Assembly: GCA_947589435.1 (NCBI GenBank)
Contig: CANQBI010000015.1
Coordinates: 1 to 40,320, forward strand
Reading direction: 5' to 3'
DNA: 40,320 nt
DNA from: an uncultured Bacilli bacterium
Lineage (GTDB): Bacteria > Bacillota_I > Bacilli_A > RF39 > UBA660
Below, in pieces: positions 1 through 40,320 of this stretch. The first letter of the stretch is position 1; the number at the start of each line of letters is the position of its first letter. A program made the position numbers and the translations under genes. The notes beneath the pieces were generated by a model. It was not told the origin of the DNA. It made no database searches and saw only the letters and a list, made by a program, of their open reading frames with translations.

Positions 1-89
1 TACACAATATTATTAGACATGTAAACCAAAAATCATCAATTTTATATCAAATATTTTAAAAAATACGGAAACTCAAACAAATTTTACCC

Positions 90-118
90 TTGCAATACCC
101 TTAATTTAAGTGTATAAT
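90..118 (+). promoter_or_regulatory. sigma-A promoter of the first gene
   Basis: TTGCAA (90-95) and TATAAT (113-118) are separated by 17 bp, and lie just upstream of the gene starting at 152. Confidence 0.7.
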
Positions 119-151
119 GTTTGAGTGTTTGAAAAGAAGTGGGGTTTTAAA

Positions 152-805
152 ATGACAGAAGAAAATTTAAGAGATTTGTTATGTTTAAATAAAATAGTAA
201 CTAATGAAGATTTAATGAATTTATATAATGTTTCGGAAGAAAGACTTAATCTTCTACTTTTAGCGTATGACAATATTGATGAAGTTAATGCTCTTTTATT
301 TAGTAAAAAATATAATATGGAATTAAATATTGTTAAAAGATTAAGTGAAATATTAGATGATAATGATTTATTTATGGTTTATTTCTATTATTTAGTTTTA
401 AGTAAATATGGGAAAGTTACGCCATATGTTATTGATAAACTTGAAGGTATTAGATGTGTTAAATATGCGGAATTAATGGAAGTATATAGAACTGTTGATG
501 AATATATTACCCCAGAAAGTGATTTAGAAAATGTGGTTTATAATTTAGTTAATTATGCAGAAGTTATATTTGAAAGTGCTATAGATATGAAAGAAGTTTA
601 TCGTTCTTTCATCTTAAGTAACTTAAAAGAATTTCAAAATTTAAAAGAATCTTTAAAAGTTTATGATAAAACCGAAGATTTACCTGTTAATGAAGTTTAT
701 CAAAATAAAAGTTTTACCGGTAAGAAATTAACCCGTAATAAAGCGAAAAAGATTAATCATTTAATTATGAAATTTAAAGCTAAAAATAAAGTAGTGGCTT
801 CTTAA
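152..805 (+). CDS. hypothetical protein, helical
   Basis: I do not recognise this protein. The frame is open from a GTG at 125, but the ATG at 152 is preferred because a G-rich ribosome site (AGTGGGG, about 138-144) sits at normal spacing before it; the GTG lies almost on the promoter. The product is about 217 residues, acidic in the body and strongly basic at the C-terminus (Lys-rich, including KKLTRNKAKK), without signal peptide or membrane segment. It is rich in Leu, Glu and Asn and probably all-helical and cytoplasmic; the basic tail might contact nucleic acid, which is a guess. It is a monocistronic unit with its own promoter and a terminator overlapping the stop codon. Confidence 0.8.
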   Translation: MTEENLRDLLCLNKIVTNEDLMNLYNVSEERLNLLLLAYDNIDEVNALLFSKKYNMELNIVKRLSEILDDNDLFMVYFYYLVLSKYGKVTPYVIDKLEGIRCVKYAELMEVYRTVDEYITPESDLENVVYNLVNYAEVIFESAIDMKEVYRSFILSNLKEFQNLKESLKVYDKTEDLPVNEVYQNKSFTGKKLTRNKAKKINHLIMKFKAKNKVVAS

Positions 806-832
806 AAGTTGGGATTTACCCATCTTTTTTTT
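804..832 (+). terminator. Rho-independent terminator
   Basis: AAAAGTTGGG-attta-CCCATCTTTT forms a 10-bp stem with one mismatch, followed by a T run. It overlaps the stop codon of the upstream gene. Confidence 0.65.
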
Positions 833-859
833 GATATTTATTTATGGTATACTTATAAT
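831..859 (+). promoter_or_regulatory. promoter of the desulfurase-thiI unit
   Basis: TTGATA (831-836), 17 bp, TATAAT (854-859). A GAGGGTGA ribosome site follows before the ATG at 876. Confidence 0.75.
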
Positions 860-875
860 ATAAGAGGGTGATTAA

Positions 876-1985
876 ATGACATATCTTGATTATAGTGAAA
901 CAACACCAATTTCTTTAGATGCTCTAGATACTTATAATAAAATATCCAAAGATTATCCATCATCTATTTATGCTTTAAATAGTTTAGGAGAGTCTTCCAA
1001 GAAATTACTTGAAGATGCCACTAAAGAAATAAGTAATATGTTTCATATTATGGATAGTGAAATTATTTATACCAATGGGGCAAGTGTCGCGAATAACATG
1101 GCTTTAATTGGAGTGGCCCTATCTAATCACAAAAGAGGAAAACATATTATTGTTTCCAAACTTGAACATCCTTCCATCTATCAAATATGTCATTATTTAG
1201 AAACCCTAGGCTTTGAAATAAGTTATGTCGGTAATGATGAAGATGGTTTAATTAGTTTTGATGAATTAAAAAATTTAATTAGAGAAGATACCATTTTAGT
1301 AAGTATCAGTGCTGTTAATTACGAAACGGGCGTAAGACAACCTTTAAAGATGTTAAGGCAAATTATTAAAAAAGAAAATGATCAAACTTTATTTCATTCG
1401 GATTTATCCCAAGCAATAGGCAAGATGAGTGTAAATTTCAGGGATATTGATTTAGGTAGTGTGAGTGCCCATAAGTTTTATGGACCCAAAGGAATTGGTT
1501 TTCTATATAAAAACAATTTAGTTAATATTACACCTTTAATGTATGGGGCTAAAAAGGCTGGTGAACTTCCTTGGACATTACCTTTACCTTTAATTGTGAG
1601 TATGAAAGAGGCTTTAAAGGTATCTATTAGAGATTTAGAAAAAAGAGAAAAATATATAAATTTACTTAATGAAAGAGTTATAAGTAAATTAGAAAAATTA
1701 GAAGGCATAAAGATTAATAAAACTAAATATTCTATTCCGCATATCATTAGTTTAAGTTTTGATTCTGTTTCCTCTCAAGCCCTTGCCAATGCTTTATCTA
1801 ATCATGATATTTTTGTTAGTGTGAATAAACCAGGGGAGATATCTAGTAGTGTGATGGCTATCTATAATGATATAGATAGAAGTAAATCTTGTATGCGCAT
1901 AAGTTTATCCCATTTAACTACCGTGTTAGAAATTAATAGATTTTTAGAGATTTTTGAAGTAGAATATAAAAGACTTAAAATTTAA
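876..1985 (+). CDS. cysteine desulfurase-like PLP enzyme (NifS/IscS family), catalytic Cys apparently absent
   Basis: This is a class V aminotransferase-fold protein of normal length (369 aa). The PLP lysine is in SAHKFYGPKG (Lys200); the cofactor-contacting residues are in EHPS (His98), NYETG (148-152) and HSDLSQAIGK (Asp176, Gln179). Family members normally deliver sulfur from cysteine through a persulfide on a loop Cys in a GSACSS-type motif. Here the aligned stretch is GEISSSVM (320-327) with Ser in the Cys position, and the only cysteines are at about 105 and 339. The RSGT-type substrate loop is also altered (LPWTLP). It lies 14 bp before thiI, the usual pairing in Firmicutes, where the desulfurase feeds ThiI. 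It may use a different Cys, be a degenerate partner, or act as another PLP enzyme. Confidence 0.85.
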   Translation: MTYLDYSETTPISLDALDTYNKISKDYPSSIYALNSLGESSKKLLEDATKEISNMFHIMDSEIIYTNGASVANNMALIGVALSNHKRGKHIIVSKLEHPSIYQICHYLETLGFEISYVGNDEDGLISFDELKNLIREDTILVSISAVNYETGVRQPLKMLRQIIKKENDQTLFHSDLSQAIGKMSVNFRDIDLGSVSAHKFYGPKGIGFLYKNNLVNITPLMYGAKKAGELPWTLPLPLIVSMKEALKVSIRDLEKREKYINLLNERVISKLEKLEGIKINKTKYSIPHIISLSFDSVSSQALANALSNHDIFVSVNKPGEISSSVMAIYNDIDRSKSCMRISLSHLTTVLEINRFLEIFEVEYKRLKI

Positions 1986-1999
1986 TTGGTGGTGGTTTA

Positions 2000-3181
2000 A
2001 TGGAAAAAGTTATATTTTTAAAGTATGGCGAGTTATCAACTAAAAAAGATAATCGCAATTTTTTCATCAAAAAATTAAATGAAAATATTTTAAGTATTTT
2101 AAAAGATGTTAAAATAGAATATGATTTTGGGAGAATGTTTATTTATCCAAATAATGCTAATTATGATGAGGTAATTGAGAAACTTCAAAATATTTTTGGT
2201 ATTCATGAAATAGTGGTAGCTTATAAGTTTTTGGATAGAGAAGTAGATTCTATAAAGAAGAATATTTTAACTTTAATTAAAGATAAAGAATTTAAGACTT
2301 TTAAAGTAGAAGTAAAAAGAAGTGATAAAAAATATCCTGTTGATGGGATGACTTTAAGAAAAGACCTTGGGGCTTTTATCTTAAAAAATAAAGAAAATAT
2401 TAAAGTTGATGTTAATAATCCAGAAGTAGTAGTAAATGTCGAAATAAGACTTAATGAAGTTTTAATTTACATGGATACCATTAAAGGTTTAGGAGGATAT
2501 CCAGTTGGTACCCAAGGAAAAGGCCTTTTAATGTTAAGTGGAGGAATAGATTCCCCTGTGGCGGGATATCTAGCTATTAAAAGAGGGATAAAACTCGAAG
2601 CTATTTATTTTGAAAGCCCTCCTCATACAAGCCTTAATGCTTTAAATAAAGTTAAAAGTTTAGCTAAAATTTTAACCAAATATAATGGCGAATTAAAATT
2701 GCATATTATAAATTTTACGGAAATTCAAGAAGAAATATATAAGAATATGCCTCACGAATATTTAATTACGATTATGCGGAGGATGATGTACCGCATTGGA
2801 GCCATCATTGCCTCAAGAAGAAAGGCTAAAGTTTTAATTAATGGGGAAAGTATTGGGCAAGTTGCTAGTCAAACTTTAACGAGTATGTATGTTGTTAATG
2901 AAGTAGTCAGAATGCCCGTTATAAGACCTTTATGTTGTTTTGATAAGTTAGAAATTATTGCTTTATCCAAACAAATTGGGGCTTATGAAACAAGTATCTT
3001 ACCATATGAAGATTGCTGTACAATTTTTGTGCCTGACCATCCTGTTATAAATCCCGAACTTGATAAAGCTCAAGAATATGAAAGAAAAATAGATTATGAA
3101 GAAATGATTTATAAGGCTATAAGAAATGAAAAGGTTTTAACGATTAAAGGTGAGGAAGAAGAATTTTCGGATATCTTATAA
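2000..3181 (+). CDS. thiI: tRNA 4-thiouridine synthetase ThiI
   Basis: ThiI adenylates U8 of tRNA and replaces its oxygen with sulfur to form 4-thiouridine. The protein (393 aa) has an N-terminal ferredoxin-like/THUMP region (about 1-165), an ATP-binding PP-loop SGGIDSPVAG (180-189), the NGESIGQVASQTL motif (281-293) and PYEDCCTIFVP with the conserved catalytic Cys (339/340). It ends without a rhodanese domain, as in Bacillus ThiI, so sulfur must come directly from a desulfurase. The gene directly upstream is the obvious candidate donor, but it lacks the usual catalytic Cys. The start follows a GGTGGTGG ribosome site. Confidence 0.95.
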   Translation: MEKVIFLKYGELSTKKDNRNFFIKKLNENILSILKDVKIEYDFGRMFIYPNNANYDEVIEKLQNIFGIHEIVVAYKFLDREVDSIKKNILTLIKDKEFKTFKVEVKRSDKKYPVDGMTLRKDLGAFILKNKENIKVDVNNPEVVVNVEIRLNEVLIYMDTIKGLGGYPVGTQGKGLLMLSGGIDSPVAGYLAIKRGIKLEAIYFESPPHTSLNALNKVKSLAKILTKYNGELKLHIINFTEIQEEIYKNMPHEYLITIMRRMMYRIGAIIASRRKAKVLINGESIGQVASQTLTSMYVVNEVVRMPVIRPLCCFDKLEIIALSKQIGAYETSILPYEDCCTIFVPDHPVINPELDKAQEYERKIDYEEMIYKAIRNEKVLTIKGEEEEFSDIL

Positions 3182-3226
3182 GTATTAAAATAATATTTTA
3201 AGCCATATTAATAATGGTGAAGAGAT

Positions 3227-3412
3227 ATGCTTAAAAATAATCGTTTTATGCGTGGTCAAAATATTTTAGATAATACATACAAAGGAAGAATGAATAACTA
3301 TTTTAATCCTTTTGAATATAATTTAGAAAGTGAGTATCGTGATAGAGGTAATAGTGATATAACAAGTAGGAAAACAACGGCTCATGAAGAAAGATTTAAG
3401 AAAAATAAATGA
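3227..3412 (+). CDS. small hypothetical protein, basic
   Basis: A 61-residue hydrophilic protein rich in Asn, Arg and Lys, starting MLKNNRFMRG, with no membrane segment. GGTGAAGAG before the ATG is a reasonable ribosome site. It lies 45 bp after thiI and before a terminator, so it is probably the last gene of that unit. No family recognised; it could be a lineage-specific small protein. Confidence 0.65.
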   Translation: MLKNNRFMRGQNILDNTYKGRMNNYFNPFEYNLESEYRDRGNSDITSRKTTAHEERFKKNK

Positions 3413-3446
3413 AGAAGAGTTAAATTTGACATAATTCTTCTTTTTT
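3411..3446 (+). terminator. probable terminator
   Basis: GAAGAA (3411-3416) and TTCTTC (3435-3440) can pair and are followed by T6. The loop is long, so the call is moderate. Confidence 0.45.
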
Positions 3447-3451
3447 CTTGG

Positions 3452-3480
3452 TTTACAAACTTTAAGAAATTCTTTATAAT
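3452..3480 (+). promoter_or_regulatory. ackA promoter
   Basis: TTTACA (3452-3457), 17 bp, TATAAT (3475-3480), 20 bp before the ackA start, with AGAGGTG as ribosome site. Confidence 0.75.
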
Positions 3481-3500
3481 GTTAATAGAGGTGTAAATGT

Positions 3501-4700
3501 ATGAAAATTTTATCAGTAAATGCTGGAAGTTCATCTTTAAAATTTAATTTAATTAGTCTTCCAGAAGAAAAAGAATTAATAAGTGGTTATTTTGAAAAAA
3601 TTGGTTTAGAGGATAGTTTCTATTCCATTAAAATAAATGGCGAAAAAGTTAAGAAAGTCACTTCCGTTAAAGACCATAGTGAGGCGATTAAATATTTAAT
3701 TCAAGAATTATATGATAATAAAGTCATTAGTTCTTTAGAAGAAATTGATGGTGTTGGTCATCGTTTAGTGCATGGGGGAGATAAATATAATAAATCTGTT
3801 ATTATCGATGATGATGTTATTAAAACAGTGAGTGACTTAGCTAGCTTAGCCCCTCTTCATAATCCGGCCAATATTGTGGGAGTTAAGGCATTTAAAGAAG
3901 CGATGCCTAACACACCAATGGTCGGAGTATTCGATACGGCTTTCCATCAAACAATGGAAGAAAAAGAATTCTTATATCCCGTACCTAAAGAATGGTATCA
4001 AAAATATAGTGTAAGAAAATATGGTTTTCATGGAACAAGCCATAGATATATTACTTTAAAAGTTCAAGAAATGTTAGGTAAAGAAAATGTTAATATCATT
4101 AGTTGTCATATTGGAAGTGGAGGAAGTCTATGCTGTATAAAGAACGGCAAAAGCATTGATACTACGATGGGCTTTAGTCCTAATGCCGGAATTATGATGG
4201 GAACAAGATGTGGGGATATTGATTATTCTTTAATTCCTTATGTTATGGAAAAATCCGGAATGACAATAAAAGAAGTCGATAATGCTTTAAATAAACAAAG
4301 TGGACTACTTGCCATGAGTGAAAAATATTCTGACCATAGAGATATTGAAGAAGGTATGGCTAAAGGCGATGCCGCTTGTACTCTTGCGAATGATATGTAC
4401 ATCGATAGAATAGTATCTTATATTGCCCGTTATTATGTTAAACTTGAAGGAAAAGTTGATGCTTTAGTATTTACGGCTGGTTTAGGGGAAAATGCTCGTG
4501 AGTTCCGAGAGGCTATCCTTAATAAACTTGCTTGTCTAAATATTGTTCTTGATAAGGAAGAAAATAGTAAAATAGCTTCTTACTTAGATAAACATGAAGG
4601 TAAGATTTCCGCATCTAATTCAAGTGTTCCAGTTTATGTTATTCCAACTAATGAAGAATTAATGATTGCTTTAGATACAATGGAATTAATAAGTAAGTAG
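3501..4700 (+). CDS. ackA: acetate kinase
   Basis: Acetate kinase converts acetyl phosphate and ADP to acetate and ATP, a main energy-yielding step in fermenting Firmicutes. The 399-residue length is typical. Diagnostic motifs are the N-terminal ILSVNAGSSSLKF, GHRLVHGG (about 85-95), FDTAFH (about 143-148), KYGFHGTSHRY (about 173-183), the nucleotide-binding GSGGS and the C-terminal TAGLGENA. The gene starts a run of tightly packed genes; the next start abuts its stop codon, so translational coupling is likely. Phosphotransacetylase is not in the window. Confidence 0.97.
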   Translation: MKILSVNAGSSSLKFNLISLPEEKELISGYFEKIGLEDSFYSIKINGEKVKKVTSVKDHSEAIKYLIQELYDNKVISSLEEIDGVGHRLVHGGDKYNKSVIIDDDVIKTVSDLASLAPLHNPANIVGVKAFKEAMPNTPMVGVFDTAFHQTMEEKEFLYPVPKEWYQKYSVRKYGFHGTSHRYITLKVQEMLGKENVNIISCHIGSGGSLCCIKNGKSIDTTMGFSPNAGIMMGTRCGDIDYSLIPYVMEKSGMTIKEVDNALNKQSGLLAMSEKYSDHRDIEEGMAKGDAACTLANDMYIDRIVSYIARYYVKLEGKVDALVFTAGLGENAREFREAILNKLACLNIVLDKEENSKIASYLDKHEGKISASNSSVPVYVIPTNEELMIALDTMELISK

Positions 4701-5678
4701 GTGGTTTTTATAATAAATAAAAATTTACTTAAAAATATATATAAAGAAATTAAGAAGTACGATGAAATAGTTATTGCGAGACACATCGGACCGGATCCTG
4801 ACGCCATTTGTAGTCAAATTGCTTTAAGAGACTCCATTAAAGAAACTTTTCCGGATAAAAAGGTTTATGCTGTCGGAGCAGGTGTCGCTAAATTTAAAAA
4901 GTTTGGTAATCTTAATAAAGTTAATTATGAAGAACTTCATAATCCTTTATTAGTGGTTTTAGATGTGCCTAATTTATATCGGGTTGATGGCATTGAAGGA
5001 TTAAAATACGAAGCCATTTTAAAAATAGACCATCATCCTAAAGAAGATATTGTGGGTATTGTCGATTGGACCGATACGGAAAAATCTAGTACTTGTCAAA
5101 TGGTTAGTGAACTAATTTTATATACAAAATTAGTTTTAACTAAAAAAGTAGCGGAAAACCTATTCTTAGGCATGGTTTCCGATAGTGAAAGATTTTCTTT
5201 AAAAAATACGACATATGAAACTTTAGATACCGCAAAAGAATTAATAAAAGAAAGTGGTATTGAGTTTACATCTTTATATGATATGTTATATACAAGACCT
5301 CTAGGAGAACATAAATTTATGGCTTATATTACCAATAATTTAGTGGTCGATGAAAATAAATTTGCTTATATTGTGATAGATGATGCTACTTTAAAAGAAT
5401 ATAATGTCGATGTGGCAACACCTTCTAATTTAATCAATAATTATAATTTTATTGAAGAAATTATGGTCTGGGCATTTATTACCGAAGATGTCAAAAATAA
5501 TCAATATAAAGTAAGTATAAGAAGCCGGGGACCAATAATAAATGAAATAGCCAGTCATTATCATGGTGGAGGTCATAAGTTTGCGAGTGGAGCCAAAGTC
5601 ATGAATAAAGAAGAAATTGATAACTTAGTTAAAGATTTAAGTAAAGCGTGTCAAGATTATGGAGATAAAAGGTTATAA
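4701..5678 (+). CDS. nrnA: DHH/DHHA1 phosphoesterase, NrnA-like oligoribonuclease
   Basis: NrnA-type enzymes hydrolyse nanoRNAs and/or pAp or cyclic-dinucleotide breakdown products. DHH motifs are HIGPDPDA (about 29-36), LDVPN, KIDHHP and SDSERFS; the C-terminal DHHA1 motif is HYHGGGHKFASGA. Length (325 aa) fits the family. The start is uncertain: the GTG at 4701 directly follows the ackA stop, but the only good ribosome site, AGGTGG (4699-4704), overlaps that GTG and is better placed for a non-standard AUA at 4710. Coupled GTG initiation is the conservative choice. It overlaps recX by 20 bp. The NrnA rather than GdpP/DhhP assignment rests on overall length and lack of other domains. Confidence 0.9.
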   Translation: MVFIINKNLLKNIYKEIKKYDEIVIARHIGPDPDAICSQIALRDSIKETFPDKKVYAVGAGVAKFKKFGNLNKVNYEELHNPLLVVLDVPNLYRVDGIEGLKYEAILKIDHHPKEDIVGIVDWTDTEKSSTCQMVSELILYTKLVLTKKVAENLFLGMVSDSERFSLKNTTYETLDTAKELIKESGIEFTSLYDMLYTRPLGEHKFMAYITNNLVVDENKFAYIVIDDATLKEYNVDVATPSNLINNYNFIEEIMVWAFITEDVKNNQYKVSIRSRGPIINEIASHYHGGGHKFASGAKVMNKEEIDNLVKDLSKACQDYGDKRL

Positions 5679-6393
5679 AAAGATAAAAAGTAATTTATAT
5701 GAAATTACTTTTAAAGATAATACCAAAATAAAATTATATGATGATATAATTTTAAAACATAATTTATTATTAACTAATGTTATAACTAAAGAAGAGTTAG
5801 ATAAAATAATTCAAGATAATAGTTATTTAGAAAGTTATTATGAAGCTTTAAAATACTTAAATACTAAATTAAGAACGGAAAAAGAAATTAGAAAGAAATT
5901 AAAAGATTACTCCAAAGAGGCCGTTAATTATACAATTGAAAGATTAAAGGGCGAAAAATATTTAAATGATGAAGTCTATATTAAGGCTTATGTTAATGAT
6001 GCCATAAATTTAAAATTAATGGGACCAAATAAAATCTTATATGAACTTAAAAAATTAGGTTTTAAAGAATCGGATATTTTAAATTATTTAAATACTTTTA
6101 ATGCTCAAGTATGGAATGAAAAAATAAATAATTATATTAAGAAAAAAATTAATAGTAATCATAATTTATCTAATTATATGTTAAAACAAAAGATTATTAA
6201 AGATTTAAGTAATAAAGGATTTTATAAAGAAGATATTTTAAATATTTTAGAAGAATATTCTTTTCCTAGTGAAAATATGATTTATGAGAAAGAGTATGAA
6301 AAATTAAAAAATAAATATCAAAAAAAATATAGTGGTAATGATTTAGAAAATAAAATTAAAGCCACTTTATATCAAAAAGGATTTAGAAAGTGA
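5659..6393 (+). CDS. recX: RecX-family regulator
   Basis: RecX binds RecA filaments and limits recombination and coprotease activity. The family signature is visible in LRTEKEIRKKLKDYS and the following LKGEKYLNDEVYIKAYV and GPNKILYELKKLGF segments, which form tandem three-helix repeats over about 70-230. The 244-residue length is in the range of the longer Firmicutes RecX. The ATG lies within the end of the preceding DHH gene (20-bp overlap), indicating coupled translation. No recA is in the window. Confidence 0.85.
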   Translation: MEIKGYKKIKSNLYEITFKDNTKIKLYDDIILKHNLLLTNVITKEELDKIIQDNSYLESYYEALKYLNTKLRTEKEIRKKLKDYSKEAVNYTIERLKGEKYLNDEVYIKAYVNDAINLKLMGPNKILYELKKLGFKESDILNYLNTFNAQVWNEKINNYIKKKINSNHNLSNYMLKQKIIKDLSNKGFYKEDILNILEEYSFPSENMIYEKEYEKLKNKYQKKYSGNDLENKIKATLYQKGFRK

Positions 6394-6397
6394 TAAG

Positions 6398-6901
6398 ATG
6401 ATTTTTAAGCATAAATTAAAAAATGAAAATATTGTTTTAGTAGATCATGGAATAAAGGAAGGCGATGTATTTCGCCTTCGTTATATTAATTTTCATAATT
6501 CGAAAAAGCATCCCGACCAATATGGTTTATTTGATATGTATTCCATGCCTTTTAAAATGCCTGAAGGAATGAATTTACTTGATGCTTTTAAAATCCTTTC
6601 TTATTTAATTAATTATTTTGAAGAAAAGTTTAATATTCCTAAGTTTAGTCCGGAGTCTCTTAAATTATTAGATAGGGCTTTAAATTATGAGGCTTTAGGT
6701 TTTCAAAAATACCCCGAACAATTAGAAGATACTTATGTAAATGATTTATTCATGGTAACTGGTAGTTTAAAAAAATTTACGGAGTCAAGCTATTATGAAA
6801 ATTATTTTAATTGGTATATTCCGAATATTACTATTAAAGAAATAAAAATTATTTATGATATTTATAATATTAAACCAAAAAGAAAAGTTTTGAATAAATA
6901 A
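6398..6901 (+). CDS. hypothetical protein
   Basis: A 167-residue protein not recognised as a known family. It has mixed composition, aromatic-rich segments (SSYYENYFNWYIP) and no signal peptide or membrane segment, so it is probably cytoplasmic. It starts 4 bp after recX and ends where the AGGAG ribosome site of the next gene begins, so it belongs to the ackA-to-phosphoesterase operon. No function can be assigned. Confidence 0.75.
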   Translation: MIFKHKLKNENIVLVDHGIKEGDVFRLRYINFHNSKKHPDQYGLFDMYSMPFKMPEGMNLLDAFKILSYLINYFEEKFNIPKFSPESLKLLDRALNYEALGFQKYPEQLEDTYVNDLFMVTGSLKKFTESSYYENYFNWYIPNITIKEIKIIYDIYNIKPKRKVLNK

Positions 6902-6909
6902 GGAGAATT

Positions 6910-7788
6910 ATGGAGTTATTTAATAATATCTTACAAATTAAAAAATACCACTTTAATATGGAAGGAGTATTTCCTTTAAATATTAAAGTTTTTTCAGATT
7001 TACATTATAGTAGTAATTTTAATATCAAAAAATTAGTTAAAATCTCTAAGGCTATAAAAGCGAGTAAAACAGATTATGTCATTATTCCTGGTGATTTAAT
7101 AGATACGGTTAATGTTATAAAAGATAAAGAAAAGTATCAAATTCTTCTTAATTGGTTAGAAGATTTAAGTAAAAACTCTAAAATTTTCTTTACTTTAGGT
7201 AATCATGATACATCTTATAAAGAGAAGGGTAAATGGTATTTAAAATATGAAAATACTTTTCTAGAAGATTTAAAGAAAAGAAATATTCTTATAGATAATT
7301 ACGAAGATAGTAAATTAATTATTCGAAAAATTAATTTACCTTATAGTTATTATTTTAATGAAAAGGAAAAAGAAGATAAAAATATTTTATTAAAAGAACT
7401 TAAAAACAATATTAATAATTTAACTAATTTACCAAAAGGGAAGTTAAAAATATTTGTCATGCATTCTCCCATTTATTTAACCGATAATGATGTATTAGAA
7501 TATTTAAAAGAATTTGATTTCATAATATGTGGTCATATGCATAATGGCCTTTTTATGCCTTTCTTACCATTTTTAAATTATACATTTGGGAATAGGGGTC
7601 TTATTAGTCCCAGTAAAAGATTATTTCCAAAGTTTGCTAAAGGTAAAAAAGAAATAAAAATAGATAATCATTATATTAACTTTATCATAAGTGGCGGAAT
7701 TACGAAAATTCAAGATTGTGCTCCGAATACTTTAAGGTGGGGTAATATGGCCTTTGTAATGCAAATGGATGAAATCGAAATTAATTAG
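6910..7788 (+). CDS. calcineurin-like metallophosphoesterase A
   Basis: The metallophosphatase motifs are in order: FSDLHYS (about 30-36), IPGDLID (about 58-64), TLGNHDT (about 96-102), MHSP (about 185) and GHMHNG (about 212-217), covering the di-metal site. At 292 residues without signal peptide it is a cytoplasmic enzyme similar to the YkuE/YaeI-type phosphoesterases. Substrate unknown. It is the last gene of the ackA operon and has a close paralog directly downstream. Start chosen by AGGAG at 6901-6905. Confidence 0.85.
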   Translation: MELFNNILQIKKYHFNMEGVFPLNIKVFSDLHYSSNFNIKKLVKISKAIKASKTDYVIIPGDLIDTVNVIKDKEKYQILLNWLEDLSKNSKIFFTLGNHDTSYKEKGKWYLKYENTFLEDLKKRNILIDNYEDSKLIIRKINLPYSYYFNEKEKEDKNILLKELKNNINNLTNLPKGKLKIFVMHSPIYLTDNDVLEYLKEFDFIICGHMHNGLFMPFLPFLNYTFGNRGLISPSKRLFPKFAKGKKEIKIDNHYINFIISGGITKIQDCAPNTLRWGNMAFVMQMDEIEIN

Positions 7789-7817
7789 TTGGCAAAATAA
7801 ATATATTGTGCTATAAT
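7789..7817 (+). promoter_or_regulatory. promoter of the second metallophosphoesterase
   Basis: TTGGCA (7789-7794), 17 bp, TATAAT (7812-7817), then GAAAGGGG before the ATG at 7845. The -35 overlaps the stop codon region of the upstream paralog. Confidence 0.7.
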
Positions 7818-7844
7818 AATCCCTAATTTGAAAGGGGTTTTTAA

Positions 7845-8759
7845 ATGTTTTCATTAGATAAGAAAATGATTTTAGAAAAATACAAATTTATAAAAGAATC
7901 TTTACCACAAGTAGATGTTAAAGTGGTATCAGATATTCATTATAGTCCTAGTTTTGATTATTCAAAATTATCCACTATATTAGATGTTTTGAATGCTACT
8001 CCAACCAATTATGTTTGTATACCAGGAGATTTACTTGATAGTACCGATGTTTTAAATAATTATGAGTTAAGAATAAAATTATTAGATTGGTTAAACTATT
8101 TAGCTAATCAATATCAAACATTTTTAACTTTAGGAAGTCATGATATAGCTTATAGGCAAGATAATAAATGGAATTTAGATTATCCAGTCTCTTTTTTAGA
8201 AGATGTTAAAGATATGGGAATAAATTTAGGATATTTTACTCCTTATTATGAAGATGATAATTTAATTGTTTATCAATTAGATTTACCTCTTTCATATTAC
8301 TATAGTAATAATGGTGATGAAAATGTTAATATCTTAATTAGTACTTTAGAAAACATTAAAGAAGATTTAGTTAATTTAAATAATAAGAAATTAAAAATAT
8401 TTATATGTCATTCCCCGTTATTTTTAACTAATGAAAAAGTTTTAGAATATTTACAAGAATTTGATTTATTAATATCTGGTCATATGCATAATGGCATGCT
8501 TTGTCCTTTTATTCCTTCCTTAAATCATATTTTGGGGAATTATGGTTTAATTTCTCCAAATAAAAAGTTATTCCCAGATAATGCTAAAGGAATAAAAGAA
8601 ATTAATGTTAATAATCATAACCTTTATTTAATTGTAAGTGGGGGAATTACCAAAATTCAAGATTGTGCTCCGAAAATTTTAAGATGGGGTAATGGGGCTT
8701 TTGCGATGCAAATGGATGATATTTTAGTAAACGGTCCAACTTTAAAGAGAAGTAGATAA
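7845..8759 (+). CDS. calcineurin-like metallophosphoesterase B, altered GNHD motif
   Basis: A tandem paralog of the preceding gene (304 aa) with colinear blocks such as HSPLFLT, GHMHNG, NYGLISPNK and ISGG/VSGGITKIQDCAPK. The motifs VSDIHYS, IPGDLLD, CHSP and SGHMHNG are intact, but the metal-bridging GNHD is TLGSHDI, with Ser replacing the metal-ligand Asn. This may change metal preference or rate, or mark a substrate-binding paralog. It has its own promoter and a terminator shared with the converging prsA-like gene, so it is a separate unit. Confidence 0.85.
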   Translation: MFSLDKKMILEKYKFIKESLPQVDVKVVSDIHYSPSFDYSKLSTILDVLNATPTNYVCIPGDLLDSTDVLNNYELRIKLLDWLNYLANQYQTFLTLGSHDIAYRQDNKWNLDYPVSFLEDVKDMGINLGYFTPYYEDDNLIVYQLDLPLSYYYSNNGDENVNILISTLENIKEDLVNLNNKKLKIFICHSPLFLTNEKVLEYLQEFDLLISGHMHNGMLCPFIPSLNHILGNYGLISPNKKLFPDNAKGIKEINVNNHNLYLIVSGGITKIQDCAPKILRWGNGAFAMQMDDILVNGPTLKRSR

Positions 8760-8796
8760 TACTTCTTTTTAATTAGGGTATATTTATTAGAAATAA

Positions 8797-8821
8797 AAAA
8801 GATTGGGGTTTCCAATCTTTT
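8797..8821. terminator. bidirectional terminator between converging genes
   Basis: AAAAGATTGG and CCAATCTTTT pair around a five-base loop. A runs and T runs on both sides let it serve both strands. It overlaps the stop codon of the minus-strand foldase gene. Confidence 0.8.
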
Positions 8822-9848
8822 AATCTGTTGTACTTTGTAAGGCTTGATTTGTTAAGTTATTTAAATAGATACCATATTGTCTATTTAAATTATCATCAAT
8901 TATTTTTAAGTTATAGTCTTTACGATAATTCTTCATTGAATCAACAGAGATAGTACTAGTATTTTGAATTTTTTCACTAGCTAATTTTTCAATGATTTCA
9001 TCTTTTAAATCTTCTAGAGATGATTTATCTCTGGAAGCATTACGATAAATTACATGATAACCAAGTTCAGTTGTAATAACATCTTTACTATATTCACCAT
9101 TCTTTAGTTTATAAGCTGCATCTAATAATTCATCATATTCTTTACTTAAATCATTATAGTTAATATATCCTAAATTACCATTATCATCTTTAGTGGCGTC
9201 ATCATCAGAATATTCTTTAACTAAACTTTTGAATGTTTCAAGTTTATTGTCTTCTTCATCAAGTTTTTTAATAACTTCTTTAGCTTTATCCTTCGCTTTA
9301 TTTTCCGCTTCTTTCTTTTCATCAGAAGTCATGCTATCAGTAGCATCTGATGTAATTAAAATATGATAAATTTCCACATCTTCTTTAGCTTTTTCATTAT
9401 AGTAATCTTCAACTTCTTTATCCGTAACTAAGCTTTTGGCATATTCTTCTAAAGCATGAGATTGCATAAAACTTAAATATAAATATTCTTTATAAGCATC
9501 AATACTAGAATAATTAGTTCTTTGTCTTATATCATTTAAGAAATCTTCTTCACTACCATAAGCATTAACATAAGCTTCAATGTAGTTGTCGGCATTCTTT
9601 TTAGCTTCTTCAATATAATCATCATATTCTTTTTCTAAGATATATGTATCAATTAATTTTAAAGTCGCTTCAAGACCAAAATTATTTTTTAATTCATCAT
9701 ATAATTCTTCCGCACTAATCTTGTGTTCTTCTTTTCCTTTCGTAAATGTTACAACTGCTTCCTCTCCATTTTGTAAAGTGGGTATTTTACCACAACCACA
9801 AAGGGTAAGAAGACAAATCAAACTTAATAAAATAAATTTTTTCATCAT
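8820..9848 (-). CDS. prsA: PrsA-like lipoprotein foldase (parvulin peptidyl-prolyl isomerase)
   Basis: PrsA-type lipoproteins help secreted proteins fold on the outer face of the membrane. The N-terminus is a lipoprotein signal, KKFILLSLICLLTLCGCGK, with Cys about 18-20 as the lipidation site. A helical chaperone region (about 50-150) precedes a parvulin domain (about 155-275) with the IYHILI strand, DDDATKDDNGNLGYI and TELGYHVIYR. Length (342 aa) is typical. Its own promoter faces away from the preceding genes. It is a likely helper for the many surface proteins in this window. Confidence 0.88.
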   Translation of the reverse strand: MMKKFILLSLICLLTLCGCGKIPTLQNGEEAVVTFTKGKEEHKISAEELYDELKNNFGLEATLKLIDTYILEKEYDDYIEEAKKNADNYIEAYVNAYGSEEDFLNDIRQRTNYSSIDAYKEYLYLSFMQSHALEEYAKSLVTDKEVEDYYNEKAKEDVEIYHILITSDATDSMTSDEKKEAENKAKDKAKEVIKKLDEEDNKLETFKSLVKEYSDDDATKDDNGNLGYINYNDLSKEYDELLDAAYKLKNGEYSKDVITTELGYHVIYRNASRDKSSLEDLKDEIIEKLASEKIQNTSTISVDSMKNYRKDYNLKIIDDNLNRQYGIYLNNLTNQALQSTTD

Positions 9849-9869
9849 TTTCTTCCTTTCTTAATATTT

Positions 9870-9898
9870 ATTATACACTTATAAATGTAAATTTACAA
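9870..9898 (-). promoter_or_regulatory. prsA-like gene promoter
   Basis: On the minus strand: TTGTAA (9898-9893), 17 bp, TATAAT (9875-9870), followed by an AAAGGAAG ribosome site. Confidence 0.65.
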
Positions 9899-9912
9899 TA
9901 AATTAAGCACTC

Positions 9913-9943
9913 ACACTTTAAGATATTTCCCATAAATTATAAT
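9913..9943 (+). promoter_or_regulatory. promoter region of the small membrane-protein pair
   Basis: TATAAT lies at 9938-9943 but no good sigma-A -35 is at 17 bp. The same place reads AC, 16 bp, CATAAATTA (9931-9939), which resembles the mother-cell sporulation sigma (E/K) pattern. Which sigma factor is used cannot be decided from sequence. Confidence 0.35.
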
Positions 9944-9969
9944 GAATAGACATAAAGGAGGAGTGAATT

Positions 9970-10056
9970 ATGAACTGTGGAAATAACGGAATTGGCGCTG
10001 CTATTATTTTAGTATTATTTATTCTACTTATTATAATCGTAGGAGCTTATATTTAA
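9970..10056 (+). CDS. YjcZ-like small membrane protein
   Basis: A 28-residue ORF, MNCGNNGIGA followed by a single hydrophobic helix (AIILVLFILLIIIVGAYI), behind a perfect AAGGAGG (9955-9962). The short Gly/Cys/Asn head, then a Val/Leu/Ile helix, matches the pattern of the YjcZ/CotI-like sporulation-associated small proteins of Bacilli. The resemblance is by eye and the function is unknown even in the family. It is followed 12 bp later by a second protein of the same layout. Confidence 0.7.
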   Translation: MNCGNNGIGAAIILVLFILLIIIVGAYI

Positions 10057-10068
10057 AGGAGGTAATTT

Positions 10069-10200
10069 ATGGCTTGTTCACATAGTGGTTCTTGTAACCA
10101 AAATAACAATAATACAAATAATGCTTACAACTACTTTTTTATAGTAATCGTACTTTATATATTACTTGCTATAATTATTGGTGGAAGTTTTATTTTTTAA
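10069..10200 (+). CDS. small Cys/Asn-rich membrane protein
   Basis: A 43-residue ORF with head MACSHSGSCNQNNNN, a short linker and one membrane helix (YFFIVIVLYILLAIIIGG). AAAGGAGG precedes the ATG. It has the same layout as the 28-residue neighbour, so the two are probably a co-transcribed pair of YjcZ-like proteins. A hairpin with a T run follows the stop codon directly. Confidence 0.7.
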   Translation: MACSHSGSCNQNNNNTNNAYNYFFIVIVLYILLAIIIGGSFIF

Positions 10201-10203
10201 AGA

Positions 10204-10223
10204 AGGGCCTTGGCTCTTTTTTT
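10204..10223 (+). terminator. terminator of the small-protein pair
   Basis: AGGGC-CTTG-GCTCT hairpin followed by seven T. It also touches the stop codon of the converging XRE gene. Confidence 0.65.
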
Positions 10224-10449
10224 AATGCTTCATTATGGACTTGGGGTAGGGGACTCTTACATCAGTTCTATAAAGAATATAGTCAACAGAGACATTATAA
10301 AAGTCCGCAAGTCTTTCTAAATAATAAATGGGTATTGTTCTTTTACCTCTTTCATATTCGGAGTATTGTTGTTGCTTAATATGTAAAACCCTTGCTACAT
10401 CTTTTTGCAGTAAATCCTTATCATTTCTAATTTCTTTTAATCTATCCAT
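10222..10449 (-). CDS. XRE-family HTH regulator
   Basis: A 75-residue stand-alone Cro/CI-type helix-turn-helix protein: RLKEIRNDKDLLQKDVARVL, then the recognition helix region in KQQQYSEYERGKRTIP and YYLERLADFYNVSVDYIL. The frame opens earlier at TTG/GTG/ATG codons (from 10461), but GGTGATG before the ATG at 10449 favours the shorter form. It is the first of two minus-strand XRE genes lying next to the surface-protein cassette that starts at 10914; control of that cassette is possible but not shown. Confidence 0.85.
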   Translation of the reverse strand: MDRLKEIRNDKDLLQKDVARVLHIKQQQYSEYERGKRTIPIYYLERLADFYNVSVDYILYRTDVRVPYPKSIMKH

Positions 10450-10470
10450 TTTCATCACCAATGAAAAGAA

Positions 10471-10499
10471 TAAAAAAAATTAAGTGATTTTTCACTTAA
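10471..10499 (-). terminator. terminator of the distal XRE gene
   Basis: On the minus strand, TTAAGTGA-aaaa-TCACTTAA is a perfect 8-bp stem followed by a run of seven to eight T. Confidence 0.8.
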
Positions 10500-10518
10500 C
10501 TAGATATTTAATTATTTT

Positions 10519-10725
10519 TTATTTATCTTTTTTAATTGTTTTTTTAACTTCTTTAACGATTTCCTCATCGCTTAAATTTAAAGCCGTAACTATTTTAGCA
10601 AAGGTATCTAAAAGAGGCATATTCAAATCATTTTCTATTCTAAAGATAGTCTTTCGATCTAAATTAGTCAGTTTTTCTAAATCTTCTTGGGATATATTTT
10701 TTCTTTGGCGATATTCTTTTAACAT
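10519..10725 (-). CDS. XRE-family HTH regulator
   Basis: A 68-residue single-domain HTH protein: MLKEYRQRKNISQEDLEKLT, recognition segment LDRKTIFRIENDLNMP, and a C-terminal Lys-rich tail. The frame extends upstream to 10767, but AGGAAGTGG (10732-10740 on the minus strand) sits about six bases before the ATG at 10725, so that start is used. It is transcribed divergently from the surface cassette; the 190-bp shared region carries a consensus promoter flanked by short TGTCCC/TGCCTC/TGCCCC motifs that might be operator sites. Confidence 0.85.
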   Translation of the reverse strand: MLKEYRQRKNISQEDLEKLTNLDRKTIFRIENDLNMPLLDTFAKIVTALNLSDEEIVKEVKKTIKKDK

Positions 10726-10774
10726 TTTAAGCCACTTCCTAATGTAATTGTACCAAGCATGTCCCAATTTTACA

Positions 10775-10803
10775 TTGACAAGTATGCCTCATAAAGTTAT
10801 AAT
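10775..10803 (+). promoter_or_regulatory. consensus promoter of surface cassette 1
   Basis: TTGACA (10775-10780), 17 bp, TATAAT (10798-10803): a full consensus match. The leader to the first gene is about 105 nt. Confidence 0.8.
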
Positions 10804-10875
10804 ATTAATAGGACAATAATGCCCCATATATATTATAAATCATTTTATTAATTATTAGAATATTTTTATTTAGAT

Positions 10876-10895
10876 TTGCATTTCGGCATATGCAA
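10876..10895 (+). other. leader hairpin before cassette 1
   Basis: TTGCAT (10876-10881) and ATGCAA (10890-10895) form a stem-loop shortly before the AAAGGAGG ribosome site and may affect translation or mRNA stability. Confidence 0.35.
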
Positions 10896-10913
10896 CATAA
10901 AAAGGAGGTATAA

Positions 10914-11618
10914 ATGATAAAAGAAAGATTAAAAAAATTGTTAAATATAAAAGTTATATATTTTGTTATATGTGTTTTTGTCATAACTTTATTTATATGT
11001 TTAAAAAATACTCATGCTTATTATAATTATGAAACTGGACCTGTGCCAATCTTTACTGGAAAAGTAGGGAACTTTGCTGGTAAAGGAGATACTTCTCCTT
11101 TAACTGATAGAACTACTGATGTTAATCTAATGTTTTATGTTCAAGATGTAACTAATCCTAAAAATTATACTATTATGGAAGGAACACCAGCATTAGTATC
11201 AGGATATGTGGTTAATGATAAAAAGAGTAATTGCATTCCCACAAGTGGAACTTATACAATGCATGAAGATAAAGTATATTCTATAGCAAGTGATGGACTT
11301 GTAACTGTAGAAGTATCCCAAAATAGCCCCAATCAAGTAGTATGTCGAATATATTATGATTATGGAAAAGATTTAACCCAAGATGATGTAATAGTATTTG
11401 CTTTAATTGAAGATGACTTAGGAATGGTAATAAAAAATAATAAACATTATACAATGACAGAAGATATACCAACAAGTGGTTATACATATGACAGTACTAT
11501 ATCAAATTGTAATACCGAAAATAATGTTAAAACAACGATAAGTTATGATACAAGTAAAGGCTTTTCATTTGAAACAGATGGACCAAATATATGTTATGCA
11601 TATTTTAATAAAAATTAA
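10914..11618 (+). CDS. surface protein with N-terminal membrane anchor, cassette 1 gene A
   Basis: A 234-residue protein with a short basic N-terminus, one membrane helix (about 13-30), then HAYYNYETGPVPIFTGKVGNFAG, a segment nearly repeated in the paralog at 23.6-24.2 kb. The exported part contains two similar modules each with two Cys (SNC...VVCRIYYDY at about 100-150; SNC...NICYAYF at about 190-232), probably disulfide-stabilised beta domains. Family not recognised. It lies 14 bp before a larger surface protein with a related two-Cys module, and the pair recurs later, so the two products probably act together at the cell surface. The start follows AAAGGAGG. Confidence 0.8.
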   Translation: MIKERLKKLLNIKVIYFVICVFVITLFICLKNTHAYYNYETGPVPIFTGKVGNFAGKGDTSPLTDRTTDVNLMFYVQDVTNPKNYTIMEGTPALVSGYVVNDKKSNCIPTSGTYTMHEDKVYSIASDGLVTVEVSQNSPNQVVCRIYYDYGKDLTQDDVIVFALIEDDLGMVIKNNKHYTMTEDIPTSGYTYDSTISNCNTENNVKTTISYDTSKGFSFETDGPNICYAYFNKN

Positions 11619-11632
11619 GGAGTTGAAAATAT

Positions 11633-12838
11633 ATGAAAAAGAAAGTATTTAATGTAATATTAATAATATTAACAATAGGAATGATATATGAAGGCTATAG
11701 TTATTTTAATACAAATCCAAATACAAAGGTCTTAGAAGATATCAAAACAGTAGATGTATTAAATAATAAAGATAAAACACTATCCATAAAAGTTCAAAGC
11801 GGAGGAGAAAATGACTTTGAGTGGTATGAACCAGAAGATAGAAGTAAGTGGCCTGATAAAGCACAATATACATATGTAGGGACAAAATGTGAAGATGCAA
11901 GTGGAGCAGATGTAGGAGATACAAAACCATATGTAACATTTAACGAAAACACATATACAGCGACAATAACAACTAAAAAGACAATATACTGTACATTATA
12001 CTTTGGAAAAGGAAGGCCAGCATTAGAAGTGTTAGATGCTCAAGGTGGGCAATATTATGGCGGAGGTAAGCAAGGAAGTAGAACAGCAGTCCAAGGATTA
12101 TATAGATTTAAAGGAACAAAAGATCAAGTAACAAATAACTTCATATGTATAGGAGGTTCATTAAATCCAGATAAATGTGGAACAGAGTCAAGTAATAAAT
12201 ACTTATATAGAATAATAGGAATAACAGACGGAACAGAAGCAAGCACCCTTGGCTTAGAAGCAGGCATGTTAAAAGTAATAAAGGTAATACCATCAAGCAC
12301 ACAGCAAGCTTGGTCAACTAATTATACATATGATATAGATTGGGATAATGGAAATAATACAGTAAGAGTATCAATAAACGGAAGTGGTTTTTATAATGAC
12401 CTAGAAGTTGGAATACAAAATATAATCCCGGCAGTAAATTGGTGGAAAGGGAAAAAAACAGGAAACGCTAGTGGTGCAGAAACAAAGACAAAAACAACAG
12501 GACAATATCAAATAGGGTTAATGTATCAAAGTGACTATTATAACTCATGGACATATGCAACAAACACCAATAGTTGGCTTCATATAACCAACACAATGAG
12601 TGGAAAAGTAGATACATATAAAAATACCTGGGAATGGACCATGACTTGGTATGGCCTCGATGGTGGGGGTAACCGTGCGTGGCCTGTGCGTTCAGATGGA
12701 GCCTTGGAGACGTACAATGGCGTTACGGTTGGGGGAAATGCTGTTCGCCCAGTCTTCTATCTACCATCCACAACAGGACTAGTAGGTAGTGGATCAGAAT
12801 CTAGTCCATACGTAATAACAAATTTACCAACTACTTAA
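11633..12838 (+). CDS. surface protein with C-terminal variable patch, cassette 1 gene B
   Basis: A 401-residue membrane-anchored protein: N-terminal helix (about 5-24), one two-Cys module (TYVGTKC...IYCTLYFGKG, about 82-125), then a conserved body (YYGGG, FKGTKDQVTNNFICIGG, YRIIG, KVIPSS) and a C-terminal domain ending VRPVFYLPS. The last part resembles DUF6273/C-type-lectin-like folds that end in a VRPV strand; this assignment is by eye. Residues about 338-370 are encoded by a roughly 60% G+C stretch in an otherwise A+T-rich gene and differ sharply from the paralog at 24.2-25.4 kb while both flanks match. That is expected of a targeted-diversification site. Start supported by AAGGAG. Confidence 0.8.
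   Translation: MKKKVFNVILIILTIGMIYEGYSYFNTNPNTKVLEDIKTVDVLNNKDKTLSIKVQSGGENDFEWYEPEDRSKWPDKAQYTYVGTKCEDASGADVGDTKPYVTFNENTYTATITTKKTIYCTLYFGKGRPALEVLDAQGGQYYGGGKQGSRTAVQGLYRFKGTKDQVTNNFICIGGSLNPDKCGTESSNKYLYRIIGITDGTEASTLGLEAGMLKVIKVIPSSTQQAWSTNYTYDIDWDNGNNTVRVSINGSGFYNDLEVGIQNIIPAVNWWKGKKTGNASGAETKTKTTGQYQIGLMYQSDYYNSWTYATNTNSWLHITNTMSGKVDTYKNTWEWTMTWYGLDGGGNRAWPVRSDGALETYNGVTVGGNAVRPVFYLPSTTGLVGSGSESSPYVITNLPTT
12646..12742 (+). other. candidate variable region 1 (DGR-like target)
   Basis: A G+C-rich core flanked by sequence shared with the paralog: GAATGGACCATGACT upstream and GTTCGCCCAGT, TTCTATCTACCATCC downstream. Codons such as GCG, CGT, GGC and CTC are rare elsewhere in this gene. 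The paralog core differs in length and in most surface-residue codons but keeps GCG TGG, GTG and TTG anchors. Confidence 0.55.
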
Positions 12839-12855
12839 AATTATTATAAATAATA

Positions 12856-12930
12856 GACAAAGTTCGACAGGAATGTCGAATTTTGTCATAATATTAGAAG
12901 TTTTGACATGTTTTGTCGAACGACTTGACT
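12856..12930 (+). repeat. palindromic intergenic element, copy 1
   Basis: GACAAAGTTCGACA (12856-12869) and TGTCGAATTTTGTC (12874-12887) are 14-bp inverted arms with one mismatch. A third related half-site follows (TTTTGTCGAACG). About 75 bp recur after cassette 2 (25551-25626). Confidence 0.8.
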
Positions 12931-12952
12931 TAGGAAAAAATATATATAAAAT
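12925..12952 (+). promoter_or_regulatory. probable promoter of the type I toxin mRNA
   Basis: TTGACT (12925-12930), 16 bp, TAAAAT (12947-12952). The expected 5' end (about 12959) coincides with a stem-loop CGAGAT-gggaa-ATCTCG (12961-12977), as is common for type I toxin mRNAs. Confidence 0.55.
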
Positions 12953-13033
12953 ATAGTCTTCGAGATGGGAAATCTCGCCTACTTTTCATGGGGGTTTTGA
13001 AAAAAATCTTTTTTGGAGAGGATGGTGGTATTT

Positions 13034-13144
13034 ATGAATGTAATAGTAGAAATATTATTTAAGTTCATATCTTTGATTATAGACATCTTGTTTAAACACA
13101 AAAAAAGAGCTACATCAATCCGGATAGATATTCGGATTAAGTAG
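13034..13144 (+). CDS. candidate type I toxin, small hydrophobic peptide
   Basis: A 36-residue peptide: MNVIVEILFKFISLIIDILF forms a membrane helix and HKKRATSIRIDIRIK a basic tail, the usual layout of Fst/TxpA-like membrane toxins. The mRNA leader has a 5' stem-loop, an A6/T6 hairpin just before the GGAGAGG ribosome site that could mask it, and a 3' end overlapped by an antisense RNA with its own promoter and terminator. I did not match the peptide to a named family; the type I assignment rests on the combined architecture. Confidence 0.65.
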   Translation: MNVIVEILFKFISLIIDILFKHKKRATSIRIDIRIK

Positions 13145-13181
13145 CAAATACCAACTATAGGTGATGGTAACCCATCTCCAT
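13100..13181 (-). ncRNA. candidate antisense antitoxin RNA
   Basis: Initiation near 13181 from a strong minus-strand promoter gives an RNA of about 80 nt. It ends in a two-part stem, GCTAC/GTAGC plus AATCCG/CGGATT (13109-13145), followed by seven U. It overlaps the 3' end of the toxin frame by about 45 nt. Its ACCATCACCT segment is also partly complementary to AGGATGGT at the toxin ribosome site, through a short direct repeat, a design seen in Fst-type par loci. Confidence 0.65.
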
Positions 13182-13187
13182 ATTTAG

Positions 13188-13216
13188 ATTATACCAAAAG
13201 TAGCGATTTTATGCAA
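13188..13216 (-). promoter_or_regulatory. promoter of the antisense RNA
   Basis: On the minus strand TTGCAT (13216-13211), 17 bp, TATAAT (13193-13188). Confidence 0.75.
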
Positions 13217-13253
13217 TAATCTCTACTTTTTTAAATTAATCATTCTTTTCATA

Positions 13254-13282
13254 TTGACATCACTTTTTAAAAATAATAAAAT
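13254..13282 (+). promoter_or_regulatory. promoter of the repeated-domain gene pair
   Basis: TTGACA (13254-13259), 17 bp, TAAAAT (13277-13282), then AGGTGG (13308-13313) before the ATG at 13320. Confidence 0.7.
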
Positions 13283-13319
13283 AAAACCTAAATTGTGAGT
13301 GAAGTATAGGTGGTAAAAA

Positions 13320-15404
13320 ATGCAAAATATAACAAAGGAAGAAAAAGAATACATAAACAGTTTATTAGAGATCTCTAAAGAAATTAAAAAGTTATATGAT
13401 GCAATATTACCATTTGTTAAAAAGAAAAGTATTTTAAAAGATGAATTTAAAGAATTAATTAAAAAGTTAGAAAATGCTATAAGTAAAGAAACTAAAATAT
13501 ATGATAGTATTTTAAAAAATCCTACTTGTATTAATGGAATTTTATATGCTATAAATGGTTTAGAAGAAAATGATGTTGTTAATAATGATTTAGTTAGTGA
13601 AATTTCTTTATATAAAGATAGTAGGGAAGAAGATTTAATTAAAAGAAGAATAACTAATCGTTTAGTAGCGATGATGTTTAAAAATACCGATATGGTATTA
13701 AAAAGTGATGATGCGATGGACATAAGTAGCTTAAAGATAAATAGTCATATTACGGATGATTTTATTAGTACCATTACTTATATATTAGATAGTTATATTA
13801 AAGATGATAATTATAAAAATATTCATGCTGATTTAGAAACTATTTTATTTAATATTATCTTTATGCATAAGAATGTGGAAGTAAGTAAAGTTTATTTTAA
13901 ATTTGCTCCATCTGATAAATTGTTTTGGGATGCTCCTTACTTAAGACTATGGTGTGATGTTAGCAAAGAAGACTATGAAGAATTATGCAGAGAAATGGGG
14001 AATAATATTTTTGATGAAGTCTTCTATGATTTAATTAGCACGGATGATTCAGAACTAGAAGATCATGATACTCTAGTGGATTATACTTTAAAAGAAGCTA
14101 TATCAAGAAGTGCCTTACTATTCTTAAGTGAAGAAGAAGTAAAAGAAATTCACGATAATATCAAGTTAGAAGTGTTTAATGAAGATATTGTGGTGGAAGG
14201 GGAAAAATACACGGATATTGTGGATAGAGCCAGAAGAAGAAAAGAAAAAGTATTTGACTGTTATAAGATAGATAAAACTAAAATAAAATTTACGCAAGAA
14301 GAGTTTTTAGCATCTGAAGAAGAACCTAAATTAAATTTAACTAATGAAGATTATCAAAATTTAGAAAATTTATTTAAAATAACGAAAGATATTAAAGATG
14401 TCTATACTTATTTAACTAAGTTAGAAAGTAATAATGAAAAGAATAGTGAAAACTTTTCTTTAGGAGTTAAAAAACTTCAAAATTTACTTATCTTAGAAGA
14501 TAAAATATATGATGTAATTAGTGAAGATATTAATGTGGTATCGGATATGCTTTATTATATTTTAAATAATGATGTTTATAGTATTGAAAATGTTTTTTTG
14601 AGTATTAAAGATAGTGAAGAAGATGAACTTATTAAAGATAGAATTATCTATCGTCTTAATTATCTAGTAAGTACGATGGAAATATCTGATGAAGATATGG
14701 AAGAGTTTGTTAATTCAACCTTAGAAGAAGCCGGAGAAGAGATTGAAGATGAAGACTATGAAGAATTATCGGAAGAAGAAATAGAATACTATAGTAATCT
14801 AGCGGAAGAAGAAGTAAATGCCGGAGAACAAAAATTAATATTTGAAACTAAACTTAAATATTTATTATTTAAAGATGTTGTAAATACTACTCTTAGAATA
14901 TTAAAAGATTATTTAAAGGATAGTAAAATGGATGAAATAAAAGACATTTTATCGAGAATTAAATATGATATGTCTTTTGCCTTTGTAAATGTGGAAGATG
15001 ATTTAATTAAAGATAATTTTGTCATTCCGGATAATTTATTCATTAGTTCTAAATTATATTCTGATTTAAATAAAGGGGATATTGATGAGTATAATGATTT
15101 AAAAAGTTCTGTCGCGGGTAATATCTTATTCACTTTAATTGAGCCTTTACTTGACTTAATGGATGCAAATTTTCAAGAAAGTGAATGTTATGCCGAAGGT
15201 ATAATTATAGAAATTATGGTTAGAGCATCCCTTTTATTTGCGGGTGATGTAGTAACTCAATTATTCCATGAAGAATTATTCGGAGCCCTAACCAACATAA
15301 AAGAAGAAGGAGTGCAAAATTCCGAAGTTGAAACTTTCATTCAAAAAATATTTGAAAATAAAAAAGATGTAGAATTACCAATGACTTTAAGTTTAAAGAT
15401 ATAA
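13320..15404 (+). CDS. large helical protein with two copies of an unknown repeat
   Basis: I recognise no family. The 694-residue, very acidic protein has no signal peptide or membrane helix. Two homologous units can be seen, about 1-300 and 340-650. Each starts with a helical pair, contains a block of the form DS.E(E/D)(E/D)LIK.RI..RL (about 100-116 and 435-451), a YIKD/YLKD...DI...L segment and a late AISRSALLFL or IMVRASLLFA helix. A third unit is the separate protein encoded 19 bp downstream. A Glu/Asp-rich loop (about 470-500) interrupts unit two. The gene pair probably forms an operon; a cytoplasmic scaffold role would be speculation. Confidence 0.8.
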   Translation: MQNITKEEKEYINSLLEISKEIKKLYDAILPFVKKKSILKDEFKELIKKLENAISKETKIYDSILKNPTCINGILYAINGLEENDVVNNDLVSEISLYKDSREEDLIKRRITNRLVAMMFKNTDMVLKSDDAMDISSLKINSHITDDFISTITYILDSYIKDDNYKNIHADLETILFNIIFMHKNVEVSKVYFKFAPSDKLFWDAPYLRLWCDVSKEDYEELCREMGNNIFDEVFYDLISTDDSELEDHDTLVDYTLKEAISRSALLFLSEEEVKEIHDNIKLEVFNEDIVVEGEKYTDIVDRARRRKEKVFDCYKIDKTKIKFTQEEFLASEEEPKLNLTNEDYQNLENLFKITKDIKDVYTYLTKLESNNEKNSENFSLGVKKLQNLLILEDKIYDVISEDINVVSDMLYYILNNDVYSIENVFLSIKDSEEDELIKDRIIYRLNYLVSTMEISDEDMEEFVNSTLEEAGEEIEDEDYEELSEEEIEYYSNLAEEEVNAGEQKLIFETKLKYLLFKDVVNTTLRILKDYLKDSKMDEIKDILSRIKYDMSFAFVNVEDDLIKDNFVIPDNLFISSKLYSDLNKGDIDEYNDLKSSVAGNILFTLIEPLLDLMDANFQESECYAEGIIIEIMVRASLLFAGDVVTQLFHEELFGALTNIKEEGVQNSEVETFIQKIFENKKDVELPMTLSLKI

Positions 15405-15423
15405 TATCAAGGATGTGATTAAT

Positions 15424-16377
15424 TTGTTAAATAAAAATATAGAAGAAGATTTTAAGGTTTTAATGGTTGTAACTTCTTCGCTTTTAGAAACGATGGAAGA
15501 TTTAAAAGTTTTAGAAATAGAGGGTAAAAAAGATACCCAAGAATATGAAAGTAAAATTAATTCTTTAAAATCTACCAAAGAATTAGAAATAAGTATTTAT
15601 GAAAGAATACCTAATGATGTAAAAGTTATTAAAGAACTAGAAAGTATGCTTAAAATTAAAACTTATGATGATGCTAGTATGATGATGCAAGAAGAATTAA
15701 ATGATTTATTAAGTAAAGATAAAGATACTTTAATTAGAAGAAGAATATATAATAACTTAAGAAAAAAATTAAGTAAAAACATTGATTTAAAAAATATTAC
15801 CATTATGGATTTTTTAGAAAACAAAGATTTATCTATTATTAGTAATACCACGAAAGTGGATATGTATAATACTATGCTTGCTATAATAGAGACTTATTTA
15901 AAAGATGAAGAATATAAAGATATTACCGAAAATCTAGTTGAGATAAAATACCATTTAGCTTTTATTTTGGAAGATATTTTTAATACTTTAATGGATAGTT
16001 ATTTTAATGTGGATAGTCATCCTTATTTAGAAAGTGATGCTTTAAGTGATTTATATGGAGTTTCCAAAGATATGTTAAATGTCATCAAAATGATTTTAGT
16101 TAAAGAAATTCTTACGAATAATACCATTTATGCTTTAAAAAGAAGTAAAGCATCCATTAATAATATTGATTATGTCTTTAGTGAAGCAGTTATAAGGATG
16201 TGTTTTTTATTCTTGGATGAAGAAAGAGGAGAAGAATTTAAAAATAGGGTAATGGAAGTAATTAATGATAATGGTTTAACTATTGATATGATTTTAGCCA
16301 AAAGAAAAATGGAAAGAATAATGAATTTAATAGAAAAAGATAAATTAATACCTGTAAAAATTAGCCTAAAAAAATAA
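15424..16377 (+). CDS. single-unit paralog of the repeated-domain protein
   Basis: A 317-residue helical, acidic protein carrying one unit of the repeat seen twice in the upstream gene: SKDKDTLIRRRIYNNL corresponds to the DSREEDLIKRRITNRL block, YLKDEEYKDI to the YIKDDNYKNI block, and EAVIRMCFLFL to the SALLFL helix. The frame opens at a GTG (15415), but AAGGATGTGA is too close to it and fits a TTG start at 15424. Co-transcribed with the upstream gene; terminated by a strong hairpin. Function unknown. Confidence 0.75.
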   Translation: MLNKNIEEDFKVLMVVTSSLLETMEDLKVLEIEGKKDTQEYESKINSLKSTKELEISIYERIPNDVKVIKELESMLKIKTYDDASMMMQEELNDLLSKDKDTLIRRRIYNNLRKKLSKNIDLKNITIMDFLENKDLSIISNTTKVDMYNTMLAIIETYLKDEEYKDITENLVEIKYHLAFILEDIFNTLMDSYFNVDSHPYLESDALSDLYGVSKDMLNVIKMILVKEILTNNTIYALKRSKASINNIDYVFSEAVIRMCFLFLDEERGEEFKNRVMEVINDNGLTIDMILAKRKMERIMNLIEKDKLIPVKISLKK

Positions 16378-16398
16378 ACTTGGATAATTCCAAGTTTT
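16376..16398. terminator. bidirectional terminator
   Basis: AAACTTGG-ataatt-CCAAGTTT, a perfect 8-bp stem with T and A runs outside, between converging genes; it overlaps the stop of the minus-strand capA-like gene. Confidence 0.8.
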
Positions 16399-17617
16399 AA
16401 TTTTGCGGTAAACTTTCAATGTTTATATTAGAATCATACATTCTTAAGACTTCACTAAATTCATTATAGACATCTTCATAGTTACTTAAATATTTACTTT
16501 CCATTTTACTAAACGGAATAACTAAATAATCATTTTTTCCTTTATCTTTATTATAATAACGATATGTATAGTTTAAATCGGCCCCGATATTATCGATTTT
16601 AATCGTCGTCGTGTCGTGTTCCGTATCAACGGTTTTCGTTATATCTAATGTCGCAAACATACCCACAACACCAACTTTTCTAACTAAAGCTTGTTCAGCT
16701 CCCATTTGGTTCGAAATAAAATTACCAAAAGAGTAGAAGACTACCGTATCATCAATCCATTCCCACGGTTCAATACAATGGGAGTGGGTTCCTAAAATAA
16801 TATCGACACCATTATCCGCTAGAAACTTAGCTTGGGCTCTTTGTTTTTCCGTAGCACTTTGTTTATATTCATCACCCCAGTGCATGGAAACAATTAAAAC
16901 ATCTACTTTATCTCGAACGGCTGCAATATCTTCTAAGGCTTGTTCTTCCGAAAAAAGATTAACTAAATATGGTTCATTTGCTAAAGCACTTCCTCCTAAA
17001 CCATTCGTGCCATATGTATAAGAAAGCATGGTATAAGTAATGCCATTAGCATTCATTATTTTATAATTATTCCGCATTTCATTACTGGAGGCCATCCCTG
17101 TTGCTAAAATGTCATCTTTACTATTCCACCAATCCGCACTCACCTTGGCTCCGCTTGCCCCTTTATCCATGGAGTGGTTAGAAGATAAACTAACTAAGTT
17201 AAATCCCGCATCAATCATATTTTGCCCAAAAGCACTTGGTGTATTAAAAACCGGATAACTTGTATAACTTTGGGTATCATCAAAAACTGTTTCTTGATTA
17301 TAATATTTAATATCATAGTCTTTTAGTTTTTCTTTGGTTAGAGTAAGCATATTACTAAAATCATAAGTTTTTGTACTACTATTATAAGCGGCATTATATA
17401 AAGGAGAGTGGATAAGGCCATCGCCGGTGGCAATTAACTTAGCCGTATATGTTTTAATGGGATCTTCTCTTTCTAAAATGTTTTTAATCGGATTTTTACT
17501 ATTACCATCATTATCACTAAACATCAAATTAAAAGCAAAAAATCCTAAAAGAACAAAAGAAATAATAAAAGTAACTAAAATAATTTTTTTCTTAACTCTT
17601 TTTTTAAGCCTCGCCAT
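16397..17617 (-). CDS. CapA-family metallophosphatase-like protein
   Basis: CapA/PgsA-type proteins take part in poly-gamma-glutamate or other surface polymer assembly. This one (406 aa) has a basic N-terminus, one membrane helix (about 11-32) and an external CapA domain: IATGDGLIHSPLY (about 61-73), YNQETVF, SLSSNHSMDKG, MHWGDEYKQ and GTHSHCIEPWEW, which supply the His/Asp metal ligands. No pgsB/pgsC genes are nearby, so polymer synthesis is not implied. It starts at the stop codon of the HIT gene (TAATG overlap), so the two are co-translated. Confidence 0.88.
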   Translation of the reverse strand: MARLKKRVKKKIILVTFIISFVLLGFFAFNLMFSDNDGNSKNPIKNILEREDPIKTYTAKLIATGDGLIHSPLYNAAYNSSTKTYDFSNMLTLTKEKLKDYDIKYYNQETVFDDTQSYTSYPVFNTPSAFGQNMIDAGFNLVSLSSNHSMDKGASGAKVSADWWNSKDDILATGMASSNEMRNNYKIMNANGITYTMLSYTYGTNGLGGSALANEPYLVNLFSEEQALEDIAAVRDKVDVLIVSMHWGDEYKQSATEKQRAQAKFLADNGVDIILGTHSHCIEPWEWIDDTVVFYSFGNFISNQMGAEQALVRKVGVVGMFATLDITKTVDTEHDTTTIKIDNIGADLNYTYRYYNKDKGKNDYLVIPFSKMESKYLSNYEDVYNEFSEVLRMYDSNINIESLPQN

Positions 17618-17976
17618 TATTTTACAACCTCATAAACTTCTTTCACATCTTTTTCCGCTCTCATTCCATGATTAGGCATTAAATGCATGTGATAATGTTT
17701 AATTTTTTGACTATTACCATAATTTACACAAACACTTAATTCTTTAGCATTTAATCTATCCATTAAATGATTAATATATTTTTTAGCTATCTCATTTATA
17801 TGAATAACTAAATCATCAGGGATATCCATTAAAGTATCATAATGTTTTTTGGGAATAATTAAAGTATGGCCATCAACATTAGGATAAGCATCCATAATAA
17901 CTAAAACTAAATCATCCTCATATAATTTATAACTTGGTACTTCACCATTTACAATTTTACAAAATAAACATTCCAT
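17617..17976 (-). CDS. HIT-family nucleotide hydrolase/transferase
   Basis: A 119-residue histidine-triad protein with the catalytic HYHMHLMP motif (His94, His96, His98), the N-terminal zinc-type pair ECLFC and the IIPKKHYDTL segment. HIT proteins hydrolyse nucleotide phosphoramidates or dinucleoside polyphosphates. The frame opens at 17994, but AGGTGATA before the ATG at 17976 gives the usual MECLFCKI start. An extended -10 lies just upstream. Confidence 0.93.
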   Translation of the reverse strand: MECLFCKIVNGEVPSYKLYEDDLVLVIMDAYPNVDGHTLIIPKKHYDTLMDIPDDLVIHINEIAKKYINHLMDRLNAKELSVCVNYGNSQKIKHYHMHLMPNHGMRAEKDVKEVYEVVK

Positions 17977-17992
17977 ATTATCACCTGAATCC

Positions 17993-18001
17993 ATTATATC
18001 A
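17993..18001 (-). promoter_or_regulatory. extended -10 of the HIT-capA unit
   Basis: TGATATAAT on the minus strand, with no clear -35. It lies about 17 bases before the HIT start codon. Confidence 0.4.
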
Positions 18002-18060
18002 TAGAAATATTACTAAATGCTTAAGAAAATATTAATTCGTCTTTTTTTGACAAAATAAGT

Positions 18061-18089
18061 TTGCATAAAAGATTATCTTGAATTATAAT
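18061..18089 (+). promoter_or_regulatory. promoter of the 93-residue gene
   Basis: TTGCAT (18061-18066), 17 bp, TATAAT (18084-18089), with GTAGGGTGG before the ATG. Confidence 0.7.
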
Positions 18090-18108
18090 TTTAAGTAGGG
18101 TGGTTTAA

Positions 18109-18390
18109 ATGGAATATAAAGAAGATTTTAAACAAAAAGTTTTAGAAATTTATAATAATGATGAAAAGATAAAAGAAATGCTAGATAACGGAATAGATTA
18201 TGTGGGAACTATTTTTTATAATGATGCCAATGAAAAGTTTACTTGTGATGATGTTATCACGGCCTATCAAAATAAAGATTTTAAATCTTTGTATTTAGAA
18301 GCCAAGAAAAGATTAGAAAAACTAAAATTATTTTATGAATGGCAACAATTATATAAAGTAAAACAAGAAGAATATTTTAAGAATCTTTAA
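18109..18390 (+). CDS. small hypothetical protein
   Basis: A 93-residue, charged, probably helical cytoplasmic protein beginning MEYKEDFKQK. It has no recognised domain, no cysteine pair for metal binding and no membrane helix. It is a single gene with its own promoter; its last four bases overlap the end of the converging AlkD-like gene. Confidence 0.7.
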   Translation: MEYKEDFKQKVLEIYNNDEKIKEMLDNGIDYVGTIFYNDANEKFTCDDVITAYQNKDFKSLYLEAKKRLEKLKLFYEWQQLYKVKQEEYFKNL

Positions 18391-19076
18391 TGAATTTTAG
18401 CCTCTTTTAAAATATTCTTTTTCTTTTTATCTAATTTTAAACTTTCAATTCCTTTTTGTAAGGCTTTATTGAAAGTCCAAATATCAATTTTATCTTGATT
18501 ATTTTTTAAAAAGTTAAGGGTATAATCAAAATCTTTAATAAGACATAAAGATATGCACCAGGCGGTAGCCATTTTAACATAATAGTAATCACTTTTAATC
18601 GTGATTATTTTATTTAATACATCATTCCTATAATCATCATCTAAATAATAATTTAAAAACATAACAATCGCAAATCTTAAATAATATTCTTGAGTATAAT
18701 TATTTATTATCTCATTTAAGTATTCATAGAATTCTTTTTTATTCTCTTTAACAAATTTTAGGCTCCCGCAAAAAACATCACAAGTAGCCCAGTTATCTAT
18801 TTTAGGTAAATAATTATTAATTAAATTTATTCTTTCATTATAATCTATTTTAATACTTGAAATAATTAACCCTTCCATAATAACTTCTTCAAAACTATTA
18901 TTACTTAAGTTATTTAAAATATCTTGATAATCATAATTTTTAAGTAAATCTTTTACTATCTTTCTTAAAAGAGGTATTTTTATTCCTAAGATAGGATACT
19001 TAGTACTCACTATTTTTTCTTGAAATAATTTATAATTATTATCAATGTATTTATTAAGAATATCTTTAATTGGCAT
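18387..19076 (-). CDS. AlkD-like DNA alkylation repair protein
   Basis: AlkD-type HEAT-like-repeat glycosylases remove bulky or charged alkylated bases. Family hallmarks in this 229-residue protein are GIKIPLLRKIVKDL (about 31-44), KIDNWATCDVFCG (about 91-103), YYVKMATAWCISLC (about 165-178) and WTFNKALQKGIES (about 200-212). The Trp and Asp of NWATCD correspond to the AlkD substrate cleft. Start preceded by AAAGGTGAT. Confidence 0.88.
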   Translation of the reverse strand: MPIKDILNKYIDNNYKLFQEKIVSTKYPILGIKIPLLRKIVKDLLKNYDYQDILNNLSNNSFEEVIMEGLIISSIKIDYNERINLINNYLPKIDNWATCDVFCGSLKFVKENKKEFYEYLNEIINNYTQEYYLRFAIVMFLNYYLDDDYRNDVLNKIITIKSDYYYVKMATAWCISLCLIKDFDYTLNFLKNNQDKIDIWTFNKALQKGIESLKLDKKKKNILKEAKIH

Positions 19077-19206
19077 AATATCACCTTTTCTAATATTATA
19101 AGGGAAAAATCTAAGTTAATAAAGGTAATTTATATTAATTGGTATAAGATGTAAATTAAATGTTTTCTATTTGACATCTAGTAGATATTAAATTTACGTT
19201 TTTGGA

Positions 19207-19235
19207 TTGAAATCTTAAAAATAATAATATATAAT
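19207..19235 (+). promoter_or_regulatory. promoter of the large surface protein
   Basis: TTGAAA (19207-19212), 17 bp, TATAAT (19230-19235). The leader is very short, with AAGGGGAT as ribosome site. Confidence 0.7.
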
Positions 19236-19258
19236 TAGTGCACAAAAAGGGGATGATT

Positions 19259-22200
19259 ATGATGAGAAAAATACCTAATTGGGTTAAAAATACATTATAT
19301 AGTTTAGTATTTATTTTAATTGTGTTAGGCCTGATTTTATCCGCGGACAATTATTATAAAGTAGTAGAAGGTACACCTTTTAATAAGAGTCTAGCTGTAA
19401 ATAATACATCCTTACCATATGACACGAATAAATATATTTATTTATCGGATATAGATTATGTAAGTGATATGTCTTATGTCAAAAGTGGTTATTACTTTAA
19501 AAAAGATAAAAATAATCTTAATGGTTTAATTGAAGTAAATGTTAAAGATAAAGAAAATAATTTACATAAAGAGACCTTTATTAAAGGAATTTCGGCTTGG
19601 GCTACATCGGATATTGTTTATGATGTTGAAAATTTAGATTATGATTATTTTACGGCTTATGTAGGAGTAGATGCAAATCAAACTAGTACTTATTACAACA
19701 GTGGGGTTAATTTTACCATATATACTTCCGTTGATGGAGAGACATGGAAAAACGCTTATACATCGAAAAACAAAAAAGGTTGGGATGAAGCTGATTTTGT
19801 AGAGATACCTCTTTATGAAACAAATGAAGATGATCCGGAAATTAAAGGACCAAAAATTAAATATTTAAAATTATATGCTTATGAAAATGGTAATAGTTGG
19901 TATAGTCATTGGCATGATGATGCGGTATATGCTAATGCGAGGTTAGTTAAAGAAGGCTATAATGAAGAAAAGAAAACCTATGATATTATTAAAACTCTAG
20001 ATGAATATGATGAAGAAATTAAAAAAACATCTAATTTAAATGATTTTAGTAATTTAGAAAGTTATCAAAGTTTACTTTTACAAAGAGAATTTGTAAGTAG
20101 AGTAGGTTATGATATTTTACAAGCATTATTTAATTATAGTGAAGATTATCAAAATATAATTAAGGACTTATTTAGGGATGATGCTACTTTAGAATTATAT
20201 CTTCTTGGAGGAAATCCTGATGGTAACTATGTAGAATCTTTAAAATTATTAAGTAATTTATTTAAAAAATATAAAGAAGATTTTACTAATGATGAAAGTG
20301 GAAAGTTATATAAAAAGATGGCTATTAGTTTATCTTTAACGCACTCCGCTAATGTTGGTTTATGGGTAAGTGGAGCTCCAGAAGATCCTAATGACCCCAA
20401 TGGTTCAAATGCTATTGACCGTTATGCAATTTATAAAAAGTTATATCAAGCGGGTAAATTAAATAATAAAATATTTACTAATTTATCTGTCGAAGAAATG
20501 CGTTTTGTCATGAATAATATTATTGATGATGAAGAAATTATTTGGTTAAATGATTATACTAGAGTTAATAATAGTATGAATCCCTACACATATATAAATT
20601 ATACATTTGGTTATGACTATAGTTTAGATAAATATTATGATTTAAGTAAAAAAAGTGAATGGAATAATAAAAAACATGGTAATTTAGAATTTGCTTACCA
20701 TTTTGATGATGGTACCTATTTTAAAGATTTAGAACATTTTAACATAAGTGATTATGATATTACTTATCAAAAAGGATATCCAAAATTATGGATAGTTTTT
20801 GAAGAGGGTTCTGTTTGTGGTGGTTTATCTAAAACCGGTTCTAATATCGAAGGCGTTTATGGTATTCCCTCAAGTGTTGTATCGCAACCTGGTCATGCGG
20901 CTTATATTTACATGGATGTAAATGAAAAAGGCGAAAAGTATTGGCGTTTATATAATGATGTTTCGGGATGGGGACAATCTGGTAAAACCGAAAAATTATC
21001 GGTAAGAATGCCTAATGGTTGGGGCGATGGCGATTATGTTGGCAGTTACCCAGCTACTTATGTATTACTTGCTCAAAGCGCTTTAAATGATTTAGCTAGT
21101 TATGATAAGGCCGAAAAAATAATGATGTTAGCAAGCCTTTATAGTAATCCAGAAGATAAAATAAAAATTTATGAAGAAGCTTTAAGTATTCAAAATATAA
21201 ATTTTGATGCTTGGTTAGGTTTAGTAAATGCTTATAAAGAAAATCAGGCAACTGATTCAGAATACATTGAATTAGCTAAGAGAATTACAACCACTTTAAG
21301 AAATTATCCTTTACCAATGGATGATTTATTAAAACTTATTCAAAAGAATCTTCAAGATGATTCTGTTAAAACCGAATTAACTAATTTAACTGATCGTACC
21401 TTAAAAGATGTTAAAAACACACCAGATCCAAACTATATTCAATCTGGGGCCGCTAAACAAGTAGCAACCTATCTTTTACAAAGTCATGAAAAATTAGCTA
21501 CATTCTCATTTGATGGAAAATATGCTAAAACTATTAAATTAAATAGTGATATTATAACTGAAGGTGTTCAATGGGAATATAGTGTTGATAGTGGAGAACA
21601 TTGGTCTAGAGCTTCAGGTTTAACCCATACTTTAACTGATGCCGAAGTAAATACTATTCATCCGGAAACCGAAATCTTAATTAAAATAATTGGTAAGAAT
21701 GGTGAAAATTCTATTTATGAAATACCAATTGAGGTTTCTTATTTATCATCAAACTTATCCTATAATGATAAAGAAAATATTATTAATACTGGTAATGATG
21801 ATAATAGCCTAGGTTATAGTAAATCGGCTTTAGAGTGGAAGTTATCAACAGAAAATGATGAGGCATGGAAGAACTTAGATGCTAATTCTCCCGATTTAAG
21901 TGGTAATAAAAGTATCGATATAAGAGTGGGAAGACATGAAAACTTCTTATCTAGTGATAAATTAACTTTCGAGTTTACCGCTATTGGAGAAAATGATGCT
22001 TACTCTCGGATTGATAATAATAAAATAAAAATAGATGCTGTATCAAGTGAAGAAAAAAATCAAGAAGATAATAGAAAAGAAAATGCTTTAGATGATAGTT
22101 TAAGTACCATGTGGCATACTAGTTGGGATGGTAGTGATAAAGAAAGATTTATTGTTTTAAAACTAGATAATCCTACTTTACTATCTGCTTTAGAATATGT

Positions 22201-22894
22201 TCCAAGACAAGCAGGGGATAATGGTATGGTTATAGAGGCTGAAATATCTACTAGTATGGATGGAATAAATTATACGCCAGTTGAAACAGAAAAAAATCTA
22301 GAATGGGAACCAACTAAAAGTAGTAAATATGCTATATTTAAAAAACCAGTTGAGGCTTTATATGTTAAATTACATGGAAAACAAACTTTAGGCGATGGTC
22401 GTAGTTTTATGAGTGCGGCTTCAATTAGTTTATTTGAAGATGCTACTCCTAAGAATATTCCATCAAATCAAAACTCTAGAAACATAGAAGATGCAACATT
22501 AAATAATGAAACAAATACTACAGAGAACAATAACAATAGTACTAATACCAATACCAATGATAGTAGTACAAATACTACTAATAATGAAAGTAAACAAACT
22601 AAAAATACTACTAATAATAGTACTAATGTAAATAGTAGTAGTAATAAAAATAATAATGCTACTAATTCTGTTATTGAAGATTCAAGTAATAATGATAATC
22701 AAAATATTGATACTAATACTAATACCAATAATCCTTCTAATGAAGATACAATAACATTTAATAATTTACATAATAATGATACTTTAGAAGATAATAATAT
22801 TTGGACTTCACCAGGAATGATTGCAGTCTATGTTATAACTTCTTTAGGCATTGCTTCATTAATTGTTTATCTAGTATATAAAAGAAGATATTAA
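19259..22894 (+). CDS. large membrane-anchored surface protein with NPCBM, papain/transglutaminase-like and F5/8C regions
   Basis: About 1,211 residues, anchored at both ends: N-terminal helix (about 10-29) and C-terminal helix (about 1183-1206) before VYKRRY. Residues about 55-230 resemble an NPCBM carbohydrate-binding module (KGISAWATSDIVYDVENLDYDYFTAYVG region). The middle contains CGGLSKTG (Cys about 520) and QPGHAAYIYMD (His about 545), the Cys/His spacing of transglutaminase-like cysteine proteases, then helical TPR-like repeats. Residues about 935-1060 look like an F5/8 type C (discoidin) domain (ALDDSLSTMWHT, LDNPTLLSALEYVPR). An Asn/Ser/Thr-rich linker precedes the final helix. Probably a glycan-binding surface protein or enzyme. 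The frame opens at GTG 19238 but AAGGGG fits ATG 19259. Confidence 0.85.
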   Translation: MMRKIPNWVKNTLYSLVFILIVLGLILSADNYYKVVEGTPFNKSLAVNNTSLPYDTNKYIYLSDIDYVSDMSYVKSGYYFKKDKNNLNGLIEVNVKDKENNLHKETFIKGISAWATSDIVYDVENLDYDYFTAYVGVDANQTSTYYNSGVNFTIYTSVDGETWKNAYTSKNKKGWDEADFVEIPLYETNEDDPEIKGPKIKYLKLYAYENGNSWYSHWHDDAVYANARLVKEGYNEEKKTYDIIKTLDEYDEEIKKTSNLNDFSNLESYQSLLLQREFVSRVGYDILQALFNYSEDYQNIIKDLFRDDATLELYLLGGNPDGNYVESLKLLSNLFKKYKEDFTNDESGKLYKKMAISLSLTHSANVGLWVSGAPEDPNDPNGSNAIDRYAIYKKLYQAGKLNNKIFTNLSVEEMRFVMNNIIDDEEIIWLNDYTRVNNSMNPYTYINYTFGYDYSLDKYYDLSKKSEWNNKKHGNLEFAYHFDDGTYFKDLEHFNISDYDITYQKGYPKLWIVFEEGSVCGGLSKTGSNIEGVYGIPSSVVSQPGHAAYIYMDVNEKGEKYWRLYNDVSGWGQSGKTEKLSVRMPNGWGDGDYVGSYPATYVLLAQSALNDLASYDKAEKIMMLASLYSNPEDKIKIYEEALSIQNINFDAWLGLVNAYKENQATDSEYIELAKRITTTLRNYPLPMDDLLKLIQKNLQDDSVKTELTNLTDRTLKDVKNTPDPNYIQSGAAKQVATYLLQSHEKLATFSFDGKYAKTIKLNSDIITEGVQWEYSVDSGEHWSRASGLTHTLTDAEVNTIHPETEILIKIIGKNGENSIYEIPIEVSYLSSNLSYNDKENIINTGNDDNSLGYSKSALEWKLSTENDEAWKNLDANSPDLSGNKSIDIRVGRHENFLSSDKLTFEFTAIGENDAYSRIDNNKIKIDAVSSEEKNQEDNRKENALDDSLSTMWHTSWDGSDKERFIVLKLDNPTLLSALEYVPRQAGDNGMVIEAEISTSMDGINYTPVETEKNLEWEPTKSSKYAIFKKPVEALYVKLHGKQTLGDGRSFMSAASISLFEDATPKNIPSNQNSRNIEDATLNNETNTTENNNNSTNTNTNDSSTNTTNNESKQTKNTTNNSTNVNSSSNKNNNATNSVIEDSSNNDNQNIDTNTNTNNPSNEDTITFNNLHNNDTLEDNNIWTSPGMIAVYVITSLGIASLIVYLVYKRRY

Positions 22895-22925
22895 GATAAG
22901 AGTTTAATAATTCTTATCTTTTCTT
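22892..22925 (+). terminator. terminator of the large surface gene
   Basis: AAGATAAGA (22892-22900) and TCTTATCTT (22911-22919), a perfect 9-bp stem, then a T-rich tail. Confidence 0.8.
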
Positions 22926-22934
22926 TTTGTTATC

Positions 22935-22963
22935 TTGTAAAATCTTTCTTTTTGCGGTATCAT
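22935..22963 (+). promoter_or_regulatory. promoter of an RNA candidate
   Basis: TTGTAA (22935-22940), 17 bp, TATCAT (22958-22963). No protein start follows for more than 400 bp. Confidence 0.5.
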
Positions 22964-22969
22964 GAATAT

Positions 22970-23078
22970 GTCAAAGAAATTGACATAAAATAAAAAAGGA
23001 AACACTCGATATTCTTGCATTGAGTGATGCCATAGGGTACCACCTAAATCATTGCTGAGTTAGGTGGATTTCTTTATC
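22970..23078 (+). ncRNA. structured small RNA candidate
   Basis: Three consecutive stems can be drawn: ATGTCAA-agaaa-TTGACAT, CACTC...GAGTG, and CCACCTAA (about 23040-23047) with TTAGGTGG, followed by ATTTCTTT as a weak terminator. It is locally more G+C-rich than its surroundings. Its GGGTACCACCTA segment resembles GGGTTACCATCACCTA in the minus-strand antitoxin RNA near 13160, but no toxin frame was found opposite it. It could be an orphan antitoxin RNA or an unrelated sRNA. Confidence 0.45.
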
Positions 23079-23102
23079 ATAATGTACACTTTCAAAAAAT
23101 TA

Positions 23103-23131
23103 TTAACAAATAAATTAAAAAGTGTTATTAT
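23103..23131 (+). promoter_or_regulatory. possible promoter of a hairpin RNA
   Basis: TTAACA (23103-23108), 17 bp, TATTAT (23126-23131). Expected start near 23138, the base of the following long stem. Confidence 0.4.
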
Positions 23132-23137
23132 ATTAAT

Positions 23138-23234
23138 AGAGAAAACAATTCATATGTATTTAATTTTATAATTGTATTTAAGTTCTAGTATAAATATAAA
23201 TTTTTATTATTAAATATGAATGTTTTCTCTTTTA
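23138..23234 (+). ncRNA. long-stem RNA candidate or leader hairpin
   Basis: GAGAAAACAATTCATAT (23139-23155) pairs with ATATGAATGTTTTCTC (23214-23229) with one bulged base; a 58-nt A+T-rich loop lies between and TTTT follows. The terminal stem begins at the expected transcription start. In an A+T-rich stretch chance pairing is possible. Confidence 0.35.
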
Positions 23235-23254
23235 CATTTATAAGAAATTAGTTA

Positions 23255-23283
23255 TTGACTAAATAAAATAAATATTATATTAT
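23255..23283 (+). promoter_or_regulatory. probable promoter of surface cassette 2
   Basis: TTGACT (23255-23260), 17 bp, TATTAT (23278-23283), about 110 bp before the ATG at 23393, similar to the leader length of cassette 1. Confidence 0.55.
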
Positions 23284-23392
23284 TTAAATGTAAGGTAGAA
23301 GAATATTTTTTATTTGTATTAGGTATTCGGTATTTACAACATTAGTATAAAAATATAAATAATAATTAATAATATAAAAGAGGTAAAAGAGT

Positions 23393-24219
23393 ATGAAGAA
23401 AGAAATTAAAAGAATAGTATTATATGTAGCAATACTTACATTAGTAGTTCTAAATACCCAAATCGGGGGGGGGGTTATTGTAATACCCTAATATCTTTAG
23501 TATTCATACCAAAATATAACTTTAAAGATAAACTTATAAATTTAAAAAATAAATTAAAGAAAAAAGAACTAATATTGGGAATATTCGTATTAGTATTTTT
23601 TGCGTTGGTATTAATAAATGTTGCCATTAATAAAACACACGCTTATTATAATTATGAAATGGAACCTGTTCCAATATTTACATCTAAAGTCGGAAATTTT
23701 GCTGGTGAAGGAGAAACAGTAAAAGAAGGACCGTTAAGTGGTAAAAGTACTGATGTAAATGTAATATGGTATACTCAAATGCCAGATAATCCAAAAAAAT
23801 ATAAAGAAAATAAAGAAGTACCAGTAACAGGATTTAACTTAAATCAAGACATATCAAATTGTTATCCAAAAGATAATGAAGAAGGAACAACATATACAGA
23901 AGATTATAAAATAAGTGAAGATGGAACAGTAGATATAACAGTATCCGAAACTAAACCTAATCAAATAGTATGTAGATTATATTATGATCGAGATAAGATA
24001 TCCGATGTAATAGTATATGCTTATATTCAAGATACAAGTGGAGATAGAGAATATGAAGGCAATAAATACAAGATGTCTAGTACTATACCAACAGGAAAAG
24101 AATATCTAGGAAGTAAATGTTCCAATGAAAAAGTTGCAACCAATATAAATTACAATGATACAGATGGATTTATGATAGATACAGATGGCCCAAATACCTG
24201 TTATGCATATTTTAAATAA
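23393..24219 (+). CDS. surface protein of cassette 2 gene A, out of frame at a G10 tract
   Basis: ATG 23393, behind AGAGGT, encodes KKEIKRIVLYVAILTLVV (a membrane helix) and reaches a run of ten G (23465-23474). As written, translation stops at 23489 after 32 codons. With 8 or 11 G the frame is open to 24219, giving about 275 residues: two membrane helices, then HAYYNYEMEPVPIFTSKVGNFAG and two two-Cys modules, as in the paralog at 10914. This is the pattern of a phase-variable gene in the OFF state. Alternatives are a sequencing error in the homopolymer, or initiation at an internal codon such as TTG 23575, which would give a form resembling the paralog; that codon has no good ribosome site. 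Confidence 0.7.
23465..23474 (+). repeat. G10 homopolymer in coding sequence
   Basis: Ten consecutive G inside an A+T-rich coding region. Slipped-strand mispairing would switch the frame. Confidence 0.85.
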
Positions 24220-24229
24220 GGGAGGATAT

Positions 24230-25423
24230 ATGAAAAAAGATAAAATATTGACTATTATAATAATTATAGTAGGTATACTAATACTAGGAGAAAGTTATAA
24301 CATTATAAAATCATTAAGTATAAAAAATGAAGTAACAGAGGATATAAAAACAATGGATGTATTCAGTAAAAATGATAAATCACTAGCTATAATGATTCAA
24401 AGTGGAGGAACAAATGACTTCGAATGGTACGAAGCAGAAGATAGAAGTAAATGGCCGGATAAAACAAAATACACTTATGTTGGAACAGAATGTACCGATA
24501 GTGAAGGAGTAAGCGTTGCAAGTAAAAATATTTTAACCTTTGATGAAACAACATACACAGCCCACATTAAAACAAAACAAACCATATATTGCACATTATA
24601 CTTTGGAAAAGGAAGACCAGCTCTAGAAGTACTAGATAATCAAGGAGGAACATATTATGGAGGAGGAAACAAAGGAAGTAGAGTAGCAGTAGAAGGATTA
24701 TATAGATTTAAAGGAACCAAAGACCAAGTAACAAATAACTTCATATGTATAGGTGGTTCATTAAATCCGGAAAAGTGTGGTACTGAATCAAGTAATAAAA
24801 ACTTATACAGAATAATCGGAGTAACAGATGGAACAGAAGAAAGTACTCTAGGATTAGATAAAGGAATGTTAAAGGTAATAAAAGTAATCCCATCCAGTAC
24901 AAGTCAAGCATGGTCAACAAATGATAGTTCAAATATAGATTGGGATAATGGAAGTAATACAGTGAGAACATACTTAAATGGAACATTTTATAATAGTTTA
25001 GAAGCAGGAATAAAAGGAATAATACCAGCAGTAAAATGGTGGAAAGGTGACAGAACAAACGCAACATCTAGCGGAGCAGAAATAAAGACAGCCACCACAG
25101 GACAATATCAAATAGGTTTAATGTACGCAGGAGATTATTACAACTCATGGGGTTATGGTTCAAACACCAATAGTTGGCTTCATATTACCAACACAATGAT
25201 TGGAAAAACATCGACATATAGTAGCACAACCGAATGGACCATGACTAGAAAAGGCTCAGGCTATGCGTGGGGTGTGACTACGAGCGGCTCCTTGGCCTGG
25301 GCCTATAGTGTGAGCAATCCGCTTGCGGTTCGCCCAGTTTTCTATCTACCATCCACAACAGGATTAGTAGGTAATGGAACAGAATCTAGCCCTTACGTAA
25401 TCACAAGTTTGAGCAATGCATAA
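24230..25423 (+). CDS. surface protein with C-terminal variable patch, cassette 2 gene B
   Basis: A 397-residue paralog of the protein at 11633-12838 with the same order: N-terminal helix (about 5-23), two-Cys module (YVGTECTD...IYCTLYFGKGRP), YYGGGNKGSR, FKGTKDQVTNNFICIGG, YRIIG, KVIPSS, WLHITNTM and a terminal VRPVFYLPS domain. Long blocks are almost identical between paralogs, while the segment after EWTMT (about residues 340-366) is different and encoded by G+C-rich DNA. GGGAGG before ATG 24230 sets the start; an open frame from 24185 runs into the upstream gene and is not used. If gene A is switched by its G tract, this downstream gene could be affected through coupling or polarity. Confidence 0.82.
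   Translation: MKKDKILTIIIIIVGILILGESYNIIKSLSIKNEVTEDIKTMDVFSKNDKSLAIMIQSGGTNDFEWYEAEDRSKWPDKTKYTYVGTECTDSEGVSVASKNILTFDETTYTAHIKTKQTIYCTLYFGKGRPALEVLDNQGGTYYGGGNKGSRVAVEGLYRFKGTKDQVTNNFICIGGSLNPEKCGTESSNKNLYRIIGVTDGTEESTLGLDKGMLKVIKVIPSSTSQAWSTNDSSNIDWDNGSNTVRTYLNGTFYNSLEAGIKGIIPAVKWWKGDRTNATSSGAEIKTATTGQYQIGLMYAGDYYNSWGYGSNTNSWLHITNTMIGKTSTYSSTTEWTMTRKGSGYAWGVTTSGSLAWAYSVSNPLAVRPVFYLPSTTGLVGNGTESSPYVITSLSNA
25247..25327 (+). other. candidate variable region 2 (DGR-like target)
   Basis: 81 bp with 48 G or C by my count, between the constant GAATGGACCATGACT and GTTCGCCCAGT. Alignment with region 1 keeps GCG TGG, GTG and TTG codons; several differing codons share a third base (CGT/TAT, CCT/GGT, CGT/ACT), as if two leading positions had been randomised. 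Confidence 0.55.
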
Positions 25424-25550
25424 TATTGCCCAATGTGGCATTATGGGAATAAACAAAAGGTGTGCCTGTAGAAGATATTATATATTATTTATATAAAATA
25501 TTACTGGCGCCAAAATTTTATAATCAATATAAATTTATTGTTTAAATACT

Positions 25551-25626
25551 TGACAAAGTTCGACAGATTGTCGAATTTTGTCATAATATTAGAAGTTTTG
25601 ACATGTTTTGTCGAACGACTTGATTT
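25551..25626 (+). repeat. palindromic intergenic element, copy 2
   Basis: TGACAAAGTTCGACA (25551-25565) and TGTCGAATTTTGTCA (25569-25583), then a TTTTGTCGAACG half-site. It is nearly identical to 12856-12930, but the spacing inside the palindrome is 3 instead of 4 bases. Here no toxin gene follows. Confidence 0.8.
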
Positions 25627-25653
25627 TAGTAAAATAATAGTATATTATCACTC

Positions 25654-25759
25654 TTTGAAAGCGGGTTTTGGTTGATAAAATACTTCATTTATGTTATTTA
25701 ATTATTACCTATTTCCTATATTTCGTTTTCTGTCTTAAAACTAATAATCCGCTTTCAAA
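25654..25759 (+). repeat. 11-bp inverted repeat upstream of miaB
   Basis: TTTGAAAGCGG (25654-25664) and CCGCTTTCAAA (25749-25759) are perfect inverted copies enclosing 84 A+T-rich bases. The right arm overlaps the miaB -35. Confidence 0.55.
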
Positions 25760-25781
25760 ATATTATGTTTTATGGTAGAAT
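25753..25781 (+). promoter_or_regulatory. miaB promoter
   Basis: TTTCAA (25753-25758), 17 bp, TAGAAT (25776-25781), with an extended TGG before the -10. Confidence 0.6.
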
Positions 25782-25801
25782 ACAGGGAAGGAAGTGATAT
25801 T

Positions 25802-27199
25802 ATGCATTTACCAGATTTAAATATTGCTAAAGATAGAAGTAGTAAAGAAAATAAATATATAAATTTGAAAGAAGATTATAAAGAAGTATTTAAAGGTAAA
25901 AAGTATTTTTTAAGAACTTATGGGTGTCAAATGAATGTACATGATAGCGAAGCTATTAGAAGTTATTTAGAAACTTTAGGATTTGAAAATACCGAAAAAA
26001 TAGAAGATGCTAATGTGGTGGTTTTAAATACTTGTGCGATAAGAGAAAATGCTCGGGATAAAGTAGTGGGCTTTTTAGGTAAATGTCATTATTTAAAGAA
26101 AAATAAAGAAGACTTTAAAATAGTTTTAACCGGATGTATGAGTGAACAACCAGACTTTATTAAAGATATTCTAGATAAACATAAATATATTGATATTGTT
26201 ATTGGAACGCATAATATTCATGAACTACCAAAGTTATTATTAGAAAATAATTCTAAACAAGAAATAGAGGTATATTCCAATAGTGATGAAGTAATTGAAG
26301 GAATGAATTATGAAAGAGATTCGAAATATACCGCTTGGGTTAATATTATGTATGGGTGTGATAAGTTTTGCACTTATTGTATAGTGCCTTATACAAGAGG
26401 AAGAGAGCGAAGTAGAAAGTTAGAAGATATAATTCGAGAAGTTGAAGATTTAATTAAAAAAGGTTATTTAGAAGTAACTTTACTTGGTCAAAATGTTAAT
26501 GCTTATGGAATAGATATTGGAACTACTTTTAGTGAATTGTTAGAATGTGTGGCTAAGACCGGAATTAAAAGAGTAAGATTTGTGACTAGTCATCCTTGGA
26601 ATTTTACCGATGAAATGATTGAGGTTATTAGGAAATATGAAAATATAATGCCTTATATTCATCTACCTTTACAATCTGGTAGTGATAATATTTTAAAAAG
26701 AATGAATCGAAGATATACTAAGGAAGAATATTTAAAATTATTTAATAAAATGAAAGAAAGAATACCTAATGTGGCTATTACGACCGATATTATTGTCGGA
26801 TTTCCTAATGAAACTAGGGAAGATTTTGAAGAAACTTTAGATGTCGTAAAGAAATGTGAATTTGATGGAGCTTATACATTCATTTTTTCACCAAGAGTTG
26901 GAACTCCAGCGGCTTTAATGGAAGATAAAACCCCAATGAAAGAAAAGGAAGAAAGATTACAAGAGTTAAATAATTTAGTCAATTATTATTCTAATAAAAG
27001 TAATCAAAAGTTACTTGGTAAAACTGTGGAAGTTTTAATATTAGGAGAAAGTGAAAAAGATAGAAGTAAAGTCTATGGTTATACCGATACGATGAAACTG
27101 GTAAATGTTTCTGGTAGTAAAGATATTATAGGTAAAATTGTAAACGTTAAAATAACGGATGCCAAAAGTTTTAGTTTAGATGGGGAATATGTAAATTAA
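25802..27199 (+). CDS. miaB: tRNA-2-methylthio-N6-dimethylallyladenosine synthase MiaB
   Basis: MiaB is a radical-SAM methylthiotransferase acting on i6A37 of tRNA. In this 465-residue form the N-terminal cluster cysteines are Cys42 (TYGCQMNVHDSE), Cys78 (LNTCAIRENA) and Cys112 (TGCMSEQ). The radical-SAM CxxxCxxC is YGCDKFCTYCIVPYTRG (Cys186, 190, 193), followed by the LGQNVNAYG and PLQSGSD motifs and a C-terminal TRAM domain (about 395-460). The frame extends to a GTG at 25772, but GGGAAGGAAG fits ATG 25802. Confidence 0.96.
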   Translation: MHLPDLNIAKDRSSKENKYINLKEDYKEVFKGKKYFLRTYGCQMNVHDSEAIRSYLETLGFENTEKIEDANVVVLNTCAIRENARDKVVGFLGKCHYLKKNKEDFKIVLTGCMSEQPDFIKDILDKHKYIDIVIGTHNIHELPKLLLENNSKQEIEVYSNSDEVIEGMNYERDSKYTAWVNIMYGCDKFCTYCIVPYTRGRERSRKLEDIIREVEDLIKKGYLEVTLLGQNVNAYGIDIGTTFSELLECVAKTGIKRVRFVTSHPWNFTDEMIEVIRKYENIMPYIHLPLQSGSDNILKRMNRRYTKEEYLKLFNKMKERIPNVAITTDIIVGFPNETREDFEETLDVVKKCEFDGAYTFIFSPRVGTPAALMEDKTPMKEKEERLQELNNLVNYYSNKSNQKLLGKTVEVLILGESEKDRSKVYGYTDTMKLVNVSGSKDIIGKIVNVKITDAKSFSLDGEYVN

Positions 27200-27226
27200 C
27201 AATCTCTTGACAATATTGGTTACAGT

Positions 27227-27255
27227 TTGCCATAAAATTAAATACATAGTATAAT
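27227..27255 (+). promoter_or_regulatory. promoter of the membrane/signalling operon
   Basis: TTGCCA (27227-27232), 17 bp, TATAAT (27250-27255), then AGAGGTGA before the TTG start. Confidence 0.7.
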
Positions 27256-27281
27256 ATTATTAGCCAAAGAGGTGAATTATT

Positions 27282-27758
27282 TTGAATAAAATAAAAAAAA
27301 TATGGGCAGAGAATAAAGTATTATTTGTTCTAGGAGTCATTTTAATTGTTTGTTTAATAGTCTTTTTAGGAGTATCTATTAAGTATTTCTATGGTTCTAA
27401 TACCAATAAGTATGGAAGTAGACTTGATAGTATTAAAGATACGCCTTTAAGTGAAGAATTATTTAAAGATATTGAAAGTAAATTAAAAGAGAATGAGAAA
27501 GTAAGTAAAGTAACTTCTAATTTACAAGGTAAAGTAGTCTATATTACCATTACTTTTAATGACGGTACAACTTTAGATGAAGCGAAAACAATTGCGGAAG
27601 AAGTCATACCTTTATTTAATGAAGATGAACTTAAATTATATGATATTGAACTTACCGTTAAATCAAATGAATTTACTTTAATGGGAGCTCATAACTCTAA
27701 TGGTAGTGGCACAATAGTATGGGCCAACAATAATGTTAAAGAAAGTAATGAAGAATAA
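27282..27758 (+). CDS. hypothetical membrane protein
   Basis: A 158-residue protein starting at TTG (AGAGGTGA at good distance). It has one N-terminal membrane helix (about 14-35) and an external domain of about 110 residues with a VSNLQGKVVYITITFNDGT-like beta segment, but no recognised family. It is first in an operon with the GGDEF-like and YihY genes: 2 bp to the next start. A membrane-linked partner of the next protein is possible. Confidence 0.75.
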   Translation: MNKIKKIWAENKVLFVLGVILIVCLIVFLGVSIKYFYGSNTNKYGSRLDSIKDTPLSEELFKDIESKLKENEKVSKVTSNLQGKVVYITITFNDGTTLDEAKTIAEEVIPLFNEDELKLYDIELTVKSNEFTLMGAHNSNGSGTIVWANNNVKESNEE

Positions 27759-27760
27759 TT

Positions 27761-29773
27761 ATGAAAAAGAAGAGTTGGTTTATTATAACTCCCATAATTA
27801 TCCTTTTAATAGGGATTGGGACGCTTATAATAATTAAAAATATTACTAATTCAAATAATTTAACAAGTGAAGAGCGAACTTGGATTAATAGTAATATAAA
27901 TAATGTTCAAAATGTTTATGTGGTTAAAGATGAGAATATCGTTAGTAAAGATGGCCATGGGGTTTTCTATGACTTTCTAGAGGATTTTAAGGCCGAATAT
28001 GGGATAAATGTTAATGTGGTTTCGACCAATGCTTTAAGTACGCAAGCCGGGGTTAATTTAAATTATACTCATGAGGCAAATAACGATAATTTAGTTTTTT
28101 TAACTGATCATTATGTTATTTTAAGTAAAGATAAAACTACTTTTAATTCAAACTCTGATTTAGAAGGTTTAACTATTGGTATTTTAAATGAAGATAGGAG
28201 TGTTATCAGTACTTATTTAAAGGGGAATAATATTACTTTAAATGGTTATGATGAAATAGATGAATTATTTACATCCCTAGATTCTAAAGAAAAATATATT
28301 ATTTTACCAAGAATAAAATATTTAGATGAAATATTAACTAAGAATTTAAATATAGCTTATCATTTAAGTGATATAAATACTTATTATTATCTTTCTGGTA
28401 ACAATGATATTTTCAGTAGTATCTTAGAAAAATATTATCATAAATGGGAAGATAAAAATTTAAATAAATATATTAAAGAAGAAGAATTTAAAATATTTAC
28501 TAATTCTTTAAATATTAGTGATAAAGAAGTTGATAAACTACTTTCTGTAAACTATAACTATGCCTTCATTAATAATAGTCCTTATGAAGTTATTATGAGT
28601 GGTAATTATGGGGGAATTATTGCTGAATACCTTCAAGAATTTAGTAAGTTTAGTGGTATTTTCTTTAATGTTACAAAATATAGTAATGAGAATAAATTAG
28701 TTGATGCGATTAATCATAATAAAGTTGATTTGTATTTTGATTTTAATACAGGTATTAATTCTAATTATTTAAAAAGTGAGACAGGTATTATAAGTACCAT
28801 GTCTATTATTGCCCATTATAATAATTTAAAAGTTATTAATTCCGTATATGGTTTACAAGGGGAAACTGTTTATGTGGAAAAGGGTAGTGTTTTAGAAAAT
28901 TATTTAAATAGTATTGGGAATATTAATATTAAAACTTATGAGAATAATGAAGAGTTATTTAAACTTAATCGCGAAAATGCCATTATTGTGATGGATACTT
29001 ATATTTATAATTATTACCATAATAGTAGACTTAATAATTATGTTAGTCGTTATGAAGACTATTTAAATAATGAATATTACTTTAGAATTAAAAGTGGTAA
29101 TGAAACTTTAAAAACTTTACTTGATAGATATATTAATTATCTAGATCCGCATACAGTTATTAATAATGGGATAACTAGTCATATGAAGACTGTTAGTCAT
29201 GGAAGTATTTTAAATAATATTGCTATTTATTTCATCTTAAGTATTATTTTAGTTTTAGTAAGTGGTTTTATTGTTTATCATAATTCTAAAAAAATAAGAA
29301 TTGCGAGAAGACTTAAAAAAGATGATAAGATTAGATTTATTGATGAACTTACTTGTCTTAAAAATAGAGCTTACTTAAGTGATTTTATGAAAACTTGGAG
29401 TAATAATACGATATATCCCCAAACGATAATAGTGGTTGATTTAAATCGTCTTCAAGAAATAAATGATAAATATGGCGTAAGTGAAGGAGATAAACAAATT
29501 CAAGCGGCGGCGAATGCGTTAATCAAAACCCAACTAGATAATAGTGAGTTAATGCGTAGTGATGGTAATGAGTTTGTTATTTATACAGTAGGTTATTCGC
29601 AAAAACAAATTATTAATTATATTCATAAATTAAATAAAGAATTGGGTAAACTTCCATATAACTTTGGAGCTGAATTTGGTTATAGTATGATTTTAAATAA
29701 TTTAAAAACCATTGAAGATGCCTTAACGGAAGCTACTATGGATATGAAAAATAAAAAGGTAAGTGGTAAATGA
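27761..29773 (+). CDS. membrane sensor with solute-binding-like domains and degenerate GGDEF domain
   Basis: A 670-residue protein. After an N-terminal helix (about 5-26) come two external parts resembling periplasmic solute-binding proteins (about 50-240 and 265-470; for example GVFYDFLEDFKAEYGI and GGIIAEYLQEFSKFSG), then a membrane helix (about 485-508) and a cytoplasmic GGDEF-like domain (DELTCLKNRAYLSDF at about 525; VVDLNRLQEINDKYGVSEGD). The catalytic loop is RSDGNEFVIY (about 598-607) instead of RxGGDEF, so diguanylate cyclase activity is doubtful. It may bind a nucleotide or signal by contact. Overlaps yihY by four bases (ATGA). Confidence 0.82.
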   Translation: MKKKSWFIITPIIILLIGIGTLIIIKNITNSNNLTSEERTWINSNINNVQNVYVVKDENIVSKDGHGVFYDFLEDFKAEYGINVNVVSTNALSTQAGVNLNYTHEANNDNLVFLTDHYVILSKDKTTFNSNSDLEGLTIGILNEDRSVISTYLKGNNITLNGYDEIDELFTSLDSKEKYIILPRIKYLDEILTKNLNIAYHLSDINTYYYLSGNNDIFSSILEKYYHKWEDKNLNKYIKEEEFKIFTNSLNISDKEVDKLLSVNYNYAFINNSPYEVIMSGNYGGIIAEYLQEFSKFSGIFFNVTKYSNENKLVDAINHNKVDLYFDFNTGINSNYLKSETGIISTMSIIAHYNNLKVINSVYGLQGETVYVEKGSVLENYLNSIGNINIKTYENNEELFKLNRENAIIVMDTYIYNYYHNSRLNNYVSRYEDYLNNEYYFRIKSGNETLKTLLDRYINYLDPHTVINNGITSHMKTVSHGSILNNIAIYFILSIILVLVSGFIVYHNSKKIRIARRLKKDDKIRFIDELTCLKNRAYLSDFMKTWSNNTIYPQTIIVVDLNRLQEINDKYGVSEGDKQIQAAANALIKTQLDNSELMRSDGNEFVIYTVGYSQKQIINYIHKLNKELGKLPYNFGAEFGYSMILNNLKTIEDALTEATMDMKNKKVSGK

Positions 29774-30639
29774 TGAAGAAAAGAGTTACCAGTGCTAAAA
29801 ATAAAATAAAAGAGTTTATCCAAAATTTTGTGAAAGTTATAAGACGAAGTGATATGATAGTGTTACCCGGTAATATTGCTTTCTTCTTAGTTTTAGCCAT
29901 TATCCCAGCATTAGGATTAATTTCTTATGCGGCTTCGATGTTAAATTTATCGGTTTCTGTATTATATGATTTTATTGCTAATTCTTTTTCCAAAGAAATG
30001 GCTAATCTAATTCTAGGCGTAAACTTAAGTAATAATTCCGGTATTCATTTCTTTATTACCGTTATCATCGGTTTTTATATCGCGAGTAATGGAGCCGATT
30101 CAATTATTACGGCCAGTAATACCATTTATGGAATTGAAAATAAAAATTGGTTAAAAAGAAGATTAAAAGCTTTTGGCATGACTTTCTTACTTGTTCTACT
30201 ATTAGTCTTTATGTTAATTGTTCCGGTATTTGGTAATTTAATTATTGATTTAATTCAAGAAGTTAATTTAAATTCGGCGATAACTTTAAGAATAGTTCAA
30301 ATATTTGATTTAATTAAAGGTCCGGTATCTTGGCTTATTATGTTTATTATCATTAGAATTATTTATGCGGTGGCTCCGGATAAACCTCATAAAGATAGAG
30401 TAATCAATTATGGGGCTTTATTTACAACCGTTGGTTGGGTAATTGTTACCATTATTTATTCATGGTATGTTACAAGTTATGCTGAATATCAAGCCTTATA
30501 TGGTGGACTTGCTTCCATTGTGGTCTTAATGATTTGGTTTTATATTTTGTCTTATATATTTACGGTGGGTATTGCTTTAAATAATCAAAAAGATGATGAT
30601 AATTTACTAAAAAATGGCACGATAAAAGAAGATAAATAG
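29770..30639 (+). CDS. YihY/BrkB-family inner-membrane protein
   Basis: A 289-residue polytopic membrane protein with about six helices and the YihY family motifs GNIAFFLVLAIIPALGLI (about 35-52), a Gly/Asn segment ASNGADSIITASNTIYGIE (about 113-131) and the final LYGGLASIVVLMIWFYILSYI block. Function in the family is not settled; the older RNase BN label is incorrect for YihY. Translationally coupled to the upstream GGDEF-like gene. Confidence 0.88.
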   Translation: MMKKRVTSAKNKIKEFIQNFVKVIRRSDMIVLPGNIAFFLVLAIIPALGLISYAASMLNLSVSVLYDFIANSFSKEMANLILGVNLSNNSGIHFFITVIIGFYIASNGADSIITASNTIYGIENKNWLKRRLKAFGMTFLLVLLLVFMLIVPVFGNLIIDLIQEVNLNSAITLRIVQIFDLIKGPVSWLIMFIIIRIIYAVAPDKPHKDRVINYGALFTTVGWVIVTIIYSWYVTSYAEYQALYGGLASIVVLMIWFYILSYIFTVGIALNNQKDDDNLLKNGTIKEDK

Positions 30640-30648
30640 GTCATAATA

Positions 30649-30684
30649 AAAATATGTACACAGGTATTACTTAGTACATATTTT
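30649..30684 (+). terminator. terminator after yihY
   Basis: AAAATATGTAC (30649-30659) and GTACATATTTT (30674-30684), a perfect 11-bp stem with a 14-base loop; T-rich sequence follows. Confidence 0.65.
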
Positions 30685-30736
30685 ATTTTGATATCAATCT
30701 AGTATTTTTTACTAACGATATTAAAAAGTAATACTT

Positions 30737-30763
30737 AAAAAGGAAGTCAAATTCCTTTTTTTT
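30737..30763 (+). terminator. second terminator before hsp20
   Basis: AAAAAGGAA-gtcaaa-TTCCTTTTT with further T, a strong Rho-independent terminator that insulates hsp20. Confidence 0.8.
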
Positions 30764-30780
30764 GTGAAAATTTTATGAAA

Positions 30781-30807
30781 TTAGCACTCGGGTGTTGCAA
30801 TTGCTAA
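30781..30807 (+). promoter_or_regulatory. CIRCE operator (HrcA site) with a degenerate right arm
   Basis: TTAGCACTC (30781-30789), nine bases, AATTGCTAA (30799-30807). The left arm matches the consensus TTAGCACTC fully and the right arm matches GAGTGCTAA at seven of nine positions. It overlaps the hsp20 -35. Confidence 0.8.
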
Positions 30808-30822
30808 AATTTGTGCTATAAT
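30795..30822 (+). promoter_or_regulatory. hsp20 promoter
   Basis: TTGCAA (30795-30800), 16 bp, TATAAT (30817-30822) with an extended TGC. The CIRCE element covers the -35, so HrcA binding would block RNA polymerase. Confidence 0.75.
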
Positions 30823-30899
30823 TATAAATGTAAAGGACATAAAGATTGCCTTTTACGGGTATTATAATTATATAAAATATAAAAGGAGATGATTGTTAT

Positions 30900-31316
30900 A
30901 TGATGATGATACCAAAAAGAAATAGTTTTGATTTATGGGAGGAGTTATTTAAAGATCCATTCTTTAGTCCAAGAGAAAGTAAAGTAATGCGTACCGATAT
31001 TAAAGAAAACAAACATGATTATAGCATTATTATGGATTTACCAGGCTATGAGAAAGAGGATATTAAAGTTGATATCGACAATGGTTATTTAAATGTTTCT
31101 GCTTCAATGAATAAAAGTAATGATGAAGAAGAAAAAGGCAAATTTGTAAGAAGAGAAAGATATTTTGGCGAATGTTCTCGTAGTTTCTATGTTGGAGATG
31201 AAGTTAGTGATAAAGATATTAAAGCTTCATTTAAAAATGGTATCTTAACATTAACTGTTCCAAAAGTAGAAGAAACTAAAGAAATTCCCGAAAAGAAATA
31301 TATTGATATCGACTAA
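30900..31316 (+). CDS. Hsp20/alpha-crystallin small heat-shock protein
   Basis: An ATP-independent holdase that binds unfolding proteins. The 138-residue protein has the alpha-crystallin domain (about 30-125): RTDIKENKHDYSIIMDLPGY, KEDIKVDIDNGYLNVSA, VRRERYFGECSRSFYV and the closing FKNGILTLTVPK. A C-terminal EIPEKKYIDID tail contains the short I-P-type motif region used in oligomerisation. Regulation by HrcA is indicated by the CIRCE element. Start preceded by AAAGGAGAT. Confidence 0.93.
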   Translation: MMMIPKRNSFDLWEELFKDPFFSPRESKVMRTDIKENKHDYSIIMDLPGYEKEDIKVDIDNGYLNVSASMNKSNDEEEKGKFVRRERYFGECSRSFYVGDEVSDKDIKASFKNGILTLTVPKVEETKEIPEKKYIDID

Positions 31317-31335
31317 TTAAAAATAAGTTTAATAA

Positions 31336-31360
31336 AAAAGGTGCTTAGGCATCTTTTTAT
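31336..31360 (+). terminator. hsp20 terminator
   Basis: AAAAGGTGC-ttag-GCATCTTTT with one G-U pair, then further T. Confidence 0.75.
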
Positions 31361-31412
31361 ATGCTTTTTATAACAAATATGTTTGGAATTAGCATTTTTT
31401 AAAAAATTTTTC

Positions 31413-31440
31413 TTGAAAAAGACAAAATGAGAAGAATAAT
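31413..31440 (+). promoter_or_regulatory. possible promoter of the multi-hairpin RNA
   Basis: TTGAAA (31413-31418), 16 bp, AATAAT (31435-31440). Confidence 0.35.
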
Positions 31441-31446
31441 TAGAAA

Positions 31447-31575
31447 TTTAGGAAAGAAAAAATATAGCATTATAAAAGCAACCATAGAAGGTTGCAATTA
31501 TAAGCGTCACCTTGTCCTACGCGGGTCGAGCCACTTAACTGGCTCGGGGAGATATAAAATAAATATCTCTATTTA
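31447..31575 (+). ncRNA. multi-hairpin structured RNA candidate
   Basis: Four adjacent stem-loops lie in a non-coding, locally G+C-rich island: TTATAA-aa-GCAACC (31470-31483) with GGTTGC-aa-TTATAA (31490-31503); GCGT (31504-31507) with ACGC (31519-31522); CGAGCC (31527-31532) with GGCTCG (31541-31546); GAGATAT (31549-31555) with ATATCTC (31563-31569). A bulged duplex followed by small stems is reminiscent of tracrRNA or omega-RNA scaffolds, but no Cas9/IscB gene is present and the similarity is only architectural. No known RNA family was recognised. Confidence 0.5.
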
Positions 31576-31705
31576 TATTATATTTCCTTAATAATTTAAT
31601 TATATAATAAATGATACATAAAGTGAAGGAGCAATTTTTAAAAAAATTAAATATTCGTTAATTTCTTTTGAAAATTAACGCATTTTTATGGTTTTGCGAT
31701 TTTTA

Positions 31706-31734
31706 TTGACAAACATGAGCACATATTGTACAAT
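31706..31734 (+). promoter_or_regulatory. promoter of the small RNA upstream of the Abi gene
   Basis: TTGACA (31706-31711), 17 bp, TACAAT (31729-31734). Confidence 0.75.
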
Positions 31735-31740
31735 ATTATT

Positions 31741-31786
31741 GAAGTTCAGAACTGACAAGTCACTACGGTGCGTCAGTCTTTTTTTT
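31741..31786 (+). ncRNA. short hairpin-terminated RNA upstream of the Abi_2 gene, possible RNA antitoxin
   Basis: From the expected start near 31741 a transcript of about 46 nt ends at ACTGAC (31751-31756)...GTCAGT (31772-31777), with an inner CAC-TACG-GTG stem, followed by eight T. The hairpin would stop transcription before the Abi gene, which has a separate extended -10. AbiF-type Abi_2 proteins are reported to be paired with a conserved non-coding RNA acting as antitoxin. An attenuator leader is the alternative. Confidence 0.6.
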
Positions 31787-31824
31787 ACAAAATTTAAAAA
31801 TTATATACAAAAGCGCAATAAATG

Positions 31825-31833
31825 TGATACAAT
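31825..31833 (+). promoter_or_regulatory. extended -10 promoter of the Abi_2 gene
   Basis: TGATACAAT (31825-31833), just before GGGAG (31841-31845). Only a weak -35 (TATACA, 31804-31809) is present. Confidence 0.5.
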
Positions 31834-31852
31834 GATATCAGGGAGCAAAAAA

Positions 31853-32785
31853 ATGATTACAAAACAAAAAGAATATTTATTAATTAATGAACTCATCAGT
31901 AATATAAAAAATAAAGGATTATTTATAAAAGATGAAGAAAAACTAAAAAAATTATTAGAAAGTAATAACTATTATTATATAACTGGTTACAAAGAACCAT
32001 TTAAAATTAATGATAATTATAAACCGAATGTTTATTTTGAAGAAATTTTTACTTTATATCAATTTGATAAAAAATTAAAATTAGTGTTTGCGGAGATTTT
32101 ATTCGAAATAGAGCAAAAAGTAAAAACAGTATTTTTAAATAATTTTAGTGAAAGACATGGATATAAAGAGACTGATTTGTTTAATCCTGATAATTACGAT
32201 ATTAAAAATCCATATTTATCGGAAGTATTAAAGAAATTAAAAGAACAAATTCATTGGTATGGTAAAACTAGCAAATCATACATATATTATAAAAAACATT
32301 ATGGATATGTTCCTATATGGGTGCTAGTAAAAGTGTTATCTTTTGGTATGATTAGAGATTTAATTGTTTGCCAAAAGAATAGCGATAAAGATCATATATA
32401 TAAAAAATTAGTTAATGATAAAAATGTAAAAAACGGAGAAATACCGACATTTTTAGAATTGTTAATTACGTATAGAAATATTTGCTGTCATGATGATAAA
32501 TTAATTGGCTATATACATAATAAAGTAAATATTAAAACAACTAAATATCATCATCAATTTGACTTGCTTAATAATTCAAATGGTTATATTGCAGGTAAAA
32601 AAGATTTATTTGCATCAATAATATGCATAAAATATTTTGCTGATAAAGAGAGTTACTCGAAATTTATCGACAATATTTTGAATCTAATAAAGGAATATAG
32701 TAAAAAAATAAATAGTATAACTAAACAAGAATTGATGAAATATATGTTTTTGCCAAAGGACTTTGAAAAATTAAAATATTTATAA
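31853..32785 (+). CDS. Abi_2 family abortive-infection protein (AbiF/AbiD-like HEPN)
   Basis: About 310 residues. The Abi_2 hallmarks are YYYITGYKEPF (about 42-52), FEEIFTLYQFDKKLKLVF (about 62-80), EIEQKVKT and PIWVLVKVLSFGM, ending in the HEPN RNase motif RNICCHDDK (R-x4-H, about 208-213). These proteins act as RNase toxins in phage-triggered growth arrest; AbiF is also the proposed ancestor of Cas13. The frame extends to 31688 across the small RNA and two promoters, but GGGAG and ATG 31853 give the family-like N-terminus MITKQKEYLLIN. It is a solitary gene next to a hypervariable surface array, as expected of defence cargo. Confidence 0.88.
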   Translation: MITKQKEYLLINELISNIKNKGLFIKDEEKLKKLLESNNYYYITGYKEPFKINDNYKPNVYFEEIFTLYQFDKKLKLVFAEILFEIEQKVKTVFLNNFSERHGYKETDLFNPDNYDIKNPYLSEVLKKLKEQIHWYGKTSKSYIYYKKHYGYVPIWVLVKVLSFGMIRDLIVCQKNSDKDHIYKKLVNDKNVKNGEIPTFLELLITYRNICCHDDKLIGYIHNKVNIKTTKYHHQFDLLNNSNGYIAGKKDLFASIICIKYFADKESYSKFIDNILNLIKEYSKKINSITKQELMKYMFLPKDFEKLKYL

Positions 32786-32791
32786 AAAGTT

Positions 32792-32843
32792 AGTAGATAA
32801 AGATATGCCTAAATTTTTCTTTGAAAAAATAAAAAAGAAGAGT
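32792..32843 (+). pseudogene. 3' remnant of the small protein gene found intact at 38243
   Basis: The DNA encodes VDKDMPK and matches the end of the 59-residue gene at 38243-38422, including the shared GATATGCCTAAA and the terminator. The upstream two thirds are missing and the remaining frame contains indels. It marks a junction where a surface-gene unit was joined to the Abi_2 gene. Confidence 0.7.
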
Positions 32844-32875
32844 GAAATAGTAAAATTTAAAACTATTTCTTTTTT
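32844..32875 (+). terminator. terminator shared with the small-gene remnant
   Basis: GAAATAGT (32844-32851) and ACTATTTC (32862-32869), then T6. Identical stem at 38406-38431. Confidence 0.7.
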
Positions 32876-32943
32876 AGTTAATTATTTATTAAATTATTAA
32901 TATAATATATATGAAAATTATATTCTTTTTGTAAATAAGCAAT

Positions 32944-32980
32944 ATTTGTCAAAAATTAGTAAAAATATATCTTGACAAAT
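32944..32980 (+). promoter_or_regulatory. operator-like inverted repeat at surface promoter 1
   Basis: ATTTGTCAA (32944-32952) and TTGACAAAT (32972-32980) are perfect inverted 9-mers 19 bases apart. The right arm contains the -35. The same layout occurs at 35939, 38507 and 40290. Confidence 0.65.
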
Positions 32981-33002
32981 AGAATACGGGGGGGGGTATA
33001 AT
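32972..33002 (+). promoter_or_regulatory. phase-variable promoter 1 (G9 spacer)
   Basis: TTGACA (32972-32977) and TATAAT (32997-33002) are separated by 19 bp, of which nine are consecutive G (32988-32996). Optimal spacing (17 bp) would need seven G. Confidence 0.85.
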
Positions 33003-33030
33003 TAGGACATAGAAAGGAAAGAGGAAAAAA

Positions 33031-34449
33031 ATGAAAAATTTAAAAATGTTTGCAATTGCTGTTATGGCATTCGCTGTAATGGCTATGGGTGTTCATGCTG
33101 CTGCTTGTACAACTGATTGCGTATCTGTTAAAAAAGGTACAGTTACAACTGATTATTCTAATATTCAAGCTGCATTAAGTGCTATGGCATCCGAAGAAGA
33201 CCCATTTACTATTATTGTTAATGGTGACTTTGATGAAACTATTTCAAGTGGTCAAATCAGTATAACTCAAGATGTAACTATTGATTTAGGTGAACATACA
33301 GTTACTTTAAAAACAAATAATATTTGGGTTGAGGGTGGTTCTTTAACTCTTAAAGGAACTAAAGGTACTTTAACTAACGAAGCAACTGCAACTCGTACTA
33401 TGTTAGTTGTTAAAGGTCAAAATTCAAAATTAACTATTGAAAAAGGAGTTACTGTTGCTAATATTGCAACTTCAGGTGCTGCAGGTGCTGTATTAGTTTC
33501 AGGGGATTCTTCTTCAAATAGTTCAAAAGGAAGTTCATTAGTTATTGCTGGTGAAGTTACTTCAAAAACTGGTCATGCTGTTTCTACATATGGTACATTA
33601 GTTGGAGTTACAACTAAAACTGCTCCAGTTGTTACAATTGAAGATGGTGCAAAAATAACTAGTGATGGAGCTGCTGGATTATATCTAGCTGGTTATGCTG
33701 TAACTACAGTTGGAAAAGCTACAATTACTGGTGATACTGGTATTGGTATTAAAACTGGTGTTTTAACATTAAATGGACCTACTGTTACTGGTAATGGTGA
33801 TTTTGCTGCTGTTACTCCTGTTACAGGTGGACTTAACAGTGTTGGTGCTGCTGTACACGTAGAAGGTAACACAGATTATAATGGAACTGCTAAAGTTATA
33901 TTTAATGGTGGTGAATACACAAGTGAAAATGGTAATGCAGTAGTATTAGACTATGCTACAAAAGCTGCTTTAACTGATGATTCAGTTATTAAAGATGGTA
34001 CTTTCACAAGTGGCGAAACTGCTGATGGTAAACAATTAGAAAACATTGCAATTATATTTGGTAATGGTGGTACAGTTGATGAAGATACTGTTAATGAATA
34101 CATTGCAGGATTAGAAAATTTAATTGCTGGTGGTGATTATGTTGGACCAGTAGTTGGAGATATTAAAGTTGGCGATTCTGGAAAAGTTGAAGCTGAAGAT
34201 ATTCAAGCTAAATTAATTGGAGATGCTAAAATTAATACTGATGACGAAGGAAATACAACTGTTGGAGAACCAACTCCAGGAGAACCAGGAACTACAGAAC
34301 CAGGAGATCAAACAACTGGTGATGGAAACCAAGGACCTACAGATAATGTAAAGAACCCAGAAACTAATGATAATATCTTAGTATATGCTGGTCTAGGACT
34401 AGTAAGTCTTGCCTCTGTTGCTTTTACAGCAAAGAAAAGAGAAGACTAA
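33031..34449 (+). CDS. wall-anchored surface protein 1 (phase-variable family)
   Basis: A 472-residue secreted protein. Signal peptide KNLKMFAIAVMAFAVMAMGVHAA (about 2-24) precedes a long Thr/Gly/Ala/Val-rich region of short beta-strand repeats (DLGEHTVTL, GSLTLKGTKGTL, KATITGDTGIGI) typical of a right-handed beta-helix adhesin. A Pro/Glu/Thr/Gly linker (GEPTPGEPGTTEPG) leads to a sorting signal: NPETN, a hydrophobic helix and KKRED. The motif resembles the NPxTN sortase B class more than LPxTG. Only two Cys, near the mature N-terminus. First of at least three tandem paralogs with identical tails. Expression probably varies through the G-run promoter; ribosome site GGAAAGAGG. Confidence 0.88.
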   Translation: MKNLKMFAIAVMAFAVMAMGVHAAACTTDCVSVKKGTVTTDYSNIQAALSAMASEEDPFTIIVNGDFDETISSGQISITQDVTIDLGEHTVTLKTNNIWVEGGSLTLKGTKGTLTNEATATRTMLVVKGQNSKLTIEKGVTVANIATSGAAGAVLVSGDSSSNSSKGSSLVIAGEVTSKTGHAVSTYGTLVGVTTKTAPVVTIEDGAKITSDGAAGLYLAGYAVTTVGKATITGDTGIGIKTGVLTLNGPTVTGNGDFAAVTPVTGGLNSVGAAVHVEGNTDYNGTAKVIFNGGEYTSENGNAVVLDYATKAALTDDSVIKDGTFTSGETADGKQLENIAIIFGNGGTVDEDTVNEYIAGLENLIAGGDYVGPVVGDIKVGDSGKVEAEDIQAKLIGDAKINTDDEGNTTVGEPTPGEPGTTEPGDQTTGDGNQGPTDNVKNPETNDNILVYAGLGLVSLASVAFTAKKRED

Positions 34450-34621
34450 TTAAATAAGTTACCTAATTTTGTTAAATAAATTGTTTAAATAGAAATTTAG
34501 GGACTCGCAAACACCCTAAAATTCATTCTCACAAACCTTTCCACATAACTTGTGGTAATTGTAAAACAATTATTAACAAATTGGTATAAATGAAACATAC
34601 TATTTCGGTAGTATGTTTTTT
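34315..34621 (+). repeat. 307-bp direct repeat, copy 1 (3' coding end plus structured 3' UTR)
   Basis: From the linker codons through the sorting signal, stop codon and 3' UTR. I found no difference between copies at 34315, 37430 and 39913. The UTR holds AATTTAGGG/CCCTAAAATT, CCACA/TGTGG, TAATTGT/ACAATTA and the terminal ACATACTA/TAGTATGT stems. Confidence 0.9.
34595..34621 (+). terminator. terminator of surface gene 1
   Basis: ACATACTA-tttcgg-TAGTATGT, a perfect 8-bp stem, then T6. Repeated at 37710 and 40193. Confidence 0.9.
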
Positions 34622-34631
34622 AGTTAAATAA

Positions 34632-34640
34632 TGATATAAT
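34632..34640 (+). promoter_or_regulatory. extended -10 of the HipA-like gene
   Basis: TGATATAAT with no good -35, 24 bases before the ATG; GAGAGGAG is the ribosome site. Confidence 0.45.
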
Positions 34641-34663
34641 TATAGGTAGAGAGGAGTATTTAT

Positions 34664-35854
34664 ATGAAATGTATACTTATGAATAAAAATATAGAAGTAT
34701 TAGTAGTGGAATATAATGAAACCTCAAAGTTCTTTGATTATATATATGAAGTTAAAAATATTAATTATGCCCCTTATATATTAAAAAGTTTTTATCATGA
34801 AAATGATATTAATAATACTCCTTTTAAAACTAATTTAAGTGAATGGTTTAAAGGTAGAGGTATTCCATCATGGCGAGATAAATTAGATTTATTATTACAT
34901 AGATTAAATATCGTGGCTCCTTATGAGTTATTAGATAAAGCTTTTGGTTTATCTTTATCTGATCAATATTGGTTAAAACCATTTAATAGTGATATTTCTT
35001 ATGATGATATTAATTTCTTTGATAATTTTTTTGATTATGCCGAGTTTATGGAAGCATCTTTATCAACCAATAGTAATCCCATTACTAAAGAATCTTCCTT
35101 GAAAACTCCAAATAACACAACTGATGGTATGCTTAAAAAAGCTTGGATTATAGAAGATGATACAAGATATTTATTAAAGGGCGGTTATAAAAATGAAATA
35201 ATGCAACCTTTTAATGAAGTATTAGCGAGTGAAATATGTAAAAGACTAGGTTTTAATTATGTTCCATATACCATAGATATATATAAAGATATGGTAGTGT
35301 CTAAATGTCCATGTTTTATAAATAAAGATACGGAATATGTTTCTTGTTATCAAATTAAGAATAATATGAAAAGACATGATAATAAAGAAGATTATGAGGA
35401 ATATATTAAAAAGTTAGAAGAACATAATATTGAAAATGCCCGAGAAAAAGTCGAAAATATGTATATTTTAGATTTTCTTATTATGAATGAAGATAGACAT
35501 TTAGGTAATTATGGTATTATTAGGGATGTAAATACTTTGAATTGGCTTGATGTAGCTCCTATATTTGATAATGGTCAAAGTTTAAATATTGAATATTATG
35601 ATGAAGAAGAAGTCCATATATCTGGTAGTGGTAGATTCTTCTATGAAGTTAAACCTTTTGAAGAAATAATTAAAGTAGTAAAAGATTTAAAAAGAATTGA
35701 TATAAGTAAGTTAGATGGTTTAGTAGAGTGGTTTGATAATTTATTACATCAATATCAAAATATAACGAAAATGAGTGATACGAGAATTAATAGGTTATGT
35801 ATCTTACTTAATAGACAGATAAATAAGTTAAAAAGTTTAAGAGAAAGCATTTAA
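34664..35854 (+). CDS. HipA-like protein kinase
   Basis: A 396-residue protein whose C-terminal half carries the HipA kinase core: ATP-lysine strand RYLLKGGYK (about 168-176), catalytic NEDRHLGNYG (about 274-283) and metal-binding APIFDNGQSL (about 297-306). HipA kinases phosphorylate translation components and cause growth arrest; related free-standing kinases occur on mobile islands. The N-terminal 150 residues are not the usual HipA N-domain and no HTH antitoxin (HipB) gene adjoins, so this may be a solitary HipA-like kinase instead of a classic toxin. It sits as cargo between two units of the surface array. Confidence 0.82.
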   Translation: MKCILMNKNIEVLVVEYNETSKFFDYIYEVKNINYAPYILKSFYHENDINNTPFKTNLSEWFKGRGIPSWRDKLDLLLHRLNIVAPYELLDKAFGLSLSDQYWLKPFNSDISYDDINFFDNFFDYAEFMEASLSTNSNPITKESSLKTPNNTTDGMLKKAWIIEDDTRYLLKGGYKNEIMQPFNEVLASEICKRLGFNYVPYTIDIYKDMVVSKCPCFINKDTEYVSCYQIKNNMKRHDNKEDYEEYIKKLEEHNIENAREKVENMYILDFLIMNEDRHLGNYGIIRDVNTLNWLDVAPIFDNGQSLNIEYYDEEEVHISGSGRFFYEVKPFEEIIKVVKDLKRIDISKLDGLVEWFDNLLHQYQNITKMSDTRINRLCILLNRQINKLKSLRESI

Positions 35855-35867
35855 TTATGCTTTTTTT
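35844..35867 (+). terminator. terminator of the HipA-like gene
   Basis: AAAGCAT-ttaatt-ATGCTTT with further T; the stop codon lies in the loop. Confidence 0.75.
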
Positions 35868-35938
35868 CTATTTAGTAATCATTTTAAATAATAGTAATAT
35901 AATATAGAGAAATTATACTTTTTTTGTAAATAAACAAT

Positions 35939-35997
35939 ATTTGTCAAAAATTAGTAAAAATATATCTTGACAAATAGAATACGGGGGGGGGTATAAT
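35939..35997 (+). promoter_or_regulatory. phase-variable promoter 2 (G9 spacer) with operator-like repeat
   Basis: ATTTGTCAA (35939-35947); TTGACA (35967-35972) and TATAAT (35992-35997) with a 19-bp spacer containing nine G (35983-35991). Confidence 0.85.
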
Positions 35998-36025
35998 TAT
36001 GGCATAGAAAGGAAAGAGGAAAAAA

Positions 36026-37564
36026 ATGAAAAATTTAAAAATGTTTGCAATTGCATTACTAAGTATGTTAGTAATGATAAGCAGTGTTGATGCTGCTGAA
36101 GAAAATCCATGTAAAAGTGTTGTTGGTAAAACTGGTATTTATGCAACAATAGATAATGAAACTGGTAAATGCTACGCAACCTTAACAGAAGTTATGACTG
36201 AATTAAACAAAGAGGAAGCAGATTATAAAAGTGCTACAATTAAGTTATATGACACTTTAGCAGTTAGTAGCGAGGTTACTATTCCTGCTGATAAAAGTGT
36301 TACTTTAGACTTAAATGGTAAAAATGTTACTTCCACAGTTACTGCTTTTAAAATTGAAGCTAATGGTAGTTTAACTGTTAAAAGTAGTGGTAGTGCTAAA
36401 ATATCATCTAGTAGTGTAACTAATTTATTCAGAGTTGATGGTGGAAAATTAACTATTGATGGTAAAGTGACTTTAGAAAGTACTGCTGACAGTGTTGATT
36501 CTGCTAAGAAAGCAATGATTGCTGTTAAAGGTAATGATAGTGCTGATAAAACAGAAGTTAATGTTGGTAAAGACGTAACAATTACTAGCCAAAAAGGAGC
36601 TGGCTTAATCATTTATTCAAATAAAAGTACAGATTATGGATACCAAACTGGTGAGTCTACTGGTGTAGTAATTAATGTTGCTGGTACTTGGACAACGGAT
36701 CTTTATACTGTTTCAGTACATGGTCAAGTAACTGAAGGTGATGATGGTAATCCTGTTATTAATGTTTCAGAAGGTGAATTCACTTCAAATAGTACCATAG
36801 CATTCTATGCGTCAGGATATGGTGAATGGAATATTAAAGGTGGAAAAATTACCGGTGCTGACGCTTTCAAATATAGAACTGGTAAAGTTGTAATTGAAGG
36901 GAATGCTTCACTAACTGGTAAGAAAAAAGTAAATTCTGCTCCAACTGGAACATCAGGAGGTACTGCTACTGGTTCTGCATTTGTATTCAGTAAGGATGTT
37001 AGAACTCCAATTGATGCTAATGCAAGTACTGATGTAAAATTCAATGGTGGAACTTTCAAAAGTGATAGTGTTGATGGATATGCAATTTATTTTGAAAGTT
37101 TAGCACGTGTTAAAGATGAAGAAGCAGTAATTGAATTTAATAGTGGTTCTTATGCAAGTAAGGGCAAGAAAGCTGCAATTGGATTCGCTGCTGATGTTAC
37201 TAATGATGTAGAAGATTTTTTAAAGAATCATGAAGGCATTGTTAATGGTGGAGAATATACCAATGACATTACTACTTCATTAGGAAATTATCCAGCAAGT
37301 GCTATTGCTGAAAAGTTAGCAAAAGGTATTGAATTAAAAACTGAAGATGGAAAAGTAGTTGTTGGAAATGGAAACACAACTGCTGGAGAACCAACTCCAG
37401 GAGAACCAGGAACTACAGAACCAGGAGAAACTGGTGATGGAAACCAAGGACCTACAGATAATGTAAAGAACCCAGAAACTAATGATAATATCTTAGTATA
37501 TGCTGGTCTAGGACTAGTAAGTCTTGCCTCTGTTGCTTTTACAGCAAAGAAAAGAGAAGACTAA
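36026..37564 (+). CDS. wall-anchored surface protein 2 (phase-variable family)
   Basis: A 512-residue paralog of the first surface protein. The signal peptide starts identically (KNLKMFAIA) then diverges (LLSMLVMISSVDAA). The body is again a series of short beta repeats (SVTLDLNGKNV, GSLTVKSSGSAKI, GEWNIKGGKITGADAF), consistent with a beta-helix. GEWNIKGG and surrounding text are shared with protein 3 (ATWNIKGG), suggesting mosaic exchange. The linker is shorter (TEPGETGDG), followed by the identical NPETN sorting signal. The same ribosome site and leader are used. Confidence 0.88.
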   Translation: MKNLKMFAIALLSMLVMISSVDAAEENPCKSVVGKTGIYATIDNETGKCYATLTEVMTELNKEEADYKSATIKLYDTLAVSSEVTIPADKSVTLDLNGKNVTSTVTAFKIEANGSLTVKSSGSAKISSSSVTNLFRVDGGKLTIDGKVTLESTADSVDSAKKAMIAVKGNDSADKTEVNVGKDVTITSQKGAGLIIYSNKSTDYGYQTGESTGVVINVAGTWTTDLYTVSVHGQVTEGDDGNPVINVSEGEFTSNSTIAFYASGYGEWNIKGGKITGADAFKYRTGKVVIEGNASLTGKKKVNSAPTGTSGGTATGSAFVFSKDVRTPIDANASTDVKFNGGTFKSDSVDGYAIYFESLARVKDEEAVIEFNSGSYASKGKKAAIGFAADVTNDVEDFLKNHEGIVNGGEYTNDITTSLGNYPASAIAEKLAKGIELKTEDGKVVVGNGNTTAGEPTPGEPGTTEPGETGDGNQGPTDNVKNPETNDNILVYAGLGLVSLASVAFTAKKRED

Positions 37565-37736
37565 TTAAATAAGTTACCTAATTTTGTTAAATAAATTGTT
37601 TAAATAGAAATTTAGGGACTCGCAAACACCCTAAAATTCATTCTCACAAACCTTTCCACATAACTTGTGGTAATTGTAAAACAATTATTAACAAATTGGT
37701 ATAAATGAAACATACTATTTCGGTAGTATGTTTTTT
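37430..37736 (+). repeat. 307-bp direct repeat, copy 2
   Basis: Same sequence and length as 34315-34621, including the terminal stem ACATACTA/TAGTATGT (37710-37731), which terminates surface gene 2. Confidence 0.9.
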
Positions 37737-37750
37737 CTTTAATTTAACAG

Positions 37751-37779
37751 TTGAAAATGTAACAATAGTGATATATAAT
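37751..37779 (+). promoter_or_regulatory. promoter of the small cargo genes
   Basis: TTGAAA (37751-37756), 17 bp, TATAAT (37774-37779). Confidence 0.7.
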
Positions 37780-37815
37780 TAAGTCATCAGAGAGTGTTAG
37801 AAAGAGAAAAATTAA

Positions 37816-38229
37816 ATGTGTATTGGTGACATAATAGTTGTCAAAGATTCGACTAGTTATGATGGAAAAAGAATTGGCTTACATTCGTATGTTATAGTAG
37901 ATAATAAAAAAGGCTATATTAGTGGAGTACCATACGACTTTATAGCGGCAGTTTTTTCTAGTTTTAAAAATAATGCTCAAAGAAATAAAAAAATAAGTTA
38001 TATGGGAAATCAAGAAATAAAGAGAGAAGATATAATTTCTAATAAATTATTAAATAATAAAGATGGTTATATAAAAGCTAATCAATTAACATATTTTAAA
38101 AAAGATGATATAGATTATTATGTTATTGGAAGTGTTAAACCTAAATTTTTAAAAAAGTTATTAAAATTAATTAATAAATTAGAAAAAGAAAATAAAATAT
38201 TTAAAAATTATAATAACATTTTAAAATAA
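37816..38229 (+). CDS. hypothetical protein with MazF/PemK-like N-terminus
   Basis: A 137-residue protein starting CIGDIIVVKD, then a HSYVIVDNKKGYISG strand pair, similar in layout to the SH3-like barrel start of MazF/PemK toxins (GDIV.V...VIVSN). The rest is Lys-rich and ends in a helical tail (KKLLKLINKLEKENKIFK). The MazF resemblance is weak and by eye. It is followed 13 bp later by a small acidic-basic protein, so a two-gene toxin-antitoxin-like module is possible but not shown. The ribosome site is poor (AGAAAGAG). Confidence 0.65.
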   Translation: MCIGDIIVVKDSTSYDGKRIGLHSYVIVDNKKGYISGVPYDFIAAVFSSFKNNAQRNKKISYMGNQEIKREDIISNKLLNNKDGYIKANQLTYFKKDDIDYYVIGSVKPKFLKKLLKLINKLEKENKIFKNYNNILK

Positions 38230-38242
38230 AAGGAGGTCTAAA

Positions 38243-38422
38243 ATGAATTGGTTAGAGAAAATATTCGGTATTAAGAAAGATGTAGAGTATGAAAGTGAAG
38301 CCGACTTAGAGCGAGTAAAATGGACTAGAAAAGATCCAAGTCAAGTAGATAAGGATATGCCTAAATGGCTAGTTAAATTCTTTGAAGAAAATGAAAAGGA
38401 AGAGAGAAATAGTAAAATTTAA
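38243..38422 (+). CDS. small protein, possible partner of the preceding gene
   Basis: A 59-residue ORF behind a perfect AAAGGAGG (38229-38236): MNWLEKIFGIKKDVEYESEA then WTRKDPSQVDKDMPKWLVKF and a charged end. No family recognised. It is co-transcribed with the preceding gene and its stop codon lies in the loop of a terminator. A 3' fragment of the same gene is at 32792-32843, so the module was once present in more than one place in the array. Confidence 0.75.
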   Translation: MNWLEKIFGIKKDVEYESEADLERVKWTRKDPSQVDKDMPKWLVKFFEENEKEERNSKI

Positions 38423-38436
38423 AACTATTTCTTTTC
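38406..38436 (+). terminator. terminator of the small cargo module
   Basis: GAAATAGT (38406-38413) and ACTATTTC (38424-38431), then CTTTTCTT-like T-rich sequence. Confidence 0.7.
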
Positions 38437-38506
38437 TTATAGGTAATTATTTAAAAAACTATTAATATAATATAAGGAAATTATATTCTTTTTGTAAATA
38501 AGCGAT

Positions 38507-38564
38507 ATTTGTCAAAAATTAGTAAAAATATATCTTGACAAATAGAATACGGGGGGGGTATAAT
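38507..38564 (+). promoter_or_regulatory. phase-variable promoter 3 (G8 spacer) with operator-like repeat
   Basis: ATTTGTCAA (38507-38515); TTGACA (38535-38540) and TATAAT (38559-38564) with an 18-bp spacer containing eight G (38551-38558), one fewer than in promoters 1 and 2. Confidence 0.87.
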
Positions 38565-38592
38565 TATGGCATAGAAAGGAAAGAGGAAAAAA

Positions 38593-40047
38593 ATGAAAAA
38601 TTTAAAAATGTTTGCAATTGCTGTTATGGCATTCGCTGTAATGGCTACTGGTGTTCATGCTGTTGATTGTGATACTTCTGCTGTTGCTAAAAGTGAAACA
38701 AAATGCTACACAGAAGCACAATTAATTGCAAGTTCTGCCGAAACAGATGCATTATATGCTGATAATGTTATCACATTAATTAAAAATGTAACATTAACTT
38801 CTAATCTTGAAATCGATAAGAATATTACTATTGATTTAGGAGATGATTTTGTTATTACATTTAATACTGCTAATCAAGGAATAGTTCTTAAAGATGGTGG
38901 TAATTTAACATTAAAAGGAACTGGAGAAGTAAAAAATACAGCTGGTACTAGTGCTTTAATCGATGTACAAGCTGGTGCAACATTAAATGTTGAAGGATCA
39001 GTTATATTAAACAATTTATCAACTGGTAAAGAAACTCCAGCTATTATGATTAATGGTACTGATGGTAAAACTACTGCTGTAACAGTAGGAAAAGATGTAA
39101 CTATTAAATCTGCTGCTTATGGTTTAGTGGTTGGAAAGGCTTCTGCTGATAGCGCTCCAGGTGTAACAGTTAATATGGCTGGTACTTGGGAAACTGAAGG
39201 CTATGTTGCAAAAGTTAATGGAACAATTAAATATGCTTCTAAAGCTCCAGTTATTAATGTAGAAGAAGGTACTTATAAATCTGCTAAATCTACTGCATTA
39301 TATGCTTCAGGATACGCTACATGGAACATTAAAGGTGGTTCTGTAGAAGGTGCTCAAGCTGTTGAAGTTAGAAGTGGTAATGTAAATATTAGTGGAGGTA
39401 CTTTTAAAGGTACAAATCCTAAAGCTGGTGGAACAGGATTTACTGGTGCTAATGCTACTAAAAATGGTAGTGCATTAATAGTTAAGCATGTTGCTAATTA
39501 CGAAGAAGCTAAACGCATTAACTTAAATGTAACTGGTGGAACATTCACAAGTGAAAAAAGTTATGCAATGTATATTAAAGATTTAGGTGAAAAGGGTACT
39601 CTATCTCTTTCAAATGTTAAAATGACTAGTGGAAAAGAAGGAAGTACTCAATTAGCTGCAATTAAGATTGATGATACTAATGACGCTGCTACATCATTTA
39701 TTGAACATCATAATGATATGATTGTTAGTGGTGAATTTACTGGTGATGTTTTTGAAAAAGTAGAAACATCTTCTGGTACTTTTGCTACACCTGCAGAATT
39801 AGCTGCTGACCTAGTTAAGGGAGAACTTAAAACTGAAGGTGGAAATACTACAGTTGGAACTCCTTCTGATGAAGGACAACAACCAGGAACTACAGAACCA
39901 GGAGATCAAACAACTGGTGATGGAAACCAAGGACCTACAGATAATGTAAAGAACCCAGAAACTAATGATAATATCTTAGTATATGCTGGTCTAGGACTAG
40001 TAAGTCTTGCCTCTGTTGCTTTTACAGCAAAGAAAAGAGAAGACTAA
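38593..40047 (+). CDS. wall-anchored surface protein 3 (phase-variable family)
   Basis: A 484-residue paralog of surface proteins 1 and 2. Its first about 18 codons are nearly identical to protein 1 (KNLKMFAIAVMAFAVMATGVHA), then the mature part diverges (two to four Cys near the N-terminus, beta repeats such as GNLTLKGTGEV, TVGKDVTIKSAAYGL, ATWNIKGGSVEGAQAV). The linker and NPETN sorting signal are as in protein 1. The body shares modules with protein 2 but the signal peptide with protein 1, which points to recombination among units. Regulation as for promoter 3; its 18-bp spacer is closest to optimum of the three. Confidence 0.88.
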   Translation: MKNLKMFAIAVMAFAVMATGVHAVDCDTSAVAKSETKCYTEAQLIASSAETDALYADNVITLIKNVTLTSNLEIDKNITIDLGDDFVITFNTANQGIVLKDGGNLTLKGTGEVKNTAGTSALIDVQAGATLNVEGSVILNNLSTGKETPAIMINGTDGKTTAVTVGKDVTIKSAAYGLVVGKASADSAPGVTVNMAGTWETEGYVAKVNGTIKYASKAPVINVEEGTYKSAKSTALYASGYATWNIKGGSVEGAQAVEVRSGNVNISGGTFKGTNPKAGGTGFTGANATKNGSALIVKHVANYEEAKRINLNVTGGTFTSEKSYAMYIKDLGEKGTLSLSNVKMTSGKEGSTQLAAIKIDDTNDAATSFIEHHNDMIVSGEFTGDVFEKVETSSGTFATPAELAADLVKGELKTEGGNTTVGTPSDEGQQPGTTEPGDQTTGDGNQGPTDNVKNPETNDNILVYAGLGLVSLASVAFTAKKRED

Positions 40048-40219
40048 TTAAATAAGTTACCTAATTTTGTTAAATAAATTGTTTAAATAGAAATTTAGGG
40101 ACTCGCAAACACCCTAAAATTCATTCTCACAAACCTTTCCACATAACTTGTGGTAATTGTAAAACAATTATTAACAAATTGGTATAAATGAAACATACTA
40201 TTTCGGTAGTATGTTTTTT
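39913..40219 (+). repeat. 307-bp direct repeat, copy 3
   Basis: Same sequence and length as the copies at 34315 and 37430; the terminal stem (40193-40214) ends surface gene 3. Confidence 0.9.
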
Positions 40220-40289
40220 AGTTAGGTAATTATTTAAAAAACTATTAATATAATATAGAGAAATTATACTTTTTTTGTAAAGATAAGAG

Positions 40290-40320
40290 ATTTGTCAAAA
40301 ATTAGTAAAAATATATCTTG
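40290..40320 (+). promoter_or_regulatory. start of a fourth surface promoter, cut by the window end
   Basis: ATTTGTCAA (40290-40298) followed by the same AAATTAGTAAAAATATATC and TTG, where the window ends. A further surface unit is expected beyond the edge. Confidence 0.75.

Follow-up and report, generated by a model that had tools for sequence, protein, structure and literature searches.

Many surface-protein genes of an uncultured Bacilli bacterium, from which we analysed a stretch of 40,320 nucleotides (hereafter the window), have a run of G in the promoter or at the start of the coding sequence, and these runs are probably random on/off switches. We assign a probability of about 0.7 to the reading that the promoter runs act by slipped-strand phase variation, with the 18-bp spacer (G8) nearer ON and the 19-bp spacer (G9) nearer OFF. 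As originally predicted, three near-identical promoters at 32972, 35967 and 38535 carry perfect TTGACA and TATAAT boxes, and their spacers of 19, 19 and 18 bp consist of ten fixed bases, the same in all three promoters, followed by G9, G9 and G8:

32972..33002, + strand, poly-G promoter 1: TTGACA 32972-32977, AATAGAATAC, G9 32988-32996, TATAAT 32997-33002; spacer 19 bp
35967..35997, + strand, poly-G promoter 2: TTGACA 35967-35972, G9 35983-35991, TATAAT 35992-35997; spacer 19 bp
38535..38564, + strand, poly-G promoter 3: TTGACA 38535-38540, G8 38551-38558, TATAAT 38559-38564; spacer 18 bp
40290..40320, + strand, beginning of an apparent fourth copy of the upstream promoter region; the contig stops at ...ATATATCTTG

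By coordinates, the distance from the -10 box to the gene start is 28 nt at each of the three promoters (starts at 33031, 36026 and 38593). Promoter 3 is identical to promoter 2 and to a further copy at C4:53564 over the 95 flanking bases compared, the tract being the sole difference there. The window is contig C15, and its end falls inside the apparent fourth promoter copy.

A chance origin of the G runs was rejected on shuffles and a first-order estimate. The window has 12 matches to GGGGGGG where 0.59 would be expected, and none of 100 shuffles reached 12; runs of at least eight G were found 4 times in the window (about 0.08 expected, first-order estimate) and 21 times in the genome (about 3 expected, by the same estimate). 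The fourth long run of the window, G10 at 23465, is part of a related coding-start system, called class B below.

The original prediction linked the poly-G promoters to surface genes, and the sequences of the genes in the window bear this out, with a signal and a common anchor:

33031..34449, + strand, surface protein 1 (472 aa), hydrophobic signal at the N-terminus; NPETND, a hydrophobic stretch and a KKRED anchor at the C-terminus
36026..37564, + strand, surface protein 2 (512 aa), signal and anchor as in surface protein 1, middle divergent
38593..40047, + strand, surface protein 3 (484 aa), of the same family as surface proteins 1 and 2
34314..34613, + strand, 300-nt repeat copy 1, covering the 3' end of gene 1 and sequence downstream, 100% identical to 37429-37728
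37429..37728, + strand, 300-nt repeat copy 2, covering the 3' end of gene 2 and sequence downstream

None of the three proteins had a match in Pfam or NCBIfam. The predicted model of surface protein 3 is strand-rich (mean pLDDT 67) and compatible with a beta-helix ectodomain; Foldseek returned no match for it at E <= 0.001, and the names of many of the highest-ranking rows are those of beta-helix proteins, which is a hint only. Two sortase matches were found in the genome.

Across the genome, the 21 runs of at least eight G fall into 7 promoter spacers, 13 class B coding starts and 1 run cut by a contig end. In the stretches of the genus that were examined, 89 of 94 runs of at least seven G fitted one or the other surface-gene design. 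A gene with a hydrophobic N-terminus lies downstream of 69 of 70 poly-G promoters, compared with 12 of 41 ordinary ones. The spacers are also set apart from those of ordinary promoters. The usual spacing in this genome is indeed 17 bp, as had been assumed: it was found in 37 of 62 ordinary consensus promoters (70 listed, minus 6 poly-G rows and 2 double-counted rows). A 17-bp spacer occurred in 3 of 70 poly-G promoters, with 13-22 bp allowed, versus 38 of 69 ordinary promoters, with 15-19 bp allowed (Fisher 8e-12, a value that is too small because paralogues are non-independent). The departure goes in either direction, poly-G spacers being mostly shorter than 17 bp in species G016 (mode 16) and mostly longer in the other species (mode 19).

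The same design recurs in related genomes, as had been claimed. The perfect promoter pattern was present in 18 of 38 genomes of the genus and in 34 of 386 genomes of the family, own genome included, spread over 25 of 150 genera. None of 146 genomes from other families of the class had it (149 were listed, including the own genome and 2 of the same family), giving a Fisher value of 1.5e-5 for family versus other families, which the non-independence of paralogues again makes too small. The family scan required at least eight G and at most two bases between tract and -10, so that 17-bp forms with G7 could be missed, a gap that the genus scans do not have. A reversed-pattern control gave 0 matches, including in the genus, family and other-family scans. 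At least one run of eight or more G was found in 35 of 38 species of the genus, with up to 49 per genome.

The second use of the G tract in this genome appears to be a frame switch near the start of class B genes, represented in the window by the following features, together with the promoter of a tract-free relative:

23393..23491, + strand, class B coding start: short ORF that encodes a hydrophobic segment, enters G10 (23465-23474) and soon meets a stop
23575..24219, + strand, downstream part of the class B surface protein (THAYYNYE...), out of frame with the N-terminus at the assembled tract length
24185..25423, + strand, DUF6273 protein paired with the class B gene (PF19789, 7.1e-07)
10775..10803, + strand, ordinary 17-bp consensus promoter before a relative of the class B pair that has no G tract (10914-11618, 11633-12838)

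Judging from the reading frames, the G run near the start of class B genes determines whether the gene is read in frame. At 23465 the frame reaches the ORF at 23575 in the 8/11-G register, and of the 13 copies in this genome 10 are open in that register, 2 are cut by contig ends and 1 is in another register. Tract lengths of class B run from 8 to 11 across three genomes, and 2 of 24 copies are in frame, both of them in relatives; in this genome the number is 0 of 13.

In the mechanism we propose, the promoters would be of sigma-A type and the G run in each spacer prone to slippage, and slipped-strand mispairing during replication within a population would add or remove one G. One G gained or lost shifts the distance between -35 and -10 by 1 bp, and promoter strength, and with it transcription, should therefore shift as well. 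The predicted states are 18 bp (G8, for example the promoter at 38535) nearer ON, 19 bp (G9) weak and 20 bp (G10) OFF. Each unit would switch independently, giving combinatorial surface states, and because the surface proteins combine a common signal and anchor with divergent middles, the population would be a mosaic of such states, which may benefit the cell.

Part of the evidence bears on how fast the tracts change. The length difference between sister promoters had been called direct evidence of instability, which was overstated: one copy is off by one base, and nearby A/T runs vary too. Among close paralogue pairs, G-tract length differed in 25 of 84, while A/T runs of six or more in the same flanks differed in 9 of 26; in a recount with a cleaner site set, 37 of 123 pairs differed in their G tract, and for A/T runs an indel was present in 23 of 53. 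These counts do not bear out the idea that G tracts change more readily than nearby runs. In flank-identical pairs, tract length differed in 2 of 9 and was equal in 7 of 9. Fast turnover is favoured by a single observation, namely that tract length had no detectable link with copy relatedness (permutation P = 0.13; limited power). Further observations count against switching. Mismatch repair is present, with mutS1 and mutL each above the cut-off in 33 of 38 genomes, this one included, and slippage should therefore be damped; G9 dominates the promoter sites (39 of 59), a narrower spread than a fast switch need have; and class B is out of frame throughout this genome, so both states are not seen in it. 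Loss of mismatch repair as a cause was ruled out for this genome by the presence of the two genes. Campylobacter jejuni is not known to have this mismatch repair.

The foremost alternative is a slow polymorphism, in which the tracts affect promoter strength and change only as strains diverge, tuning expression between strains with no switching within a population. The mismatch-repair genes, the narrow spread of lengths and the A/T runs of the same flanks, which change at least as often, all speak for it, and a study of Propionibacterium acnes gives its own tracts this reading: in the part cited, G/C-tract variation follows clades and is read as slow accumulation (PMC4746626). We nevertheless consider it unlikely, as no link between tract length and relatedness was detected, the tract differs among promoter 2, promoter 3 and the C4 copy although their 95 flanking bases are identical, and class B lengths spread over 8-11 within a group of three species.

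Less probable still, by a clear step, is a fixed structural element, in which the DNA shape of the tract or a bound regulator makes a spacer of 18-20 bp work and length is no switch. It would fit the spacer mode of 19 bp, which holds widely in the family (46 of 106 among the sites listed), and the position of the tract in perfect-consensus matches, where it abuts the -10 box or lies within a base or two of it. Against this, species G016 mostly combines 15-17 bp spacers and G7-G9 tracts with a -10 box placed about five bases farther downstream, and the same kind of tract occurs in coding sequence, where it changes the frame. Tract-free relatives of the same genes, moreover, have an 18-bp spacer that lacks a long G run: among seven tract-free upstream regions, four have consensus promoters, all with an 18-bp spacer (two with identical promoter sequence), and three have no recognisable promoter. 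A copy with an interrupted tract also has an 18-bp spacer.

We give hardly any weight to an artefact, whether consensus noise in the run lengths or poly-G from dye chemistry. In its favour, every length comes from assemblies, mostly drafts and one per species, 4 of the 21 runs of this genome are no more than about 20 bp away from a contig end, and short-read trouble at G tracts is documented in the cited part of a Bifidobacterium breve study (PMC9187656). Against it, dozens of assemblies have the runs precisely placed between conserved boxes, on which ground the dye artefact was rejected, and the run spectra of G016 and G273 each have few runs of 6 and then a peak particular to that genome.

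Returning to phase variation, we tentatively suggest a wider form of it, at somewhat under even odds. G9 is the length of 18 of the 21 long G tracts of this genome, and the commonest lengths elsewhere are G8 in G016 and G11-12 in G273. Nearly all long tracts would then rest at G9 in a 1.4-Mb genome bearing mismatch repair, and loss of one G would move most members of both classes towards ON. The shared length would come from a slippage equilibrium and not from selection at each locus, leaving a default-OFF repertoire of about 20 surface genes from which one or a few are sampled at once, with related species behaving likewise at other resting lengths.

Phase variation by spacer length has precedents, as the original prediction held, and they are described here as far as the cited parts of the reports go. 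In Neisseria meningitidis, the tracts of porA, fetA and opc are located between the -10 and -35 boxes and are thought to alter sigma-factor binding (PMC2791445). Those loci share with ours a homopolymer between the boxes and a surface protein gene downstream; they are experimentally backed loci of a Gram-negative pathogen, whereas here many tracts per genome occur in low-GC Bacilli and are known from sequence alone. PPA1880 of P. (Cutibacterium) acnes likewise has a poly-G in a putative promoter spacer, before a secreted-protein gene of a Gram-positive; the protein was secreted with 18 nt and not with 20 or 23 nt, but this is one locus and a correlation over three strains, with a frameshift offered as an alternative (PMC3224659). 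Bordetella fim2, fim3 and fimX resemble our loci in having a promoter-region homopolymer, whose length influences transcription, at several paralogous surface genes, and differ in that it consists of C, belongs to an element that includes a fim box and is longer, up to C19 (PMC1891110). Class B resembles the sortase-pilus switch of B. breve, a Gram-positive gut commensal in which an intragenic G tract fuses two surface-structure ORFs; the report also mentions G tracts in promoter spacers, and unlike ours it covers two loci with a sequence-verified population mixture, 37% G11 and 59% G12 at one of them (PMC9187656). The repertoire also resembles the phasome of C. jejuni, a strain of which has 29 polyG/polyC loci of seven or more (PMC4965091). 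Its measured tract lengths are G8-G12, and the tracts are, in the part consulted, described mainly as reading-frame switches, unlike the three promoter tracts of the window.

The mechanism is thus already known, and mainly from pathogens; the novelty is a repertoire that spans many loci and runs through the lineage of these Bacilli. The original prediction was aware of no such arrangement in this lineage, and our searches of open-licence literature, a part of the whole, found no report of poly-G promoter switches there. Judging by their record names, these species probably live harmlessly in the gut. Should the tracts prove to switch, a large phasome would not be peculiar to pathogens, and an assembly of such a bacterium would capture one surface state among many.

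A scan of named genomes gave at least 118 stretches with scattered matches, which indicates range and not frequency. Its pattern took spacers of 17-21 bp only; a second site in one locus has 15. Among the matches listed, a set without a control, an ORF was present at 104 of 122 sites and had a hydrophobic N-terminus in 80 of those 104. Several loci of Streptococcus, Streptobacillus, spirochaetes and Clostridia, again among the matches listed, have a similar look.

The three poly-G promoters of the window have the anatomy given in the original prediction: the -35 and -10 boxes match the consensus perfectly, the ten fixed bases are the same in all three, and the runs are G9, G9 and G8, giving -35/-10 spacers of 19, 19 and 18 bp. 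The 142 nt upstream of them form a repeat family. Long G runs were well above chance expectation in this 27% GC sequence, and one further long run, a G10 at 23465, was found in the window beyond the three reported earlier. The main features are as follows.

Features of the window (contig positions)
10914-12838, tract-free relative of the class B pair (identity 44% and 68%), with an ordinary 17-bp promoter upstream
23393-25423, locus of class B, a second surface-protein family with the G run in its coding start; G10, out of frame as assembled, with 12 further copies in the genome
31688-32785, Abi_2-type abortive-infection-like gene just before the surface genes
32972, poly-G promoter 1 (surface gene 1 at 33031)
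34314-34613 and 37429-37728, two perfect copies of a 300-nt repeat that spans the 3′ end of surface genes 1 and 2, respectively, and DNA downstream
34664-35854, HipA-like kinase between surface genes (Pfam match below cut-off)
35967, poly-G promoter 2 (surface gene 2 at 36026)
38535, poly-G promoter 3 (surface gene 3 at 38593)
40290-40320, apparent fourth copy of the poly-G promoter, truncated at the contig end

Contig C5 of the same genome starts with C-G9-TATAAT followed by a gene of the window's surface family (L198), so that the surface-gene array may continue from the window end onto C5. The promoter anatomy is real and well supported, and larger in extent than first seen. In the whole assembly (1.44 Mb, 62 contigs, of which the window is contig C15), 21 runs of at least 8 G were found, and the surroundings of all 21 were inspected. 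Seven were spacer tracts with the promoter design of the window: three in the window and one each on contigs C2, C4, C23 and C5, the C5 copy being cut just upstream of the tract. Thirteen marked the start of class B genes, two of them cut shortly after the tract, and the remaining run, on C42, belonged to a locus where the contig ends after a similar hydrophobic stretch. All 20 classifiable runs therefore belonged to genes with a hydrophobic, secreted-type start, and the window's three promoters are part of about 20 G-tract loci, with G9 in 18 of the 21 runs.

The original prediction took 17 bp as the optimal spacing, and ordinary consensus promoters of the genome peak there (37 of 62), as do those in sequence stretches from the genus (38 of 69, with 15-19 bp allowed). 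We classified 94 runs of at least 7 G in these stretches, of which 70 could be recognised as lying in a spacer (allowed range 13-22 bp), 19 were class B and five were other: a class B variant, a promoter cut by a contig end, a promoter-like site and two unrelated runs. The 70 spacers measured 15 bp (4), 16 bp (11), 17 bp (3), 18 bp (12), 19 bp (35), 20 bp (4) and 22 bp (1), mainly 16 bp in genome G016 and 18-19 bp in other genomes. A family-wide list, from a scan requiring at least 8 G, had 17 bp in 7 and 19 bp in 46 of 106 promoters. The spacers of assembled poly-G promoters are thus, for the most part, 1 or 2 bp shorter or longer than the common spacing.

Of seven tract-free upstream regions in the same gene families, four had a consensus promoter; its spacer was 18 bp in every case, and two of the four shared one promoter sequence. 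The other three contained no recognisable consensus promoter, one having weak 17-bp matches alone. A copy in genome G032 with an interrupted tract also had an 18-bp spacer. According to PMC3224659, Propionibacterium acnes PPA1880 is secreted with an 18-nt poly-G spacer and is not secreted with 20 or 23 nt, a Gram-positive precedent for the window's promoter type. Taken together, these observations lead us to predict that G8 is nearer the ON state and G9 is weak in the window promoters.

Other systems of this kind include porA, fetA and opc, whose tract between -10 and -35 is thought to change sigma binding (PMC2791445), and Bordetella fim2 and fim3, whose transcription is influenced by tract length (PMC1891110). 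For the coding-start form, a Gram-positive precedent is found in Bifidobacterium breve pili, where one coding tract was 37% G11 and 59% G12 in culture (PMC9187656). In one Campylobacter jejuni strain, 29 tracts reach a length of seven or more, and a general homopolymer survey is available (PMC2831843). No report for this lineage was found in the open-licence literature searched; the kind of system is already known, and what is new is its scale and host lineage.

The gene downstream had a hydrophobic N-terminus for 69 of 70 poly-G promoters, versus 12 of the 41 ordinary promoters that had an ORF within reach (another 28 had none), a comparison whose P value is inexact because sites were selected for having tracts and include many paralogues. 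The window's three surface proteins share a signal and an anchor (NPETND, a hydrophobic stretch, KKRED) around a divergent middle, with identities of 38 and 43% between two of them and the third, and the genome has two sortase matches. An AlphaFold model of surface protein 3 was strand-rich (mean pLDDT 67, three sequences); Foldseek gave no match to it at E <= 0.001, and beta-helix proteins, by name, were numerous among its leading rows. The perfect 300-nt repeat suggests recent duplication or gene conversion, and hints that gene conversion or cassette exchange could be a second route to surface variation.

The length difference between sister promoters had been offered as direct evidence of instability. 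That reading goes too far. Promoter 2, promoter 3 and the copy on C4, identical over 95 flanking bases, differ in the tract alone (G9, G8, G9), but nearby A/T runs are no less changeable. Between close paralogues the G tract differed in 25 of 84 pairs, and A/T runs of at least 6 within these flanks differed in 9 of 26; in a cleaner site set, the figures were 37 of 123 pairs and 23 indels in 53 A/T-run comparisons. By this pairwise measure, G tracts are not special relative to nearby A/T runs. Tract length showed no detectable dependence on relatedness among the 100 of 108 tracts with full flanks (37 of 123 pairs below 15% flank divergence differing, 41.9 expected by permutation, P = 0.13), and two of nine flank-identical pairs differed, a pattern that fits quick turnover, though slow change may also account for it. 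G-run lengths vary between related genomes: in sampled stretches G016 peaks at 8 (range 7-9) and G273 at 10-12, and the window's genome has mostly 9. Since that genome carries mutS1 and mutL, any slippage would happen despite mismatch repair. Phase variation is, with a probability of about 70%, the best explanation of the poly-G tracts.

In class B, the N-terminal hydrophobic segment leads into the G tract. The reading frame is open solely in the 8/11 register in 10 of the 13 genome copies; two others are truncated at contig ends, and the C8 copy uses a different register. At the assembled tract lengths (G10 in the window, G9 in the other 12), none of the 13 is in frame. With one search pattern, class B was detected in 3 of 38 genus genomes, the tracts of the two relatives being 9, 9, 9, 9, 8 and 9, 9, 9, 9, 10, 11 (n = 11). 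Over the three genomes, 2 of 24 copies are in frame, below one third (P = 0.005).

At least one perfect poly-G promoter occurred in 18 of 38 genus genomes, and at least one run of 8 or more G in 35 of 38. These runs total 645 including the window genome's 21; the 624 in the 37 relatives are counts, with surroundings inspected for a minority. Their number ranges from 0 to 49 per genome among the species of one genus (G001, G004 and G018 versus G016, G021 and G005), and mutS1 and mutL matches exceeded the cut-off in all six. The perfect promoter pattern was present in 34 of 386 family genomes (25 of 150 genera). A draw of 149 phylum genomes, every one from the class of the window's genome, included that genome, which matched, two same-family genomes with no match, and 146 genomes of other families, none of which had the pattern. 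The reversed-pattern control gave no matches in the own-genome, genus, family or phylum-draw scans. Among the matches listed by a scan of named genomes, some were scattered over other families and phyla. Similar poly-G spacers precede genes for secreted or anchored proteins in Streptococcus, Gemella, Streptobacillus and spirochaete records (L080, L155, L160, L175, L083, L138, L112). The layout in G016 (L237-L256) is mostly different, with TTGACT or TTGATT, CTC, G7-G9, then TATAT and TATAAT, and a spacer of mostly 16 bp.
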